Assembly (NCBI RefSeq): GCF_000210095.1
Contig: NC_021039.1
Span: forward strand, 2,204,113 to 2,268,112
Direction: 5' to 3'
DNA from: Ruminococcus champanellensis 18P13 = JCM 17042
GTDB taxonomy: Bacteria; Bacillota; Clostridia; Oscillospirales; Ruminococcaceae
Length of the DNA: 64,000 bases
Part shown: in pieces, positions 1 through 64,000 of the stretch
Layout: every line of letters starts with the position of its first letter
Numbering within the stretch: position 1 is the stretch's first letter
The notes under the pieces: generated by a model
Databases searched by the model: none
Told to the model about the DNA's origin: nothing
What the model saw: the letters and a program-made list of their open reading frames with translations, nothing else
Made by a program: the position numbers and the translations under genes

Positions 1-576
1 GGACAGAGGTAATGGATTTGCCGGACGCAGCGGCGTGACCCCTGTGTCCGGTTTGGTTCCGGTGGCAGTCGTCTTTGCAGGCTTCGTATTCTGGGCCGGT
101 GCGTCCGTCGTGACGGTCGGTGCAGTTGTTGTGGCGGCTTCTGTTGTGACTTCCTCCGGCTGTGTGGTGACGGTGGTTACGGTGGTAGTTTCCGTGGTGG
201 TCGTGGATGCAATGGTTGTCATAACAGGCTGGGTATGGGTTGTGGTGGTAATGAGATCGATCACCAGGGCATTGCTGTCACGGGAGCTTTCCTCCGGCTG
301 TTTGTCCCGGGTCATGTAATAGATCACACCGGCTGCCAGACCGATCACTGCAAGCAGCAGGAGCATGGCTACGATCACCGGTTGCGGAGAGTGTTTAGGT
401 TCTTCCGTTTCCTCCGGCATAGTCAACTGCACTTCTTCCGGCGTATCCTGCATGCTCTGGGGCATGGCAGGTGCCTGTTCCGGCTGGGAGACAGGCTGAT
501 CCGTCAGCAGTTGTCCGCAGTGGTTGCAGAAGATGGATTGCTCTGGATTGTCCGTACCACAGTTTTTACAAGTCAT
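1..576 (-). CDS. Zinc-ribbon single-pass membrane protein with Thr-rich linker (3' end beyond window)
   Basis: The frame opens at ATG 576 and runs without a stop to base 1, so 192 residues are visible and the C terminus lies outside the window. The N terminus is a zinc ribbon with CKNC (residues 3-6) and CNHC (about 25-28). A Pro/Glu-rich spacer follows, then one hydrophobic segment at about 76-94 and a long Thr/Pro/Val-rich linker typical of ruminococcal extracytoplasmic proteins. The likely topology is a cytoplasmic ribbon, one membrane pass and an external Thr-rich stalk carrying an unseen domain. It starts 17 bases after the phosphofructokinase gene, so the two are probably co-transcribed. 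The visible part does not define a function. Confidence 0.8.
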   Translation of the reverse strand, partial: MTCKNCGTDNPEQSIFCNHCGQLLTDQPVSQPEQAPAMPQSMQDTPEEVQLTMPEETEEPKHSPQPVIVAMLLLLAVIGLAAGVIYYMTRDKQPEESSRDSNALVIDLITTTTHTQPVMTTIASTTTTETTTVTTVTTQPEEVTTEAATTTAPTVTTDAPAQNTKPAKTTATGTKPDTGVTPLRPANPLPLS

Positions 577-593
577 AGAAATTCCTTTCTGGA

Positions 594-1808
594 TTACAGA
601 ATAAAATGCACCGGCATGCCGTTGCGCATGATGGGCTGCCGCTCCCCCTGGATCAGGGGCAGGAAGTAGGGGATCGCCTCGTCACAGACTCCGTTGCCGT
701 CAGGCGTGATCCATTCCTGGGGAAACAGACGGATCCGGTTTGCCACACGCTGTGCCTCCACAGCGGAAATGGTGATGTCGTAGGGCGCATCTCCGGTACG
801 CTGCAATGTCATCATACAACCGCTTTTGCCCTCCAGCATGGTACACAGGGCGCAGGCTCCCACCTGCAAGGATTCGGAAATATCTGTTTCAGAGGCAAGA
901 TGCGCTGCACAGCGCTGCATCACGTTCAGCTCGATGGAGCGCACCTTACAGCCCAGATGCTTCCGCACCATATTTTCCAGGTATTTGCCCACACCAGCCA
1001 GATACTTGTGCCCGAAGGCATCGTTCTCACCGGACTGGAAATCATCCGCAGCATATCCGCCCTCGCTGAGGCGTACCCCTTCGGAGACTGCTACGATCAC
1101 GGACTTGTGACTTGCGTGCATCCGGCGCACATCCGACATGAACCGTTCTGTGCTGAAGGGGATCTCCGGCAGGTAGATCAGATGGGGTGCCTCCAGACCG
1201 TTATGATGCAACAGGCAGGTGGAGGCGGTGAGCCAGCCGGCATCCCGTCCCATGATCTCCACAATGGTGACAGAGGGCAGGTTGTAGACCGCACTGTCCT
1301 GGGCGATTTCCGCCAGGGTGGTGGTCACATACTTCACTGCGGAGCCGAAGCCCGGTGTGTGATCCGTATACATCAGATCATTGTCAATGGTTTTGGGAAT
1401 GCCAATGACACGGATAGGGCTGTTGACGGAGGTAAGATATGCCGACAGCTTTGCCACTGTATCCATGGAATCATTGCCGCCGATGTAGAAAAAGGCGTCA
1501 ATGCTATGGGCTTTCAGAGCGTTGTGAATGGTTTCATAGGGTGTGGTATTCTCCTCCGCAAGGGGCAGCTTTACCCGGCAGGAGCCTAACGCAGTGGAAG
1601 GGGTGCGGCAGAGCAGATCCACCTGTTTCGCATCCGGCAGCAACGTGCGCAGATCTACCAGGCGCTCATGGAGGATACCCTCAATGCCGTTGCGGGAGCC
1701 GTAGATTTTTTCAATTTCCGGATGCTTGCATGCTTCCAGGTATACGCCTGCCAGGGTGGCATTGATGGCGCAGGTAGGGCCGCCGGATTGTGCGATAACG
1801 ATATTCAT
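594..1808 (-). CDS. pfp: 6-phosphofructokinase, pyrophosphate-dependent type
   Basis: A 404-residue PfkA-family enzyme that phosphorylates fructose 6-phosphate at C1 in cytosolic glycolysis. The N-terminal nucleotide/PPi loop is AQSGGPTCAIN (residues 6-16). GGNDS at 110-114 has Asp where ATP enzymes have the second Gly of GGDGS. PKTIDND at 138-144 has Lys where ATP enzymes have Gly. Both substitutions are the known determinants of PPi use, so a reversible PPi-PFK is the best call. MGRDAGW (186-192) is the substrate-binding motif. ATG 1808 has GAGGAA upstream. The gene is followed closely by the zinc-ribbon protein. ATP use cannot be excluded without assay. Confidence 0.9.
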   Translation of the reverse strand: MNIVIAQSGGPTCAINATLAGVYLEACKHPEIEKIYGSRNGIEGILHERLVDLRTLLPDAKQVDLLCRTPSTALGSCRVKLPLAEENTTPYETIHNALKAHSIDAFFYIGGNDSMDTVAKLSAYLTSVNSPIRVIGIPKTIDNDLMYTDHTPGFGSAVKYVTTTLAEIAQDSAVYNLPSVTIVEIMGRDAGWLTASTCLLHHNGLEAPHLIYLPEIPFSTERFMSDVRRMHASHKSVIVAVSEGVRLSEGGYAADDFQSGENDAFGHKYLAGVGKYLENMVRKHLGCKVRSIELNVMQRCAAHLASETDISESLQVGACALCTMLEGKSGCMMTLQRTGDAPYDITISAVEAQRVANRIRLFPQEWITPDGNGVCDEAIPYFLPLIQGERQPIMRNGMPVHFIL

Positions 1809-1918
1809 ATTCTATTCCTCACAATTTTTATTTTGCAGCATGCGGCTCGGATCCCGCTGCGGCAAGTGTATCCCCGTCCGGTCTTGTGAGAGAGGGAACC
1901 GGACAGGGCGCAGGGTTA

Positions 1919-2833
1919 TTATGCAGGGGCATGGGTATCCGGAGCGGAGGATTCCGCCGGGTTCACATGCACCATGCAGTGCTTGATGGAGGGGAACTTT
2001 TCCTCCAGTCTGTCATGTACATTTTGCGCAATGGCGTGGGAATCCTTGAGCCGCAGATTTTCATCGGCGCTGATCTCCACGTCCACATAAATTTTCGGCC
2101 CGAACATACGGGTGCGCAGATCGTCCAGCCCCAGCACATCCGGAACTGCCAGAATCTCCTCTGCCATAGCCTCCTCCACCTTGGGGTCACAGGCACGGTC
2201 GATCAGCTTGCTGACTGCATCCCGGAGAATGGAAACAGATGCTTTGAGGATAAACAGACAGATGACCACGCTTGCCACTGCATCCAGCACCGGGAAGCCC
2301 AGTCTTGCGCCGAGAATGCCCACCAGGCTGCCCACAGAGGAGAACGCATCGGAGCGATGGTGCCAGGCGTCCGCCTTCAGAGCATCGGAGTGAATCTGCT
2401 TGGCGTAATGCACCGTGTAATGGTACATCATCTCTTTGATAACAATGGACAGGATCGCTGCCACCAGCGCAAGCATACCGGGGATCTCCAGTTCCGCATT
2501 TTTTCCGCCGATGATGTCACAGACTCCCACATAGCCGATGCCAAGTCCGGTTACCAGCAGCACCAGCGCCAGGACGATGGCGGCAAGGCTCTCAAAGCGC
2601 TCGTGGCCGTAGGGATGATCCGCATCCCGCTCCTTGCTGGAGATGTTGACGCCGATCATGACAATGATGGTGGAAAATACGTCGGATGCAGAATGCACTG
2701 CATCGGAGATCATGGCATTGGAATGGGCGATAATACCCGCAAAAAGCTTGAAAGCGGACAGGGCGATGTTCCATACAATGGAAACGACAGATACATGCAT
2801 GGCGATTTGCTTGCTTGTTTGCTGCTGCATCAT
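1919..2833 (-). CDS. Cation diffusion facilitator (CDF) metal exporter
   Basis: A 304-residue CDF transporter that exchanges a divalent metal for protons across the cytoplasmic membrane. It has about six hydrophobic segments in residues 13-200 and a C-terminal cytoplasmic domain with the ferredoxin-like CDF fold (about 215-290). The metal site is visible as HxxxD at 47-51 (in DAVHSASD) and again at 158-162 (in WHHRSD). This HD-HD arrangement is typical of zinc-type CDFs, so zinc is the favoured substrate; iron, cobalt or manganese remain possible. Its promoter lies at 2913-2941, and a remnant of a repeat element (2868-2902) falls in the leader between promoter and gene. Confidence 0.9.
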   Translation of the reverse strand: MMQQQTSKQIAMHVSVVSIVWNIALSAFKLFAGIIAHSNAMISDAVHSASDVFSTIIVMIGVNISSKERDADHPYGHERFESLAAIVLALVLLVTGLGIGYVGVCDIIGGKNAELEIPGMLALVAAILSIVIKEMMYHYTVHYAKQIHSDALKADAWHHRSDAFSSVGSLVGILGARLGFPVLDAVASVVICLFILKASVSILRDAVSKLIDRACDPKVEEAMAEEILAVPDVLGLDDLRTRMFGPKIYVDVEISADENLRLKDSHAIAQNVHDRLEEKFPSIKHCMVHVNPAESSAPDTHAPA

Positions 2834-2867
2834 AGGATGCCTCCTTTTATGTCTGCAAAAGTATAGA

Positions 2868-2902
2868 CAAAGCCGGCAAGTGAACCTTATGCGGTATTGC
2901 CT
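2868..2902 (-). repeat. Solo, decayed end of the 174-bp inverted-repeat element
   Basis: Read on the minus strand, this stretch begins with the same 13 bases as the left terminus of the element at 7984 (AGGCAATACCGCA). The next 14 bases match at about half the positions, and CGGCTTTG then recurs at exactly the same offset (base 28). Overall about 28 of 35 bases match by hand alignment. No matching right end is visible. It lies in the 5' leader of the CDF gene. Confidence 0.55.
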
Positions 2903-2912
2903 ATGTTACTTC

Positions 2913-2941
2913 ATTATAGGTTTGCAGTTATGAAAAGTCAA
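2913..2941 (-). promoter_or_regulatory. Sigma-A-type promoter for the CDF gene
   Basis: On the minus strand TTGACT (2941-2936) and TATAAT (2918-2913) are separated by 17 bases. Transcription would start near 2906 and run into the CDF gene. Confidence 0.75.
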
Positions 2942-3021
2942 CAGTTTCCTATGGCTAATTCTGTGTTTTTCAGCAGTCTATACAAGAAACTCATGCAAAT
3001 CTGTGTAGGATGCAGAAATTC

Positions 3022-4533
3022 TTACAGGGCATCCTGTGGGCTGGTGCGGAAGGGGGCAAGGGGTATGCCATTTTTGCTGAATACCTGTACCTCCATATAG
3101 TTTGTCCAGGCGTACCTGCCGTAAACCGGCTCAGAGATCCCCTCTGCACGCAGTGTGATCTGGTTTTCTCCCAGCACCGCCTCTGCCGGGTGGAAGATCC
3201 GGTCTGCGCCAGCCAATTCAAAGCCCGTGGGATGCTCCACAGGCAGAAAGCCCTTGGGAGCGCCGGTGAGCCGGATATGCATTGTGTTGCCGGTCACATA
3301 GCTGTCCCGGAACATGGGCGTATCCTGATCCGGATCCTGGATGCCATAGGCAACCTGCATTGCCTGGATCGCAAGCCGTTCTCCCACCGGTTCCTTGTCA
3401 GTTGGGTGAATGTTGTCCAGCTCGCCGCAGTCCGGGATCACAGCAATGCCCGTATGCTTTACGGTCTGGTATGCCCGCATCTGTGCCTCCCGGATCAGGC
3501 ACCAGTGCTTGTGATCCGCATCCTGCTTGTAGCGGAACATGGGAAGCTGAACAAATACAAAGGGCAGGGTATCGTCTTCCCAGTCCTGCCGCCACTGTCC
3601 GATCAGCTCCGTAAACAGCCGGTAGTACAACTGGGGACGGTGATCGTCGGATTCTCCCTGATAGTACAGGAATCCACGCAGGGTATAGGGGCAGACCCGC
3701 TGCAGCATGGTTTCGTACAGACCCGCCGGGCGGTACTCGTTCTTCGGCCCCATGGGCCCCGGAAACAGGCACTTGCCGCAGACCTCCTGTACCTTGTCCC
3801 AGGAGTAGTCCGGATGCTCCTGGTAACAGGCATCCTTTTTCCGGTTCCACTCCTCCGAATAAGCGAGGTATTCGTCAAATTCCCGGATGTGCTGCTCCAG
3901 CGTTTTGCCCTCCATGGCCTTGTCCAGGTCATCCAGATAGGGGCGCAGCTCGGTGCATGCCTCCAGTCTCTGCCTGCTCATCCAGTTGGCTGCGGAGGTG
4001 CCGCCCCAGTTGCAGCCGATGATGCCCACAGTGACACCAAGCCGCTGGGCAAGGCGACGGGCGCAGTAGAATGCCACCGCAGACCATGCCCGGCTGTTTT
4101 CCGGGGATGCTTCCGCCCAGCAGGTGTTTTCCTCGATGGACTCAAACTGTGCATCCCGATAGCGCTGCTTCTGGGTGTAGTAATACCGGACGGGAACCTG
4201 TGGCGTCAGAGTCGCCAGGACTGCCTCTCCGTTTTTGGCGTTTTGCAGCTCCAGTTCCATATTGGACTGCCCTCCTGCCAGCCACACTTCCCCAAGCATG
4301 ACATTTACAAAGGTGATGGTTTCCCCACCGCTGGTCAGCTGCATTTCATAAGGCCCGCCTGCTTCCATAGGTGGCAGCTGGATGCGCCATGTGCCGTTGG
4401 AAACAGTGCCCTTGACGGTGATACCGTTGAAGGAAACGGCAACCGCATCGTGGCTGGAGCTGCCCCAGACTGCAATGGGCTTTTGACGCTGCAATACCAT
4501 GTGGCTGCTGAAAATCGCTGCTGCTTTGAACAT
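3022..4533 (-). CDS. Sialate O-acetylesterase-like SGNH carbohydrate esterase (SASA family)
   Basis: A 503-residue protein with the SGNH esterase blocks of the sialate O-acetylesterase family. GGQSN at 87-91 carries the nucleophile Ser90. A GESDDHR segment lies in the middle, and the C-terminal catalytic Asp/His block is DNIHPTDK. The family removes acetyl groups from sialic acids or, in plant-degrading bacteria, from acetylated hemicellulose, which fits this genome better. There is no signal peptide, so it probably acts in the cytoplasm on imported oligosaccharides. A longer frame reaches 4689, but ATG 4533 has AGGAGG seven bases upstream and starts the conserved domain. A promoter lies at 4616-4644. 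Confidence 0.85.
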   Translation of the reverse strand: MFKAAAIFSSHMVLQRQKPIAVWGSSSHDAVAVSFNGITVKGTVSNGTWRIQLPPMEAGGPYEMQLTSGGETITFVNVMLGEVWLAGGQSNMELELQNAKNGEAVLATLTPQVPVRYYYTQKQRYRDAQFESIEENTCWAEASPENSRAWSAVAFYCARRLAQRLGVTVGIIGCNWGGTSAANWMSRQRLEACTELRPYLDDLDKAMEGKTLEQHIREFDEYLAYSEEWNRKKDACYQEHPDYSWDKVQEVCGKCLFPGPMGPKNEYRPAGLYETMLQRVCPYTLRGFLYYQGESDDHRPQLYYRLFTELIGQWRQDWEDDTLPFVFVQLPMFRYKQDADHKHWCLIREAQMRAYQTVKHTGIAVIPDCGELDNIHPTDKEPVGERLAIQAMQVAYGIQDPDQDTPMFRDSYVTGNTMHIRLTGAPKGFLPVEHPTGFELAGADRIFHPAEAVLGENQITLRAEGISEPVYGRYAWTNYMEVQVFSKNGIPLAPFRTSPQDAL

Positions 4534-4615
4534 GTGATTGCCTCCTGATTCAGAGCATCCTCCGGCGCCTGCTGAAGGAAACTCCTTATTGTAGCCTTTA
4601 TGCGTATATAGATAT

Positions 4616-4644
4616 AGTATAGCATGGATATCGGCGAATTGCAA
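4616..4644 (-). promoter_or_regulatory. Promoter for the SGNH esterase gene
   Basis: Minus-strand TTGCAA (4644-4639), a 17-base spacer, and TATACT (4621-4616) preceded by TGC as an extended -10. Confidence 0.65.
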
Positions 4645-4695
4645 GAAATCTGACCGAATTGCCTCTACATGTTTGACAGACATACACATTACACA

Positions 4696-4724
4696 TTGAC
4701 AAACCCGGATTCATTTGGTATACT
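4696..4724 (+). promoter_or_regulatory. Consensus promoter for the 4753-6403 operon
   Basis: TTGACA (4696-4701), a 17-base spacer and TATACT (4719-4724). It stands 28 bases before the first start codon. Confidence 0.8.
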
Positions 4725-4752
4725 TATTATAATTACATGAAGGAGGCGGAGC

Positions 4753-5295
4753 ATGCAGCGAATCAGCTACCGGGTGGCACTGGGCGGAATCATCACAGCC
4801 CTGTGTCTGCTTCTGATGTTTCTGACCGGCGTCATGCCTCTGCTGTACCTGGCACTGCCCATGGTGGCTGGGGCACTGCTGCTGATCATCGTATCAGAGA
4901 TCGGCACCGGCTGGGCGGTTCTGACCTACGCAGCCGTCAGTTTGCTGTCCATCTTCGTCACATTTGACAAGGAAGCAGCACTGATCTTTATCCTGTTTTT
5001 TGGACATTACCCCATTCTCCGGCAGCAGCTGGAAAAGCTGCCAGGAAAAGCGTTGGTTTGGCTGGGGAAATGCCTGACAGCAGGGATCTGTTTTGCTGCG
5101 GATTATTACGCCACCATCTATGTGCTGGGGCTCAAGGAGCTTGCGCAGGAGTTTGCTGGACTTGGCAGATACGCACTGCCGGTGATCTCCGTGCTGTTGC
5201 TCGGCATGTTCCTGTGCTATGATTATGCGCTTGGGGGCATGCTCCTGTTCTACCGGAACTGGTTCAAGCCCAAAATCCTTGGGAGAAGCAAATAA
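4753..5295 (+). CDS. Polytopic membrane protein of unknown function
   Basis: A 180-residue, very hydrophobic protein with about five predicted membrane segments (roughly 10-30, 35-50, 53-80, 95-120, 138-165) and a basic C-terminal tail. ATG 4753 is preceded by AAGGAGG at six bases. The size and layout recall the small membrane S components of ECF vitamin transporters, but I see no diagnostic motif and no transporter ATPase nearby, so that is only a possibility. It follows a consensus promoter and sits 28 bases before the BspA-like dockerin gene, with which it is probably co-transcribed. Confidence 0.7.
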   Translation: MQRISYRVALGGIITALCLLLMFLTGVMPLLYLALPMVAGALLLIIVSEIGTGWAVLTYAAVSLLSIFVTFDKEAALIFILFFGHYPILRQQLEKLPGKALVWLGKCLTAGICFAADYYATIYVLGLKELAQEFAGLGRYALPVISVLLLGMFLCYDYALGGMLLFYRNWFKPKILGRSK

Positions 5296-5323
5296 AACTG
5301 TATAAAAACAGGAGGAATGAACT

Positions 5324-6403
5324 ATGAAACTGAGAAACTGGATGGCTGTTGGTCTGGCAGCCGCCCTGCTGGTGGTACCGGTGGAGGAGCGGTATCGACT
5401 GATGCCCCAAGCCACACAGCTGACTGCGGCGGCAGCAGACAATTCCTGCGGAGATAACCTGACCTGGAGCTTAAGCGGCTCCACCTTGTACATCAGCGGC
5501 AGCGGCAAAATGACGGATTATGCCTCTTACGAGCCAAGCCCCTGGTATGACAGCCGGGACTCCATTCAGTCCGTTTCTGTATCCGGCGCCACCACGATCG
5601 GCGCTGCCGCCTTTGCAAACTGTACGAAGCTGACTTCTGTAAATCTACCCAACGGCATTACGTCCCTGGGTGCTGCTTCCTTCAGCGGATGCACGGCACT
5701 GACCGGTCTGTCCCTGCCAAGCACCATAAAAACCATCGGGAAAAGTGCATTTTACAAATGCTCCGGACTGCAAAGCCTGACCATTCCGGATGGAGTCACC
5801 TCAATCGGTGATTTTGCCTTTTACAAATGTACCGCATTGACCTCTGTGACCATTCCGGCATCCGTCAGCAGCATTGCGCTGGACTCCTTTAGTAACTGCT
5901 CCAAGCTGACCATCTATGGCTACACCGGTTCCTATGCAGAAACATATGCTTCTAATGCCAGGATCACCTTCCGTGCTCTCGGAACTGTGGATCCGCAGCA
6001 GACGACCACTACAACAACGACTACGACAACGACAACCACCACCACTACAACAACGACAACAACAACTACATCATCCACCACTACTACTTCTACAACTACG
6101 ACTACCACAGTGCCTCAGACCACTGCGCCGCCCATCCAGACAACCACAACCACCAACAGTGCCCAGCCCGAACTGGGGGATATAAACGGGGACGGCACGA
6201 TCAGCGTGGCAGACGCCATCCTGGTATTGCAGTGCAGTGCCCGGCAGCTAGTAGGGGATTGGAGTTATCTGGACTGGCAGCAGCGGCAGCGTGCAGATAT
6301 AGATTCCAACGGAACCATTGATGTCAACGATGCCTGCAAGATCCTGCGATACTGCGCAATGATTATGGCAGGACAGGATCCGGGCGGTGTATCAAACGCA
6401 TAA
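5324..6403 (+). CDS. Secreted BspA-like leucine-rich-repeat protein with C-terminal type I dockerin
   Basis: A 359-residue secreted protein. It has a signal peptide (about 1-37, hydrophobic core 8-20), a short beta-rich module (45-85) and LRR_5/BspA-type repeats at about 90-210, with recurring patterns such as AFYKCxxLxSxTIP. A near-pure threonine linker follows at 226-278, then a type I dockerin at 285-352. The dockerin has two calcium loops, DINGDGTISVAD and DIDSNGTIDVND. The dockerin would anchor the protein to a cohesin-bearing scaffoldin at the cell surface; BspA-like repeats usually mediate adhesion or ligand binding. No catalytic domain is seen. The RBS is AGGAGG before ATG 5324, and a terminator follows at 6411. 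Confidence 0.9.
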   Translation: MKLRNWMAVGLAAALLVVPVEERYRLMPQATQLTAAAADNSCGDNLTWSLSGSTLYISGSGKMTDYASYEPSPWYDSRDSIQSVSVSGATTIGAAAFANCTKLTSVNLPNGITSLGAASFSGCTALTGLSLPSTIKTIGKSAFYKCSGLQSLTIPDGVTSIGDFAFYKCTALTSVTIPASVSSIALDSFSNCSKLTIYGYTGSYAETYASNARITFRALGTVDPQQTTTTTTTTTTTTTTTTTTTTTTTSSTTTTSTTTTTTVPQTTAPPIQTTTTTNSAQPELGDINGDGTISVADAILVLQCSARQLVGDWSYLDWQQRQRADIDSNGTIDVNDACKILRYCAMIMAGQDPGGVSNA

Positions 6404-6410
6404 CAAACAG

Positions 6411-6438
6411 GGAGCATCCAGAACGGATGCTCCTTTTT
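6411..6438 (+). terminator. Intrinsic terminator after the BspA-dockerin gene
   Basis: GGAGCATCC and GGATGCTCC form a perfect 9-bp stem with a 5-base loop, followed by five T. Confidence 0.9.
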
Positions 6439-6452
6439 ACACCGGCGCATAA

Positions 6453-6480
6453 TTGACTTTCCCCGCAAACATGCTATAAT
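6453..6480 (+). promoter_or_regulatory. Promoter for the LCP gene
   Basis: TTGACT (6453-6458), a 16-base spacer and TATAAT (6475-6480) with TGC just before it. Confidence 0.7.
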
Positions 6481-6531
6481 AGAAGGGTAACACAAAGAAA
6501 CAGCCACTTCAGAACAAAAGGAGAGAGAACT

Positions 6532-7983
6532 ATGGCAGATCCAAGAGATCGGAACTACAACTCGGATATGCCTCGTCCAAAGCATATTCCCCAGGCACCC
6601 AAGGCAGACACGCCCCACCCACAGTCTGTTTCCAGACAGCAAACAGCCCATCCGACTTCCGGCGATCACCGGAATCCCACTCCCGCCCACCAGCAGCAGA
6701 CGACTCCCCGGCGGGAACAGCCCCATATACCCAAAAAAATCAGCGATGCAGACAAGACCATTGTGCTGAACCGACAGGATTACGGCGCATATGAACCTCG
6801 TACCGATTCTCCGGAAGGACAGTACCGCCTCCATGCCGGTCAGCAGAGCCGCACTGCCTATGAGGGAACTGAACGCCGGCAGGCTCCGCCTCAACGGAGG
6901 ACACAGCAGGGGAGCAGCACCCACCGCAGAGCATCCCAGGGCAGTTCCCGTTCAGCCAATGAAGCATCCCATCGGAATCCGGAAGCCCGTCAAAGCCGGA
7001 AGCCGAAAGCCACTCCGAAAAAGCGTCGCCGCAGAGCCGGCTGCCTGACCCGTATTCTGCTCAGTGCCCTGAGCTTTGCGGTACTGGTGTTTGCGTTGTA
7101 TTCCTTCCTGGCGCTGAAATGCATCAACAAGCTGGATTTTGTGGACAGTGGAACTCGCATCGCAACCTCCAAGACACTTTTGTCGGAGCCCTATGTGACC
7201 AATGTGCTGCTGATCGGCTCGGACAGCCGGGACGATACCCGAGGCAGATCCGACTCCATGATCCTGCTTTCCATCAACAAGAAAACGGATAAAATCTTTC
7301 TGACCTCCTTGATGCGGGATATGTATGTGGACATTCCCGGCAGGGACAAAAATAAGATCAACGCCGCATATTCCTTCGGGGGACCGGAGCTGCTGATGGA
7401 CACCATCCAGGAGAATCTGGGTGTGAAGATCGATGACTATATTGAGATCAGCTTTGTTTCCTTCGCCTCTATTGTGGATGCAGTTGGAGGCGTGGAGATC
7501 ACGGTCAGTGATGCGGAAGCACAGGCCATCAACCAGATCCTCCAGGACGAAGTCAATGGCATTCTGGGAGATGCACGAAATGCCGATCTGCTCAGCCAGG
7601 GGGGCAAGTATATCCTCAACGGCAAGCAGGCTCTGTGCTACAGCCGGATCCGGCATGTGGGCAATGCAGACTTTCAGCGTACTGAGCGGCAGCGTGAAGT
7701 GCTGACCCAGCTTGTAACCAGTCTGAAAAACTCCGGCGCTGCCGGCATGAAGCGGCTCATGTCCTCCGCACTGCCTCAGATCCGCACCAACATGACCAAG
7801 GGAGAGCTGTACCAGCTGTCCCTGCGGATGCCCTTCCTGCTGAACTATGAAATGACCCAGATCCAGATCCCGGCAGATGGCACCTATACGGATGACCGGA
7901 ACACCAACGCAGGCTGGGCACTGGTGGTGGATCTGGACGCCAACCGTGAGCTGCTGAAGGAACAAGTATTCGCCGCTGAGTAA
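6532..7983 (+). CDS. LytR-CpsA-Psr (LCP) family cell-wall polymer ligase
   Basis: A 483-residue type II membrane protein. LCP enzymes transfer undecaprenyl-linked glycopolymers to peptidoglycan outside the membrane. The first 170 residues form an unusually long, disordered cytoplasmic region rich in His, Gln, Arg and Pro, ending in a KKRRRR stop-transfer cluster. A membrane anchor follows at about 172-194, and the LCP domain spans about 222-420. Catalytic-site residues are visible in GSDSRDD (229-235), RSDSM (239-243), MRDMYVDIP (261-269) and the SRIRH...FQRTERQR block (371-388). The basic N terminus could bind nucleic acid or a protein partner, which is inference. The stop codon directly abuts the inverted-repeat element at 7984. 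Confidence 0.92.
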   Translation: MADPRDRNYNSDMPRPKHIPQAPKADTPHPQSVSRQQTAHPTSGDHRNPTPAHQQQTTPRREQPHIPKKISDADKTIVLNRQDYGAYEPRTDSPEGQYRLHAGQQSRTAYEGTERRQAPPQRRTQQGSSTHRRASQGSSRSANEASHRNPEARQSRKPKATPKKRRRRAGCLTRILLSALSFAVLVFALYSFLALKCINKLDFVDSGTRIATSKTLLSEPYVTNVLLIGSDSRDDTRGRSDSMILLSINKKTDKIFLTSLMRDMYVDIPGRDKNKINAAYSFGGPELLMDTIQENLGVKIDDYIEISFVSFASIVDAVGGVEITVSDAEAQAINQILQDEVNGILGDARNADLLSQGGKYILNGKQALCYSRIRHVGNADFQRTERQREVLTQLVTSLKNSGAAGMKRLMSSALPQIRTNMTKGELYQLSLRMPFLLNYEMTQIQIPADGTYTDDRNTNAGWALVVDLDANRELLKEQVFAAE

Positions 7984-8157
7984 AGGCAATACCGCACAAA
8001 GCCCGCCTGTCGGCTTTGCGTAGCATCTGCTGACGAATTTTCCGTCATATCACACAGAAACTCCTTGCAATACGCCAGTATTCCTGCGTCGTTTCTATGC
8101 AATCTGACGAAAAATCTGTTGGCACATCTACCACACAATCTTTGTGCGGTGTTGCCT
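7984..8157. mobile_element. MITE-like 174-bp element with 18-bp terminal inverted repeats
   Basis: The left end AGGCAATACCGCACAAAG (7984-8001) and the right end (8140-8157) are inverted copies differing at one position. The interior is non-coding by my reading; a minus-strand frame crosses it but has no start signal of its own. No clear target duplication is seen. The left end begins exactly after the LCP stop codon, and a GTG in the right repeat creates a false upstream start for the next gene. A decayed solo end lies at 2868-2902. Confidence 0.75.
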
Positions 8158-8215
8158 AAAACCATATGATTCATTGGGTGTACAGACACCCAGACATCTG
8201 AAGAAAGGTTGCAAC

Positions 8216-9748
8216 ATGCAGTTATTCAAACGAATCCGTGATATCATTACAAGCCGTCTTTTTGTCACCAGCTTTCTGATCCTGCTCCAGATCATTGCGC
8301 TGATCCTGCCCTTTCTATATCTGGGCATGCGCTCCGTGTACATTCACGCTGTCGTAGGTTTCATTAGCACAGTCATTTCCCTGAGCATTGCCAACGATGA
8401 AAAGCATGCGCCCTTTCACACCATCTGGATCGTTGTACTGTTGGCTGCACCCATTGCCGGATGGCCTCTGTATGTGATCCTGCGGCATAACAAGCAGGCA
8501 GGTCAGGCCAGCCGCCGCTGTGCCACAGTCAGTGAGCATCTGGACAAAATCCCCTTTGGCGGTTTTCAGCCGGATTCCCTGTACGCCTGCAAGCATCATC
8601 CCTTCCATCGGGAAATGCTCCATCTGGCACGCAGCTGCAATGCACCTGTATTTACCAGTACCATTACCCGGTATTTCCCCAATGGTGAAAGCTTCTTTCC
8701 GGTGTACCTGGAAAAGCTGCGCACTGCAAAGAAATTCATTTTCATGGAGTACTTCATCATCAACGACGGCTATCTGTGGCAGGAGGTCAAAAAGATCCTG
8801 ACGGAAAAGTGCAGACAGGGAGTTGAAGTCCGAATCCTGTATGACGACATTGCAACCATCAGTAAGCTGACCCGCAGCTTCCGTCGGGAACTGCGCAATA
8901 TGGGGGTTCAGGTTTACCCCTTTAATCCATACCGGGCAGCGGTGGACAGCTTCATGAACTACCGGGATCACCGGAAGATCACAGTCATTGACGGGGTAAT
9001 CGGGTTTACCGGCGGCATCAACCTGGCGGACGAGTACATCAACAAAATCGAACGCTTTGGCTACTGGAAGGATGCAGGGCTGATGCTGGAGGGTAGTGCT
9101 GTCCAGGCACTGACCCATACCTTTTTGAAATCCTGGGGTTTTGTGGTCAAAGAGGATCCGATGCCGCAAAAGTATCTGATCGACAAGCCCCAGAATGCGG
9201 ACAGCCTGGTGCAGCCCTTCTGTGACAGCCCTGCCGGCAAGGTGCGTGCCGGGCGGGATACCTACTCCAGTCTGATCAACGGCGCACAGCGGTATGTATG
9301 GATCACTGCACCCTATCTGATTCTGGAAAATGAAATGCTCAACGCCCTGTGTCTGGCTGCTACCAGTGGGGTGGATGTGCGTATCATTACTCCTCACATT
9401 GCGGACAAGTGGTATGTGCACGCCGTGACCCGCTCCAACTACCGGGCACTGATCAAAGCCGGCGTTAAGGTGTACGAATACAAGCCCGGTTTTGTACATG
9501 CAAAGCTGATCGTGGCAGATGATGCGGCAGCAATGGTGGCAACCACCAATTTTGACTACCGGAGTTTTTACGCTCTGTTTGAAAACGGAGTTATGGTATA
9601 CGGCAGGGATGTGATCGCCCAGATCAAGTCTGACCTGACAGAAACCATGCAGCAGTCCATGCCCTATACCATGGAAATGTGTCAGCATACTTCCCGGTTC
9701 CGCCGAAGCATGCGCAAGCTGCTCCGGATCTTCTCGCCGTTTTTGTAA
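8216..9748 (+). CDS. cls: Cardiolipin synthase (phospholipase D family)
   Basis: A 510-residue membrane enzyme that condenses phosphatidylglycerol into cardiolipin. Two membrane segments near the N terminus (about 15-40 and 45-63) are followed by a cytoplasmic-face region and two PLD domains. The HKD motifs are complete: HRKITVID from about residue 252 and HAKLIVADD from about 428, each with the downstream Gly/Asn-rich block (GFTGGINLAD and ATTNFDYRS). A longer frame starts at GTG 8144, but that codon lies inside the inverted-repeat element; ATG 8216 has GAAAGG upstream and begins at the usual membrane segment. The TfoX-N gene follows 16 bases later. Confidence 0.93.
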   Translation: MQLFKRIRDIITSRLFVTSFLILLQIIALILPFLYLGMRSVYIHAVVGFISTVISLSIANDEKHAPFHTIWIVVLLAAPIAGWPLYVILRHNKQAGQASRRCATVSEHLDKIPFGGFQPDSLYACKHHPFHREMLHLARSCNAPVFTSTITRYFPNGESFFPVYLEKLRTAKKFIFMEYFIINDGYLWQEVKKILTEKCRQGVEVRILYDDIATISKLTRSFRRELRNMGVQVYPFNPYRAAVDSFMNYRDHRKITVIDGVIGFTGGINLADEYINKIERFGYWKDAGLMLEGSAVQALTHTFLKSWGFVVKEDPMPQKYLIDKPQNADSLVQPFCDSPAGKVRAGRDTYSSLINGAQRYVWITAPYLILENEMLNALCLAATSGVDVRIITPHIADKWYVHAVTRSNYRALIKAGVKVYEYKPGFVHAKLIVADDAAAMVATTNFDYRSFYALFENGVMVYGRDVIAQIKSDLTETMQQSMPYTMEMCQHTSRFRRSMRKLLRIFSPFL

Positions 9749-9764
9749 GAAAGGGGAAATGGAT

Positions 9765-10076
9765 ATGGCAACATCCGCAGAGTATGCTGCATTTGTATGT
9801 GAGCAAATCGCTCCCTATGGGCAGGTTCGCAGCCGGAAAATGTTCGGAGAATATATGGTTTACCTGGAAGACAAGCCTGTGCTACTGGTATGTGACAATA
9901 CCGTCTATGTGAAAAAGCTGCCCCAGGTGTCGGATCTTTTATTAACAGCACCATGCGGTTTTCCCTACGAAGGAGCCAAGGAACATTATATACTGGACAT
10001 TGAGAATCGAGAGTTGCTGGATCAGCTGATGCCCACGCTGAAGGCTTCTGTGTCTCTGCCAAAAAAGAAAAAGTAA
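9765..10076 (+). CDS. TfoX N-terminal domain protein
   Basis: A 103-residue protein made of a single TfoX-N domain. The family signature RKMFGEYMVYLEDKP occurs near residues 25-40, followed by VCDNTVYVKKLP. In Proteobacteria TfoX/Sxy activates competence genes, but stand-alone TfoX-N proteins in Firmicutes are of unknown function, so no role is claimed. The start is taken at ATG 9765, which gives the typical MATSAEY opening with AGGGG at workable spacing; ATG 9759 lies too close to the same RBS. The tail ends in a run of lysines. A strong terminator follows. Confidence 0.8.
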   Translation: MATSAEYAAFVCEQIAPYGQVRSRKMFGEYMVYLEDKPVLLVCDNTVYVKKLPQVSDLLLTAPCGFPYEGAKEHYILDIENRELLDQLMPTLKASVSLPKKKK

Positions 10077-10079
10077 GAA

Positions 10080-10110
10080 GAACCAGTACGCCGACAAAGC
10101 GTACTGGTTC
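10080..10110. terminator. Strong hairpin terminator, probably bidirectional
   Basis: GAACCAGTACGC and GCGTACTGGTTC make a perfect 12-bp stem with a 7-base loop. T-rich sequence follows on the plus strand and T-rich sequence also follows when read on the minus strand. It separates the TfoX-N gene from the convergent Crp/Fnr gene. Confidence 0.8.
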
Positions 10111-10204
10111 TTATGATTTATTCGCAATGTGTGGTATTTGCTCCAGACATGGAGCGGCGGATGTTGAAAAAATAATTAGTTGCATTCGCACGCAGGCGCT
10201 TTGC

Positions 10205-10858
10205 TTACCGCTGAATCAGCCGGAAGGAATTCTTATGAAAATCCACCAGGCCCTCCCGCTGCATCCGTGTCAGTTCGTGGCACATGGCGCTCCGGTCCAC
10301 ATTCAGGTAATCCGCCAGCTGCTGTCGGTTAAAGGGAATGTCAAACACGTAGCTGGATTGCCGGAGGGATTGGGCGGATAAATAGGACAGCAGTCTGCCC
10401 CGGATGGTTTTGGGAGTAATGTGCCGGATCTTTCCGGACAGGTTCAGGTTCTTCTGCGCCAGCATCCGCACAAGATTGGCAGTAACTGGCGCTGACAAAC
10501 CGGAGGTTCCGGCATGCAGCAGCTCTGCGCCATGCACAAATAACACCTGGGTCGGCTCTGCCGCTGTCACATGCATGGGCAGCGGTTCCTGGGTCACGCA
10601 AGCATAGGTTTCCGCAAAGACTTCTCCCGAAGCAGCTCTGCCAAGAATACTCCGGTTGCCCCACAAATCCTCATGGGCAATCAGCACACTGCCCTGAAGC
10701 ACCAGTCCCATATGGGTCACCGGATCTCCCGCATGCAGCACGGCTTCTCCCTTTGCGAATCTCCGGCTGTAAGCATGCACCTGCTCCAGTAATTTCGTCA
10801 AAACCTCCGGCTCCACGCCTGCAAAGAGCCAGGTCTTGGAAAGAAAAGAGATATCCAT
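10205..10858 (-). CDS. Crp/Fnr family transcriptional regulator
   Basis: A 217-residue regulator with an N-terminal cyclic-nucleotide-binding-like beta barrel (about 15-130), a long dimer helix and a C-terminal winged helix (about 150-215). The recognition region is RQQLADYLNVDRSAMCHELTRM. It lacks the N-terminal cysteine cluster of Fnr and the arginine/serine pocket of true cAMP receptors, so the signal is not cAMP by inspection. It is divergent from a ferredoxin-like gene. In clostridia this pairing is associated with Hcp/nitrosative-stress responses, which makes redox or NO sensing plausible but unproven. Its own promoter and a candidate autoregulatory operator lie at 10869-10928. Confidence 0.88.
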   Translation of the reverse strand: MDISFLSKTWLFAGVEPEVLTKLLEQVHAYSRRFAKGEAVLHAGDPVTHMGLVLQGSVLIAHEDLWGNRSILGRAASGEVFAETYACVTQEPLPMHVTAAEPTQVLFVHGAELLHAGTSGLSAPVTANLVRMLAQKNLNLSGKIRHITPKTIRGRLLSYLSAQSLRQSSYVFDIPFNRQQLADYLNVDRSAMCHELTRMQREGLVDFHKNSFRLIQR

Positions 10859-10868
10859 AAGCCCTCCT

Positions 10869-10883
10869 TTGTTGGAATAACAA
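10869..10883. promoter_or_regulatory. Candidate operator TTGTT-N5-AACAA
   Basis: A perfect 5-5-5 inverted repeat sits between the predicted start point of the Crp/Fnr gene and its RBS. Symmetric TTG...CAA half-sites are typical of this regulator family, so autorepression is a reasonable inference. Confidence 0.45.
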
Positions 10884-10899
10884 CAGATTTATCATTCTC

Positions 10900-10928
10900 A
10901 TTATAGTACAATGCATACAGACGGTCAA
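10900..10928 (-). promoter_or_regulatory. Promoter for the Crp/Fnr gene
   Basis: Minus-strand TTGACC (10928-10923), a 17-base spacer and TATAAT (10905-10900). Confidence 0.75.
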
Positions 10929-10945
10929 GAACACCGGTCAAGAAA

Positions 10946-11659
10946 ATGGAGGATTTTAAAATGATCAGAAGAATCATTCAGATTGATGAAAAGAAATGCA
11001 ATGGCTGCGGTATGTGCGCAAACGCCTGTCACGAGGGCGCCATTGGCATGGTGAACGGCAAGGCAAAGCTGCTGCGGGACGACTACTGTGATGGGCTGGG
11101 GGACTGCCTGCCCACCTGTCCCACCGGTGCCATCTCCTTTGTAGAGCGTGAGGCTGCCGCCTATGACGAAGCAGCGGTCAAAGCTCATCAAATGCAGCAG
11201 GCGCAGTCCCTGCCCTGCGGCTGTCCCGGTACCCATGCAAAGCGGCTGCATCCCGTACAGGAAGCATGCAGCCACACAGCGTCCGGACAGCCTTCCGCTT
11301 TGCAGCAGTGGCCGGTACAGATCCGGCTGGTTCCGGTGCATGCACCCTATTTTGATCAGGCAAACCTGCTGATTGCAGCGGACTGCACAGCCTACGCCTA
11401 TGCGTCCATGCACCAGGATTTCATCCGGGGACGGATCACCCTGATCGGCTGTCCGAAGCTGGATGATGCAGATTATGCTGCCAAGCTGACGGAGATCCTG
11501 CGCAGCAACACCATTCAGAGCGTAACGGTAGTGCGCATGGAGGTACCCTGCTGTGGCGGACTGGAGCATGCTGCAAGAACCGCTGTGGCATCCACCGGCA
11601 ATCACGTTTCCTTCCGGGTGGTCACCATTTCTACAGATGGCAGGATTTTGCCGGAATAG
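10946..11659 (+). CDS. 4Fe-4S ferredoxin-like protein
   Basis: A 237-residue protein with an N-terminal ferredoxin module. The first cluster motif is CNGCGMCANAC (Cys18, 21, 24, 28). The second is incomplete compared with a standard ferredoxin, with Cys48, Cys54 and Cys58 in CDGLGDCLPTCP. A CGCPG motif lies near residue 90. The C-terminal half (about 120-237) resembles the conserved domain of this clostridial family, which also holds a PCCGG motif. Such proteins usually accompany a Crp/Fnr regulator and often hybrid-cluster protein genes, but no hcp is seen here. The role is presumably electron transfer or redox sensing. The RBS is GGAGG-like before ATG 10946; ATG 10961 is an alternative. Confidence 0.85.
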   Translation: MEDFKMIRRIIQIDEKKCNGCGMCANACHEGAIGMVNGKAKLLRDDYCDGLGDCLPTCPTGAISFVEREAAAYDEAAVKAHQMQQAQSLPCGCPGTHAKRLHPVQEACSHTASGQPSALQQWPVQIRLVPVHAPYFDQANLLIAADCTAYAYASMHQDFIRGRITLIGCPKLDDADYAAKLTEILRSNTIQSVTVVRMEVPCCGGLEHAARTAVASTGNHVSFRVVTISTDGRILPE

Positions 11660-11661
11660 GC

Positions 11662-11690
11662 TTGCATAAGCAGCTCTGTTCTGCTATACT
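11662..11690 (+). promoter_or_regulatory. Promoter for the HD hydrolase gene
   Basis: TTGCAT (11662-11667), a 17-base spacer and TATACT (11685-11690) with TGC before it. Confidence 0.7.
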
Positions 11691-11710
11691 GATACCAGGA
11701 GGCGGAACAA

Positions 11711-12313
11711 ATGGAAAACAGACTGGAGCAGCAGGTTGCTTTTATCCGGGAGATCGACAAGGAAAAGCGCATCGGCAGGCAGACTTATCTGACCGGGGCA
11801 ATCCGAAAAGAAAACGACGCAGAGCATGCCTGGCACATTGCGCTGATGGCAATTCTCCTTGCAGAGCACGCCAACGAACCCATTGACGTTCTGAAAACAG
11901 TGACCATGCTTCTGATCCATGACCTGGTGGAGATTGATGCAGGGGATACCTATGCATACGATACGGCAGCCAAGGCAACGGAACAGGAGCGGGAGGCAAA
12001 GGGAGCAGATCGTATTTTCGGCATGCTGCCCCCGGATCAAGGACGAGCATTCCGAGCACTGTGGGAGGAATTCAACCGGGGAGATACCCCGGAGGCACGG
12101 TTTGCACATGCCATGGACAACTTCCAGCCGGTGATGCTGAACGCCGCAACTGACGGAAAAGCCTGGGCGGAGCATGGTGTCCGGCTCAGTCAGATCCTGA
12201 AACGGAATCAGATTACGCCGGATGGCTCTACCCAGTTGTGGGAATATGCCTATCAGCATTTTATTCTGCCTAATGTAGAGCAAGGCAGGATCCGGGACGA
12301 TACAAATGCATAA
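11711..12313 (+). CDS. HD-domain metal-dependent phosphohydrolase (YfbR/HDDC2-like)
   Basis: A 200-residue single-domain HD protein. The metal ligands are visible as His39 in NDAEHAWH, the His70-Asp71 pair in LIHDLVEIDAGD and Asp136 in HAMDNFQP. The order and spacing match the YfbR/HDDC2 group, whose characterised members are 5'-deoxynucleotidases acting on dNMPs. A cytosolic nucleotidase is therefore likely, with substrate unproven. The gene has its own promoter (11662) and terminator (12316), so it appears monocistronic. ATG 11711 follows AGGAGG. Confidence 0.85.
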   Translation: MENRLEQQVAFIREIDKEKRIGRQTYLTGAIRKENDAEHAWHIALMAILLAEHANEPIDVLKTVTMLLIHDLVEIDAGDTYAYDTAAKATEQEREAKGADRIFGMLPPDQGRAFRALWEEFNRGDTPEARFAHAMDNFQPVMLNAATDGKAWAEHGVRLSQILKRNQITPDGSTQLWEYAYQHFILPNVEQGRIRDDTNA

Positions 12314-12315
12314 CC

Positions 12316-12343
12316 AAAAACCGCAGGATCCTGCGGTTTTTTT
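12316..12343 (+). terminator. Intrinsic terminator after the HD hydrolase
   Basis: AAAAACCGCAG and CTGCGGTTTTT pair around a GATC loop and are followed by T. Confidence 0.9.
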
Positions 12344-12356
12344 ATGCCGGTAATTC

Positions 12357-12385
12357 TTGCATGACTGTAGGAAACGTGGTATAAT
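12357..12385 (+). promoter_or_regulatory. Promoter for the ABC exporter operon
   Basis: TTGCAT (12357-12362), a 17-base spacer and TATAAT (12380-12385). Confidence 0.7.
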
Positions 12386-12418
12386 AAATGCTGTATTATG
12401 CTCGAAAGAAGGAACCCT

Positions 12419-14140
12419 ATGTTCAAACTATTGGCGTACATGAAAAACTATAAAAAAGAGGCGGTACTGGGACCTCTGTTCAAGCTGCTTGAGGCATTGC
12501 TGGAGCTGCTGGTGCCCCTGGTGATTGCTGCCGTCATCGACACAGGCATTGCCGGCGGCAACCGGGGATATGTGATACGCATGTGCCTGCTGCTGGTGGG
12601 GTTTGGCATTGTGGGACTGGTTTTTTCCATCACCGCCCAGTACTTTGCCGCCAAGGCCTCCGTCGGTTTTGTGACGAAACTGCGGCATGCCCTCTTTGAC
12701 CACATACAGGGGCTGTCCTACACAGAGCTGGACACCATAGGCACCTCCACCCTCATTACCCGCATGACCAGTGATATGAACCAGGTTCAGTCCGGTATGA
12801 ATCTGACCCTCCGGCTGCTGCTGCGCTCTCCTTTTGTGGTATTTGGCGCCATGATTATGGCGTTCACCATTGATGTAAAGGCAGCGCTGATCTTTGCAGC
12901 CGCCATTCCGGTGCTGTCCCTGGTGGTATTCGGCATCATGCTCTGGTGCATCCCCCTGTACAAACGGGTGCAGCGAAAACTGGACGGCGTGCTCAGTGCA
13001 ACCCGGGAAAACCTCACCGGCGTCCGGGTGATCCGTGCCTTCTGCAAGGAGGAGGAGCAGATCAGCCGCTTTGACGCCTGCAATCAGGATCTGACCCGGA
13101 CACAAAAGTATGTGGGGCGGATCTCTGCGCTCATGAACCCGGTGACCTACATTCTCATCAATCTTGCAATCATCTGGCTGGTGTATACCGGCGCCCTTCG
13201 GGTGGATGTGGGACTCATCTCCCAGGGAGCTGTGGTAGCTCTGTACAACTACATGTCCCAGATTCTGGTGGAACTGATCAAGCTGGCAAACCTGATTATC
13301 AACATCACCAAGTCCGTGGCATGCGGCAACCGGATCCAGTCCGTCTTTGAGATCCGTTCCTCTCTGGATGCACCGGAACAAGCGCCTGCACCGAAGGATT
13401 TCTCCTATGCAGTGGAATTTGACCATGTTACCCTCCGGTACGCAAACGCCGGGGATGATTCCTTGTCAGATATCAGCTTTGCTGCCCGTCCCGGCGAAAC
13501 CATCGGTGTCATCGGCTCCACCGGCTCCGGCAAAAGCTCTCTTGTAAATCTGATCCCCCGGTTCTATGATGCATCGGCTGGACAGGTATTGGTGGACGGG
13601 ATCAATGTCAAGGAGTATCCTCTGGATGATCTGCGAAACCGGATCGGCGTAGTGCCCCAGAAGGCAGTATTGTTCAAAGGGACGATCCGGGACAATCTCC
13701 GGTGGGGAAATCCGGACGCTACGGATGACCAGCTGCTGGAAGCGGTACAGACAGCTCAGGCAGGGGAGGTGCTTGCCCAGAAGGGCGGACTTGATTTTGA
13801 ACTAGAGCAGGGGGGTAAAAACCTGTCCGGCGGGCAGAAACAGCGGTTCACCATTGCAAGAGCCCTGGTGAAGCATCCGAAGATCCTGATTTTAGACGAC
13901 AGTGCCTCTGCTTTGGATTTTGCAACGGATGCGGCACTGCGAAAGGCGATCCGGGAAATGCCAGGCAATCCCACAGTATTCATCGTGTCCCAGCGAACCT
14001 CCTCCCTGCAGCATGCAGATCAGATCCTGGTATTGGAGGATGGAGCAGTGGTAGGCGCCGGCACCCATACACAGCTGCTGGAATCCTGCCCGGTATACCA
14101 GGAGATCTATCAATCCCAGTTCCGGAAGGAGGATGCGTAA
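12419..14140 (+). CDS. ABC exporter half-transporter, degenerate-site subunit
   Basis: A 573-residue fusion of a six-helix membrane domain (about 1-310) and an ATPase domain. Walker A is GSTGSGKSS (about 366-374), the signature is canonical LSGGQ (about 471), and Walker B is ILILDDSAS with Asp in place of the catalytic Glu. The switch position is VSQR with Gln in place of His. These two changes mark the subunit that supplies the non-hydrolysing site in heterodimeric exporters of the TM287/288 and BmrCD type. Substrates of this group are drugs, lipids or peptides; none can be assigned here. ATG 12419 has GAAGGA upstream. The partner gene starts one base after the stop codon. Confidence 0.92.
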   Translation: MFKLLAYMKNYKKEAVLGPLFKLLEALLELLVPLVIAAVIDTGIAGGNRGYVIRMCLLLVGFGIVGLVFSITAQYFAAKASVGFVTKLRHALFDHIQGLSYTELDTIGTSTLITRMTSDMNQVQSGMNLTLRLLLRSPFVVFGAMIMAFTIDVKAALIFAAAIPVLSLVVFGIMLWCIPLYKRVQRKLDGVLSATRENLTGVRVIRAFCKEEEQISRFDACNQDLTRTQKYVGRISALMNPVTYILINLAIIWLVYTGALRVDVGLISQGAVVALYNYMSQILVELIKLANLIINITKSVACGNRIQSVFEIRSSLDAPEQAPAPKDFSYAVEFDHVTLRYANAGDDSLSDISFAARPGETIGVIGSTGSGKSSLVNLIPRFYDASAGQVLVDGINVKEYPLDDLRNRIGVVPQKAVLFKGTIRDNLRWGNPDATDDQLLEAVQTAQAGEVLAQKGGLDFELEQGGKNLSGGQKQRFTIARALVKHPKILILDDSASALDFATDAALRKAIREMPGNPTVFIVSQRTSSLQHADQILVLEDGAVVGAGTHTQLLESCPVYQEIYQSQFRKEDA

Positions 14141-14141
14141 T

Positions 14142-15899
14142 ATGGCAAAGGTACAGAAGGGGACAATCCCCAAGGTGTGGCGGTATATCCGCCGGTATCG
14201 GCTACTGCTGATCCTGTCCATGCTGTTTGCAGCCGCAACCGTTGCCATGACCCTATATTTGCCCATCCTGATCGGGAACGCCATTGATCTGATCGTTTCT
14301 CCGGGGCATGTGGACTTTCCCGGCATCCGATCGCTGCTCATCAAAATCGGTATCATCGCCGGATGCACCGGACTGACCCAGTGGATCATGAATATGCTCA
14401 ACAACCGGATCACCTATCACATAATCCGGGATGTGCGGCAGGAAGCCTTCGGCAAGCTACAGATCCTTCCTTTGAGCTATCTGGATGCCCACCCCTCCGG
14501 CAGCATCCTCAGCCGGATCATCGCAGACGTGGATCAGTTTGCAGACGGTCTGCTGATGGGCTTTACCCAGTTGTTCACCGGGGTTGTTACCATTCTGGGC
14601 ACCCTGTTGTTCATGCTGTCCATTAGCTGGAAGATCACGCTGGCAGTGGTGCTGCTGACACCTCTGTCCCTGTTCATTGCCCGGTTCATTGCCCGCCGCA
14701 CCTACAGCATGTTCCGGCTACAGTCCCAGGTACGGGGAGAGCAAACGGCACTGATCGATGAAATGATTGGAAACCAGAAGGTGGTGCAGGCATTCTCCCA
14801 CCAGGCAGAGAGCATGGAGCAGTTCGATGAAATCAACGATCGTCTTGCCCGATGCTCCCTGCAGGCTACCTTCTTTTCCTCCATCACCAATCCGGCAACC
14901 CGCTTTGTCAACAGCGTGGTCTATGCAAGCGTGGCGCTGACAGGCGCTTTGATGTGTATTTCCACTGCCGGAGCCGCTGTGCCCTTTACGGTAGGACAAC
15001 TGTCCTGCTTCCTGTCCTACGCAAACCAGTATACCAAGCCCTTCAACGAGATCTCCGGTGTCATTACCGAGCTGCAGAACGCCCTTGCATGTGCTGCACG
15101 GATCTTTGAACTGATCGAGGAAACACCCCAGATCCCGGATCAGACAGATGCTGCCGAACTGGAGCATGTGGCAGGGAACCTGTCCATTTCAGATGTATCC
15201 TTCTCCTATGTGCCGGATCGGAAGCTAATCGAGCATCTGAATCTCATCGTCAAGCCCGGACAGCGCATTGCCATTGTGGGGCCCACCGGCTGCGGCAAGA
15301 CTACCGTCATCAATCTGCTGATGCGGTTTTATGATGTGGATCAAGGGTCTATCTCCGTGGAAGGGAAGGACATCCGGAACGTCACACGACACAGCCTGCG
15401 CAGCAGCTACGGCATGGTCTTGCAGGAAACCTGGCTGAAGGCAGGAACCATACGGGAAAATATCTGTATGGGAAAGCCAGATGCCACAGAGGAAGAACTG
15501 CTTCAGGCATCCAAAGCTGCACATGCCCACAGCTTCATCAAGCGACTGCCCCAGGGGTATGACACCCTGATCGGAGAGGATGGAGGCAGCCTGTCCCAGG
15601 GACAAAAGCAGCTTCTGTGCATTGCCAGAGTGATGCTTTGCCTGCCCCCCATGCTGATTCTGGATGAGGCAACCTCCTCCATTGATACCCGAACGGAGCT
15701 GAAGATCCAGGAGGCATTCTCCCGGATGATGCAGGGGAGAACCAGCTTTATTGTGGCACACCGGCTTTCCACCATCCGGGAGGCGGATGTGATCCTGGTG
15801 ATGCAGGATGGTCACATCATTGAACAGGGGAATCACGACACACTTCTTGCAAAAAATGGTTTTTATGCAAACCTGTATAACAGTCAATTTGCCCGGTAA
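14142..15899 (+). CDS. ABC exporter half-transporter, catalytic-site subunit
   Basis: A 585-residue partner of the preceding gene with the same membrane-ATPase layout. Walker A is GPTGCGKTT (about 380-388), Walker B is LILDEATSS with the catalytic Glu, and the switch is VAHRLS with His. Its signature is LSQGQ rather than LSGGQ, which is the expected complement: it faces the partner's degenerate site while the partner's LSGGQ completes the active site. The start is ATG 14142, nine bases after GGAGG; ATG 14133 overlaps the upstream gene but is too close to that RBS. The tight coupling supports an obligate heterodimer. Confidence 0.92.
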   Translation: MAKVQKGTIPKVWRYIRRYRLLLILSMLFAAATVAMTLYLPILIGNAIDLIVSPGHVDFPGIRSLLIKIGIIAGCTGLTQWIMNMLNNRITYHIIRDVRQEAFGKLQILPLSYLDAHPSGSILSRIIADVDQFADGLLMGFTQLFTGVVTILGTLLFMLSISWKITLAVVLLTPLSLFIARFIARRTYSMFRLQSQVRGEQTALIDEMIGNQKVVQAFSHQAESMEQFDEINDRLARCSLQATFFSSITNPATRFVNSVVYASVALTGALMCISTAGAAVPFTVGQLSCFLSYANQYTKPFNEISGVITELQNALACAARIFELIEETPQIPDQTDAAELEHVAGNLSISDVSFSYVPDRKLIEHLNLIVKPGQRIAIVGPTGCGKTTVINLLMRFYDVDQGSISVEGKDIRNVTRHSLRSSYGMVLQETWLKAGTIRENICMGKPDATEEELLQASKAAHAHSFIKRLPQGYDTLIGEDGGSLSQGQKQLLCIARVMLCLPPMLILDEATSSIDTRTELKIQEAFSRMMQGRTSFIVAHRLSTIREADVILVMQDGHIIEQGNHDTLLAKNGFYANLYNSQFAR

Positions 15900-15963
15900 A
15901 TGCTGACTGTTAATATTTACTAGGATGTTTATTATAATGTTGAGGAATAGGAGGCAGCAGGCT

Positions 15964-17244
15964 ATGAGAAAGAGAGACGTTGCCGTTGCTACAGTCACCG
16001 CCGTTCTGGTACTGGCGATCGGCGGATTGATCTGCTGGGTTTTATATACACACGGCATAAAGGGTCTGAGTAAGCCCATTATGCAGACTCTCACCGGGAA
16101 CAACAGTCAATATGCAGAAGAACCGGCAACCATGCCGGAGGATGCGCCCAAATGGGACAGTGAGCAGACAGAAAGCTACCCTGCCATTGCAGCCCATATG
16201 AAATTACAGGGCAGAACCACGCGGGACGAGGATCAGATTACCTGGCTGGTGCAGAGCGGTTCTGCCGCAGAATTTACAGTAACCGGCACGAAAGCCGTTC
16301 TGACCCTGGCAGGGGACAGAACCGCACTTGGCAAGGAAAACCACAAGCCCCGGTATGCAGTGTATCTGGACGATCAGCTGCTGACGGATGCACTGATGCG
16401 CACCAAGGAGCTGGAGATCCCTCTGTTTGAATCCAACCAGCCCAGAACCGCCAGTGTCAAGGTAATCCAGCTTTCGGAAGCCGGATACGGAGCGGTCGGT
16501 GTGAAGCATGTAACCGTTACATCCATTTACCAGGAGCCGGTACAGCCCATTCCAGCCAAGGATCTGCGAATCGAATTTATCGGAGATTCCATCACCTGCG
16601 GCTATGGCGTGGAAACCAAATCGGAAAAGGACTCCTTCACCACCGGTACGGAGAATTTCACCAAAACCTATGCCTACCTAACAGCCCGGATGCTGAATGC
16701 GGATTACAGCGCCGTATGCTACAGCGGTTACGGCATCGTTTCCGGCTGGACAGGGGATGGGCAAAAAAAGCCGGACAGCATTCTGCCAAAGTATTATAAT
16801 CTGATCGGGATCCTGCCCAAATACAAAAAACAGTGGGATTTTGAGCATGCGGAGCAGAATGACGTGGTGGTCATCAACCTTGGCACCAACGATTACTCCT
16901 ATCTGAGTCCCAGCTTTTCCAGCCGTTCCAAGGAGTTTATCAAGGGATATGTGGACTTTCTCAAGCAGGTACGTCAGAAGAATCCAAATGCCTACATTTT
17001 CTGCACCATGGGTACCATGGGAGGGGAATCGGTGTACGGATTGATCGAGCAGGCAGTGGGGGAATACAGCGCCGCCACCGGAGACACCCGGATCAAAAGC
17101 TATGCCTCTCCGGTTCAGACCCAGGAGGACGGCTATGGCGCCGATTATCACCCTTCCGTCAAAACCCAGCAAGACAGCGCCCAGCTGCTCACGGAGGAAA
17201 TCTGCAACACCCTGGGCATCCAGCCCGGCGGCAGCTTTCAGTAA
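15964..17244 (+). CDS. CE2-like SGNH acetylesterase, membrane-anchored
   Basis: A 426-residue protein with an N-terminal membrane anchor (about 6-30), a short spacer, a beta-sandwich domain (about 65-195) and an SGNH hydrolase domain. The catalytic motifs are GDSITCGYG (about 208-216, nucleophile Ser), NLGTND (about 305-310) and the Asp/His block DYHPS (about 394-398). The jelly-roll plus SGNH layout is that of carbohydrate esterase family 2, which deacetylates xylan, mannan or glucomannan. It would act outside the membrane, in keeping with the GH26 mannanase in this window. ATG 15964 is chosen for AGGAGG nine bases upstream over the longer frame at 15925. A possible -10 (TATAAT) lies at 15933. 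Confidence 0.88.
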   Translation: MRKRDVAVATVTAVLVLAIGGLICWVLYTHGIKGLSKPIMQTLTGNNSQYAEEPATMPEDAPKWDSEQTESYPAIAAHMKLQGRTTRDEDQITWLVQSGSAAEFTVTGTKAVLTLAGDRTALGKENHKPRYAVYLDDQLLTDALMRTKELEIPLFESNQPRTASVKVIQLSEAGYGAVGVKHVTVTSIYQEPVQPIPAKDLRIEFIGDSITCGYGVETKSEKDSFTTGTENFTKTYAYLTARMLNADYSAVCYSGYGIVSGWTGDGQKKPDSILPKYYNLIGILPKYKKQWDFEHAEQNDVVVINLGTNDYSYLSPSFSSRSKEFIKGYVDFLKQVRQKNPNAYIFCTMGTMGGESVYGLIEQAVGEYSAATGDTRIKSYASPVQTQEDGYGADYHPSVKTQQDSAQLLTEEICNTLGIQPGGSFQ

Positions 17245-17254
17245 GAGACAGAAA

Positions 17255-17287
17255 AAGCCCCTTCATGCATTTCGCATGAAGGGGCTT
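17255..17287. terminator. Hairpin terminator between convergent genes
   Basis: AAGCCCCTTCATGC and GCATGAAGGGGCTT form a perfect 14-bp stem with a 5-base loop. T-rich sequence follows on the plus strand and a TTTTT run follows on the minus strand, so it can serve both the esterase gene and the kor operon. Confidence 0.9.
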
Positions 17288-17299
17288 GCTTTATAAAAT

Positions 17300-17830
17300 T
17301 TACACATTCATTCCCATGCTGATGGCACGCAGGTTGTTTTCAATCAGATGCGCACGCTTCGGGGGGATCAGCTTCTCCAGACCCTTGCGGATCACTTCAT
17401 CGGAGAACATACCGGTTTCCTTGAGCAGCTTGCCCAGCAGAATGATGTTTGCTGCCTTGGGCAGGTTTGCATCGGTTTCCATCTGGGTTGCGGGCACGTA
17501 GAAGCACTGAATATCCGGTGTTTCCACAGTGGTGTCCACCAGAGTGCTGTCCACAAATGCCATGCCGCCCTTGCGAACACTGCCGATGAACTTATCGTAG
17601 GAAGGCTGATTCAGTGCGATCAGCAAATCCGGTGTCAAAACCAGGGGAGAACCGATGGGCTCGTCAGAGATGCAAACGGAGCAGTTACAGGTACCGCCAC
17701 GCATTTCCGGACCGTAGGACGGGAGCCAGGACAGCTCCTTGCCGTCGATCAGCGCACAGTATGCGAGGAGCTTGCCGGCGAACAGAATACCCTGACCGCC
17801 AAAGCCAGCCAGCAGAATATCATATTTCAT
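17300..17830 (-). CDS. korC: 2-oxoacid:ferredoxin oxidoreductase, gamma subunit
   Basis: A 176-residue gamma subunit of a 2-oxoacid:ferredoxin oxidoreductase. The family motif [15 protein letters not shown] is near the N terminus (about 9-23), followed by [13 protein letters not shown] (about 38-50). It contacts the coenzyme A region of the complex. Its ATG shares one base with the stop codon of the beta-subunit gene (TAATG). The operon context with aconitase and isocitrate dehydrogenase makes 2-oxoglutarate the likely substrate. It is the last gene of the operon. Confidence 0.9.
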
Positions 17831-18585
17831 TACTTTTCTCCTCCTTCAGCTGTAACATCCTTATATACGCCCAGCGGGTAGTAGGGGATGCACTCATCCT
17901 GCAGACGCTTGATTGCCTCCAGCGGAGTCATGCCCCAGTTGGTCGGGCAGGTGGAGAGTACTTCTACAATGGACAGGCCACGCTTTTCCTTCTGGTTCTC
18001 AAATGCCTTGCGAATCGCCTTCTTGGTTTCCCGGATGTGGGGAACGGTATCTACAGCAACACGCTGTGCCAAAGCAGTACCACTGAGGGTAGCCATCATC
18101 TCGCATACCCGGATCGGGTAGCCGGCAAGCTCTGTGTCACGGCCGAAGGGGGTGGTCTGGGTAACCTGACCCGGAATGGTGGTAGGTGCCATCTGCCCGC
18201 CGGTCATGCCGTAAATGGTGTTGTTGATGAAGATCACAACGATGTTCTCGCCTCTTGCGCCAACATGAACGGTTTCCGCAGTACCAATGGCAGCCAGGTC
18301 GCCGTCGCCCTGATAGGTGAACACGTACTTGTCCGGGTTGGAACGCTTAACGCCGGTTGCAACAGCCGGTGCTCTGCCGTGGGGCGCTTCTATCATATCA
18401 CAGTTGAAATAATTGTAAGCAAATACGGAGCAGCCAACCGGACATACACCGATGGTCTCGCCCTCAATGCCCATCTCATCCAGAACTTCGCACAGCAGTC
18501 TATGTACAATACCATGGGTACAGCCAGGACAGTAGTGCATCGGCGTGTCGCAAAGTGCGTGGGGTCTTTCAAATACAGTAGCCAT
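17830..18585 (-). CDS. korB: 2-oxoacid:ferredoxin oxidoreductase, beta (TPP-binding) subunit
   Basis: A 251-residue beta subunit that binds thiamine pyrophosphate and a 4Fe-4S cluster. The TPP motif begins at GDGDLAAIG and ends near NNTIYGMTGGQ. The N terminus has HYCPGCTHG, and further cysteines probably complete cluster binding. Together with KorA, KorC and KorD it converts a 2-oxoacid plus CoA to acyl-CoA and CO2, reducing ferredoxin. ATG 18585 has AAGGAG in its leader, inside a small hairpin (18598-18614). 2-oxoglutarate is inferred from the operon; branched-chain 2-oxoacids are the alternative. Confidence 0.92.
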   Translation of the reverse strand: MATVFERPHALCDTPMHYCPGCTHGIVHRLLCEVLDEMGIEGETIGVCPVGCSVFAYNYFNCDMIEAPHGRAPAVATGVKRSNPDKYVFTYQGDGDLAAIGTAETVHVGARGENIVVIFINNTIYGMTGGQMAPTTIPGQVTQTTPFGRDTELAGYPIRVCEMMATLSGTALAQRVAVDTVPHIRETKKAIRKAFENQKEKRGLSIVEVLSTCPTNWGMTPLEAIKRLQDECIPYYPLGVYKDVTAEGGEK

Positions 18586-18597
18586 TTTATTTCAAGA

Positions 18598-18614
18598 TTC
18601 TCCTTGCAGGAGAA
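18598..18614. promoter_or_regulatory. Small hairpin covering the korB ribosome-binding site
   Basis: TTCTCC and GGAGAA form a 6-bp stem around a TGCAA loop in the korA-korB gap. Read on the transcript, the 3' arm overlaps the AAGGAG sequence of korB. It may tune korB translation or mRNA stability; this is inference. Confidence 0.35.
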
Positions 18615-18633
18615 CCCACTCCTTTCGCAAAAT

Positions 18634-19680
18634 TTAGAGGCTCTTGATATGTTCCAGGACTTCAGCCGGAGTCGGGATCACACCACCGGTTCTGCCGAAG
18701 AAGGAAACAGGCTTGGAACAGTTGATCGCCAGCTTGACATCATCGATCATCTGACCCATGGACATTTCTACGCACAGCAGCTTGGATGCGTGCTGGCAAG
18801 CCTGGTTGATCTCCTTGACCGGGAAGGGCCACAGGGTCTTGGGACGGAACATGCCGACCTTGATGCCCTCTGCACGGGCGCTGTTTACTGCGGACTTTAC
18901 CACACGGGCGGTCGCACCGTATGCACATACCACAATGTCAGCATCCTCAGTCAGGTACAGTTCAGCGTCGGTCTCATTCTCCTTGATGATGTCGTACCGC
19001 TTGTAGCGCTCAATGACCTGCTCTTCCAGGTCGGTAGCATTGATGTACAGGGAGTTGATGATGTGGTGTTCACGTTTGTTGCCATGACCGTTTGCAGCCC
19101 AGGAGGACTTGTCAATGCTGTTTGCCTTGATTTCTGGGAACTGAACCGGCTCCATCATCTGACCCAGCAGACCGTCTGCCAGGATCATAGCAGGCATCCG
19201 GTACTTGTCGGCTGTGTCAAACGCCTTGACAACCATGTCCACCATTTCCTGTACGGAGGAAGGAGCAAATACAAGCAGCTGGAAGTCACCGTGACCCAGC
19301 GCCTTGGTAGCCTGCCAGTAGTCAGCCTGGGAAGGCTGGATACCGCCCAGACCCGGGCCGCCTCTCTGCACGTTGATGATCACTGCCGGAACATCGGAAC
19401 CGGCAATGTAGGAAATGCCCTCAGACTTCAGGGAGATCCCGGGAGAAGAGGAGGAGGTCATAGCCCGAACGCCGGTGGAAGCAGCGCCCAGTACCATGTT
19501 GATGGCTGCGATTTCGGACTCAGCCTGCAGGAACACGCCGCCCTCCTTGTGCATGCGCTTTGCCATATATGCGGAAAGCTCAGTCTGGGGCGTAATGGGG
19601 TAACCGAAGAAACACTTACAGCCGGCTCTGATGGCTGCTTCAGCAAGAGCTTCATTGCCCTTCATAAGATTTTTTTCCAA
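18634..19680 (-). CDS. korA: 2-oxoacid:ferredoxin oxidoreductase, alpha subunit
   Basis: A 348-residue alpha subunit carrying the pyrimidine-side domain of the TPP site. YPITPQTE (about 26-33) is the family's active-site motif, and the ADG and PFP-type segments follow in the usual order. The start codon appears to be TTG at 19680. AAAGGAAG stands nine bases upstream, and the resulting N terminus has the usual short lead before LMKGNEALAEAA. The first ATG (19665) has no RBS at normal spacing. It lies between the ferredoxin subunit and the beta subunit. Confidence 0.92.
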   Translation of the reverse strand: MEKNLMKGNEALAEAAIRAGCKCFFGYPITPQTELSAYMAKRMHKEGGVFLQAESEIAAINMVLGAASTGVRAMTSSSSPGISLKSEGISYIAGSDVPAVIINVQRGGPGLGGIQPSQADYWQATKALGHGDFQLLVFAPSSVQEMVDMVVKAFDTADKYRMPAMILADGLLGQMMEPVQFPEIKANSIDKSSWAANGHGNKREHHIINSLYINATDLEEQVIERYKRYDIIKENETDAELYLTEDADIVVCAYGATARVVKSAVNSARAEGIKVGMFRPKTLWPFPVKEINQACQHASKLLCVEMSMGQMIDDVKLAINCSKPVSFFGRTGGVIPTPAEVLEHIKSL

Positions 19681-19713
19681 GATGCGAAACTTCCTTTCTT
19701 TCCAACAAGTGGA

Positions 19714-19920
19714 TTACTTTTCAACTGTAATTGCGCAGTCCGGGCACATCATAGCGCACATTGCACAGCCGATGCATGCCGCATCATCTGTACAGGCAGC
19801 AGTGAAGTAGCCTTTCTTGTTGCGCTTTTCCTTTGAAATCGCAACAATGTGCTTCGGGCAGGCTGTGGTGCAAAGCCCGCAGCCCTTGCAGCGCTCAAAC
19901 AATACTGTCATCTTAGCCAT
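19714..19920 (-). CDS. korD: 2-oxoacid:ferredoxin oxidoreductase, delta (ferredoxin) subunit
   Basis: A 68-residue two-cluster ferredoxin subunit. Both 4Fe-4S motifs are complete: CKGCGLCTTACP and CIGCAMCAMMCP. It carries electrons from the TPP site of KorAB to soluble ferredoxin. ATG 19920 has AAGGAG nine bases upstream. Its place directly before korA is the standard korDABC order. Confidence 0.92.
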   Translation of the reverse strand: MAKMTVLFERCKGCGLCTTACPKHIVAISKEKRNKKGYFTAACTDDAACIGCAMCAMMCPDCAITVEK

Positions 19921-19974
19921 GGTCTGATTCTCCTTTCCGGAAAAAATGTTATTGGTTGCAAGGGGTGGCAGCCG

Positions 19975-20634
19975 TTAGTCCCAGATGGGACGGACATGCA
20001 CATGAACCGGATGCAGCCCCACACCTGATGGCGATAGTCGATCGTCATAGGTCGTGTACAAAAGTGGAAGATCCGCCTGCCGTGCCAGTTCCTGGGCAAA
20101 GGGCAGGGAGGACTCGATATGGGCAACGGTGGTTTCACAGCCCAGATTGGAATTGTTGACGATTCCGGTATGCTTCATATGGGAAGCCTGCTCGATTTCG
20201 TACATCATCGTCAGGGCTTCCTGGGGGGTCTTGGTCAGATAACGGTAGCAGTTGATCACATAGAGCATGTCCAGGCAGTCGGCATACTGCGAGAATGCCT
20301 CTGCATAGCGGCCCAATGCGGTTGCGCCTGCATCGTCTCCACCCACGTCCACGATCAGATAGCCCGGATCGGATGCGATCCGCTCCAGATCAAAATTCAG
20401 AACCGGAATGTCCACATTGCTGTTTGCATAATCCGGCGTGATCATGGTGACACCGTGCTCGGCAAAAAGCCTGCCGAAATCCGCAGTGCGAAAATAGGGA
20501 TTGACGATATCCAGATCCACGATGCTGACAGGCTCCCCGGTACGGGCAGCCTCCAGCGCCAGATTTACGGAATAATTGGTTTTACCGGTGCCGTAATGCC
20601 CGGTTACAATGGTGATTTTTTTCATATTACTCAT
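19975..20634 (-). CDS. P-loop ATP-binding protein of unknown function in the TCA operon
   Basis: A 219-residue single-domain P-loop protein. The Walker A motif is GHYGTGKTNYS near residue 13, and DLDIVNPYFRTAD and LIVDVGGDDAG give it the look of the CobQ/MinD/ParA-like (SIMIBI) group. No catalytic partner domain or membrane segment is present. ATG 20634 is chosen because AAGGGG lies six bases upstream; this overlaps the end of rex by 8 bases. Its place between rex and the ferredoxin subunit suggests a role in assembling or regulating the oxidoreductase, for example cluster insertion. That is inference only. Confidence 0.8.
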   Translation of the reverse strand: MSNMKKITIVTGHYGTGKTNYSVNLALEAARTGEPVSIVDLDIVNPYFRTADFGRLFAEHGVTMITPDYANSNVDIPVLNFDLERIASDPGYLIVDVGGDDAGATALGRYAEAFSQYADCLDMLYVINCYRYLTKTPQEALTMMYEIEQASHMKHTGIVNNSNLGCETTVAHIESSLPFAQELARQADLPLLYTTYDDRLSPSGVGLHPVHVHVRPIWD

Positions 20635-21277
20635 GTGCATCCCCTTGATGCTGCAAGCCGTAGGCAAGTGTCATCAGGCTGTCGCCCAGATGCACATTTT
20701 CTACGATGATCTGTTCCTGTTCATGCTCCAGCCGCAGGTCATAGTGACTGAAGTTCCAGAAGGCCCGAACCCCCAGCTTCACCAGCTGATGCGCCAGGTC
20801 ATGGGCGGCGGTTTTCGGAATGCAAAGCACAGCCATAACCGGATGATTTGCGGCGCAGAACGCCTCCAGGGTTTCGATGGGATCCACCGTGACCCCGGCA
20901 ATCTGCTTACCGCACAGAGCGTGGTTGCTGTCGAAAATACCGATCAGCTTACAGCCCCGCTTTTCAAAATCAATGTGCTGCGCAATGGCTTTTCCAAGGT
21001 TGCCTACGCCAATGAGAATGGTCTTGTTGCCTGCGTGCACGCCAAGAATCTTTCCGATCTGGGCGTGAAGCTCCGTCACATTATAACCGTAGCCCTGCTG
21101 TCCGAAGCCGCCGAAGCAGTTCAGATCCTGACGGATCTGGGAAGCGGTCAGCCCCATACGCTCTGCAAGCTCCCGGGAGGAGATCCGGATCATTCCCTGA
21201 CGTTCCAGTTCACCGAGAAAGCGATAGTAACGGGGCATCCGACGAATCACCGAATGAGAGATACTATCTTTTGCCAT
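20627..21277 (-). CDS. rex: Redox-sensing transcriptional repressor Rex
   Basis: A 216-residue Rex protein. The N-terminal winged helix (about 5-75) includes RELAERMGLTASQIRQDL and the GGFGQQGYGYNV segment. The Rossmann domain binds NAD(H) through GVGNLGKAI (about 91-99), and IFDSN follows the second strand. Rex represses fermentative and redox genes at a low NADH/NAD+ ratio and releases DNA when NADH accumulates. It lies inside the operon for aconitase, isocitrate dehydrogenase and the 2-oxoacid oxidoreductase, starting 19 bases after icd, so it is made together with the enzymes it may control. Confidence 0.95.
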   Translation of the reverse strand: MAKDSISHSVIRRMPRYYRFLGELERQGMIRISSRELAERMGLTASQIRQDLNCFGGFGQQGYGYNVTELHAQIGKILGVHAGNKTILIGVGNLGKAIAQHIDFEKRGCKLIGIFDSNHALCGKQIAGVTVDPIETLEAFCAANHPVMAVLCIPKTAAHDLAHQLVKLGVRAFWNFSHYDLRLEHEQEQIIVENVHLGDSLMTLAYGLQHQGDAHE

Positions 21278-21296
21278 GCGATTGCCTTTCCGGGAT

Positions 21297-22508
21297 TTAG
21301 CCCATCAACTTTGCCAGACGGCAGTTGATTTCCTCCAGGAACTCCTTGGAGTTCACCTTCTTCTTGTTTTCCAGACTGGACAGCAGGTATAGATCCCCTG
21401 TCATGATGCCGTCTTCAATGGTCTGGATGGTTGCCTGCTCCAGATTATCCGCATAGCGAACCAACTCCGGAATGTTGTCCAGCTCGCCACGCTTGCGGAG
21501 CGCACCACTCCATGCAAAGATGGTTGCAACGGAGTTGGTGGAGGTCTCCTCACCCTTCAGATGCTTGTAGTAATGACGCTGAACTGTGCCATGTGCAGCT
21601 TCATATTCATACACGCCGGTGGGGGATACCAGAACGGAAGTCATCATAGCCAGGCTGCCATAAGCGGTGGATACCATGTCGGACATCACATCCCCGTCGT
21701 AGTTCTTGCATGCCCAGATATAACCGCCGTTGGAACGGATTACCCGTGCCACTGCATCATCGATCAGGGTGTAGAAATATTCAATGCCGGCTGCTTCAAA
21801 CTTTTCCTTGTACTCCGCTTCAAAGATCTCTGCGAAAATATCCTTGAACCGGTGGTCGTACTTCTTGGAAATGGTGTCCTTTGTGGCAAACCATACATCC
21901 TGCTTGGTGTCCAGACCGTAGGAGAAGCAGGAACGGGCAAATCCGGCAATGGACTGGTCAATGTTGTGCAGACCCTGGATAATGCCGTCTGTCTTGAAAT
22001 CGTGGATCAGCTGACGGGTTTCCTTGCCCTCAGCATCGGTCACAACCAGCTCCGCCTTACAGCCGCCCTTCACCTGCATCTCGGTGTTCTTGTACACATC
22101 CCCGTAAGCGTGACGGGCGATGGTAATGGGCTTTGTCCAGGTAGGAATGTAGGGGGTAATGCCCTTAACCAGGATGGGGGTACGGAACACGGTACCATCC
22201 AGGATGGCACGGATGGTGCCGTTGGGGGACTTCCACATTTCCTTCAGGTTGTATTCGGGCATTCTTGCTGCGTTGGGTGTAATGGTAGCGCACTTTACAG
22301 CCACACCGTATTTCTTGGTGGCTTCTGCGCTGTCCAGGGTCACCTGGTCACTGGTTTCATTCCGGTGAACCAGTCCCAGGTCGTAGTAATCCACATTCAG
22401 ATCCACATAGGGCGTGATGAGAATATCCTTGATCCACTGCCACAGGATCCGGGTCATTTCGTCCCCGTCCATTTCGACCAGGGGCGTTTTCATCTGAATT
22501 TTGCTCAT
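21297..22508 (-). CDS. icd: Isocitrate dehydrogenase, NADP-type (eukaryote-like class)
   Basis: A 403-residue enzyme that oxidatively decarboxylates isocitrate to 2-oxoglutarate in the cytosol. The N terminus ([13 protein letters not shown]) and the segments [17 protein letters not shown] and [14 protein letters not shown] place it in the homodimeric class shared with eukaryotic NADP enzymes, rather than the E. coli type. [28 protein letters not shown] carries metal-binding aspartates, and [11 protein letters not shown] is the cofactor region. ATG 22508 has AAGGAGG upstream. It is flanked by a small membrane protein gene and rex. Confidence 0.95.
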
Positions 22509-22544
22509 TGGGGTATACCTCCTTGTATGAAATGCTGTATTGCC

Positions 22545-22757
22545 TTAGTGAAAGGAAAAAACCAAAATCAAAGCAACAACCATTGCTGCAATTATGCCGA
22601 TTACTCTGGCAGTACGAGGCTCCATATCAAACTTCTTGGTGCAGAGGGTCTGCACGCCGTACATGACCGCTGCGATAATCAGGATCAGGATCAGATCCTT
22701 GGTAGAGCGAATGCGGTAGTGCCGAGCCATAATCGGCAGAGTGGAGAGAAAATACAT
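22545..22757 (-). CDS. Small membrane protein of unknown function
   Basis: A 70-residue protein with two hydrophobic segments (about 20-37 and 49-68) joined by a short polar loop containing KKFDMEPRTARV. ATG 22757 has AGAGGA upstream, and the gene sits in the 262-base space between aconitase and isocitrate dehydrogenase with close spacing on both sides. I do not recognise the family. The RBS and the operon position support a real gene. Confidence 0.65.
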   Translation of the reverse strand: MYFLSTLPIMARHYRIRSTKDLILILIIAAVMYGVQTLCTKKFDMEPRTARVIGIIAAMVVALILVFSFH

Positions 22758-22791
22758 GGTTTGATTCCTCTTTCTGTTATGAAATAGGGTC

Positions 22792-24729
22792 TTACTTCAA
22801 TGCTTCTCTGGTGTAATCCAGCAGACCGCCCGCCAGTACGATATCCTTAGTTCTACCGCTGAGCTCACACAGCACTGGAATGTCAATGCCCTTGGTCTTA
22901 TCCCGGAGGGTCAGCTGGGATTCTCCGGCTTCAATTGCCTTGCGTACATTCGCCAACTCCAGTTCATCCCCCTGGTCGATCTTGTCGTAATCCGCTTCGT
23001 TGGCAAAGGTCAGAGGCAGGATACCGGCATTGATGAGGTTTGCACGGTGGATCCGGGCAAAGGACTTCACCAGTACAGCCTTGACTCCCAGATACAGCGG
23101 TGCGAGAGCCGCATGCTCACGGGAAGAGCCTTGACCATAGTTTGCGCCGCCCACAATAATGGACTTGCCCAGTTCCTTTGCACGGGTCGGGAATGCAGGA
23201 TCGCAAACGGTAAAGCAATGCTCACTGATTGCCGGAATATTGGAGCGCAGGGGCAGAATCTTTGCGCCTGCGGGCATGATGTGGTCGGTGGTGATATTGT
23301 CCCCCACCTTCAGGGAACAGGGAACGTCGATGCTGTCCGCCAGGGGACTGGTCTGGGGGAAGGGCTTGATGTTGGGACCGCGCAGAATCTCCACCTTGTC
23401 CATTTCAGATTCCGGTGCAGGCAGTTCGATCATATTATCATTGACTGTAAAGGTCTTGGGTAGCTGGAAGTCCGGCATCTCGCCCAGGGTTCTGGGGTCA
23501 GTCAGCACGCCGGTGAGAGCGGATGCAGCAGCAAGCTCCGGAGAAACCAGATAGATCTGACCGTCCCGTGTACCGGAGCGGCCTTCAAAGTTCCGGTTGA
23601 AGGTACGCAGAGAAATGCCGTGGGAATTGGGGGACTGTCCCATACCAATGCAGGGACCGCATGCGCTTTCCAGGATCCGTGCGCCGGCTGCGATCATATC
23701 TGCCAGTGCGCCGTTCTGTGCCAGCATCTGCAATACCTGCTTGGAGCCGGGGGCAATGGACAGGGAAACGTCCGGATGCACGGTCTTGCCCTTGAGGATA
23801 TAAGCCACCTTCAGCATATCCAGCAGACTGGAGTTGGTGCAGGAACCGATGCATACCTGGTCGATCTTCATGGAGCCGATCTCCGCAACGGTCTTGACAT
23901 TGTCCGGGGAATGGGGACATGCTGCCATAGGCACCAGCTGACTCAGATCAATGGTCAGTTCCTCGTCGTATACAGCATCCGGATCCGCTGCCAGGGGCGT
24001 CCAGACCTCACCTCTGCCCTGTGCAGTGAGGAATTCCCTGGTCACTTCGTCAGAGGGGAAGATGGAAGTTGTAGCACCCAGCTCAGCGCCCATATTGGTA
24101 ATGGTTGCACGCTCCGGTACGGACAGGGTCTTGACACCCTCACCGCAGTACTCGATGACCTTACCCACGCCGCCCTTGACGGACATCCGGCGCAGAACCT
24201 CCAGGATCACATCCTTTGCAGCAACCCAAGGAGAAAGCTTGCCGGTCAGATTGACACGAACCACCTTGGGACAGGTAATGTAGTATGCACCACCGCCCAT
24301 TGCCACTGCAACGTCCAGTCCGCCTGCGCCCATTGCCAGCATGCCGATGCCGCCGCCGGTGGGGGTATGACTGTCGGAGCCGATCAAGGTCTTGCCCGGG
24401 ATGCCGAACCGCTCCAGATGTACCTGGTGGCAGATACCGTTGCCCGGACGGGAGAAGCGAATGCCGTGCTTCTTGGTCACGCTGCCGATAAAACGATGGT
24501 CGTCTGCATTTTCAAAGCCGTTCTGCAGTGTGTTATGATCGATGTATGCCACAGAAAGCTCTGTTTTGACTCTGGGTACCCCCATTGCCTCGTATTCCAG
24601 ATAAGCCATTGTTCCCGTTGCATCCTGCGTCAGCGTCTGGTCGATGCGCAGACCGATCTCGGTACCCTTAATCAGTTCGCCATCCACAATGTGCGCCTTC
24701 AGAATTTTTTCGGTTAGTGTCAGACCCAT
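22792..24729 (-). CDS. acn: Aconitate hydratase
   Basis: A 645-residue aconitase that interconverts citrate and isocitrate. The 4Fe-4S ligands are Cys297 (CIGSCTNSS), Cys357 and Cys360 (ACGPCIGMG). GSDSHTPTGGGIGMLAMGAGG and the C-terminal swivel-domain motif ANYGQGSSREHAAL are also present. The length is that of the short monomeric form found in Bacteroidetes and clostridia, not the 890-residue AcnA/AcnB forms. ATG 24729 is preferred to GTG 24738 because the AAAGGGTGA sequence sits at the right distance from it. It opens the nine-gene oxidative TCA operon, whose promoter is at 24809-24838. Confidence 0.94.
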   Translation of the reverse strand: MGLTLTEKILKAHIVDGELIKGTEIGLRIDQTLTQDATGTMAYLEYEAMGVPRVKTELSVAYIDHNTLQNGFENADDHRFIGSVTKKHGIRFSRPGNGICHQVHLERFGIPGKTLIGSDSHTPTGGGIGMLAMGAGGLDVAVAMGGGAYYITCPKVVRVNLTGKLSPWVAAKDVILEVLRRMSVKGGVGKVIEYCGEGVKTLSVPERATITNMGAELGATTSIFPSDEVTREFLTAQGRGEVWTPLAADPDAVYDEELTIDLSQLVPMAACPHSPDNVKTVAEIGSMKIDQVCIGSCTNSSLLDMLKVAYILKGKTVHPDVSLSIAPGSKQVLQMLAQNGALADMIAAGARILESACGPCIGMGQSPNSHGISLRTFNRNFEGRSGTRDGQIYLVSPELAAASALTGVLTDPRTLGEMPDFQLPKTFTVNDNMIELPAPESEMDKVEILRGPNIKPFPQTSPLADSIDVPCSLKVGDNITTDHIMPAGAKILPLRSNIPAISEHCFTVCDPAFPTRAKELGKSIIVGGANYGQGSSREHAALAPLYLGVKAVLVKSFARIHRANLINAGILPLTFANEADYDKIDQGDELELANVRKAIEAGESQLTLRDKTKGIDIPVLCELSGRTKDIVLAGGLLDYTREALK

Positions 24730-24774
24730 TGCGTTCACCCTTTCGAATCAGAATATACAAAATAAGAATACGCT

Positions 24775-24799
24775 TCCGAACAGCCGTAACTGTTTCGGA
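24775..24799. promoter_or_regulatory. Imperfect inverted repeat in the acn leader
   Basis: TCCGAACAG (24775-24783) and CTGTTTCGGA (24790-24799) pair with a one-base bulge. The repeat lies just downstream of the -10 box, where a repressor or an mRNA hairpin could act. It does not match the usual Rex site (TTGTGAA-N4-TTCACAA). Confidence 0.4.
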
Positions 24800-24808
24800 T
24801 ACTTCTTT

Positions 24809-24838
24809 ATTTTACTACATTTTCAGCACACTTGTCAA
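24809..24838 (-). promoter_or_regulatory. Promoter for the acn-icd-rex-kor operon
   Basis: Minus-strand TTGACA (24838-24833), an 18-base spacer and TAAAAT (24814-24809). Confidence 0.7.
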
Positions 24839-24984
24839 GAAATTCACAGTAAAAAGCACCTATCAAAAAAATGGACAGCAGGTTTCAACAAAATTCGCAT
24901 GCAGTTGGGGGTATAATTGTGACAAAGCGCAAGGGCGGCAAAAGCAGTGCCGTTCGACAGGCAAATAACAAGGAGGCGTATTTT

Positions 24985-25317
24985 ATGCTGGAATTTCAAA
25001 CGGAGGAAGGGATACTGCGGGTCATGCTGCAGGGCGAGATCGATCACCACAGTGCGGGACAGCTGCGGGAGCAGATCGACTGCCGACTGGAGGAGCTGCT
25101 GCCAAAGCGGCTGATCCTGGATTTTACCGGTGTGACCTTTATGGACAGCTCCGGCATCGGCTTGGTGATGGGCAGAGTCCGGCAGGCTGCCGCATACGGG
25201 GGACAGGTGGAGATCGCAGTTCCTGCCGGTCACATCCGGAAGGTCATGCAGCTGTCCGGCATTGACAAACTGGCAAACATACATGCGCCGGTGCATCCGG
25301 CTGAGCAGAAAGGATAA
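24985..25317 (+). CDS. spoIIAA: Anti-sigma F factor antagonist SpoIIAA
   Basis: A 110-residue STAS-domain protein. The phosphorylation site is in FMDSSGIGLVMGR; Ser56 corresponds to the serine that SpoIIAB phosphorylates and SpoIIE dephosphorylates. Unphosphorylated SpoIIAA displaces sigma-F from SpoIIAB in the forespore. ATG 24985 has AAGGAGG eight bases upstream; the longer frame from 24871 runs through the promoter region. A TATAAT lies at 24912, but I could not find a convincing -35 or sigma-H box. It is the first gene of the spoIIA operon. Confidence 0.93.
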   Translation: MLEFQTEEGILRVMLQGEIDHHSAGQLREQIDCRLEELLPKRLILDFTGVTFMDSSGIGLVMGRVRQAAAYGGQVEIAVPAGHIRKVMQLSGIDKLANIHAPVHPAEQKG

Positions 25318-25321
25318 TCAA

Positions 25322-25762
25322 ATGAAAACGATCAATGAAATGAAATGCACCTTTCCATCCCTGTCGGTGAATGAGGCGTACGCACGCACAGCAGTAACCG
25401 CATTTGCCGCTCAGCTGGATCTGACCATTGAGGAAATTGCAGATATCCGGACGGCGGTATCCGAAGCGGTAACGAACGCCATCGTACACGGATACCGGGG
25501 CACGGTGGGCACCATAGAGCTGTGCGTCAAGCTGCTGGAGGGCAATGAGGTGTACATACGCATCAAGGACAGCGGATGCGGCATTCCGGACGTGGCACAG
25601 GCTATGGAGCCTCTGTACACCACTGCCGCCGCTGAGGAACGTGCCGGGCTTGGCTTCGCCGTCATGGAAAGCTTCATGGACAAGCTGTCCGTCAAAAGCA
25701 AGGTGGGCAGGGGCACAACCGTGGTCATGCGCAAGCGGCTGGGCGTGACGGTTCCCGTATGA
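25322..25762 (+). CDS. spoIIAB: Anti-sigma F factor / serine kinase SpoIIAB
   Basis: A 146-residue GHKL-family kinase that binds sigma-F and phosphorylates SpoIIAA. The N box is SEAVTNAIVHG (47-57, with Mg-ligand Asn52), the G1 box is DSGCGIPD (83-90) and the G2 region is GLGFAVM (109-115). The length matches the family. ATG 25322 has AAAGGA seven bases upstream and falls four bases after the spoIIAA stop. Its end overlaps the sigF start by four bases (ATGA), which indicates translational coupling. Confidence 0.95.
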   Translation: MKTINEMKCTFPSLSVNEAYARTAVTAFAAQLDLTIEEIADIRTAVSEAVTNAIVHGYRGTVGTIELCVKLLEGNEVYIRIKDSGCGIPDVAQAMEPLYTTAAAEERAGLGFAVMESFMDKLSVKSKVGRGTTVVMRKRLGVTVPV

Positions 25763-26421
25763 GTGCGCCCTGCTCACAACCCCGTGCAGAGGAAAACCTG
25801 GGGCTGGTGCATCTTTGCGCCAACCGGTTCCGGGGACGAGGTGTGGAATATGACGACCTGTATTCTGCTGGATGTATCGGCTTGATGAAAGCAGTCAACG
25901 CCTTTGACACGGAACGAGGCGTGCGGTTTTCCACCTATGCAGTGCCGGTAATACTTGGGGAGATCAAGCGGCTGTTCCGGGACGGAGGCACAGTCAAGGT
26001 CAGCCGGAGCATGAAAGAGTTGTCCATGCGGGTGGTGCGTCTGCGGGACGAGCTGCGCATGCAAAGCGGCAAAGAGCCCACTGTGCAGCAACTGGCAAGG
26101 GAGATGGGGGTAGAGGAAGCAGAGATCGTCCAGGCATTGTGCGTCAGCGTGCCACCGGTATCCCTGACAGATCCGGGGGAAAGCGGGGAAGGACAACTGG
26201 ATATCCCGGTACCGCCGCCGGATACGGAAATCGGAGACGTGCTGGCGCTGCGACAGATCATGCAGACCCTTTCCGAACGGGATAGGATGCTGCTGACCAT
26301 GCGGTATTATCAGAACAAGACCCAGTCCCAGACTGCACAGGCTCTGGGCATGACCCAGGTACAGGTATCCAGACGGGAGAAGAAGCTGCTGCTGACCATG
26401 CGGGAGGAGTTGTTGCGCTGA
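25759..26421 (+). CDS. sigF: RNA polymerase sporulation sigma factor SigF (SpoIIAC)
   Basis: A 220-residue sigma-70-family factor of the sporulation sigma-F/B/G class. Region 2 is seen at about 30-70 (GCIGLMKAVNAFDTERGVRFSTYAVPVI), region 3 at about 90-135 and the region 4 helix-turn-helix near 185-207 (QSQTAQALGMTQVQVSRREKK). There is no obvious truncation or frameshift. Gene order spoIIAA-spoIIAB-sigF is the classic operon, so this is sigma-F rather than sigma-G or sigma-B. In Bacillus and clostridia it starts forespore transcription. Confidence 0.94.
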   Translation: MSAPCSQPRAEENLGLVHLCANRFRGRGVEYDDLYSAGCIGLMKAVNAFDTERGVRFSTYAVPVILGEIKRLFRDGGTVKVSRSMKELSMRVVRLRDELRMQSGKEPTVQQLAREMGVEEAEIVQALCVSVPPVSLTDPGESGEGQLDIPVPPPDTEIGDVLALRQIMQTLSERDRMLLTMRYYQNKTQSQTAQALGMTQVQVSRREKKLLLTMREELLR

Positions 26422-26459
26422 AGCGGATTCCGTGATATAATCAAGCTGAGGTGACGACA

Positions 26460-26969
26460 ATGACGCATTACTATTATGGCAACGGAAAAGGAAAGACCAC
26501 CGCAGCATTGGGAATGGCTGTACGAGCCGCCGGACATGGTCTTCCGGTATGTGTGGTACAATTTCTCAAGGGCAGCTTCAGCGGAGAAGTGAAAAGCCTT
26601 GGGGTTTTGCCCCAAGTGACACTGATACGCCTGCCAAAGGATTACGGATTCAGCTTTCAGATGACGCAACAACAAATGCAGGAGATCACAGCCCAGCACA
26701 GCCACATGCTGGAATCAGCTGCTGCATGGGCCAAGCAACATCCGGATGGACTGCTGATCCTGGACGAGATCGGAGATGCGGTGGAGCTGAAATTGATCGA
26801 TGTAGATCTGGTGAAGCAGCTTGTGATGCATCCCATGGCGGAGCAGATTTACACCGGACATGCAGAACAGCCGCTGTTTACAGAACATGCGGATTATGTG
26901 ACAGAATGCAGATGTGTACGGCATCCACATCAGTCCGGCGTCCAGGCACGAAAAGGCATTGAATATTGA
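26460..26969 (+). CDS. cobO: Corrinoid adenosyltransferase (CobO/BtuR family)
   Basis: A 169-residue P-loop enzyme that transfers adenosyl from ATP to cob(I)alamin. The N-terminal P-loop is GNGKGKTTAALG (about 7-18). CVVQFLKG (about 34-41), the LLILDEIGDAV Walker B region and the C-terminal VRHPHQSGVQARKGIEY are family signatures. ATG 26460 follows GAGGTG at six bases; GTG 26451 is the alternative. It is 38 bases after sigF and may be read from the same transcript, with a terminator at 26979. No other cobalamin gene is visible nearby, so it probably serves salvage. Confidence 0.9.
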   Translation: MTHYYYGNGKGKTTAALGMAVRAAGHGLPVCVVQFLKGSFSGEVKSLGVLPQVTLIRLPKDYGFSFQMTQQQMQEITAQHSHMLESAAAWAKQHPDGLLILDEIGDAVELKLIDVDLVKQLVMHPMAEQIYTGHAEQPLFTEHADYVTECRCVRHPHQSGVQARKGIEY

Positions 26970-26978
26970 ATGATCGGC

Positions 26979-27016
26979 GCTCATGCGGAGGTTTCGTCCG
27001 TGTGGGCGTTTTGTTT
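26979..27016 (+). terminator. Terminator after cobO
   Basis: GCTCATGCGGA pairs with TCCGTGTGGGC using three G-U pairs, with a 7-base loop and a following GTTTTGTTT tract. Confidence 0.65.
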
Positions 27017-27133
27017 CAAAAAAGAATGCTGTAAGGGATGGTACACTTGTCCTTGCAACAAAAAACACGCTTTGCGCCCAGTGCCAAGAAGCCCCTTGCA
27101 TGCAGGAGACACTACCCAGCTTGCACGAATACT

Positions 27134-27163
27134 AACTGCACAAAATATATGTTTTGTGCAGTT
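27134..27163. repeat. Perfect 12-bp inverted repeat
   Basis: AACTGCACAAAA and TTTTGTGCAGTT surround the six bases TATATG. It has no T run and is not next to a start codon, so neither terminator nor operator is supported. Confidence 0.6.
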
Positions 27164-27216
27164 GATGAGAAAAACAAGACCGATGAGCCTAAAATGGAGT
27201 CGACGTCTACCAACAG

Positions 27217-27250
27217 AAAAAAACCAGAGTGTGAAATCATCACACTCTGG
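27217..27250 (-). terminator. Intrinsic terminator after the cohesin-GH25 gene
   Basis: CCAGAGTGTGA and TCACACTCTGG form an 11-bp stem with a 5-base loop; a run of seven T follows on the minus strand. Confidence 0.9.
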
Positions 27251-27268
27251 CTATCTGATCATTGCACC

Positions 27269-28771
27269 TTAAAACCCATTAAATCCGTATTTCTGCATGA
27301 TTGCCGGATAATCTTTATAGGCATAATTCAAGTCCGTACTACCGGATACGCCGTTGACCGTTCCGGTATGGCTGTATTGCCACATCCCATATGCACGAGA
27401 AAAAGCGGGCTTTTCGGTTTTTGTATGCGCCACCCAGATATCATGCTCCGATTGACAGGATACCGGCACATTATTGGTCAAAAATGACGCATAACTATAC
27501 AGCGTACAATAATATCCTGCATTTTCCACCGTGCTGCAAAACGTATCAATGATCGCTGCAACGGTGCTCTTACTCAAGGACTGCTGGGTGCTGTCCTCAA
27601 TATCAAAAACCAGCGGGAAATCAAACTGATATCCCTTTACAGTTTTCAAAAACAATTCCGCCTCCGCTTTAGCCCCTGCTGCATCTGTCGCATAGCTGTA
27701 CCAGTATGCACCACAGTACAGCCCGGCTTTTTTTGCTCCTGCAACATTCGTTGCAAAGGTGGGATCCACCTGGGAAGCCTCCCTGCCGTAGCCGGCACGA
27801 ATGATCGCAAAATGGTAACCATCCGCCTTAACCTTTGCCCAATCCACTGTGCCCTGCCACTTGGAAACATCAATGCCGTCATAAATCTGTCCCTTAGGGC
27901 CTGTGGAGGTTGTTGTAGTAGTGGTAGTTGTCGTTGTTTCCAAAGGAACCGTCGTTGTGGTAGTAGTCACCGGCGGCAGGATCACTTCCTCCCGCACTGT
28001 AACGGTGCCCTGTGTGATCACATAAGGCACCTTCTGGTTCCCGGATTCTTCAATGGACTGCACGACCATCTCCAGCGGATACACACCAACGGGCGTATCC
28101 TCCGGGATCTCCACATATACCGTAAACAATTCACCATTATCCGTATACCGTACCGCTGAAGTGGAGTATACCGCTGCCACATTGCCGCCGGATACTGCAC
28201 GAAGTGTCAGATCCTGATCCGGCTGGGTCAGCTTCAGGTTTCCGTCCTCGCCGGTCTGCATGGTTAAATAGTCCCCTTGGGTCATGCTGAAGCTCATAAT
28301 AAAATTCTGAAAGCCAGGATTTCCGGACACAGATACAGTCACCGGCACCACATCGCCGCCATAGCCCACCGCCTTGGACACAAACAAATGTGCATACTCA
28401 GACTGGGACTCAAGCAGCTGCCGTTTCCGCAGCACATTATCAAAAGCGTTAATTACGCCGTTGCCGTCAATATCATATGTATCATCTGCTGCGGGCTCCT
28501 GCGTAGATTTGCAGATTGCCTGATTGATCTGCGCGCAGCTGGGCAGGCGGATCGTTTCGGTCAGATCCCCCTCAGTGTCGTTGATATCTTTTGTGCTGAC
28601 ATTCAAAACATCAGAGGTTTGCTCAGCAACAGCATCCGTCCCCACAGATACTTCCGGCACAGCAATGTCCCCTGTCTGTACAGTCTGATCTGCCGCATAA
28701 ACCGTTGACTGTAAAGCCATCAGAGCCGATACAGCCCATGCAGCAATCAGCTTTGTAACTGGTGTTTTCAT
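27269..28771 (-). CDS. Secreted GH25 lysozyme with EF-hand segment and cohesin-like domain
   Basis: A 500-residue secreted protein. It has a signal peptide (1-26), an acidic spacer and a single dockerin-like calcium loop (DIDGNGVINAFD, 100-111). A beta-rich domain at about 128-268 has the look of a cohesin: it starts LFVSKAVGYGGDVVPVTVSV and ends with the PVGVYPLEMVVQSI and VTQGTVTV-type strands. A threonine linker spans about 272-297. The C-terminal GH25 muramidase has Asp301 in GIDVSKWQG and Asp390/Glu392 in FDIED. GH25 enzymes cleave peptidoglycan between MurNAc and GlcNAc. A cohesin would let a cell-wall hydrolase hold dockerin proteins. The GH25 call is firm; the cohesin call rests on motif resemblance. 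Confidence 0.85.
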   Translation of the reverse strand: MKTPVTKLIAAWAVSALMALQSTVYAADQTVQTGDIAVPEVSVGTDAVAEQTSDVLNVSTKDINDTEGDLTETIRLPSCAQINQAICKSTQEPAADDTYDIDGNGVINAFDNVLRKRQLLESQSEYAHLFVSKAVGYGGDVVPVTVSVSGNPGFQNFIMSFSMTQGDYLTMQTGEDGNLKLTQPDQDLTLRAVSGGNVAAVYSTSAVRYTDNGELFTVYVEIPEDTPVGVYPLEMVVQSIEESGNQKVPYVITQGTVTVREEVILPPVTTTTTTVPLETTTTTTTTTTSTGPKGQIYDGIDVSKWQGTVDWAKVKADGYHFAIIRAGYGREASQVDPTFATNVAGAKKAGLYCGAYWYSYATDAAGAKAEAELFLKTVKGYQFDFPLVFDIEDSTQQSLSKSTVAAIIDTFCSTVENAGYYCTLYSYASFLTNNVPVSCQSEHDIWVAHTKTEKPAFSRAYGMWQYSHTGTVNGVSGSTDLNYAYKDYPAIMQKYGFNGF

Positions 28772-28815
28772 AACATACTCCCTCTTTGCTAACGCTGTTC
28801 AATCTAACTACATAT

Positions 28816-28844
28816 AGTATAACATAAAATGCGCAATTTGTGAA
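28816..28844 (-). promoter_or_regulatory. Promoter for the cohesin-GH25 gene
   Basis: Minus-strand TTCACA (28844-28839), a 17-base spacer and TATACT (28821-28816). Confidence 0.6.
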
Positions 28845-28967
28845 GTACATTAGGCGAATTTTTTGTGCATTTCTACATATTGCATGATTTACAACCGAAA
28901 ATTTAGCCGAGATTACGAAGAGCAAAAAAGTATTTTCGAAAAAAACAGATTTTTTTGAAAAAAGGGA

Positions 28968-28996
28968 TTGACATTTTCAAAAAGATGCGGTATAAT
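28968..28996 (+). promoter_or_regulatory. Perfect-consensus promoter for tRNA-Thr
   Basis: TTGACA, a 17-base spacer and TATAAT. The A and T tracts just upstream (28924-28963) could act as an UP element. Confidence 0.9.
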
Positions 28997-29037
28997 AATA
29001 AAGCACTCGGGAGAGAGCGCAAAACAAAAAAGAACAT

Positions 29038-29113
<76 letters not shown>

Positions 29114-29119
29114 GAACAC

Positions 29120-29152
29120 AGCACGCAGTTCCATTGGAATTGCGTGCTTTTT
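29120..29152 (+). terminator. Terminator after tRNA-Thr
   Basis: GCACGCAGTTCC and GGAATTGCGTGC pair (one G-T) around ATT and are followed by five T. Confidence 0.88.
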
Positions 29153-29277
29153 GGTTATACAAGTATCTTTTACGTTAGGAATGTTTTGGTAAAAAGAATT
29201 TTTATACAGCATGACCCATTCTATCCCTGAAATTCGTTTATTATGGTGAAAGAACTTTGCGAAAGGAATCATACACA

Positions 29278-30195
29278 ATGCTTGCTTATTTCAAAATGAA
29301 ACGGATTTGCCGGGAATATGCGCAACAAAATCTTCGGGACGCTGAAGACTGGTTCGCTAAATACGATGCGGGAAAGCCTCATGCTTTCTCCCGGGAATTT
29401 CAGATCAAGCTGAATACTGCCATTTACGGTGAGGCCTTTACAGATGCAGAAATCAACGACTACCTGCATCCGGTATGCAGACCGGCTCCGAAGACTGACG
29501 GTCGGCAGATCCGGCTCAAACGGCTTGGCATGCGCTATGCAGCTGCAATCATTACCGCTGCCGTATTGACCACCAGTGCTCTGGTAGGACTGGGTGGTGT
29601 CATTGCCGATCCGCAGAGCTGCAATGATGTACAGTTCTCTTCTGTCAAGTCCGGCTGCTTTGACAATATGGTGGCAGGGTTTCTTTATCCTTCAGAGTAC
29701 TATAACTCCAGCAAATTTAACGGGCACGTTATGGAGGGTCATCCGGATCATGTTTCCCCGTTCCAGTTCGCCTCTGTTCCCGAAGGGTTTGAACTGAAAT
29801 CCATGCACGCATACTCCACGGACTCTGCAAAAGGTGAAATCGAGCTGAACGGTAACTGGGATCAGGTAAATCGGATTGATTACACTTTCACAAATGAAAC
29901 TATGGGTTGGTTATATATTACCGTACAGACTGCCCACACCTCCCGGTTTTACTTCAAAGAACGGCCAAAGCCGGAAGAAGGCATAAGTCGGGTCATCAAC
30001 TACCGGGGACAGGATGCGTTCCTTCTGACTGAACAAAAATTGAGGAGCAAGAATTGTGCCTTGATCTGGTGCGACGGGCTTAATGATTACAAGATTTTCT
30101 ACAACGATCATTTCTCAGACGTACAGATGAATGATCAAGATATACAAGAATTTGTATTTTCAGTAGCTAATTCTATACAGCTTTTACAAAAATAA
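29278..30195 (+). CDS. Single-pass membrane protein with DUF4367-like external domain
   Basis: A 305-residue protein. An N-terminal soluble region of about 80 residues is rich in charged helices. One membrane segment lies at about 85-108 and an external domain of about 195 residues follows. The outer part (FASVPEGFELKS, DYTFTNETMGWLYITVQ, YRGQDAFLL) resembles the DUF4367 family, often attached to anti-sigma-like membrane proteins. No ECF sigma gene is adjacent, so the signalling idea is weak. ATG 29278 has AAAGGA at ten bases; the frame from 29257 begins with TTG in that RBS. Base composition is slightly more AT-rich than the neighbours. Confidence 0.75.
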   Translation: MLAYFKMKRICREYAQQNLRDAEDWFAKYDAGKPHAFSREFQIKLNTAIYGEAFTDAEINDYLHPVCRPAPKTDGRQIRLKRLGMRYAAAIITAAVLTTSALVGLGGVIADPQSCNDVQFSSVKSGCFDNMVAGFLYPSEYYNSSKFNGHVMEGHPDHVSPFQFASVPEGFELKSMHAYSTDSAKGEIELNGNWDQVNRIDYTFTNETMGWLYITVQTAHTSRFYFKERPKPEEGISRVINYRGQDAFLLTEQKLRSKNCALIWCDGLNDYKIFYNDHFSDVQMNDQDIQEFVFSVANSIQLLQK

Positions 30196-30298
30196 TTTTT
30201 ATTTTGGCAAACTTCACCTGTTTTAATATTCCATTTCGTTTATATAGATGGAGAGTGCAAAAAGCGCTCTACTATTTTACGAAATGGGGTATTTCATT

Positions 30299-30754
30299 AT
30301 GAAAACCAACAAGATCCTCGCAACCATCCTGGCGGCAGCATCCCTGCTGTCCGCACTTCCCTGTGGCGCTGTCAGCGCTGCAAACACGCCACCCATGCCT
30401 CTCTCCCCTGACTCTCTGGTAAGCTCAACAAGCATCTCGGACGATGACTACTACTACGATCCTTACGTCACCATTAAAAAGGAGTCTTCTACCAAGTGCA
30501 GCTACACGGGGGGCGCTCAGTTTAAGCCCGTCACCACCAAGATGAAAGGCATCCTGATCCTGGAGGAATACCGGGATGGGCACTGGAAGGAAGTGAAGCG
30601 CAAGGAGGTCACCACCACCAGCGACCCGCTGAGAATCACTGACAGCTATAGCAGCATGGTATCCGGCAGAAAGTACAGATCCCGGCTGTATCTGTATGCG
30701 TACTGCGGTGTTGTCTGGGAGTTTGCTTCCCCGGTCAGCAATGTGATCCAATAA
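30299..30754 (+). CDS. Small secreted protein of unknown function
   Basis: A 151-residue protein with a clear signal peptide (about 1-27, ending GAVSA). The mature part of about 124 residues starts with a Pro/Ser-rich stretch, then a DDDYYYDPYV acidic-aromatic segment. The rest is predicted to be beta-rich (CSYTGGAQFKPVTTKMKGILILEEY, SGRKYRSRLYLYAYC). Two cysteines at the edges of this region could pair. I do not recognise the family. ATG 30299 is chosen because it starts the signal peptide, with GGGGT upstream. A terminator follows, shared with the convergent gene. Confidence 0.75.
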   Translation: MKTNKILATILAAASLLSALPCGAVSAANTPPMPLSPDSLVSSTSISDDDYYYDPYVTIKKESSTKCSYTGGAQFKPVTTKMKGILILEEYRDGHWKEVKRKEVTTTSDPLRITDSYSSMVSGRKYRSRLYLYAYCGVVWEFASPVSNVIQ

Positions 30755-30764
30755 TCCAAAACAA

Positions 30765-30800
30765 AAAGGCGTGCACGGGAACATGCACGCCTTTATTTTT
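30765..30800. terminator. Terminator shared by convergent genes
   Basis: AAAGGCGTGCA and TGCACGCCTTT form an 11-bp stem with an 8-base loop. TATTTTT follows on the plus strand and TTTGTTTT on the minus strand. Confidence 0.85.
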
Positions 30801-31230
30801 AATGCAGGTTGGAGGGGTCAGCGTTGAAAATCTGATTGCTCTCAGTGTAGTAGTCATTATCCTCCAGCGAGGTGAAATCCGCATCGTCAATATCCGGCAG
30901 CCGAGCGCCGCATACGCCGCAATACTGATTCTTGTCACTGTTTTCCGTTTCACACTTGGGACAAAGCTTAAAGCCCCGCAGGGTGTTCAGCTCAAAACGC
31001 ATCTTCTTGATGCGACGACGGCGTGTGTCAATATCTTCACACAGAGCACGGAAAACCTGAGGATCTTCTTCCGGATTCTTGTAGTATTTTTTTCCGATAT
31101 CAGCAAAAATTTCAATAATCCGCTCTTCCTCGTACAGGATCTTTCTCCGAAGATTGTTTACCTCGGAATAATTCTGCATCTTTCCGGTAACGCCCTTACC
31201 AGCGTCTGTAACCTTGTCTAAAAAACTCAT
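30799..31230 (-). CDS. Helical zinc-ribbon protein of unknown function
   Basis: A 143-residue cytoplasmic protein. The first 85 residues are predicted to be two long charged helices (coiled-coil-like, YEEERIIEIFADIGKKYYK and RRRRIKKMRFELNTLRG). A zinc ribbon follows with CPKC and CGVC (about residues 90-107), then an acidic tail. Such helix plus zinc-ribbon proteins are common in Firmicutes and usually unassigned. The promoter at 31278-31307 and the terminator at 30765 make it monocistronic. Confidence 0.78.
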   Translation of the reverse strand: MSFLDKVTDAGKGVTGKMQNYSEVNNLRRKILYEEERIIEIFADIGKKYYKNPEEDPQVFRALCEDIDTRRRRIKKMRFELNTLRGFKLCPKCETENSDKNQYCGVCGARLPDIDDADFTSLEDNDYYTESNQIFNADPSNLH

Positions 31231-31277
31231 TACCCATTCACTCCTAAACGTACAGAGATACGCATTCCTATAGTCAC

Positions 31278-31307
31278 ATTATACACCCTGTCGGCTAACT
31301 TTGTCAA
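31278..31307 (-). promoter_or_regulatory. Promoter for the zinc-ribbon protein gene
   Basis: Minus-strand TTGACA (31307-31302), an 18-base spacer and TATAAT (31283-31278). Confidence 0.75.
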
Positions 31308-31341
31308 GTATTTTTGTTTAAATTCTGCAATCCTGAACCCA

Positions 31342-31770
31342 TCAGCCGCAAACATCCGCAGAAGACAGCAGTTGTACGCCCTTTGCCTGCAACAGCTCAG
31401 CCGCTTTCTGGTTGTCATCTGCCCGAAGGATTACAAAGGCAGTGTCTGCAACCCGGCTCACATAGGCGTACATATACTCTACCGTGATGCCACCCTCCCG
31501 GAGCATATCCATGACAGTAGCCAGCCCCCCGGGCTGATCCGCAACCCCGATGCCGATCACATGGGACACCTTGAGCATGCAGTTGGCATCCTTCAGCACC
31601 TCAAACGCCTTGTCCGTATCGGTGACAATGAGACGAACGATACCAAAATCCTTGGTATCTGCAACGGACAGAGCCCGGATGTCAATATGATGATCCCGCA
31701 GCAATCCGGTGACTGTGGACAGTCTCCCCTTTTTGTTTTCAATAAAGACAGATAGTTGTTTAATCAGCAT
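31342..31770 (-). CDS. Tandem ACT-domain amino-acid-binding protein
   Basis: A 142-residue protein of two ACT domains. The first (about 1-68) begins IKQLSVFIENKKGRL; the second (about 70-138) contains VADQPGGLATVMDML. ACT pairs bind amino acids and regulate linked enzymes. This type commonly stands beside phenylacetate-CoA ligase and indolepyruvate oxidoreductase genes, as here, where it lies 20 bases after the ligase. Sensing of an aromatic amino acid is the natural inference. Confidence 0.87.
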   Translation of the reverse strand: MLIKQLSVFIENKKGRLSTVTGLLRDHHIDIRALSVADTKDFGIVRLIVTDTDKAFEVLKDANCMLKVSHVIGIGVADQPGGLATVMDMLREGGITVEYMYAYVSRVADTAFVILRADDNQKAAELLQAKGVQLLSSADVCG

Positions 31771-31790
31771 AGTTCTTCCCCTTTCGTCCT

Positions 31791-33095
31791 TTAATCGTGC
31801 AGCTTCCGGGTATCCACCACACGCACCGCTTTGCCCTCAACTCTGGGAATGGTTTTCGGCTCTACCAGGGTGATCTTTGCGGAAATGCCCAGGGTGGACT
31901 CCACCGCCTGCTTAATGTTCCGGGACTGCTCCTCCAGGCTTCTGACCGTATCAGAGAACATCTCCGGTGTAATCTCTACCTGGATCTCCAGGGTATCCGT
32001 GTTGTTCACTCTGCCCACGATCAACTGGTAGTAGGGCGCAGTATTGCCCAGCTGCAGCAATACGCTTTCGATCTGGGACGGGAACACATTGACACCCCGG
32101 ATGATCAGCATATCATCGGATCTGCCCGCAGGCTTCTTCATCTTGATCAGGGTTCTGCCGCAGCTGCACTTTTCACGAACCAGTACACCGATATCCCGTG
32201 TCCGATACCGAAGCAGCGGGAAGCCCTGCTTATTGATGCAGGTGAAGACGATTTCGCCCTGTGTGCCGATCGGCAGCACCTCTCCCGTATCCGGATCGAT
32301 GGTTTCTGCAATGAAGTTATCCTCATTGATATGCATGCCGGACTGTTCCTGGCACTCAAAGGCAACGCCGGGCCCGATGATCTCGGTCAGACCGTAAATG
32401 TCCATTGCCTTCAGTCCCAGCTTTGCCTCGATCTCCTTACGCATTTCCTCTGTCCAGGGTTCTGCACCGAAAATACCAACCTTCAGAGCCAGTTCGCTCT
32501 TGTCAATGCCCATTTCTGCCATAGTCTCTGCCAAGAACAGCGCATAGGAGGGGGTGCAGCAGATAAAGGTGGGCTTGAAGTCCCGGAGAATGTTGATCTG
32601 ACGCTTGGTATTGCCCACAGAAACCGGCACAACAGTCATGCCAGCCTTTTCGGCACCGCCATGCACGCCCAGTCCGCCGGTGAACAAACCATAGCCGTAG
32701 GAAACGTGGATAATATCCTCCTTGGTAGCCCCTGCTGCGGTCAGTGCTCTTGCGCAGCATTCCGCCCAGGTATCCAGATCCTTCCGGGTATAGCCCACTA
32801 CGATCTGCTTGCCAGTGGTGCCGCTGGAGGCATGCAGACGCACGATCTCGCTCATGGGCACTGCGAACATACCGTAGGGATAGGTATCCCGCAGATCCTG
32901 TTTATAAGTAAAGGGCAGCTTGTGCAGATCATCCACACTGCGGATATCCGCCGGAGAAACCCCTGCTTCATCCATACGCTTCCGGTACAGGGGTACCCGT
33001 TCGTACACTCTTCTGACTGTCTGGGACAGGCGGAAGGACTGGAGTGCCCGCATTTCATTCAGCGTTGCGCATTCCATACTTTCATTCCAATACAT
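31791..33095 (-). CDS. paaK: Phenylacetate-CoA ligase
   Basis: A 434-residue adenylate-forming enzyme that activates phenylacetate or related arylacetates to CoA thioesters with ATP. The P-loop-like motif [14 protein letters not shown] (about 94-107) and [17 protein letters not shown] (about 236-252) are characteristic, and the C-terminal PaaK domain includes [23 protein letters not shown] 33095 has AAGGGGAG upstream and gives the family length; the longer frame to 33185 adds an unlikely 30 residues. It is 14 bases from the upstream membrane protein gene and in the same transcript as iorAB. Confidence 0.93.
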
Positions 33096-33109
33096 TGAAA
33101 ACTCCCCTT

Positions 33110-33421
33110 TTATTTTGATTGACTGTTCCTGTTTTTGATGCAGGCGAACCAGTAGAACGGAAAGACAAGGATATTTGCCATCCAAAGCAGGAGCATCCAG
33201 ACATACCTCGTTCTGCTGTCAGACAGCCTTTCTGCATCCATCGACATGGTGATGAACAAGACTACCGCCAGAAGCGCCGCTGCAGCCAGGGGAATCCCAT
33301 ACAGAGGCATCATGGCATCTTCATGCAGCAGAACGCATGTCACGACCACAGTCACCAGAAAGAGGATGCCCGGCAGGAAACTGCCGATTCCATACCATGT
33401 ACTTTCCGCTATGTTCTTCAT
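33110..33421 (-). CDS. Small three-pass membrane protein
   Basis: A 103-residue protein with three hydrophobic segments (about 11-30, 37-57 and 70-90) and basic ends. ATG 33421 overlaps the iorB stop codon by four bases (ATGA), which argues for translational coupling and for this start over the longer frame from 33508. It lies between iorB and paaK. I do not recognise the family. Its position suggests an ancillary role in arylacetate handling, but the sequence alone shows only a membrane protein. Confidence 0.72.
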
Positions 33422-33996
33422 GCCACTACATCTCTGCCAAGTGCAAATGCCTTTTTGTTCAGCTCCAGGAATTTTGCCGGGACACACTGCGCCAGTGCCT
33501 GCTGCCATACTTCCTCCGGGAAGGGCAGCTTCCGGGATACCACGCCCATCAGCACCACGTTGGATGCCTTTGCATTGCCCAGAGATTCCGCCAGCGCCAG
33601 AGCGTCCACTGCGGTCACATCAATGCCCAGGGCTTCCAGATGTTCCAGAATGTTTTCCGGATAGGTGGCTGCACCGGTGACAACCGGCATGGGATCCAGC
33701 TGCTGCTTGGATACCACCAGGCAGCCGTCCTTTTTCAGATGGGATACCCAGCGTGCAGCCTCCAGCAGTTCAAAGGAAATGATAGCATCCGCCTCACCCT
33801 TTTCCACGATGGGAGAATACACCTGATCCCCGTATTTTACATAGGTCACAACAGAGCCGCCCCGCTGGGACATGCCGTGTACTTCGCTGACCTTTACGTC
33901 ATAGCCCTGTGCCAGCAGCACATTGCCCAGGATCCGGGAAGCCAGCAGGCTGCCCTGACCGCCTACGCCTACGATCATGACTGATTTTGTTTCCAT
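33418..33996 (-). CDS. iorB: Indolepyruvate:ferredoxin oxidoreductase, beta subunit
   Basis: A 192-residue gamma-type domain subunit. The motif GVGGQGSLLASRILG is near the N terminus, followed by EVHGMSQRGGSVVTYVKYG. It partners IorA to convert arylpyruvates and CoA to arylacetyl-CoA, CO2 and reduced ferredoxin. ATG 33996 starts METKSVMIVGVGGQG with GAAGGAA upstream; the longer frame from 34074 reads back into iorA. It lies 20 bases from iorA. Confidence 0.92.
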   Translation of the reverse strand: METKSVMIVGVGGQGSLLASRILGNVLLAQGYDVKVSEVHGMSQRGGSVVTYVKYGDQVYSPIVEKGEADAIISFELLEAARWVSHLKKDGCLVVSKQQLDPMPVVTGAATYPENILEHLEALGIDVTAVDALALAESLGNAKASNVVLMGVVSRKLPFPEEVWQQALAQCVPAKFLELNKKAFALGRDVVA

Positions 33997-34016
33997 GTTC
34001 CTTCTGCTCCTTTCCC

Positions 34017-35744
34017 TTATTCCACAATGGCACCGAACTTGCACTGCTCCATGCAAATGCCGCAGCCTACGCACTGGGTATGGTCGATGACAGCCTTGCC
34101 CTCACGCATGGAAATCGCCGGACATCCCAGCTTCAGACACATCTTGCAGGACTTGCACTTGTCCGCTTCCACATGCAGCGCCGGCTTGTGCTTTACATAT
34201 TTCAGCAGTGCACAGGGACGACGGGAAATAATCACGGAAGGCGCAGCCACTGCCAGCTCTTCCTTGATGGCAGTTTCGGTTTCCGCCAGATGATAGGGAT
34301 CTACCACCCGGACACGCTGAATGCCAATGGCTTTGCAGAGATCCTCCAGGCATACTGCCGCCGCCGGATCCCCCTTCAGGTTCTTGCCGGTGGTGGGATT
34401 CTGCTGATGACCGGTCATACCGGTGATGGAGTTGTCCAGAATGATAACGGTAGAATTGGTAGCGTTGTATGCGATGTTCACAAGACCGGTCATGCCGCTG
34501 TGCATAAAGGTGGAGTCGCCGATGACTGCCACTGCACGCTGCTCGCTTTCAGCGCCTCTTGCCTTGTTGAAGCCGTGAAGCCCGGAGATGGATGCGCCCA
34601 TACAGATGGTGCTGTCCATTGCACACAGGGGCGCAGCCGCACCCAGGGTGTAGCAGCCGATGTCCCCGGAAACGATGCACTTGAGCTTGGACAAAGCATA
34701 GAATACGCCTCTGTGCGGACAGCCAGGGCACATAACCGGAGGACGTACCGGCAGCTGCTCCGGATATGTAGTATATTCCTTCACCTCACCCAGCATCTTT
34801 TCCGCAATGATGGACTGGGACAGCTCTCCGATGTAGCCAAACAGCTCCTTGCCAACCACCTGGATGTCCAGCTTGCGGCAGTGGGTCTCGATGACATCAT
34901 CCAGCTCCTCGATCACATAGATCTTGTCACACTTCGCTGCAAAATCCAGGATCAGCTTCTTGGGCAGAGGGTTCACCATACCCAGCTTCAGATAGGAAAC
35001 CGTATCCCCCAGGGCTTCTCTTGCATACTGATAGGCAATGCCACTGGTGATAACGCCGATCTTGGAAGCATGCATTTCTACCCGGTTCAGAGGGGAGGTT
35101 TCCGCATAAGCAGTCAGCTTTTCCGTGCGCTCCTCCACGACTACGTGACGGCCCTTTGCAAAAGCAGGCATCATGACATATTTCTGGGGGGTCTTTTCGT
35201 AGGGCTTCAGTCCCCCGTCAATCCGGTCACACAGCTCTACAGAGCTCTGAGAATGTGCCACACGGGTGGACATGCGGACGATCACCGGCGCATCAAACTG
35301 CTCGGAGATCTCATACGCCAGCTTTACATATTCCTTGCATTCGCCGGAATCGGAGGGCTCTAGCATAGGCACCTTGGAAGCAATGGCGTGATGCCGGCTG
35401 TCCTGCTCATTCTGGGAGGAGTGCATGCCCGGATCATCCGCCACGGCGATCACCATGCCCCCGTTGACGCCGGTGTAGGATGCTGTGTACAGGGGATCCG
35501 CTGCCACATTCAGACCTACATGCTTCATACCGCAGAAGCTTCTGGCACCGGCAATGGATGCGCCCAGGGCAACCTCCATGGCGACCTTTTCATTGGGTGC
35601 CCATTCTGCATACACCTCGTCATACTTTGCGACTTCTTCTGTAATTTCCGTAGACGGCGTGCCGGGATAGCTTGATACGACCCGGCATCCGCTTTCGTAA
35701 AGCCCTCTGGCGAAGGCTTCATTTCCAAGCATCAGCTTCTTCAT
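34017..35744 (-). CDS. iorA: Indolepyruvate:ferredoxin oxidoreductase, alpha subunit
   Basis: A 575-residue fused subunit. The pyrimidine-side domain is N-terminal, with SYPGTPSTEI at about 26-35. The TPP-binding domain is in the middle, with GDIGCYTLG and a GDSTFMHSG motif. Two 4Fe-4S motifs close the protein: CKSCKMCLKLGCP and CVGCGICMEQC. The enzyme oxidises indolepyruvate, phenylpyruvate or hydroxyphenylpyruvate. The reaction is reversible with strong reductant, so it can also make arylpyruvates from arylacetyl-CoA. ATG 35744 has AAAGGA eight bases upstream. Confidence 0.94.
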   Translation of the reverse strand: MKKLMLGNEAFARGLYESGCRVVSSYPGTPSTEITEEVAKYDEVYAEWAPNEKVAMEVALGASIAGARSFCGMKHVGLNVAADPLYTASYTGVNGGMVIAVADDPGMHSSQNEQDSRHHAIASKVPMLEPSDSGECKEYVKLAYEISEQFDAPVIVRMSTRVAHSQSSVELCDRIDGGLKPYEKTPQKYVMMPAFAKGRHVVVEERTEKLTAYAETSPLNRVEMHASKIGVITSGIAYQYAREALGDTVSYLKLGMVNPLPKKLILDFAAKCDKIYVIEELDDVIETHCRKLDIQVVGKELFGYIGELSQSIIAEKMLGEVKEYTTYPEQLPVRPPVMCPGCPHRGVFYALSKLKCIVSGDIGCYTLGAAAPLCAMDSTICMGASISGLHGFNKARGAESEQRAVAVIGDSTFMHSGMTGLVNIAYNATNSTVIILDNSITGMTGHQQNPTTGKNLKGDPAAAVCLEDLCKAIGIQRVRVVDPYHLAETETAIKEELAVAAPSVIISRRPCALLKYVKHKPALHVEADKCKSCKMCLKLGCPAISMREGKAVIDHTQCVGCGICMEQCKFGAIVE

Positions 35745-35749
35745 TCTTT

Positions 35750-36589
35750 TTATCCTTTCTGATTGTGATAATAATGTTCCAGGATCCACTCCGGCACAGC
35801 ATCCTCCAGGTTGCTGCCAATAACGCCGGTGGCAGCTGCCTTTACCTCATCCCTGGCATTTGCCACAGCATAGCATTCGTCACATCCGGCAAACAGGGAC
35901 AGGTCATTGAGATTGTCCCCAAAGCCGATGATATGCGCAAATCCGTAAGCATGCCGGAGATAATCCACTGCCTGGCGCTTGGAGGCACCTGCCCCGCAAA
36001 GCTCCAGATACCAGGAGTCCCGGTCATACACATCCTTATAAAAGGCATACTGCAAACCGGGCAGGTGCGCAACCGCATCCCGAATCTTCTGGATCCGATC
36101 TTTTTGATCCACCATGGTGATATAGATCGTCCGATCAGACACCGCCTGGGTCAGACTGTCCACCTGGGTAAAGGGGCGGTCAAAGCGCTGGGGCCTTGCT
36201 GCCCGATACGCTTCCATCACCGGATCATCCAAACGGTGATGGAAACAGCCCAGCTCCTGTCCTTCAATCGTATAGAGAAATGCCGGAACCTGCATCTGTT
36301 CCAGAATCTCCGTCACCTGAAGAGCTGTCTGCACTCCGATGGTTTCATAATGCAGATACTGCCGGACATGCATGTCATAGATGCACACCCCGTTCATCAG
36401 CACCACCGGCACGGGCATCTGTACCCGGGACAGAATGCTGCGGACGGATACGATGGAGCGGGCAGTCGCACAGGAGAAAAGCACACCCTCCGCCGACAGC
36501 TGCTGCAGCAGTTGGGTGGAGCGCTCTGACAGGCAGGCATCCGGTGTAAGCAGGGTACCGTCCAGATCAGATATGTATAAGGTCTTCAT
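35750..36589 (-). CDS. Cof-type HAD superfamily phosphatase
   Basis: A 279-residue HAD hydrolase with a C2 cap. Motif I is DLDGTLL (Asp8/Asp10), motif II lies at CATARS (about 40-45), the Lys of motif III follows the cap, and motif IV is GFGDNLNDLSLF. Cof-type members dephosphorylate sugar phosphates, flavin mononucleotide or similar small molecules in the cytosol. The substrate cannot be read from sequence. Its end is five bases from iorA and it follows the NYN protein by 18 bases, so it is part of the same run. Confidence 0.9.
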   Translation of the reverse strand: MKTLYISDLDGTLLTPDACLSERSTQLLQQLSAEGVLFSCATARSIVSVRSILSRVQMPVPVVLMNGVCIYDMHVRQYLHYETIGVQTALQVTEILEQMQVPAFLYTIEGQELGCFHHRLDDPVMEAYRAARPQRFDRPFTQVDSLTQAVSDRTIYITMVDQKDRIQKIRDAVAHLPGLQYAFYKDVYDRDSWYLELCGAGASKRQAVDYLRHAYGFAHIIGFGDNLNDLSLFAGCDECYAVANARDEVKAAATGVIGSNLEDAVPEWILEHYYHNQKG

Positions 36590-36607
36590 GGAGCAGTTCC
36601 TTCCTGT

Positions 36608-37333
36608 TTACTTCTCGTTTCCCTGCAGATCCGCAAAAAATTTCTTCAGACCCCGGTAATAGTCCGTTGCATCCTCGCCGCCGAACTGCCGCTGCAGGGT
36701 ATTGTGAAACTCTGCGGTGGATTCGCTATCAGTCATGCACTGGATGATATCCTTCACCCGATTGGTCTGGATCTCCGGATCGATCTCCAGCAAAAGCTTC
36801 CGGATCGTTTTCACAGTGGGCACAGTCTGCTTTGTCTGTACCGTGATCTGCTTGGGCTGCTTTTTCTGGGATTTCTTTTTGCCGGATTTACCCTCAACCG
36901 GAGCAGGCTGCTGAAGCATGACCGGCTGCGAAACGGTCATCTTCTTCACCGGAACCGATGTTTTATCCGCCAGAGCATCCCGGATGGATGGCTTGATCTG
37001 TACCTTTACCCCCAGCATCTTCTTACAGAACTGCTGCGTCGCCACATAGCCCATATCCCGGCTGATGATATAAAAATCATCCGCACTCTGCTTGGCGATC
37101 AGATAGCCCAGATAGGTAACCAGCTGAAAATCCAGCGCATTCCTGCCGGACTGGTTCAGATTCACCTTTTCCGTCCGAACCGGAGATTGCATGATCTCAT
37201 CCAGAATCTCAAAATTCAGGGTATTGGCAGACTGGCTGTAGAACAGAACCACCCGATCCTCTGCATCAAGCCGGGAGATCCCCGCCAGTCCGAAGGAATT
37301 TACATTCTCATAATCGATCAGAAAAATACGCAT
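36608..37333 (-). CDS. NYN/PIN-like RNase-fold protein with Lys-rich linker
   Basis: A 241-residue protein. The first 115 residues look like a NYN (PIN-like) nuclease domain: IDYENVN at about 6-12 with the first acidic residue, NALDFQLVTYLGYL in the middle, and DFYIISRDMGYV with a further aspartate. Next comes a strongly basic Lys/Gln linker (about 147-175). The C-terminal helical region is about 65 residues and of unknown type. The acidic residues suit a metal-dependent RNase, and the linker suits RNA binding; both are inference. ATG 37333 has AAAGGAGG nine bases upstream. Confidence 0.75.
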   Translation of the reverse strand: MRIFLIDYENVNSFGLAGISRLDAEDRVVLFYSQSANTLNFEILDEIMQSPVRTEKVNLNQSGRNALDFQLVTYLGYLIAKQSADDFYIISRDMGYVATQQFCKKMLGVKVQIKPSIRDALADKTSVPVKKMTVSQPVMLQQPAPVEGKSGKKKSQKKQPKQITVQTKQTVPTVKTIRKLLLEIDPEIQTNRVKDIIQCMTDSESTAEFHNTLQRQFGGEDATDYYRGLKKFFADLQGNEK

Positions 37334-37378
37334 ATTCTTACGCCTCCTTTCCTCGGGCAATGCCCGTGATTGATATCG

Positions 37379-38389
37379 TCAGCGGATTGCACGCACCCCG
37401 GTCAGCCGGATCTCCGGCGTCAGATAACCGGGCTTGGGCTGATGGGTATCGGAGTAATCCGTAGACAGATACTTCTTGTTGTCGTCTGCAAACACGGTGG
37501 CAATGACCGCTTCCTCCCCCAGCAGATCCCCTACCTTCAGAGCGCCCAGGAAGTTTGCGCCGGAGGAGATCCCTACGCCGATGCCCAGCTCCCGTGCCAG
37601 CATCTGTGCCATAAGGATGGAATCCACATCATCCACCGCAACCACAGCGTCCGTTTCCTCCAGCTTGAGGATGGGTGGCACAAACTCGTCGGAAATGCCC
37701 TGGATCCGGTGCTTGCCGGTTTTGTATCCCGTAGACAGGGTTGGTGAATTCTCCGGCTCCAGCGGATACAGCTTGCAGGCAGGATTGGTTTCCCGTAAAC
37801 GCCGCCCGATACCCATCACCGTGCCGCCGGTGCCTACACCTGCCACCACTGCATCCGCTTTCAGACCAATGGAAGAAAGCTGCGCTGCAATCTCAGCTCC
37901 GGTGGTCAGATAGTGGGCGGTGCTGTTATCCTCGTTGGAGAACTGGCAGGGCAGAAATACGCCACCCTTCGCCGCAAGCTCCTCCGTCATGCGGATGGAG
38001 CCCAGAAAGCCTCCCTCCTCCTTGCTGACAAGGCGGATCTCGGCGCCATAGCTGCGGATCAGTCGCATGCGCTCCTGGCTCATCCAGTCCGGCATGTAGA
38101 TCACCACCGGGTGCCCCAGATATCTGCCCACCGCAGAAAAGGCAATACCAGTATTGCCGCTGGTAGCCTCTGCGATCAGATCCCCCGGCTGGATCTGTCC
38201 GGTTTCGTAAGCATGCTTCAGCACATAGAATGCCACACGGTCCTTGATGCTGCCGCTGAGGTTGTAGGACTCCGCCTTGGCATATACCCGACGTGGCTTT
38301 CCCTTATATGTGCAGCTGATCTCCAGCAGGGGTGTGTGACCGATCAGCGGCTGGATCCGGTCAAATAATGCTGCAATCTTCTGTTCCAT
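37379..38389 (-). CDS. Cysteine synthase family PLP enzyme
   Basis: A 336-residue fold-type II PLP enzyme. The PLP lysine is Lys49 in SGSIKDR, the phosphate/substrate loop is TSGNTG (76-81), and the glycine-rich phosphate cup is [15 protein letters not shown]. It is close to O-acetylserine sulfhydrylase (CysK/CysM), which makes cysteine from O-acetylserine and sulfide. The C-terminal extension of about 25 residues beyond the core and the GISDEFVPP motif fit the wider family, so a cystathionine-beta-synthase-like role is possible. Its start codon overlaps the cyclophilin stop (TGATG). Confidence 0.88.
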
Positions 38390-38862
38390 CAGTCAATAAC
38401 CGTCACAGACTTCATGATCTGAGGCGTTGTAGGCTTATCGTTGTAGTCCGTTGCAACCTGTGCGATCTCGTCTACCACATCCATACCCTCTATGACCTTG
38501 CCGAATGCAGCATACTGCCCATCCAGGTGGGGCGCATCCTCATGCATGATAAAGAACTGGGAGCCTGCGGAATTGGGCATCATAGACCGTGCCATGGACA
38601 ACACGCCACGGGTGTGCTTCAAATCATTCTTCACGCCGTTTGCGGCAAATTCGCCCTTGATAGACCAACCGGGACCGCCCATACCGGTGCCATCCGGACA
38701 GCCGCCCTGGATCATAAAGCCGGGAATCACCCGGTGGAAGGTAAGGCCGTTATAAAAGCCCTGACGCACCAGCTTCTCAAAGTTTTCACAGGAGATGGGC
38801 GCAATGTCGGGATACAGCTCGATCTTGATCTTTTTCCCGTTTTCCATTTCAATCTGAATCAT
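38389..38862 (-). CDS. Cyclophilin-type peptidyl-prolyl cis-trans isomerase
   Basis: A 157-residue cytosolic cyclophilin without signal peptide. The active-site segments [13 protein letters not shown] (Arg44 region), [24 protein letters not shown] and the central SMARS are present. It speeds proline isomerisation in protein folding. ATG 38862 has AGGAGG eight bases upstream, and a promoter lies at 38907-38935. It is the first gene of a nine-gene run to 31342 that has no visible internal terminator. Confidence 0.93.
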
Positions 38863-39202
38863 ACTTCGTTCCTCCTAAAAGTGTGTTGCAAACATATACA
38901 TGATTTATTATAGCACGAACCACATAAATAAGCAACTGTTTCAAGCAAGTCTGACATATTTAATATAAACAACGAATTACTGCGTCTATGTCCATGTGAG
39001 TTCGTTTGTGCAATCAAGAATTGTTGAACCTGCACAATTTAATCCGTCGATTTAAACAATATTTGAAGTTCTCGCATCTTTTTTCGGTTTCTCTATTCCC
39101 TTTTTCTTAATTGTGTAGTATAATAAATTATAAGCATGTGCAACACTACTAAAAACTTCTGTGCATAATGTAAAAGTAATGAAAACGGGGGCTGATCCAA
39201 TC
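38863..39202. other. AT-rich divergent intergenic region
   Basis: No gene seen. It holds the cyclophilin promoter (minus) and a likely -10 box TATAAT at 39119-39124 for the GGDEF gene, without a good -35. The AT-rich stretch 38940-39110 has no strong repeat. Confidence 0.6.
38907..38935 (-). promoter_or_regulatory. Promoter for the cyclophilin-led operon
   Basis: Minus-strand TTGCTT (38935-38930), a 17-base spacer and TATAAT (38912-38907) with an extended TGC. Confidence 0.68.
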
Positions 39203-41143
39203 ATGCAAAAACCACTGAACATCGCTGTAATGGTATCAGGCATTGACGAAGAATACCAGCATGACATCCTGCAGGGCATACACGAATTTGCACGCAATCA
39301 TCACATCAACATCTGTCATTTCATCGCCTTTGGCGGCATGCTGGGCAACCCGAACCACGATGCCGGAGAATACAACATCTTTAATCTGGTAAACTACGAC
39401 AAGCTGGACGGCGCCATCCTTCTGACAAATACCATATGCTCCTCCAGTATGAAGCAGACCATTCTGAACAGTGTGCAGAAATGCGGTCTGCCCACCGCAG
39501 TGATCGACCAGGACATTCCCGGCTGCTACTACATAGGAATTGACAATTACACTGCGATGCATGAGATCGTCAACCATGTGATCGAAGCACACGGCTGCCG
39601 GCGGATCAATTACATTTCCGGCCCCACCAACAACCCGGAAAGCCTGCTGCGTTTACAGGCTTACAGAGATGCGCTAAGCGAGCACCAGATCCCCGTAGAA
39701 GAGGAGCGAATTTTTCACGGTCTCTTCCGGGGGCAGGATGGCAGAGAGGCGGCGGAAGCTTTCCTTTCCTCTGAGCTGGAATTTCCGGAGGCTATTGTCA
39801 GTGCCAATGACAATATGGCACTTTCCGCCCTAATCACCCTGGAAAGCAGAGGGGTTCACTGTCCCCAGGACGTGATCATCACCGGCTTTGACAATATTCG
39901 CTCCGCCCGCAACTGTACCCCGGAGCTGACCTCTGTTTCCCGTCCCCTGACGGAATCCGGCAGACGTGCCTGTGAAATGGTCTATCATCACATCCGGCAG
40001 AAGGGAGAACAGGAGCGCACGGTAATCCTGGACGCCACCCCCGTGCTCACAGAAAGCTGCGGCTGCAAGCACTGTATGAGCGACAGCATCGAGGATTTTA
40101 AGCGGAACAATTACAAGATCATCGAACGGTACAACATTGATGTACGCCGGAACAGCCGTATGGCATGTACGCTGACAGAATCTGACTCCTATGCAAAGAG
40201 CCTTGACAAGCTGAAAGACTGCATCCTGGAGATCAACTGCGAGTCCTTCTACCTGTGCCTGTGTGAAAACTGGGCAGGTACATTCAACAACGCAGAGGAT
40301 GGATCCGCCCCCATGGACTATGCGTTCAACGACTATATCTCCGAAGGCTACTCCCGGAAAATGCAGGTGGCGCTTGCCTACCGGGACGGAAAGTTCCTGG
40401 AGAATGTGCCGGACTTTGAAACCAGTCTGATGCTGCCGGAAATTTATGAGCCTGAGGATGCAGGAAAAACATACTATTTTATGCCCATCCACTTCAGAGA
40501 ACGCTGTCTGGGATACTGCGTGATCTGCAACAGCACCTTCCCGCTGGAAAGCGCAAGCTTTGTATCCTGGGTCATGAATATCAGCAATTCCTTGGAAAAT
40601 GTGCGGAAAATGCGCTGTCTGAGTGCAGTCGTCAAGGAGCTTGACAAGCTGTACATCATCGACAATCTGTCCGGAATCTACAATCGGAACGGATTCAGCC
40701 GGAATACCCAGGAGCTGTACCAGTACTGCCAGGAGCATCGGGTTCCGGTCATGGTCATGTTCCTGGATATGGACGGACTGAAGCACATCAACGATACCTA
40801 CGGACATAAATCCGGTGATGTTGCCATCCGTGCCATGGGACAGTGCCTGAAGCTGGCATGCAAGGACGGAGAGATCTACTCCCGGTTCGGCGGAGACGAG
40901 TTCCTGGTCTTTGCGGTCAATTACACCGAAGAAAAGGCAAAGCTTCTGGAACTGGCAATCCTGGAGGAATTCCGCAATTATAACGAAACCCACAGCAATC
41001 CCTTTGACGTAGAAGCCAGCATTGGCTACCACATTGAAGTCCCCCAGCCGGATATGCCGGTATTTTCTCTGATTACCCTTGCGGATCAGAAAATGTACGA
41101 ACAGAAAAAACGGAAAAAGACATCCCGCTATTTAAGACGATAA
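39203..41143 (+). CDS. Cytosolic LacI-type sugar-binding / GGDEF diguanylate cyclase, copy 1
   Basis: A 646-residue protein without signal peptide or membrane segment. Residues about 5-285 form a type I periplasmic-binding fold like the effector domain of LacI repressors (VSGIDEEYQHDILQGIHEFA, DNMALSALITLESRG, CPQDVIITGFDN), with no helix-turn-helix. A central region (about 290-470) starts with ESCGCKHC and resembles a GAF-like sensor. The C-terminal GGDEF domain has an intact RFGGDEF (about 563), and the inhibitory RxxD site is absent (KxxE-like). It should make c-di-GMP in response to a small ligand, perhaps a sugar. ATG 39203 has GGGGG eleven bases upstream and matches the start of copy 2. 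Confidence 0.85.
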   Translation: MQKPLNIAVMVSGIDEEYQHDILQGIHEFARNHHINICHFIAFGGMLGNPNHDAGEYNIFNLVNYDKLDGAILLTNTICSSSMKQTILNSVQKCGLPTAVIDQDIPGCYYIGIDNYTAMHEIVNHVIEAHGCRRINYISGPTNNPESLLRLQAYRDALSEHQIPVEEERIFHGLFRGQDGREAAEAFLSSELEFPEAIVSANDNMALSALITLESRGVHCPQDVIITGFDNIRSARNCTPELTSVSRPLTESGRRACEMVYHHIRQKGEQERTVILDATPVLTESCGCKHCMSDSIEDFKRNNYKIIERYNIDVRRNSRMACTLTESDSYAKSLDKLKDCILEINCESFYLCLCENWAGTFNNAEDGSAPMDYAFNDYISEGYSRKMQVALAYRDGKFLENVPDFETSLMLPEIYEPEDAGKTYYFMPIHFRERCLGYCVICNSTFPLESASFVSWVMNISNSLENVRKMRCLSAVVKELDKLYIIDNLSGIYNRNGFSRNTQELYQYCQEHRVPVMVMFLDMDGLKHINDTYGHKSGDVAIRAMGQCLKLACKDGEIYSRFGGDEFLVFAVNYTEEKAKLLELAILEEFRNYNETHSNPFDVEASIGYHIEVPQPDMPVFSLITLADQKMYEQKKRKKTSRYLRR

Positions 41144-41179
41144 ATCACTTTCTGAGTTTAACAAATCTTGGAGGGGACA

Positions 41180-43144
41180 ATGAGCAATAAGAAAAAGATC
41201 GCCGTATTTTTATCAGGTCTGGATGAGGAATACCAGAATCAGATCACACAGGGCATCCATGAGTTTGCCGCTGCACACAACATAGATGTACTGCATTTTA
41301 TCGCCTTTGGGGGCATTCTGAACAACGGCAGCTATGATACGGGAGAGTACAACATTTTCCGTTTGCCGAATTTGCAGGAGCTGGACGGGGTCATTCTGCT
41401 GACCAATACGATCGACAGCCCGGAAACCGTCCGGGAGATCATCAGTCAGGTTCGGGCATCCGGCGTGCCTGCTGTCAGTGTGGATGCAGATTACCAGGAT
41501 TTCTTCTCCATCTGCGTGGACAACCACAGTGCCATGGCGCAGATCGTCCGGCATTTTACGAATGAACACGGACTGCGGCGGATCAACTATGTTTCCGGGC
41601 CAGATGATAATCCGGACAGCATTGCACGACTGGCTGCCTACAAACAGGTTCTGGAGGAACACAATATTCCCATCGAGGAAGCTCGCATTTATCACGGCAC
41701 CTTTCAGCGCCGGGATGGCAGAACTGCCGTAGATGTATTTCTCCGTTCCGATCTGCCCATGCCGGAAGCCATTGTCTGCGCCAACGACACCATGGCGGTA
41801 TCCGTGATCGGAGCCCTGAATGCACGCGGCATCCGGGTACCGGGGGATATTATGGTATCCGGTTTTGACAATACCTACAACGCCCGGAATTATGCGCCGG
41901 AGATCAGCTCTGTGGCAAGGCCCCTGGGACAGTGCGGCGCCCTTGCATGCCAATTGCTGTATAACGCCTGGCATGGCGTTCCGCAGACCCGTGTACACAA
42001 ACTGGAAATGCAGCCACGCTTTACGGAAAGCTGCGGCTGTGGTGCCCATTACTGTGATACCATCCGGGATTTCAAAAAGCACAACTACCAGATCCAGGAG
42101 GATTTCAACGTGGACATCTCCCTGTTGAGTCGCATGGCTTGCTCTCTGGTGGAATGTGCCAATTACGAGGAATATATCGAAGCCCTCAAGGAATTTGTGC
42201 TGGAAACCAACTGTGAGGAATTCTACCTGTGCCTTTGCGAAAACTGGCTGGGGCATGCCTTGCCCGCAACCCAGGCGGAACCGGATCCCTCCACAGCCGA
42301 TGCCTGTCTGATCCATGGCTACACCCAGCGCATGCTGGTTCCCCTGTCCTATTATGAGGGGAAATTCCGCTGCCATGAGGATTTCCATGTGGATCAGATG
42401 CTGCCGGCTCTGTATCGGCAGGTGGATCACATGCGCTGCTTCTACTTCGTGCCCCTGCACTTCCGGGAGCATTGCCTTGGGTATTATGCCATCTGCAATA
42501 CCGCATTTCCCATGCGCAGTTCCCTGTTCCATTCCTGGTCATTGAATCTGAGCAATTCTATGGAGAACATCCGGCGCATTATCTACCTGGATCATGCGGT
42601 GCAGGAGCTGGATAAGCTGTATGCAACGGATCCCCTTTCCGGCATTGCCAACCGGAACGGCTTCCGCCGCCAGACCGAGCCTGTTTTCGCACGGTGCATT
42701 GCAGAGAAGCATCCGGTCATGGTCATGTTCATCGACATGGACGGACTGAAAATGATCAACGATACCTATGGACATAAATCCGGGGATATCGCCATCCGCA
42801 GCATGGCGACCATTCTGCATGAATGCTGCACAAACGGAGAAATCTGCTGTCGGTTCGGCGGCGACGAATTCATTGTCTTTGCCGCAAATTATACCCAGCA
42901 GGATGCGGATCGGATGACCGACAGCATTCAGAAAAAACTGGAGGATTACAACCGGGCAACCAGCATGCCCTTTGCCCTGCATGCCAGCAGCGGTTACCAC
43001 ATTGCCGTGCCCACGCCGGATAAATCCCTTTTTGCAATGGTCACCTTGGCGGATACAATCATGTATGCAGAAAAGCGCAAGAAACGCCACTCCAAGTACC
43101 TCAAAAGCAGCAGTTCCATCCGGCAGGATGCCGAATCCAATTAA
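41180..43144 (+). CDS. Cytosolic LacI-type sugar-binding / GGDEF diguanylate cyclase, copy 2
   Basis: A 654-residue paralogue of the preceding gene, in tandem and similar along its whole length. It has the same LacI-type domain (FLSGLDEEYQNQITQGIHEFA, ANDTMAVSVIGALNARG), the ESCGCGAHYC motif and central region, and a GGDEF domain with RFGGDEF (about 560) and no RxxD site (TxxE-like). Differences in the ligand domain suggest the two copies sense different ligands. ATG 41180 has GGAGGGG upstream; the frame from TTG 41168 begins in that RBS. The 36-base gap to copy 1 has no terminator, so one transcript is likely. Confidence 0.85.
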   Translation: MSNKKKIAVFLSGLDEEYQNQITQGIHEFAAAHNIDVLHFIAFGGILNNGSYDTGEYNIFRLPNLQELDGVILLTNTIDSPETVREIISQVRASGVPAVSVDADYQDFFSICVDNHSAMAQIVRHFTNEHGLRRINYVSGPDDNPDSIARLAAYKQVLEEHNIPIEEARIYHGTFQRRDGRTAVDVFLRSDLPMPEAIVCANDTMAVSVIGALNARGIRVPGDIMVSGFDNTYNARNYAPEISSVARPLGQCGALACQLLYNAWHGVPQTRVHKLEMQPRFTESCGCGAHYCDTIRDFKKHNYQIQEDFNVDISLLSRMACSLVECANYEEYIEALKEFVLETNCEEFYLCLCENWLGHALPATQAEPDPSTADACLIHGYTQRMLVPLSYYEGKFRCHEDFHVDQMLPALYRQVDHMRCFYFVPLHFREHCLGYYAICNTAFPMRSSLFHSWSLNLSNSMENIRRIIYLDHAVQELDKLYATDPLSGIANRNGFRRQTEPVFARCIAEKHPVMVMFIDMDGLKMINDTYGHKSGDIAIRSMATILHECCTNGEICCRFGGDEFIVFAANYTQQDADRMTDSIQKKLEDYNRATSMPFALHASSGYHIAVPTPDKSLFAMVTLADTIMYAEKRKKRHSKYLKSSSSIRQDAESN

Positions 43145-43162
43145 AAGAATAGGAAAGAAACC

Positions 43163-44671
43163 ATGAAGCAAACCATTGAAACCAAACTAAAACCATTCAG
43201 CCCCGTGATTTTGGCGGCGGTAATCATACTCTGCTACCTGCTGACCGAAGGACTGAAGCTGAACGAAGTCCTTCTCCTGCATGAATCCGCCCATCTCATC
43301 AATGTACTGATGGGGGTGCTGATTATCATCGGTCTGCTGGTATTCCACTGCCGTGTCCGAAAAACGGATCAAACGGAGGAATTGATCCGGCTGATCCTGT
43401 TTGCCGGATTGGTCATGCGCATCGGCTATATGCTCTACACGGACGCTTACACCCGTCCCCACGATATTTCCGGCGGACACGACAGCTACATTTTGCAGAT
43501 TATACACAACGCCCGTCTGCCCCAGGACAATCACGGGCAATTCTATCAGCAACCGGTATATTATGTAATCAGTGCCATTGTTTCCTCTATCGTCAATGCC
43601 ATTCTGGGTACTTCCGCTGATGAGCACGCCCTGGTGAATGCGGCAAAGATCGTATCCTGCTTTGCATCCTGTTCCGTACTGCTGATGACCCCAAAGATCT
43701 GCAAGGAATTGGACCTGAATCGCCGGGCGCAGCCCATCGTACTGGCAGTCACTGCATTCCTGCCGGAATTTTACCTGCTGGCAGGGCGCGTGGGCCCCGA
43801 CTCCCTGTCCATCTACTTTATGATGCTGGCACTGCTGCTCACCATCCGCTGGTTCAAGAACCAGACCTTCCCGGTGACCATTCAACTGGCAGTGGTGTAT
43901 GGACTCGCCATCTCCACCAAGATCTCCTGTGCAGTATTTGCAATCTTTACGGCTGTGCTGATGCTGATCCGACTGGTACAGGCCATCAAGCAGAAGAAAG
44001 CAGCGCCCATGCTGGCAAAGCTGGGGGTGTTCGGCTGCATTTCCCTGCCTCTTGGCATGTGGTACTGCATCCGGAATCTGGTACGGTTTGACCAGGCGCT
44101 GAACTATGTATACCCCATTCCCATTACTTCTGACCTTTACTGCGGCGACCACTCCATTGCCTCCCGATTCCTGTGGTTTGACCTTGCCAACCTGAAAGCC
44201 AATCAGTATGCAAGCCCCTGGAATGACTATAATTATCCTATGTACCTGGTAAAAAGTTCCGTATTCGGTGAATTTAAATTCGGCATCCCGGACTGGGTAT
44301 CCTACGGGCTGGTGCTGGTAAACTTTGCGCTGATCCTGATTTCCCTGCTGGCTATGATCTACGTTGTGGTATGCTGCACCCATGCCAAGCCCATGCTGCG
44401 CTTTGGCATTCCGGCGCTGTGGATGTTCCTGTATGGCTTCAGCGTCAACTTCAACATCAACTACCCCTTCGGCTGCACCATGGATTTCCGCTACATCGTG
44501 CCCACTGCCATCTTCGGCGGGCTGTGTCTCTCTGTGGCATACAATAACAGTCTGGAACGGTACCAGAGCAAGCTGGAATCCCTTGCCGCAAAGACCGTGC
44601 GCTGTGTGATCCCCTGTCTGACGGCGGTATTCTCCGCACTGTCCGTTTACATGTACTGCGTGATCCGGTAG
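43163..44671 (+). CDS. GT39/ArnT-like membrane glycosyltransferase
   Basis: A 502-residue protein with about eleven hydrophobic segments. The first external loop holds GGHDSYILQIIH and QPVYYVISAI, which resemble the acidic first-loop motif of GT39/PMT and ArnT-type transferases using polyprenyl-phosphate sugars. The GRVGPDSLSIYFMML segment fits the same fold. It would glycosylate proteins or lipids on the outer membrane face; the acceptor is unknown. It lies 18 bases after the second GGDEF gene and may share its transcript, which would tie a surface-glycosylation gene to c-di-GMP genes. The terminator is at 44697. Confidence 0.78.
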   Translation: MKQTIETKLKPFSPVILAAVIILCYLLTEGLKLNEVLLLHESAHLINVLMGVLIIIGLLVFHCRVRKTDQTEELIRLILFAGLVMRIGYMLYTDAYTRPHDISGGHDSYILQIIHNARLPQDNHGQFYQQPVYYVISAIVSSIVNAILGTSADEHALVNAAKIVSCFASCSVLLMTPKICKELDLNRRAQPIVLAVTAFLPEFYLLAGRVGPDSLSIYFMMLALLLTIRWFKNQTFPVTIQLAVVYGLAISTKISCAVFAIFTAVLMLIRLVQAIKQKKAAPMLAKLGVFGCISLPLGMWYCIRNLVRFDQALNYVYPIPITSDLYCGDHSIASRFLWFDLANLKANQYASPWNDYNYPMYLVKSSVFGEFKFGIPDWVSYGLVLVNFALILISLLAMIYVVVCCTHAKPMLRFGIPALWMFLYGFSVNFNINYPFGCTMDFRYIVPTAIFGGLCLSVAYNNSLERYQSKLESLAAKTVRCVIPCLTAVFSALSVYMYCVIR

Positions 44672-44696
44672 GGTAAAACATAAACCAATAAAATAT

Positions 44697-44736
44697 ACCG
44701 CACAGAGCATCTTTTGGGGCTTTGTGCGGTTTTTAT
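44697..44736 (+). terminator. Terminator after the GT39-like gene
   Basis: CCGCACAGAGC and GCTTTGTGCGG form an 11-bp stem with one mismatch and a 10-base loop, then five T. The 3' arm shares CTTTGTGCGGT with the terminal repeat of the element at 7984-8157. Confidence 0.85.
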
Positions 44737-44762
44737 TTAAGTAAAAAAATACTTCCCTTCAC

Positions 44763-44791
44763 TTGAAATCACGCCGGTTCTATGCTATACT
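44763..44791 (+). promoter_or_regulatory. Promoter for the GH26 mannanase gene
   Basis: TTGAAA (44763-44768), a 17-base spacer and TATACT (44786-44791) with TGC before it. Confidence 0.72.
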
Positions 44792-44825
44792 GATGGTAAT
44801 TTCAAAACAAAGGAGTCGTGATGAC

Positions 44826-46676
44826 ATGAGAAAACAGAAACGCCAGTTGTCCGTCCTGCTGGCTTCTGCTGTGGCAATGACTACCCTGCTCAGCTTTCCC
44901 GGCGGCGCAGTATCCTCCGACACACTGACCACCTACGAGTTTGAACAGGGCGTGATCGACCGTGCCAAGCAGTACGATGCAGGCTGGACAGACACCAACG
45001 ATGCAGGCGATACCTACGACTGTACGGATCCCACCGGCAGCGGCTTTGTGTATCTGACCGACAAGGGCAGTTCCGTTACCTGTACAGTGGAGGTGGAAAA
45101 AGCCGGGCTGTACAATATGAATATCCGCTATCTGCAGCCCAATGACACCAACAAAAAGGTGCAGTATCTGAACATCAACGGCTCCAATCAAGGAGAAGTC
45201 ACCTTCCCCTATAATCTGAAGTGGAGCGAGATTACCACGCTGGTCACCCTGCGGGAGGGCAGCAACAGCATTGAGCTGAAGGGCTACTGGGGCTATACCT
45301 ACCTGGACAGCTTTACTCTGACCCAGGCGGACGAAAGCATTTCTCAGCTTTCTCCCACGGATTCTCTGTCCAATCCTCACGCCAACGACACCACGAAGCG
45401 GCTCTACGCTTACCTGCGCAGTGTGTACGGCAACCACATTCTTTCCGGTCAGCAGGAAATGTGCGGTTCCCACAACTACAATTACAATGCGGATCCTACC
45501 TCCGGATTCATCAAGGACAATGAGGCGGAGTTCACCTATATCCAGGAGCAGACCGGCAAGCAGCCCGCCATCCGGGGCATTGATTTCCTCACCTATCACC
45601 TGGATGAAAACGGGGAGCTTTCCTACCAGGACTATGCCGCAGAGCGTGCCATCGAGTGGACCAACAAGTACGGTGGCATCGCTACCATCAGCTGGCACTG
45701 GAGCGTCCCCTCCAGCACCGGCAATTACGCTTTCTATGTAGAATCCGCCAATGCAAACTATACGGATTTCAGCATCTCTAAAGCTGTCACTGAGGGCACC
45801 AAGGAGCACGAGATTATCATGAAGGATATTGAACTAGTGGCAAGCAAGTTTCAGATGCTGGAGGATGCAGACGTGTCCGTCATCTTCCGTCCCCTCCACG
45901 AGGCAGAGGGCGCATGGTTCTGGTGGGGCGCTGAAGGCCCGGAGCCCTGCGTCAAGCTGTACCGGCTGCTGTACGATCAGCTGACCAATGTGTACGGTCT
46001 GGACAATATTATCTGGGAATGGACGGGCTACACCACCCCCAATTCAGCTGCATGGTACCCGGGGGATGATGTGGTGGATCTGATTGGCTATGACAAGTAC
46101 AATGTCAGCGACGGCATCCCCAACCCCAGCGCCATCGCCTCCACCTTCTATGGGCTGGTTGCCAGCACCAACGGACAGAAAATGGTTGCCATGTCTGAGA
46201 ATGACGCAATTCCATCATTGGAAAATCTGGTAAATGACCGGGCTGCTTGGCTGTATTTCTGCCCCTGGTATGGGTACTACCTGACCGGAGAGGTCAACAA
46301 CCCGGTGGATCTGCTGAACGAGATCTACAACAGCGAATATTGCATTACGCTGGATGAGCTGCCGGATATCCGCAGCTTCCCGCTGGATGCCCCCTCCACC
46401 ACTGCTGCATCCACCACAGGCTCCGGAACGGTCACAACCACCGCTACCACAACCTCCCTGTACGGGGATGTGAACGCAGACGGCATTGTAGATATTGCAG
46501 ACACGGTGCTGCTGGCACGGTACATCGCCCAGGACAATGCAGTGAAGGTCAGCGAGGCAGGGCTACAGAATGCGGACTGTGTGCTGGATGGCAACATTGA
46601 CGCATCGGATCTGACCGCCATTGCTCGCTACCTTGCCCATCTGACCGACGCAGATCAATTGGGGATCAAGCCATAA
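44826..46676 (+). CDS. Secreted GH26 beta-mannanase with CBM35/6-like module and dockerin
   Basis: A 616-residue cellulosomal enzyme. It has a signal peptide (about 1-30), a CBM35/CBM6-like beta-sandwich (about 35-165, YEFEQGVIDRA to GYTYLDSFTL) and a GH26 catalytic domain (about 185-510). The acid/base is Glu359 in RPLHEAEGAWFWWG and the nucleophile is probably Glu458 in MSENDAIP. A short Thr/Ser linker leads to a type I dockerin with loops DVNADGIVDIAD and DCVLDGNIDASD; the second is less regular. It should cleave beta-1,4-mannan and attach to a scaffoldin. ATG 44826 has AAGGAG ten bases upstream; the longer frame from 44763 starts in the promoter. Confidence 0.93.
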   Translation: MRKQKRQLSVLLASAVAMTTLLSFPGGAVSSDTLTTYEFEQGVIDRAKQYDAGWTDTNDAGDTYDCTDPTGSGFVYLTDKGSSVTCTVEVEKAGLYNMNIRYLQPNDTNKKVQYLNINGSNQGEVTFPYNLKWSEITTLVTLREGSNSIELKGYWGYTYLDSFTLTQADESISQLSPTDSLSNPHANDTTKRLYAYLRSVYGNHILSGQQEMCGSHNYNYNADPTSGFIKDNEAEFTYIQEQTGKQPAIRGIDFLTYHLDENGELSYQDYAAERAIEWTNKYGGIATISWHWSVPSSTGNYAFYVESANANYTDFSISKAVTEGTKEHEIIMKDIELVASKFQMLEDADVSVIFRPLHEAEGAWFWWGAEGPEPCVKLYRLLYDQLTNVYGLDNIIWEWTGYTTPNSAAWYPGDDVVDLIGYDKYNVSDGIPNPSAIASTFYGLVASTNGQKMVAMSENDAIPSLENLVNDRAAWLYFCPWYGYYLTGEVNNPVDLLNEIYNSEYCITLDELPDIRSFPLDAPSTTAASTTGSGTVTTTATTTSLYGDVNADGIVDIADTVLLARYIAQDNAVKVSEAGLQNADCVLDGNIDASDLTAIARYLAHLTDADQLGIKP

Positions 46677-46680
46677 AAGA

Positions 46681-46713
46681 AAAGAGGAACTCCGAAAGGA
46701 GCTCCTCTTTTTT
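46681..46713. terminator. Terminator between the mannanase and LUD genes
   Basis: AAAGAGGAACTCC and GGAGCTCCTCTTT pair (one mismatch) around GAAA, with T runs on both strands. Confidence 0.88.
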
Positions 46714-46719
46714 AACGAA

Positions 46720-47388
46720 TCAATACCCAAGTGGCTCCGCCACCAGGATCACATGCATCCGATCCGGATTTCTCTGCTGAGCGGACACCAGGTAATTGCA
46801 GCAGATCCTGCCGTCCCCGTGACATCCGTCAGTCATGCCAGGAGCGGACTGATTCAGGGACATACAGCTGCCGGATTCCTTACAGTAGGTTGGACAGGAA
46901 AGACGCTCTGCATTTGCCGGAGCCGCACAGGTCTTGACCCGCTTGATCGCTGCGTCCAGATCCGGCACCAGCTTGTTGCAGCCTACTACCATAATGACCC
47001 GGCTGGGACCGTAGCTGATAGCAGCTACCCGATTGCTGTTGCCATCCACATTGTATAATTCCCCGTTGGCGGTCACCGCATTGGCGCTGCAAAGATATGC
47101 GTCTGCCGAAAAGCATTTCCGGTACAGTGTCTGCATCTCCTCCGGCTTACAGACGGCACGATCCAGGAACTGATAAGTGCCGCTGCGGAGCAGATCCATC
47201 ACGCCGCATTCCTCCAGGGTCATGGAACCGCCGCTGGCGACGATCTCCCCTGCATACAGCAGGGACTTGACCTGTTCCAGTGCCTCCGATTTGCTGTCCG
47301 CATAATACACATGCATCCGATTCCGGGTCAGGGCTTCTCCGGTTTTCTGCATCTGCCGTCTGATGATGGCCTTCTGGTTCTCATCCAT
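46720..47388 (-). CDS. LUD-domain protein (LutC/YkgG family)
   Basis: A 222-residue LUD-domain protein. It contains VASGGSMTLEECGVMDLL (about 50-67), ANAVTANGELYNVDGNSNRVAAISYGP and a VVGCNKLVPDLDAAIKRVK segment typical of the family. The C-terminal region holds a cluster of cysteines (CPTYCKESGSC, GRICCNY), as in clostridial members. LUD proteins take part in lactate oxidation with LutA/LutB, but neither is nearby and the function of solitary members is unknown. ATG 47388 has AAGGAG eight bases upstream. Confidence 0.85.
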   Translation of the reverse strand: MDENQKAIIRRQMQKTGEALTRNRMHVYYADSKSEALEQVKSLLYAGEIVASGGSMTLEECGVMDLLRSGTYQFLDRAVCKPEEMQTLYRKCFSADAYLCSANAVTANGELYNVDGNSNRVAAISYGPSRVIMVVGCNKLVPDLDAAIKRVKTCAAPANAERLSCPTYCKESGSCMSLNQSAPGMTDGCHGDGRICCNYLVSAQQRNPDRMHVILVAEPLGY

Positions 47389-47404
47389 TTCAAAAACTCC
47401 TTTC

Positions 47405-47435
47405 AAAAACGGGGAAGGACTGAGCCTTCCCCGTT
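47405..47435 (-). terminator. Terminator after the PrsA-like gene
   Basis: AACGGGGAAGG and CCTTCCCCGTT form an 11-bp stem with a 6-base loop, then TTTGAAA on the minus strand. It lies just before the RBS of the LUD gene. Confidence 0.75.
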
Positions 47436-47442
47436 GATTTCA

Positions 47443-48873
47443 TTAACCGCCGTAATAGCTGCTGTAGGACTTCATGATCGCATTGTAATAGGTGATGATA
47501 TCCAGATCCAGGGGATCATACCGCCGATAGGCTGCGGAATCACGCTCCTCCGTGTATCCCTTTGCCCATTCCTCCACTTTGGCATCAAAGGCATCCCCGT
47601 AAATGGTCTGACGAACTGATTCCACATTGGATTCGGACCAAAGATCATCTGCCGTCATACGATCCTCAATGTTCAGACGAACCACAATGTACAGTGCCTC
47701 ATCCTCTTCGATCAGCTCCGGAACCCCCAGCTTTGCATCGTTGAAAATAAAGTTGTAGGTCTTTTCAGAGGGAGTGTAGTTGATTTCCGTGGTAGTGGTC
47801 GTCCCCTCATCCTTCTTCTCGCTCTCCGGTGCAGTGGTCATCTTTGCAATGATACTCTCGTTGGGATATGGCTTGGTGGTGGTCGTGGTTTCGGAAGCAT
47901 CTCCGCTGCCACTGGTAGCCGGCGCAGTGGTGGCTGTGGTCACGGAAGGAATCACTGTTGTTTCCTCTGTCCGGTCTGCATCCTCATCCTGATCCGTACC
48001 CTGAATATCGGTGGTGGTTACGGTTGTGGTAGTCACGGTCGTGGTCTTGACGGTGGTAGCAGTGGTAATCAGATTCCCGGATTCATCCGTAGTGGTCACT
48101 GCTGCATTGGAAACAGAGGTGGCATACTCTTTATACTCGTCGATCACATTGTCAAACTCGTGAAGCATGCTCTCTTCGGTGGACTGTGCCTTGATCCGGT
48201 CCAGATACTGCTCCGCCATTTCCTTCAGCTTTGCCTTGCCGTCGGACTTGAGCAGATTACCCTCCCCATCGGTCAGCGGAATCTTAACATACTCCACACG
48301 GGCATTGTTTTCCTTGTAGTAGGTACGCAGGGATTCATCAGTTACGCCCTCAGAACCGCCCTCGCCGTAATATGCTTTATAAATAGCCGTGCGCTTTTCG
48401 CCGGACAGCAGTACATCCTTCACGGTCTGCTCGCCGATGCCGCTTGCGGTGTAGAAATCCCCCAGATACGCCCAGCTGGAAGCATAATATGTGTCGATCT
48501 CGCTCTTTGTATCCTCAGAGACCGTCAGATTCAGCCGCTCAAATTCCTTTTCAATGGCAACATACTGCAGGCAGTACTCAGTTGCCTTGTTCTGGATCCA
48601 TTCCTTGATGGGCAGACCCTCTACCATTTTGCCCTTGATGGCCTTCTTCAATTCCTTGTCGGTTTTATAGGACGCATAGTTGAAGTTCTCGGACTCTGCC
48701 AGGATCTTCAAAGCATCAAAATAGGCGTCAATGGAGTAGTAGATGTAGATGCCGGCACGGATCTCCATACCGTCCACCTTCATTACATTTGCCGTTCCCT
48801 CACCGCATCCGAAAAAGGAAAGCAGCATGATCATAGACAGCAGCGCCGCTGTACATTTTTTCAAAACGTTCAT
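47443..48873 (-). CDS. PrsA/SurA-like lipoprotein with Thr-rich insert
   Basis: A 476-residue lipoprotein. The signal peptide ends in a lipobox (LSFFGC, Cys at about 23). A helical chaperone-like region (about 35-245) resembles the N domains of PrsA and SurA foldases. A Thr/Glu/Asp-rich insert of about 110 residues follows (about 260-370), and a C-terminal region (about 375-450, YNFIFNDAKLGVPELIEEDEALYIVVRL) has the look of a parvulin-type or related module split from the first by the insert. It probably assists folding of secreted proteins outside the membrane. Whether isomerase activity remains is unclear. Its promoter is at 48913-48941. Confidence 0.75.
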   Translation of the reverse strand: MNVLKKCTAALLSMIMLLSFFGCGEGTANVMKVDGMEIRAGIYIYYSIDAYFDALKILAESENFNYASYKTDKELKKAIKGKMVEGLPIKEWIQNKATEYCLQYVAIEKEFERLNLTVSEDTKSEIDTYYASSWAYLGDFYTASGIGEQTVKDVLLSGEKRTAIYKAYYGEGGSEGVTDESLRTYYKENNARVEYVKIPLTDGEGNLLKSDGKAKLKEMAEQYLDRIKAQSTEESMLHEFDNVIDEYKEYATSVSNAAVTTTDESGNLITTATTVKTTTVTTTTVTTTDIQGTDQDEDADRTEETTVIPSVTTATTAPATSGSGDASETTTTTKPYPNESIIAKMTTAPESEKKDEGTTTTTEINYTPSEKTYNFIFNDAKLGVPELIEEDEALYIVVRLNIEDRMTADDLWSESNVESVRQTIYGDAFDAKVEEWAKGYTEERDSAAYRRYDPLDLDIITYYNAIMKSYSSYYGG

Positions 48874-48912
48874 GGTATTCCTCCTGCAATCGTTGAAATC
48901 AAATACCTGTTA

Positions 48913-48941
48913 ATTATACTATATTTCTCAGCGATTGTCCA
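48913..48941 (-). promoter_or_regulatory. Promoter for the PrsA-like gene
   Basis: Minus-strand TGGACA (48941-48936), a 17-base spacer and TATAAT (48918-48913). Confidence 0.7.
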
Positions 48942-49059
48942 TAGGTTTGGCGAAAAAAATTCGATTTCCACGAAATTTTCATGATTTTTTCTCATTGCCG
49001 GTACTGGATTTTCTGTTTGCCCTGTGGTATACTGTAGGAAAAGAACAGGAGGAACTTGC

Positions 49060-49812
49060 ATGCGAGCAGTGATTACAGGGGCAACGTCCGGAATCGGCAA
49101 AGAAATGGCGGTGTATCTGAGCCAGCTTGGATACGATCTGATTCTGACCGGCAGAAGTCAGAAGCATCTGGAACAGATGCAGAAAGCCCTTCCTACGGGG
49201 GTGGAGATCATCGCTTTGGATCTCAGCGAAGATCGGGCACCCTTTCAGCTATACGATTTTTGCAAAGATAAGCAGGTGGATGTGCTGGTGAACAATGCGG
49301 GATACGGTCTGTTCGGCACCTTCGACCAGATCGACCTGGAGGACGAGCTGCATATGCTGAACGTAAATATCCGGGCGCTGCACATTCTCACCAAGCTGTT
49401 TTTGCGGGACTTCAAGAAGCGGAATCGGGGCAGGATCCTGAATGTGGCATCCAGTGCCGGATTTCTTTCCGGTTCCCTGCTCTCCTCCTATTACGCCTCT
49501 AAAAATTATGTGGTGCGGCTGACGCTTGCCATTTATGAGGAGCTGCGCCGTGCCCACAGCAAAGTGACCGTCAGTCTGCTGTGCCCCGGGCCGGTGGATA
49601 CCAACTTCAACAACCGGGCAGGTGTCCAGTTTAGTATGCCTCCCGCCTCCCCGAAAAAGGTAGCACGGTACGGCATTGACGGAGCATTACAGGGCAAGTT
49701 GATTCTGATCCCGGGAATGGGCGTGCGGCTTGGAGTATTCGCAAGCCGGTTCGTACCTCACAAAATGATGTCCGCCATCACCTATGAGATCCAGAAGAAA
49801 AAGCTCAAATAA
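49060..49812 (+). CDS. Short-chain dehydrogenase/reductase
   Basis: A 250-residue classical SDR with a Rossmann fold. The cofactor loop is TGATSGIG (7-14), NNAGYG is at about 78-83, and the catalytic Tyr-Lys pair is Tyr144/Lys148 (SYYASK), with Ser131/132 upstream. An Arg at position 32 in TGRSQK suits NADP(H). The C-terminal region (PKKVARYGIDGALQGK) resembles the group of DltE-like and ketoreductase SDRs whose substrates are unknown. ATG 49060 has AGGAGG seven bases upstream. It has its own terminator, so it appears monocistronic. Confidence 0.9.
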   Translation: MRAVITGATSGIGKEMAVYLSQLGYDLILTGRSQKHLEQMQKALPTGVEIIALDLSEDRAPFQLYDFCKDKQVDVLVNNAGYGLFGTFDQIDLEDELHMLNVNIRALHILTKLFLRDFKKRNRGRILNVASSAGFLSGSLLSSYYASKNYVVRLTLAIYEELRRAHSKVTVSLLCPGPVDTNFNNRAGVQFSMPPASPKKVARYGIDGALQGKLILIPGMGVRLGVFASRFVPHKMMSAITYEIQKKKLK

Positions 49813-49814
49813 GC

Positions 49815-49851
49815 AAACGCCCGGAAGGCATACAACCTTTCCGGGCGTTTT
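49815..49851. terminator. Terminator between the SDR gene and folD
   Basis: AAACGCCCGGAAGG and CCTTTCCGGGCGTTT pair with a one-base bulge around CATACAA; T-rich sequence follows on both strands. Confidence 0.85.
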
Positions 49852-49865
49852 GTGTATGGGGCAGG

Positions 49866-50723
49866 TTATGCCAGACCATTCTGCTGCTTTGCAGCGGTCA
49901 GCGTGTTGCGCATCAGCATGGCAATGGTCATAGGACCCACGCCGCCGGGCACGGGAGTAATGTAACCTGCCTTGGGCTCCACTGCCGCAAAATCCACATC
50001 GCCGCACAGCTTGCCGTTGTCCAGTCGGTTCATGCCCACGTCAATGACAACAGCCCCTTCCTTTACCATGTCTGCGGTGACAAAATTCGCCTTTCCCACT
50101 GCCGCAACCAGAATATCCGCCTGTGCGCAAATCTCCTTCAGATTCTGTGTCCGGGAGTGACAGATGGTCACAGTGCCATTCTGATGCAGCAGCAGCATTG
50201 CCATAGGCTTGCCCACGATGTTGCTTCTGCCGATGACGACGCAGTTCTTGCCGCTGACGGATACGCCGGTGCTGGCGATCAGTTCCATAACCCCAGCCGG
50301 TGTGCAGGGCAGGAATGCATAGGAGCCGATCATGATTCTGCCCACGTTGGAGGGGTGGAATGCGTCCACATCCTTGTCCGGGCTGATAGCGTTGATGATC
50401 GCCTTTTCATCGATCTGCTTGGGCAGGGGCAGCTGCACCAGAATGCCGTTGACCTGGGGGTTCTCGTTCAGTACCTCCACCAGTTCCAGCAGCTCCTCCT
50501 GTGTGGTACCCTCATCCAGTGCGTACTCAAAGGACTGGAAGCCAACCGCCTCGCATGCTTTTTTCTTGTTGTTCACATATACCCGGGACGCCGGGTTATT
50601 GCCTACGATCACAACCGCCAGACCAACCTGCAGACCGGTTGCAGCCTTCAGCTGGGCTGCTTCCTCCTTGACCTGCTCCTTGACCTGTGCGGATACTTCC
50701 TTGCCGTCAATGATCTTTGCCAT
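49866..50723 (-). CDS. folD: Methylenetetrahydrofolate dehydrogenase/cyclohydrolase FolD
   Basis: A 285-residue bifunctional enzyme that interconverts 5,10-methylene-THF and 10-formyl-THF. Family motifs are visible: the YVNNKKKACEAVGF lysine region (about 51-64), PLPKQIDEKAIINAISPDKDVDAFH (about 100-125), GRSNIVGKPMAMLL (about 165-178) and the C-terminal PVPGGVGPMTIAMLMRNT. ATG 50723 has GAGGAGG eight bases upstream; the longer frame runs into lgt. It is 13 bases after lgt and last in the ymfF-ymfH-lgt-folD run. Confidence 0.96.
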   Translation of the reverse strand: MAKIIDGKEVSAQVKEQVKEEAAQLKAATGLQVGLAVVIVGNNPASRVYVNNKKKACEAVGFQSFEYALDEGTTQEELLELVEVLNENPQVNGILVQLPLPKQIDEKAIINAISPDKDVDAFHPSNVGRIMIGSYAFLPCTPAGVMELIASTGVSVSGKNCVVIGRSNIVGKPMAMLLLHQNGTVTICHSRTQNLKEICAQADILVAAVGKANFVTADMVKEGAVVIDVGMNRLDNGKLCGDVDFAAVEPKAGYITPVPGGVGPMTIAMLMRNTLTAAKQQNGLA

Positions 50724-50736
50724 GTTCCGTTCCTCC

Positions 50737-51822
50737 TCAATCCTTATCCGTTGATGTTTCCGATGTCTGTTCTTCAGACGCTGTTTCCGGTTCTGTATCC
50801 TCCGGCTCATCCTCCGCCAGGATCTTTTCCGTCAGCTCCACGTCCCCTTCCCGCTTCTTCCGGGCATTCTCCTCCCGGGCGGCAGCCTCCGCAAGCAACT
50901 GCTTGGATTCCGCCGTATCGCAGTACAGGTGATAATCCGCCCCCATGCGCTTGACACGGGAATAGCATACGATCAGCAGTACGATGGCAGTAACACAGGA
51001 AACCGCAGCCAGCACCTGGGATACTCGCAGGGTGCCGATGTACAGGCTGTCCGTGCGCAGTCCCTCTACAAAGAACCGCTCAAAGCCATACCATGCCACA
51101 TACATCAGGAAGATCTGTCCGTCAAATTTCCGGTGCTTCCGGGCAATGTATGCCAGCAGGAAGAAGCCCAGCAGGCACCAGACGGATTCGTACAAAAAGC
51201 AGGGGTGTACCGGGTAATGCTCGGACAGGTTGATGCCCTTCCCGTAGAGGGTGTTCCCTGCATAGGCGGTATTGTTCACGATCCATTCCTGGATCTTGCC
51301 GCTGGACATGCCGAAAATGCTGTCCGTATTGGTGCCGAAGGCTTCGTGATTGGTGAAGTTTCCCCAGCGGCCGATGCCCTGTCCCAGCAGAAAGCCCACT
51401 GCAACAATATCCAGCATCGGCATCAGCTTCACCTTCCGGAGCTTTGCCACCAGTCCGCCCACCAGTAATGCGCCGATGACACCGCCGTAAATGGCAAGTC
51501 CGCCGCCCCGGATGTTGAACAAGCTTTTCCAGTCACCGGCAAAGCTATCCCAATGGAACAGCACATAATAGATACGGGCACCTACGATGCCACCTACAAT
51601 GCCGCCGATCACTGCGTCAATGGCACGGTCAGGATCTATACCGTAACGCTTCATCTGGGAAAAGCCGTAGATCATAGCCAGAAGCATGCCAAAGGTGATA
51701 ATCAATCCGTACCAGGTGATCTGCATGCCGAAAATCGTGAACGCCACGCTTTTCACCGTAATGTCAATACCGAGTTTGGGAAATACAATTTCATAATAAC
51801 CAAGATCGCCGAGTTCTGTCAT
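50737..51822 (-). CDS. lgt: Prolipoprotein diacylglyceryl transferase Lgt
   Basis: A 361-residue polytopic enzyme that adds diacylglycerol to the lipobox cysteine of lipoproteins. Seven membrane segments are predicted in residues 20-290. The signature GRWGNFTNHEAFG (about 150-162), HPCFLYES (about 201-208) and FERFFVEGLRTDSL (about 249-262) are present. The C terminus carries an unusual acidic, charged tail of about 65 residues (from about 295) that normal Lgt proteins lack. It modifies proteins such as the PrsA-like lipoprotein nearby. ATG 51822 has AAGGAG eight bases upstream. Confidence 0.95.
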   Translation of the reverse strand: MTELGDLGYYEIVFPKLGIDITVKSVAFTIFGMQITWYGLIITFGMLLAMIYGFSQMKRYGIDPDRAIDAVIGGIVGGIVGARIYYVLFHWDSFAGDWKSLFNIRGGGLAIYGGVIGALLVGGLVAKLRKVKLMPMLDIVAVGFLLGQGIGRWGNFTNHEAFGTNTDSIFGMSSGKIQEWIVNNTAYAGNTLYGKGINLSEHYPVHPCFLYESVWCLLGFFLLAYIARKHRKFDGQIFLMYVAWYGFERFFVEGLRTDSLYIGTLRVSQVLAAVSCVTAIVLLIVCYSRVKRMGADYHLYCDTAESKQLLAEAAAREENARKKREGDVELTEKILAEDEPEDTEPETASEEQTSETSTDKD

Positions 51823-51827
51823 TGTCC

Positions 51828-53102
51828 TTACTCCTTTTCCACAACTGAGAGTACTACCCGCTCCGGATCAAATCGGGTGCAAAGTGCCTGCTGCACCTGC
51901 TCGTAAGTCATATCAGCCAGAATCTGCAGGCTGTCATAGGGCTTGACGCCGGCAAGGTGTGCGTTCATCAGGTTGGTAGCCGTTGCCCCCACGTTGTTGG
52001 ATTCCCGGAGCATGGATCCGTAGCAGGCTTTCTTGACGCTTTCAAAATGCGCCCGATCCAGCCCCTCCCGCTTGCAGCGGGCAATTTCCGCCAGGATCCG
52101 ATCCCGCACCGTGTAGGGATCCGCAGATTCGCCCCCGAACAGGTTTGCAAAGTAGCCGTCTCCGGTGAATACTTCAAAGGAGAAAGCCGAGTTGATCAGC
52201 TGCTCCTCCAGCATGCTCCGGTACAGGGGGGACGCCGGATCCGCCAGCACGCTGATGGCAACATAGCACTCCAGCTCCGCACGCACCAGGTCAATGCCGG
52301 ATGCCGGCTGGGACTTGAAGCCGATCTGGAACAGGGGCAGCCCCACTGCCGCATGATCCGTGACCTCATGCTTCACCACATCCGCAGGCTCCTCCGGGAA
52401 GAAGGTTTCCAGGGACAGATCCTTGCAGGGCTTGAGCTTTTCGTCTGCAATCTTCAGCACCTCATCCGCTTTCACGTTGCCGGCAACCACCAGCACCATA
52501 TTATGCAGATTGTAGAAGGTGTTGTAGCAGCGATATAGTAGATCCGCATCGATCTTTGCGATGCTTTCCACCGTGCCGCCGATGTCGATCCGCACCGGAT
52601 GATTGTGATACATGGCCTTCAGCAGATTGAACAGCACTCTCCAGGAGGGATCATCCTCGATCATGCGGATCTCCTGACCGATAATGCCCTGTTCCTTGTC
52701 CACGCTTGCCTGGGTAAAGTAAGGCTCCTGTACAAAGGACAACAGGATACCCAGGGATTCCTGGTAGTGATCTGAGCAGCTGAACAGATAACAGGTCTTG
52801 TCAAAGTCCGTGTAGGCATTGGCATCGGCACCGGTTTTCGCATACAGGGCAAAGGCATCGCAGTCCTCGTTTTCAAACAGCTTGTGTTCCAGAAAATGGG
52901 CGATACCCTCCGGCACCACACAGATATCCGGATCCTGTGCAGTACGGAACCGGGTGTTGATGGAGCCGTACTTTGTGGCAAACAGCGCTTCAGTGGTGCT
53001 GAAGCCATCCATCTCGCAAATCAGAATATCCAGCCCGGATGGGTGGTGTACCAGCAGATACTGATCCCCGGTTCGGGGATTGGAAATGATCTCTTTTTGC
53101 AT
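51828..53102 (-). CDS. ymfH: M16 family zinc peptidase, active subunit (YmfH-like)
   Basis: A 424-residue M16 peptidase. The inverted zinc motif HFLEH is intact at about 69-73, and the third ligand glutamate is expected about 75 residues later in the VDKEQGIIGQEIRMIEDDP region. It pairs with the upstream inactive homologue, as YmfF/YmfH do in Bacillus. The pair is thought to process small peptides; in some relatives it matures a signalling or RiPP peptide, but no such precursor is seen here. ATG 53102 follows GGGGAG and lies two bases after the ymfF stop; the longer frame to 53276 reads back into ymfF. Confidence 0.9.
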   Translation of the reverse strand: MQKEIISNPRTGDQYLLVHHPSGLDILICEMDGFSTTEALFATKYGSINTRFRTAQDPDICVVPEGIAHFLEHKLFENEDCDAFALYAKTGADANAYTDFDKTCYLFSCSDHYQESLGILLSFVQEPYFTQASVDKEQGIIGQEIRMIEDDPSWRVLFNLLKAMYHNHPVRIDIGGTVESIAKIDADLLYRCYNTFYNLHNMVLVVAGNVKADEVLKIADEKLKPCKDLSLETFFPEEPADVVKHEVTDHAAVGLPLFQIGFKSQPASGIDLVRAELECYVAISVLADPASPLYRSMLEEQLINSAFSFEVFTGDGYFANLFGGESADPYTVRDRILAEIARCKREGLDRAHFESVKKACYGSMLRESNNVGATATNLMNAHLAGVKPYDSLQILADMTYEQVQQALCTRFDPERVVLSVVEKE

Positions 53103-53104
53103 AT

Positions 53105-54391
53105 TTACTCCCCTTCCCGTTGCTGCATCAGATATACAGTATCCAGCTGCAACGACTTTGCCGCATCCATCAGCCGCTGCCGCAGCTTCTGCCGATCCGC
53201 AAACATACTGCGGTAATACTCCGCCTCCTGCTGGGGCGTCCGATCCAGACCGCTGCAAAGCAGGTAGAAATACCAACCCACCCAGCCGGAAGGAGTATCC
53301 CCCGTGCCCCGAACGGAATTGACCAGACTCAGCAAAGCGCTGTCCATTTCCTCATCGGTAAAGTCACCGGAGCGCAGAGCGTCCAGCTGCCGCAGAATCT
53401 CATCCCGGGTGGTCTCGTAATTGGCAAGCTCTACGCCGGAATCCACCAGCATGGTGCGCTTGGAATCGATATAATTGCTGGCGCAGTAGTAGCAAAGGCT
53501 CAGCTTTTCCCGCACGTTCAGAAACAGCTTGGAGGACACGGTGCCGCCGAACATGGCGTTCAGCAGCCGCATCAGGTGGATATCCTCCACATCGGTCTTG
53601 AAGCCCATGACCAGCTTGGACTGTCCCACATCCATCGGATCGATCACGGTTTTCGGCTCCGGCTTCAGGGGGCTTGCCGCCGTATAAGCAATCTGCTCCG
53701 GATGCCGGTCAATGGCGGCAAATGCTGTCCGGATCTGCTCTTTGACCTGGGGCAGAGGCGCTGCACTGACGGAATAGATCTCGATCTGCGCCGTTTCCAG
53801 CAGCCTTTTGTATGCGGCATAGGCGGTTTCGGCAGTCACAGCCTCCGCTGTTTCCCGGGTGCCATAAGAGGAGAGCATGGCGGGTTCACCGGCATACACG
53901 GTTTTCTGCGCCTGAAGCAGCGCATAGCCCCGCTTGTTGTTGATCTCCGCTTCTACTGCATCCAGCAGTTCCTTCTTCCTGGAGCGGAAGACCTCCTCAC
54001 CGAAGGCATTCCCTTCCAGGTTCGGGTCAAATACGCAGTTCAGCAGGATCCGAACTGCTTCTCCGGTAATATCCTCCCCTTCCAGAGCGAATCGGTTGTC
54101 AATGGCGCTGACGGAAACGGAGAGAATTTGCAGATCCCCCCGTCTTGCAATGTCTACGCCGATATTTGCACCGTACAGCTCATTGAGCCGGGCAGTCAGA
54201 GCGGACAGATCCGGATACTCCCGGTTGGAGACGCCGATCACCCCAAGTGCAACCGCATGATCGGACACCGTTTCCATCCGCAAGGGTGTAATCAGGCGAA
54301 TCCGGATCAGATTGGTTTTGAATTTCTCATCCACAATGGATGTATATGCAATTCCATCTGCCAGGGATTCTCTGAGATAAGAAACAGGCAT
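53105..54391 (-). CDS. ymfF: M16 family peptidase homologue, non-catalytic subunit (YmfF-like)
   Basis: A 428-residue M16-fold protein. At the position of HxxEH it has a non-matching segment (around VIGVSNREYPDLSAL), so it lacks the zinc site. The C-terminal half has the RxxY-like substrate-binding region. It should form a dimer with the catalytic subunit encoded next. Its -10 box TATAAT lies at 54429-54424 (minus) with an extended TGC, but the -35 is weak. ATG 54391 has AGGAGG upstream. Confidence 0.88.
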   Translation of the reverse strand: MPVSYLRESLADGIAYTSIVDEKFKTNLIRIRLITPLRMETVSDHAVALGVIGVSNREYPDLSALTARLNELYGANIGVDIARRGDLQILSVSVSAIDNRFALEGEDITGEAVRILLNCVFDPNLEGNAFGEEVFRSRKKELLDAVEAEINNKRGYALLQAQKTVYAGEPAMLSSYGTRETAEAVTAETAYAAYKRLLETAQIEIYSVSAAPLPQVKEQIRTAFAAIDRHPEQIAYTAASPLKPEPKTVIDPMDVGQSKLVMGFKTDVEDIHLMRLLNAMFGGTVSSKLFLNVREKLSLCYYCASNYIDSKRTMLVDSGVELANYETTRDEILRQLDALRSGDFTDEEMDSALLSLVNSVRGTGDTPSGWVGWYFYLLCSGLDRTPQQEAEYYRSMFADRQKLRQRLMDAAKSLQLDTVYLMQQREGE

Positions 54392-54493
54392 GCTAGTCCT
54401 CCTTTATATGAACATATAGGTTTATTATAGCACGATTCTCTGAAAATAGCTAGTGGAGAATCTGAAAAAAACAAAATTTCAGCTTTCTGTCAC

Positions 54494-54526
54494 AAAAAAG
54501 TCCCGCAGCTGTAACAACTACGGGAC
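54494..54526 (-). terminator. Terminator after the small Cys-rich gene
   Basis: On the minus strand GTCCCGTAG and CTGCGGGAC pair (one mismatch) around a 9-base loop and are followed by TTTTTTG. Confidence 0.8.
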
Positions 54527-54534
54527 AGCCGGAC

Positions 54535-54735
54535 TTATCCCCGGCGCCATTCAAAATTTTCGCAGTCCCTTGCGCCCCGGCAACGACATGCTCGGGAATC
54601 TGCAAAGGGAGAATAGCATCTGCCGGATACGTAATGTCTGCATTCGGCTTCCGGCTTGGCTCGCTGCAGCAGGCAGGGATCTATGGGGTTCGGAGGAGGA
54701 ATTTTATCCGGTTTTTCTTTCCAGATTCCACTCAT
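54535..54735 (-). CDS. Small cysteine-rich protein (66 aa)
   Basis: A 66-residue frame with five cysteines in its C-terminal two thirds (CRHYVSGRCYSPF, CRCRGARDC), many Arg and Pro, and no signal peptide. The spacing looks like a small metal-binding fold. It has all the parts of a transcription unit: a perfect promoter (54775-54803), GGCGG ten bases before ATG 54735 and an intrinsic terminator eight bases after the stop. A six-codon frame ATG...TGA (54745-54725 region) ends on the start codon and may couple translation. No family recognised. It could be a Zn- or Fe-S-binding regulator; this is speculation. Confidence 0.6.
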   Translation of the reverse strand: MSGIWKEKPDKIPPPNPIDPCLLQRAKPEAECRHYVSGRCYSPFADSRACRCRGARDCENFEWRRG

Positions 54736-54774
54736 GATTGTATTACCGCCATTCCTGTTTTATAATTTAATTTC

Positions 54775-54803
54775 ATTATACACTGTTAAAACTGTTTTGT
54801 CAA
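54775..54803 (-). promoter_or_regulatory. Perfect-consensus promoter for the Cys-rich gene
   Basis: Minus-strand TTGACA (54803-54798), a 17-base spacer and TATAAT (54780-54775). Confidence 0.88.
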
Positions 54804-54833
54804 TGGCAGTAAATCATTATTTTTTATGAAATT

Positions 54834-55985
54834 CTATTCCTCCGACGCTGCCGGCTGATACAGCTTTGCCGTCAGTCCGTTGATCTCCACGCAGGGATCG
54901 TCCAGATCGATCAGCAGACAGTGCCGCCCCCCGATCACACTGGTGCGCACCTTATCTGTTGCGCCAGGCTTGATATGCACCGTGATCTCCGGAGTGGAAA
55001 CAACGGTCTTTGTTTCGATCAGATTGGATACGGTCAGAGGTGCATCCCCTACGGTTTTCTGATAGACGGTCTCCACCACGTCCAGCTTCTCCCGGCTGAC
55101 CCCAACGTCATACAGCAGATCCTTCAGCTTGCTGCTGTCCAGAGTAGGCACTTCTGTTTCTGTTTTGTGATCCGCCGCCACCTCCGCCAACCGTTCGTTG
55201 ACGCTGGTGATCATCATATAGTCCAGATCCTCTCCGGCAACTGTTCGCAGAATGGTCTGGAACTCTGCCTTCTCCTCCTTGGGACACATGAGGAACTGAC
55301 AGCCCAGCACATCCTCCACAATGGACAGGTTGGGCTTGTTGGGCTTCTGGGAATAATACATCATGTGGTTGATATCCGGAGAACGGTCACTGAACACCGG
55401 GAACAGGAACCCATCGGAGGGTGCCTTGCTGACGATCAGCTCCGTATTCTCCTTCTTCACCAGCGCATTGTCAAATTCGCTGTATACAAAACCGTCATCC
55501 CCCGTATTAGCCGGACAGAATCCGGCAAGCAGGAAGCTGTATTCCTCATCGGCAGTTTCGTTGTATTCATCATTTTTGTCCTTTGTACGGATTGTATAGG
55601 TGCAGTAAGCACAGGTAAAGGCAAAAGCAGATGCATACTGGATCTTTTCGGACAAATGGGTCAGAAAGGCGTCAATCGGCTCCTCCGCCTCCAGCTTGGT
55701 CTGCAGCAGCTGATACAGCATCTGCTGAGTCCCCCCCTGTGCATACTGCTCATTGGGAAATGCATACTCCGTCAGCGCCTTGCCCACACTGGGGCTGAGC
55801 ACCCGCCGCAGGGTATCCTTCCATACAGCACGGCTGTCCTCCGGCATGGTGATACAGGACTGCACCTGTCGGCAGCGCACATTCTTTTCCGGGTCTATGT
55901 ATGCGGTCAGCATCCGGTGCATGACCATAAAACCGCTGGCGTCCGTAAAATTCTTTCGGATCTCTCCCACTTCTTTTTTATTCAT
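54834..55985 (-). CDS. DUF4317 family protein
   Basis: A 383-residue soluble protein that I recognise as the DUF4317 family of Firmicutes, from its N terminus (KKEVGEIRKNFT) and the CQFLMCPKEEKAEFQ segment. It has mixed helices and strands and no membrane or catalytic motif that I can identify. The family is conserved in clostridia and its function is unknown. ATG 55985 is preferred because GGGAGG is eight bases upstream; ATG 55991 is only two bases from it. Confidence 0.85.
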   Translation of the reverse strand: MNKKEVGEIRKNFTDASGFMVMHRMLTAYIDPEKNVRCRQVQSCITMPEDSRAVWKDTLRRVLSPSVGKALTEYAFPNEQYAQGGTQQMLYQLLQTKLEAEEPIDAFLTHLSEKIQYASAFAFTCAYCTYTIRTKDKNDEYNETADEEYSFLLAGFCPANTGDDGFVYSEFDNALVKKENTELIVSKAPSDGFLFPVFSDRSPDINHMMYYSQKPNKPNLSIVEDVLGCQFLMCPKEEKAEFQTILRTVAGEDLDYMMITSVNERLAEVAADHKTETEVPTLDSSKLKDLLYDVGVSREKLDVVETVYQKTVGDAPLTVSNLIETKTVVSTPEITVHIKPGATDKVRTSVIGGRHCLLIDLDDPCVEINGLTAKLYQPAASEE

Positions 55986-56319
55986 ATTCATTGCCTCCCT
56001 TGTTCCTTGCGATACCCCGGAGCATTGCGTTCGGCATGGCTCGGGTTACGCTGTCCATATTATTTTATCATAGCCAAAAAACGCTGTCAATGTTGCATCC
56101 GAACGCAGAAGCCATATCAGAATGATATCAGCGGCATATGTATGATACATTTTACATGTATCCGCACATGCATTATAATATATCCGTTACAAAACATCCA
56201 CATCACTTGCACAATGCCGCAAGCACAAGCCAGTATACAGGATTCTAAGCTACATTGTACGAGAAACCGATAGATTTGGAGCAAAACTGTGTGCATTTTG
56301 GTGATTTTGTAGAAAAACA

Positions 56320-56347
56320 TTGACTTTTTCTATGACAGGTATATAAT
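56320..56347 (+). promoter_or_regulatory. Promoter for the V-ATPase operon
   Basis: TTGACT (56320-56325), a 16-base spacer and TATAAT (56342-56347). Confidence 0.7.
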
Positions 56348-56397
56348 AATAAGTTGAAAAAGATCAACCTCTCTGTCATGCAAAAAGCAATGCATGC

Positions 56398-56422
56398 CTA
56401 CATGCAGGGCTGCATGCACAGG
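56398..56422 (+). promoter_or_regulatory. Leader hairpin of the V-ATPase operon
   Basis: CATGCA (56401-56406) and TGCATG (56411-56416) pair around GGGC, flanked by CCT and AGG that may extend the stem. A further TGCATGC copy lies at 56391. It ends about 20 bases before the first start codon; the role is unknown. Confidence 0.4.
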
Positions 56423-56442
56423 CAGTAAACGGAGGAATCAGT

Positions 56443-56754
56443 ATGGAAAACATTGTAACAAGAATCATCGAGATCGATCGGGAGGCGAACGAAAAGCTTG
56501 CCCAGTCCAAACAGCAGCAGCAACAGCTCCTTGCGGATGCACGGGCAGAGGCGCAGCAGCAGGAGGAGGAGCTGGAAAAGCGGGCGGACAACCGGATCTC
56601 CCAAGTGGAGCTTTACCATGAAGGCGAGTACCGGCGTATCAGCCAGGAGCTGAGCGAAAAGTTTGATGCGGCTGTGACGGCGCTGAACAAAAGCTTTGAG
56701 GAGCGGCACGAACAGATCGAAACTGAGATTTTTAATAGAATTGTAGGTGAATAG
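56443..56754 (+). CDS. V-type ATPase coiled-coil stalk subunit (G/H type)
   Basis: A 103-residue, highly charged, all-helical protein rich in Gln and Glu (for example a QQQQLLADARAEAQQQEEELEK segment). It corresponds to the short stalk subunit called NtpF in Enterococcus and subunit G/H elsewhere, which pairs with subunit E to form the peripheral stalk. ATG 56443 has GGAGG upstream. It opens the operon and is followed by subunit C after two bases. Confidence 0.85.
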   Translation: MENIVTRIIEIDREANEKLAQSKQQQQQLLADARAEAQQQEEELEKRADNRISQVELYHEGEYRRISQELSEKFDAAVTALNKSFEERHEQIETEIFNRIVGE

Positions 56755-56756
56755 CC

Positions 56757-57818
56757 TTGTCTGCGCTTGATAAAAACGCACATTATGCGACAATCACCAA
56801 AATCAGGACACAGTACGGCAAGCGCCTGAAGCAGGCGGACTACGAGGAGTTGCTGTCCAAAAAATCCGTCGTGGAAGCAACGGAGTATTTAAAGGGCAAT
56901 ACGAAGTACAGCGAGGCTTTGTCCAACATCGATGCTTCCACTATTCACAGAGGATACCTGGAAATGATCCTGCGGCGGAATCTGTTTGAACGGTATCTGG
57001 AATTCTGCAAGTTCCAGCAGCTGGATCGCAAGCCCTTCTACCGGTTCCGCATCGTGGAATACGAGATCAAGTCCCTGCTGCACGGTATCATGTGCATGAA
57101 CGCCGGTTCCATGCAGTCCTTCATCTCCTCCCTGCCTGCGTACCTGGTGAAATACGCCTCCTTCCCGGTGCTGGATCTTGGCAAAGCCACCAGCTTCTCG
57201 GAGATCCTGGCGGTGATCCACAATACCCCCTATTATCAGGTTCTGAAGGATGTGCCTGTCCGGCAGGATGGGCTGGCGGACTACAGCAAGTGCGAATTGC
57301 AGCTGCGTACCTATTACATGCGCTGGCTGCTGAATCTGGCAACCAAAGAATTCAAGGGCACAGCACGGAAAGCGCTGACCCAGCAGATCGAAATGCAGAC
57401 GGATCTGATCAATATCATCAACGCCTACCGGATGAAATGCGACTTCCATGCCACTGCGGACGAGCTGAATGAAGCCATGCTTCCCTTCTCCGGGCGGCTG
57501 TCCAAAACCAAGCTGCAGGAGCTGTACGCCGCACCCAGTACGGAGGAGTTTCTCCGGGTGCTGGGGGATACGATCTACGGCAAGCAGATTGAAGAACTGG
57601 ACAAATGCACGGACAGCGTACATTTCGAGCATGAGCTGACAAAGCTCCGGTGCAATCTGGCACGGCGCTCTCTAGTGCTGGCGGAGGATGTGGCAGTGAG
57701 CCTGTACTCCATGATGTACCTGCTGGAAACTGAGGTGACCAATATTATCACCATTATTGAAGGCATCCGGTATCAGAAGGATATTTCCTATATTGAAAAT
57801 CTCCTTGTGATCCAGTAA
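56757..57818 (+). CDS. atpC: V-type ATPase subunit C
   Basis: A 353-residue subunit C (d in eukaryotes), mainly helical, which forms the funnel joining the central stalk to the membrane ring. Family segments include YATITKIRTQYGKRL at the N terminus and AYRMKCDF in the third quarter. The start codon is TTG at 56757, with AGGTGA six bases upstream. No in-frame ATG occurs before the conserved N terminus ends. The unusual start may lower its expression relative to neighbours. Confidence 0.88.
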   Translation: MSALDKNAHYATITKIRTQYGKRLKQADYEELLSKKSVVEATEYLKGNTKYSEALSNIDASTIHRGYLEMILRRNLFERYLEFCKFQQLDRKPFYRFRIVEYEIKSLLHGIMCMNAGSMQSFISSLPAYLVKYASFPVLDLGKATSFSEILAVIHNTPYYQVLKDVPVRQDGLADYSKCELQLRTYYMRWLLNLATKEFKGTARKALTQQIEMQTDLINIINAYRMKCDFHATADELNEAMLPFSGRLSKTKLQELYAAPSTEEFLRVLGDTIYGKQIEELDKCTDSVHFEHELTKLRCNLARRSLVLAEDVAVSLYSMMYLLETEVTNIITIIEGIRYQKDISYIENLLVIQ

Positions 57819-57844
57819 GATGACGAACAGAAAGGGGTGTACAA

Positions 57845-59791
57845 ATGTCGTCAATCGAAAAAATGGAGCTGGTCAACATTGTGGGACTGCTCAAATATCT
57901 GGACGATACGCTGATACAATGTATCCGCAGCGGTGTGTTCCACATCGAACAGTCCAGTCAGATTGCTGAAGAATCCGGTGCCGCCGGCTTTGTCAATCTG
58001 CATGAGCAAAACCCCTACAAGGATCTGCTCAAGCAAATCATTTCCATTGATCTGGACGGCTACAAGCTGCACGAAGCGGACACTGCTCCCGCAGCGGGCA
58101 TGACCGATCAGGAGATGAAAGACTATATTGCGGATATGCACATGCGATGCTCCGCATTTTCCGCACAGATTGCCCAGTATACGGATTACATCGCAGAACG
58201 GACACAGGCGCTCAAGCAGCTGGAGCATTTGCAGGGCATGAACGTGGATCTGCAAAAGCTGTTCCAGTGCTCTCATATCGCCATCCGGTTCGGCAAGCTG
58301 CCTTCCGACAGCTATCTGAAGCTCAGCTACTACCAGGAAAAAACCTTCCTGTTCCTGCCCTATGACGACGATGGGGAGTACCGATGGGGCTTCTACTTTG
58401 CGCCAAAGGACAGCATTACGGAAACCGATGAGATCATGCGTTCCCTGTTCTTTGAACGAATATGGATGCCGGATTTTGTAACCGGTACGCCGGAGCAGGC
58501 TACCAATGACCTGAAGGCGGATCTGGAAAGCGCCCAGACAGAACTGTATGAAGCCCACAAGGCACAGCAGGAGCTTCTGGCACGGGAATCCGAAAAGATC
58601 AACGCTGTATTCTGCAAGGTCAAGTTCCTGTACGAAAAATTCAAGCTGCGGAGTTTTGCTTCCGTTTACCGGGATAAGTTCTACCTGGTGGGATTCATTC
58701 CCGCAAAGGAACAGGATCGGTTCAAAAAGCTGTTTGCAGATATTCCGGATGTGTCCATCATCTGCAAGCCACCGGAAACCGCCTCCCACATTGAAACGCC
58801 GGTCAAGCTCAAGAACAACTTCTTCACCCGACCCTTTTCCATGTTCGTGGAAATGTACGGACTGCCCAAATACAACGGCTTTAACCCCACCGGACTGGTT
58901 GCCATCACCTACACCATCCTGTTCGGCATCATGTTCGGGGATCTGGGACATGGTCTGGTGGTTTCCCTGTTCGGCTTCCTGTTCTACAAAAAGACCAAGA
59001 ACCAGCTAGGTGCCATTCTTGCCCGCATCGGTCTTTCCAGCGCCTTCTTCGGACTGATCTTCGGTTCGGTCTTCGGCTTTGAGCATGCGCTGGATCCTTT
59101 GTACCACGCCATCGGTCTTGCCCATAAACCAATCGAGGTCATGGAAAACATCAACCTGATCCTGTTCGGTGCCATCGGCATCGGCGTGGTGCTGATTCTG
59201 ATTTCCATCGTCATCAACACAATCCTCAACCTGAAGAAAAAGGATTACACAGAAGCGCTGTTCGGCAACAACGGACTATTTGGTCTGATCTTCTTCGGCG
59301 CCATCCTGTTCATGCTGGTGGGCACCATGTTCCTGAAGATCAACCTGGTAAAGCCCTGGTACATTCTCCTGTTCCTGGTGCTGCCCATCGTGATTATGTT
59401 CTTCCGGGAGCCTCTGGGCTGTCTGATGGAGCATAAGAAATACCACGTTGAAAGCGTCGGTGACTTTATCGCCTCCAACTTCTTCGAGGTATTCGAGTTC
59501 CTGCTCAGCTACGCAACCAACACCCTTTCCTTCGTCAGAATCGGTGGCTTCGTCTTTTCCCACGCCGGCATGATGTCCGTTGTGATGATGCTGTCCAAGA
59601 CCGCATCCGCCGGTGCGTCCCCCATTATCATCGTGCTTGGCAACCTGTTTGTCATCGGCATGGAGGGCGTTCTGGCAGCCATCCAGGTTCTGCGTCTGGA
59701 ATTTTACGAAATCTTCTCCCGGTTCTATACCGAGAGCGACGGCAAGGCGTTTACGCCTGTATCCATCAGTTACGATCCCATTGTGGAATAA
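57845..59791 (+). CDS. atpI: V-type ATPase subunit I (a subunit)
   Basis: A 648-residue subunit with a large cytoplasmic N-terminal half (about 1-340, including long helices) and a C-terminal half with about seven or eight membrane segments. The MFGDLGHGLV motif (about 356-365) and the SFVRIGGFVFSHAGM segment, with the arginine that faces the ring glutamate, are present. It forms the ion half-channels next to the K ring. ATG 57845 has AAAGGGG upstream. Confidence 0.95.
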   Translation: MSSIEKMELVNIVGLLKYLDDTLIQCIRSGVFHIEQSSQIAEESGAAGFVNLHEQNPYKDLLKQIISIDLDGYKLHEADTAPAAGMTDQEMKDYIADMHMRCSAFSAQIAQYTDYIAERTQALKQLEHLQGMNVDLQKLFQCSHIAIRFGKLPSDSYLKLSYYQEKTFLFLPYDDDGEYRWGFYFAPKDSITETDEIMRSLFFERIWMPDFVTGTPEQATNDLKADLESAQTELYEAHKAQQELLARESEKINAVFCKVKFLYEKFKLRSFASVYRDKFYLVGFIPAKEQDRFKKLFADIPDVSIICKPPETASHIETPVKLKNNFFTRPFSMFVEMYGLPKYNGFNPTGLVAITYTILFGIMFGDLGHGLVVSLFGFLFYKKTKNQLGAILARIGLSSAFFGLIFGSVFGFEHALDPLYHAIGLAHKPIEVMENINLILFGAIGIGVVLILISIVINTILNLKKKDYTEALFGNNGLFGLIFFGAILFMLVGTMFLKINLVKPWYILLFLVLPIVIMFFREPLGCLMEHKKYHVESVGDFIASNFFEVFEFLLSYATNTLSFVRIGGFVFSHAGMMSVVMMLSKTASAGASPIIIVLGNLFVIGMEGVLAAIQVLRLEFYEIFSRFYTESDGKAFTPVSISYDPIVE

Positions 59792-59812
59792 TTTGTTTTG
59801 GAGGTTATCATT

Positions 59813-60250
59813 ATGAACATCTTTGAACTTCTGCTTTTCCCCCTGCTGGCCGTTATCCTGCTGACCGTTCCGGTCATCGCCATCATCAGAAACCGTAAGG
59901 GCGGCAAGATCGCTAAGCGTGCGTTTCTCTTTAATCTCTGCGGATTCTTCGCAGTACTGGCTCTGGCAATCATCCTGCCGGTGGGCGGCTTCATCAGCGC
60001 AGACGCAGTAGAAACTGCTGAAAACGCAGTAAACAGCAGCGCAGGGCTGGGCTACATCGCAGCAGCACTGTCCACCGGTCTTGGTTCCATCGGCTGTGGT
60101 ATCGCAGTAGGCAGCGCAGCGCCTGCCGCAATCGGCGCCGTTGCAGAAGAGCCCAAGTCCTTCTCCAAGTCCCTGATCTTTGTAGCACTGGGTGAAGGTG
60201 TTGCACTGTACGGCTTCCTGATCTCCTTCATTATCCTGAACTCTCTTTGA
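59813..60250 (+). CDS. atpK: V-type ATPase subunit K (proteolipid ring)
   Basis: A 145-residue proteolipid with four hydrophobic segments. The first pair (about 3-26 and 40-62) is not ring-like, and a polar loop rich in Ala/Glu follows. The second pair is a typical ring hairpin: GLGSIGCGIAVGSAAPAAIGAVAEEP, then LIFVALGEGVALYG with the ion-binding Glu. The Glu is followed by Gly, and the first helix has Cys in place of the Gln of sodium-binding rings, so proton coupling is favoured. ATG 59813 has GGAGG eight bases upstream; the frame from TTG 59798 begins in that RBS. Confidence 0.9.
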   Translation: MNIFELLLFPLLAVILLTVPVIAIIRNRKGGKIAKRAFLFNLCGFFAVLALAIILPVGGFISADAVETAENAVNSSAGLGYIAAALSTGLGSIGCGIAVGSAAPAAIGAVAEEPKSFSKSLIFVALGEGVALYGFLISFIILNSL

Positions 60251-60263
60251 TTCCCGGATTCAG

Positions 60264-60298
60264 AAAGGAGGCGGCCGCAGCCGGGCTGCCGCAAGCAT
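60264..60298 (+). promoter_or_regulatory. Distant Shine-Dalgarno and hairpin before subunit F
   Basis: AAAGGAGG ends 27 bases before ATG 60299, too far for normal initiation. The bases between can fold (GCG...CGC with GCAG/CTGC inside), which would bring the RBS near the start codon. No alternative in-frame start exists upstream. Confidence 0.4.
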
Positions 60299-60607
60299 AT
60301 GCAGTTTTATGTAATCAGTGACAACATTGACACCCGCATGGGAATGCGCCTTGCCGGGATCGACGGTGTGGTGGTACATGAGGAAGAAGAGGTGCGCAAT
60401 GCCTTGCGCAATGCCCTTGCGAACCGGAGCATCGGGGTGATCCTGATGACGGAAAAGCTGGTGCGGCTGTGCGATTCCTTTGTGTACGACATCAAGCTCA
60501 ACCGCAAGACCCCGCTGATCGTGGAGATCCCCGACCGGCACGGCACATCCCAGATCACACAGACCATCTCCCGGTATGTGTCCGACGCCATCGGCGTGAC
60601 CATTTAG
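60299..60607 (+). CDS. atpF: V-type ATPase subunit F
   Basis: A 102-residue single-domain protein with a CheY-like fold that binds the central stalk (subunit D) and regulates rotation. Motifs include the GMRLAGIDGVVVHEEEEV segment and the IGVILMTEKLV strand. The length matches the family. The start is ATG 60299, although its RBS is unusually far upstream, with a hairpin in between. The next gene begins 33 bases later. Confidence 0.9.
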   Translation: MQFYVISDNIDTRMGMRLAGIDGVVVHEEEEVRNALRNALANRSIGVILMTEKLVRLCDSFVYDIKLNRKTPLIVEIPDRHGTSQITQTISRYVSDAIGVTI

Positions 60608-60640
60608 GGCGACTGAGTTCACCGAAAGGACGGGATACAA

Positions 60641-61222
60641 ATGGAACAATTTCAACAGGAAAAGCTCGACCGCTTTGTCAATTCAGTAGACGGAGAGGTG
60701 GATGCACAGATTTCTGATATGATCCAGGAGGCGCAGCAGCAGGGCGAAGAAATCAAGTCAACTGCAAAGGATGCAGCGCTGAAGGCTTCCTATGACCGGA
60801 TCCAGAAGGCAGTCAAGGAAACAGAAGCCCAGTACAAGCGTATGATCGCACAGGCTGAGCAGGAGCATCACTGCTCCCTGCTTTCCCACCGGGAGGCTCT
60901 GGTTGAAAAGATCTTTGAGAACATCCGGCAGCGCCTGGTGCAGTTTCATCAGGGTGCGTCCTACCCGGCTTATCTGCAAAAGCAGATCCGGGATGTGAAG
61001 CTGGACGCAAACAGCGTCATTTACCTGGCTCCGGCTGACATGCAGTATGCGGATCTTCTGAAGGGTACCTCCGGCGCACAGGTCTGTGAGGATGACTCCA
61101 TCCTGCTGGGCGGACTGAGCATCACCGCCAAGGACAGCAAGTGCATCATTGACAAAACGCTTGACACCGCCTTCGATGAACAACGCAAGGCGTTCAGCAC
61201 AACCTATCATTTAGGCGAATAA
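60641..61222 (+). CDS. atpE: V-type ATPase subunit E
   Basis: A 193-residue peripheral-stalk subunit. The first half is a long charged helix (about 1-90), and the second half is a globular domain that binds A3B3 (SILLGGLSITAKDSKCIIDKTLDTAFDEQR at about 150-180). It pairs with the coiled-coil subunit encoded first in the operon. ATG 60641 has AAAGGA ten bases upstream. Confidence 0.9.
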   Translation: MEQFQQEKLDRFVNSVDGEVDAQISDMIQEAQQQGEEIKSTAKDAALKASYDRIQKAVKETEAQYKRMIAQAEQEHHCSLLSHREALVEKIFENIRQRLVQFHQGASYPAYLQKQIRDVKLDANSVIYLAPADMQYADLLKGTSGAQVCEDDSILLGGLSITAKDSKCIIDKTLDTAFDEQRKAFSTTYHLGE

Positions 61223-61288
61223 CCGGGCAGGAGAAGCAATGGCGCTTTTTGTCACTGCTTCTCTATTCGGTTTCATGAGGTGATAAAT

Positions 61289-63061
61289 TTGAATACGATA
61301 TTTTCCGTAAACGGCCCTGTTGTAAAGGTCAAGGATACAAAGGACTTTTCCATGATGGAAATGGTCTATGTGGGGGAAAAGAAGCTGATCGGCGAGGTCA
61401 TCGGCATTACCGAATCCTTCACCACCATCCAGGTATATGAGGTCACCACCGGTCTGAAGGTGGGGGAGCCTGTTTACACCACCGGCGCACCCATGTGCGC
61501 CACACTGGGTCCCGGCATCCTCTCCAACATCTTCGACGGCATTGAGCGTCCCCTCAAGCAGATCGCAGATAAAACCGGCGCATTCATTGCGGAAGGCACC
61601 AATATTCCGGCGCTGGACGAAACCCGTACCTTTGACGTGACCATGACCGTCAAGGTGGGGGATCAGCTCAAGGGGGGCGATGTCTACGCCACCTGTCCGG
61701 AGACCCCTGTGGTGAAGCATCACTGCATGGTCTCCCCCCTGCTGTCCGGCGAAGTGGTATGGGTGGCGGACAACGGCAGCTACCATGTCAACGATGTGGT
61801 ATGCAAGCTGAAGAATGCAAAGGGCAATCTGGAAGAACTGACCCTGTGCCAGAAATGGCCCATCCGGCAATCCCGCCCCATTGCGGACAGAAAGCCGATT
61901 TCCCGGCCTTTGATCACCGGTCAGCGTGTCATCGACACCATTGTGCCCATTGCAAAGGGCGGCACCGCTGCCATTCCGGGCGGATTTGGTACCGGCAAGA
62001 CCATGACCCAGCATCAGCTGGCAAAGTGGTGCGATGCGGACATCATCGTATACATCGGCTGTGGTGAGCGGGGCAACGAAATGACGCAGGTTCTGGATGA
62101 ATTCTCCGAACTGATCGACCCTAAGACCAACCGTCCCCTGACGGACAGAACCGTGCTGATCGCCAACACCTCCAACATGCCGGTTGCCGCCCGTGAGGCT
62201 TCCATCTATACCGGCATCACGCTGGCGGAATACTACCGGGATATGGGCTATCACATCGCCATCATGGCGGATTCCACCTCCCGTTGGGCGGAGGCGCTCC
62301 GGGAAATTTCCGGTCGTCTGGAGGAAATGCCGGCGGAGGAAGGCTTCCCTGCATATCTCCCCTCCCGTCTGTCCGAGTTCTATGAGCGTGCAAGCTATGT
62401 AGAGACCCTGAACGGCAGAGAGGGCAGCGTCACCATCATCGGTGCTGTATCCCCTCAGGGTTCCGACTTCTCCGAGCCGGTAACACAGAACACCAAGCGG
62501 TTCGTCCGCTGCTTCTGGGCGCTGGACAAGGCGCTTGCCTACGCAAGGCACTATCCTGCCATCAACTGGAACACCAGCTACAGCGAATATGTGCCGGATC
62601 TGGCGGATTTCTACACCCAGCAGGTGGATCCGGACTTCCTGACCTTCCGGCAGGAGATCTCCAATCTGCTGATCGAAGAAAACAAGCTGATGGATATCGT
62701 CAAGCTGATCGGCTCCGATGTGCTGCCGGACGATCAGAAACTGATCATTGAAATTGCCCGGGTCATCCGTGTAGGATTCCTACAGCAAAACGCATACCAC
62801 AAGGATGATACCTATGTGCCTCTGAAAAAGCAGTTTCTGATGATGGGTCTGATCCTGCACCTGTATCACGGGGCACAGGCACAGGTTTCCCAAGGAGTTC
62901 CCCTGAGTGAAGTGGTGCAGACCGGTCTGTTTGAGAAGGTCATCAAGGTCAAGTACGACATTCCCAACGATCAGCCGGAGCTGTTTGCGGTTTACAAGAA
63001 AGACATTGACGCAGCGTTCGAGAAGCTGAGCGCCGCACGGGAGGAGGGACAAATCGCATGA
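61289..63061 (+). CDS. atpA: V-type ATPase catalytic subunit A
   Basis: A 590-residue catalytic subunit. The Walker A loop is [11 protein letters not shown], preceded by [11 protein letters not shown]. The long A-type insert is present in the N-terminal half, and the [25 protein letters not shown] block follows. Three copies with subunit B make the ATPase head. The start is probably TTG 61289, five bases after GAGGTGA, giving [17 protein letters not shown] 61280 lies inside that RBS. The end overlaps subunit B by four bases (ATGA). Confidence 0.95.
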
Positions 63062-64000
63062 GTCTGCAATATCTTGGATTGAATGAGATCAACGGACCGC
63101 TGGTTGTCCTGGATCAGGTCAGCGGCATCAGCTATGACGAGGTTGCGGAGCTGCATCTGGAGGACGGCACGGAGCGTCTGGGTCGTGTGGTAGAAATTTC
63201 CGGCGACAAGGCAGTGCTCCAGGTGTTCGAGGGCACAAAGGGGCTTTCTCTGAAGAATACCAAAACAAAATTTCTGGGACGGCCTATGGAAATGCCACTG
63301 TCTGAGGAAGTATTGGGCAGAGTGTTCAACGGCGCAGGCAAGCCCATTGACGGACTGGGAGATATTTTCCCGGAAAAGTTTGCGGACATCAACGGCAAGC
63401 CGCTGAACCCGGTTGCCAGAACCTATCCGAGAAACTACATTCGCACGGGCATTTCCTCCATCGACTGCCTGATGACCTTGATTCGTGGACAGAAGCTGCC
63501 CATCTTTTCCGGTTCCGGCTTGTCCCACAACAAGCTGGCAGTGCAGATCGTGCGGCAAGCCCAGATCGCAGAGGACAGCGGAGAGAAATTTGCCGTTGTA
63601 TTCGCTGCCATGGGTGTCAAAAACGACGTGGCGGATTACTTCCGCAAGAGCTTTGAGGACAGCGGTGTGCTTCAGAATGTAGCCATGTTCCTGAACCTGT
63701 CCAACGACCCCATCATTGAGCGTATCCTGACGCCCCGCTGTGCACTGACCGTTGCGGAGTATCTGGCATATGAAAAGAATATGCACATTCTGGTTATTCT
63801 GACGGATATGACCTCCTATGCAGAGGCGCTCCGGGAGTTTTCCTCCTCAAAGGGTGAGATTCCAGGCAGAAAGGGCTATCCGGGCTATCTGTACTCCGAC
63901 CTGGCTTCCCTGTATGAGCGGGCAGGCATTGTCAACGGGGCAAAGGGCAGCGTAACCCAGATCCCGATTCTGACCATGCCCAACGACGATATCACCCACC
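63058..64000 (+). CDS. atpB: V-type ATPase subunit B (3' end beyond window)
   Basis: The visible 314 residues are the non-catalytic subunit B: N-terminal barrel ([17 protein letters not shown]), [13 protein letters not shown], and [19 protein letters not shown] in place of a full Walker A, then [44 protein letters not shown]. The gene begins with an ATGA overlap with subunit A and is cut by the window edge. Subunit D is expected next. Confidence 0.96.

Follow-up and report, generated by a model that had tools for sequence, protein, structure and literature searches.

Ruminococcus champanellensis carries, within the 64,000-nucleotide stretch of its genome that we analysed (the window), an open reading frame in which a lysozyme domain shares one chain with a cohesin-like domain and a single dockerin-like calcium loop. 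This combination raises the question of what a peptidoglycan hydrolase would be doing among the building blocks of a cellulosome, and what part the lone calcium loop might play. The window has a G+C content of 53.08%, and a value of 53.07% is given for R. champanellensis in a passage of PMC8865330. The genome of this strain, called the own genome below, comprises 2,573,208 bases in one contig.

Domain organisation of the 500-residue ORF

The ORF lies on the minus strand and encodes 500 amino acids from an ATG at position 28771, 5' of which the motif GAGGGAG is present. Its features are collected in Table 1. The original prediction had given the order as signal peptide, calcium loop, cohesin-like domain, Thr linker and GH25, and Pfam, sequence profiles and reading of the sequence show this order to be correct.

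Table 1. Features of the putative scaK gene, with positions counted in the window.
Feature	Residues	Position	Strand	Basis
Whole gene, putative ScaK scaffoldin-lysozyme, 500 aa		27269..28771	(-)	ORF and translation
Signal peptide, cleavage after VYA estimated	1-26	28694..28771	(-)	By-eye reading of sequence
Dockerin-like segment	77-120	28412..28543	(-)	Dockerin_1, own-genome search and profile A2
EF-hand loop DIDGNGVINAFD	99-110	28442..28477	(-)	Canonical EF pattern
Predicted divergent cohesin module	126-262	27986..28396	(-)	Sequence profiles
Thr-rich linker	263-297	27881..27985	(-)	By-eye reading of sequence
GH25 domain	298-483	27323..27880	(-)	Pfam and lysozyme structures
Promoter-like TTCACA-17-TATACT, about 45 bp 5' of the ATG		28816..28844	(-)	Weak
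Terminator-like hairpin, 13 pairs then T run, 17 bases past the stop		27222..27252	(-)	Weak

The C-terminal domain matched the Pfam model Glyco_hydro_25 over its complete length (model positions 1-180 of 180) with residues 300-475 and 123.8 bits, and it also matched the lysozyme structures 4kru, 1jfx and 2wag. In alignments with 4kru and 1jfx, residues D301, D390 and E392 fall on Asp, Asp and Glu, respectively, and we take Asp301 and the DxE pair Asp390/Glu392 to be the catalytic residues of GH25. Judged by these matches, the protein carries a complete GH25 domain with the predicted catalytic motif. The own genome has four GH25 matches, and a cohesin was scored in this ORF only.

The promoter-like and terminator-like sites near the gene are weak because such sites are hardly commoner than in shuffled sequence (five promoter-like sites observed for 3.6 expected, and three hairpins for 2.2 expected). 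On the opposite strand, a perfect promoter-like TTGACA-17-TATAAT stands at 28968-28996 (+). Among the neighbouring genes, three adjacent ORFs at 24871-26421 (+) resemble, by reading only, an anti-anti-sigma factor, an anti-sigma kinase and a sporulation-type sigma factor in a spoIIA-like order, and they are followed at 26451-26969 by a gene that reads as CobA/CobO.

The middle domain is predicted to be a divergent cohesin

When the whole protein was scanned with Pfam, Cohesin was not listed. Scored alone, the middle domain matched model positions 4-139 of 139 with 17.3 bits (E 0.0055), under the cut-off of 24.1 bits, and it is not among the 12 matches to PF00963 in the own genome. Standard profiles often miss ruminococcal cohesins according to a passage of PMC11557425, and in lying below the Pfam cut-off the domain resembles the cohesins mentioned there. 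A profile built from 12 cohesins cut from own-genome ORFs, with the domain under study left out, gave it 44.6 bits, whereas the best of 1000 shuffles made from the four GH25-linked domains reached 11.3 bits. In the reverse direction, a profile made from these four (A1, composed of the present domain and those of L029, L015 and L033) recovered seven of the 12 PF00963 matches of the own genome at E 0.001 and missed five. Among the cohesins that PF00963 recognises, the best was found at 1.6e-10, and another module of its ORF scored 5.0e-11. Searched against the PDB, A1 matched 8ajy at 3.1e-6, 4iu2 at 3.5e-6 and the ScaE cohesin 2zf9 at 1.7e-5; 8ajy and 4iu2 are "autonomous cohesin" chains, and all three presumably come from R. 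flavefaciens. The best member of A1 reached 7.8e-7 against Pfam Cohesin, and we infer that L033 is the row nearest to that model and that it helps A1; the own-genome cohesin profile is independent of L033.

AlphaFold models were of low confidence: computed with nine sequences, the whole mature protein had a mean pLDDT of 54.9 and was good only in GH25, and residues 75-268 with three sequences had a mean pLDDT of 48.9. Foldseek with the latter model placed two N-acetylhexosaminidases at the top and the cohesins 4wkz and 3ul4 at ranks 3 and 5, mixed with other beta folds and with query TM-scores of 0.20 to 0.36; as the query model was poor, this list carries no weight for or against the nine-strand jelly roll of a cohesin. 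On profile evidence, the assignment of the middle domain as a divergent cohesin is firm. An unrelated Ig-like fold was considered and rejected since profiles in both directions indicate cohesins, and the comparison with shuffles, together with PDB cohesins at 3e-6, supports the earlier description of residues 128-268 as cohesin-like.

Two further sets of cohesin-like modules came to light in the own genome. The first belongs to an 838-aa ORF (L009, G000:C1:2560472-2562283, minus strand) with three cohesin modules and a C-terminus that is dockerin-like at 18.4 bits, under the cut-off; its third cohesin was recovered by profile A1 and missed by PF00963. The second is a lipoprotein, its signal recognised by reading (L227, G000:C1:2186569-2187183, minus strand), with the relatives L222, L223, L224 and L225. 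The C-terminal part of L227 looks like a circularly permuted cohesin, in which the end of the module would precede its beginning. When the two halves were swapped, with the cut placed at whichever of many points scored best under the own-genome cohesin profile, the score rose in all five proteins of this type (33.1 to 62.3, 30.4 to 51.4, 28.2 to 48.1, 23.2 to 44.4 and 21.6 to 45.1 bits) and fell in all 16 ordinary cohesins, 12 of which had built the profile. For a sixth protein, L226, the swap raised the score from 12.3 to 15.2, though the swapped stretch is not its cohesin. The own genome and the four g109 genomes looked at all encode proteins of the L227 type, and a literature search on circular permutation in connection with cohesin, dockerin and Ruminococcus returned no match.

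The ORF very probably encodes ScaK, a lysozyme of the cellulosome

A passage of PMC9210761 describes R. champanellensis ScaK as a protein of 52.3 kDa with a GH25 domain, one cohesin and no dockerin, in which 103 unidentified residues lie ahead of the cohesin. The product of our ORF, less its signal peptide, has a mass of 51.2 kDa and 98 residues ahead of the cohesin, and a purification tag could be the source of the difference. The phrase "GH25 lysozyme in R. champanellensis ScaK" appears in a passage of PMC6780208. A 559-aa ORF of the own genome, which has a cohesin, a dockerin and, by reading, an SGNH domain, fits ScaH as described in PMC9210761. The G+C values given above and the presence of a cohesin in just one of the four GH25 ORFs also agree with this identity. 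Matched by this published description rather than by letters, the ORF very probably is ScaK of R. champanellensis. The idea that a peptidoglycan hydrolase had been made into a scaffoldin was right, and as ScaK is in print, this main claim was already known.

The citing papers PMC6780208 and PMC6403190 state, in the passages concerned, that the R. champanellensis cellulosome has lysozyme activity, and from the link between lysozyme and cellulosome PMC6403190 proposes a "lyticome", a complex of several enzymes that would lyse bacteria. We regard it as highly likely that ScaK is a secreted GH25 lysozyme which joins the cellulosome through its cohesin, by binding the dockerin of a partner. Morais in 2016 is said to have found that the GH25 of ScaK is non-autolytic and lyses several species, and that its cohesin binds the dockerin of a scaffoldin to give a cell-free cellulosome complex. 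ScaK would be secreted, its cohesin would take up the partner's dockerin and so add the lysozyme to the cellulosome, and the complex would then bear a bacteria-lysing activity alongside its fibre-degrading enzymes. Most simply, this activity would serve to lyse competing bacteria or to recycle cell walls at the surface of the fibre. The link between lysozyme and cellulosome is notable, yet it is already in print.

The original prediction had put the same parts to another use, in which GH25 would hold ScaK on the cell's own wall so that the cohesin displays dockerin enzymes without sortase, or in which the wall would be opened for cellulosome export. Peptidoglycan is the substrate of GH25 and ScaK has a signal peptide, both of which agree with such a role; however, Pfam shows no further domain in ScaK, its C-terminus reads as free of a sortase signal, and the lysozyme is reportedly non-autolytic and part of a cell-free complex. 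Nor is there a cellulosome cluster around scaK, as the window holds no PF00963 cohesin match and its above-cut-off dockerins lie about 20 kb off, at 6173-6346 and 46461-46634. We consider this role very unlikely: apart from GH25 itself, neither the domain content nor the C-terminus lends support to wall attachment or to remodelling for export.

The arrangement recurs in related genomes

Some match to the whole ScaK protein was found in 245 of 297 sampled genomes of the family, and among the matches listed those from outside the own genus lie almost wholly within GH25. A profile of the EF-hand and cohesin part (A6), run on the same 297 genomes at a threshold of 1e-12, also recovers ordinary cohesins. 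With both domains confirmed, it located a cohesin and GH25 on one ORF in at least seven genomes, which are all three of the own genus and four of g109, the latter being the g109 genomes among the matches listed; seven is a lower bound because only the best 5 or best 12 candidates per genome were scored. The earlier description of the cohesin-GH25 combination as unusual therefore stands as far as rarity goes, although the arrangement itself was already in print. Outside these seven, one metagenome-assembled genome, Ruminococcus sp. UBA4275, encodes a further cohesin-GH25 protein (L033); its GH25 groups with three of the g109 GH25s in a tree of 88 rows, and L033 may belong to the g109 group.

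The four g109 proteins (L059, L151, L161 and L162) and L033 carry the one-loop segment, cohesin and GH25 in the order of ScaK and are 23-30% identical to it in the EF-cohesin part. In them, unlike in ScaK, no helix-like stretch stands between the signal peptide and the loop. In the 88-row tree the GH25 of the own genus adjoins cohesin-free relatives and the other cohesin-linked GH25s stand elsewhere, so that the label "with cohesin" needs three changes, two of them forced by well-supported branches; a single cohesin-GH25 clade was not rejected (p-AU 0.111, with 47 rows hand-picked from the 88). The g109 sequences indicate that at least one genus besides the own one has retained the arrangement. 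Relatives of ScaK had been noted in print before, as a passage of PMC10641937 reports a protein akin to it in Ruminococcus sp. CAG:379. For R. flavefaciens, a passage of PMC4081043 describes single-cohesin proteins that lack a dockerin and contain a region to which no function is assigned; it also gives the name ScaK to a putative cohesin of strain FD-1, called too divergent for testing in a passage of PMC5301203.

The N-terminal segment resembles a shortened dockerin

A pattern search of the ScaK ORF found one canonical EF loop only. Dockerin_1 of Pfam matched residues 89-120 with 14.4 bits over model positions 26-57 only, under its cut-off of 22.9 bits, and in the own-genome search with PF00404, which gave 76 matches at E 10 or better and 68 above the cut-off, the segment scored 17.6 bits over model positions 23-57, again below it. 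The two calcium-binding repeats of a dockerin were thus not found in ScaK by either the pattern search or Dockerin_1, which show one loop. About 50 residues without a match follow the signal peptide, and the segment itself combines one calcium loop with a stretch alignable to the helix of full dockerins, the second loop of a dockerin being missing. A profile of the one-loop segments (A2) matched two-loop dockerins of the own genome, the best at 1.3e-8 and with both loops visible, and the ScaK segment therefore most likely derives from a dockerin. This bears out the original prediction of a single dockerin-like calcium loop. The single EF-hand would, accordingly read, be a shortened dockerin.

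The half of the dockerin model that is matched is the second in ScaK and the first in L151 and in L119, a CE2-type esterase of the own genome (L119:1396-3117). L119 has an N-terminal one-loop dockerin-like segment at G000:C1:639973-640122 (+), and its order by reading is signal peptide, helix, one loop and CE2-type esterase.

Single-repeat dockerins are known from R. flavefaciens FD-1, whose group-2 dockerins are described in a passage of PMC2930009 as having one repeat, thought to be partial or a new single-binding kind, and in a passage of PMC5301203 as half-dockerins that bind the cohesins of ScaE and ScaH. As cohesin-binding half-dockerins thus exist in R. flavefaciens, a docking role for the ScaK segment is conceivable. 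It would make the segment a functional half-dockerin that docks ScaK to a cohesin and leaves its own cohesin to carry another protein. Consistent with this, the loop is canonical in six of the eight cohesin-GH25 proteins (five of the seven sampled, and L033). Seven loops were aligned, including that of L030, which has no cohesin, and omitting the degraded loop of L162. Phe stands at loop position 11 in all seven and Lys-Arg at positions 17-18 in five; positions 10, 11, 17 and 18 are predicted recognition positions for R. albus in a passage of PMC4081043. The second N-terminal segment, on the CE2-type esterase, and a group-2 half-dockerin in the solved entry 9gvb also speak for docking. Against it, L015 lacks the loop and that of L162 is degraded, and Lys-Arg at 17-18 is common anyway among 64 own-genome loops from 59 loci (13 of 64, with Phe at 11 in 6 of 64). 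Compared with the PDB, the one-loop segments matched 9gvb_B, the one group-2 chain in the comparison, only at E 0.34 over nine positions, and their best match was 4dh2_B ("Dockerin type 1") at 5.1e-7. Membership of the ScaK loop in group 2 is accordingly unsupported, and we hold a functional half-dockerin to be unlikely.

A remnant that serves only as a calcium-stiffened spacer before the cohesin would agree with the loss or decay of the loop in two of the eight relatives and with a score under the Dockerin_1 cut-off. On the other hand, four of the six proteins with an intact loop show just the low identity to ScaK in the EF-cohesin part given above. Weighing these points, we see a spacer as evenly poised between probable and improbable. 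The furthest-reaching proposal sees in the ScaK-like lysozymes a small conserved family whose N-terminal half-dockerin still docks onto a cohesin, so that each lysozyme would be an adaptor, docking by one module and receiving a partner by the other; it strikes us as quite improbable. A search of the literature, mostly outside subscription journals, for "single EF-hand" or "half dockerin" with cohesin returned no match; this negative is weak, as PMC5301203 itself, in the passage concerned, uses "short (half) dockerins".

Comparison with known systems

The present analysis adds a probable assignment for the N-terminal region of ScaK, together with the indication that a second genus, at the least, has retained the arrangement. 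A dockerin-like segment within the "unidentified 103-residue stretch" goes beyond the published passages on ScaK and, as far as these extend, looks undescribed. The recurrence of the cohesin-GH25 arrangement among the sampled family genomes likewise adds to those passages.

The protein agrees with ScaK of R. champanellensis in its GH25, its single cohesin, the lack of a recognised dockerin, the roughly 100 residues before the cohesin and a similar mass, and no difference was found: the N-terminal stretch called unidentified there contains the one-loop dockerin-like segment here. The group-2 half-dockerins of FD-1, as a passage of PMC2930009 describes them, are like the ScaK segment in having a single recognised calcium repeat. 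They are C-terminal, whereas the ScaK segment is N-terminal, and 9gvb_B is hardly similar in sequence to ScaK-type segments.

The activities of GH9 and GH44 enzymes are other than muramidase. An enzyme and a cohesin share one chain, as in ScaK, in ScaA of A. cellulolyticus with GH9 and in ScaR3 of B. cellulosolvens with GH44, both named in a passage of PMC6780208, and in ScaH with SGNH, as given in a passage of PMC9210761. Unlike that of ScaK, the enzymes of ScaA, ScaR3 and ScaH are not muramidases.
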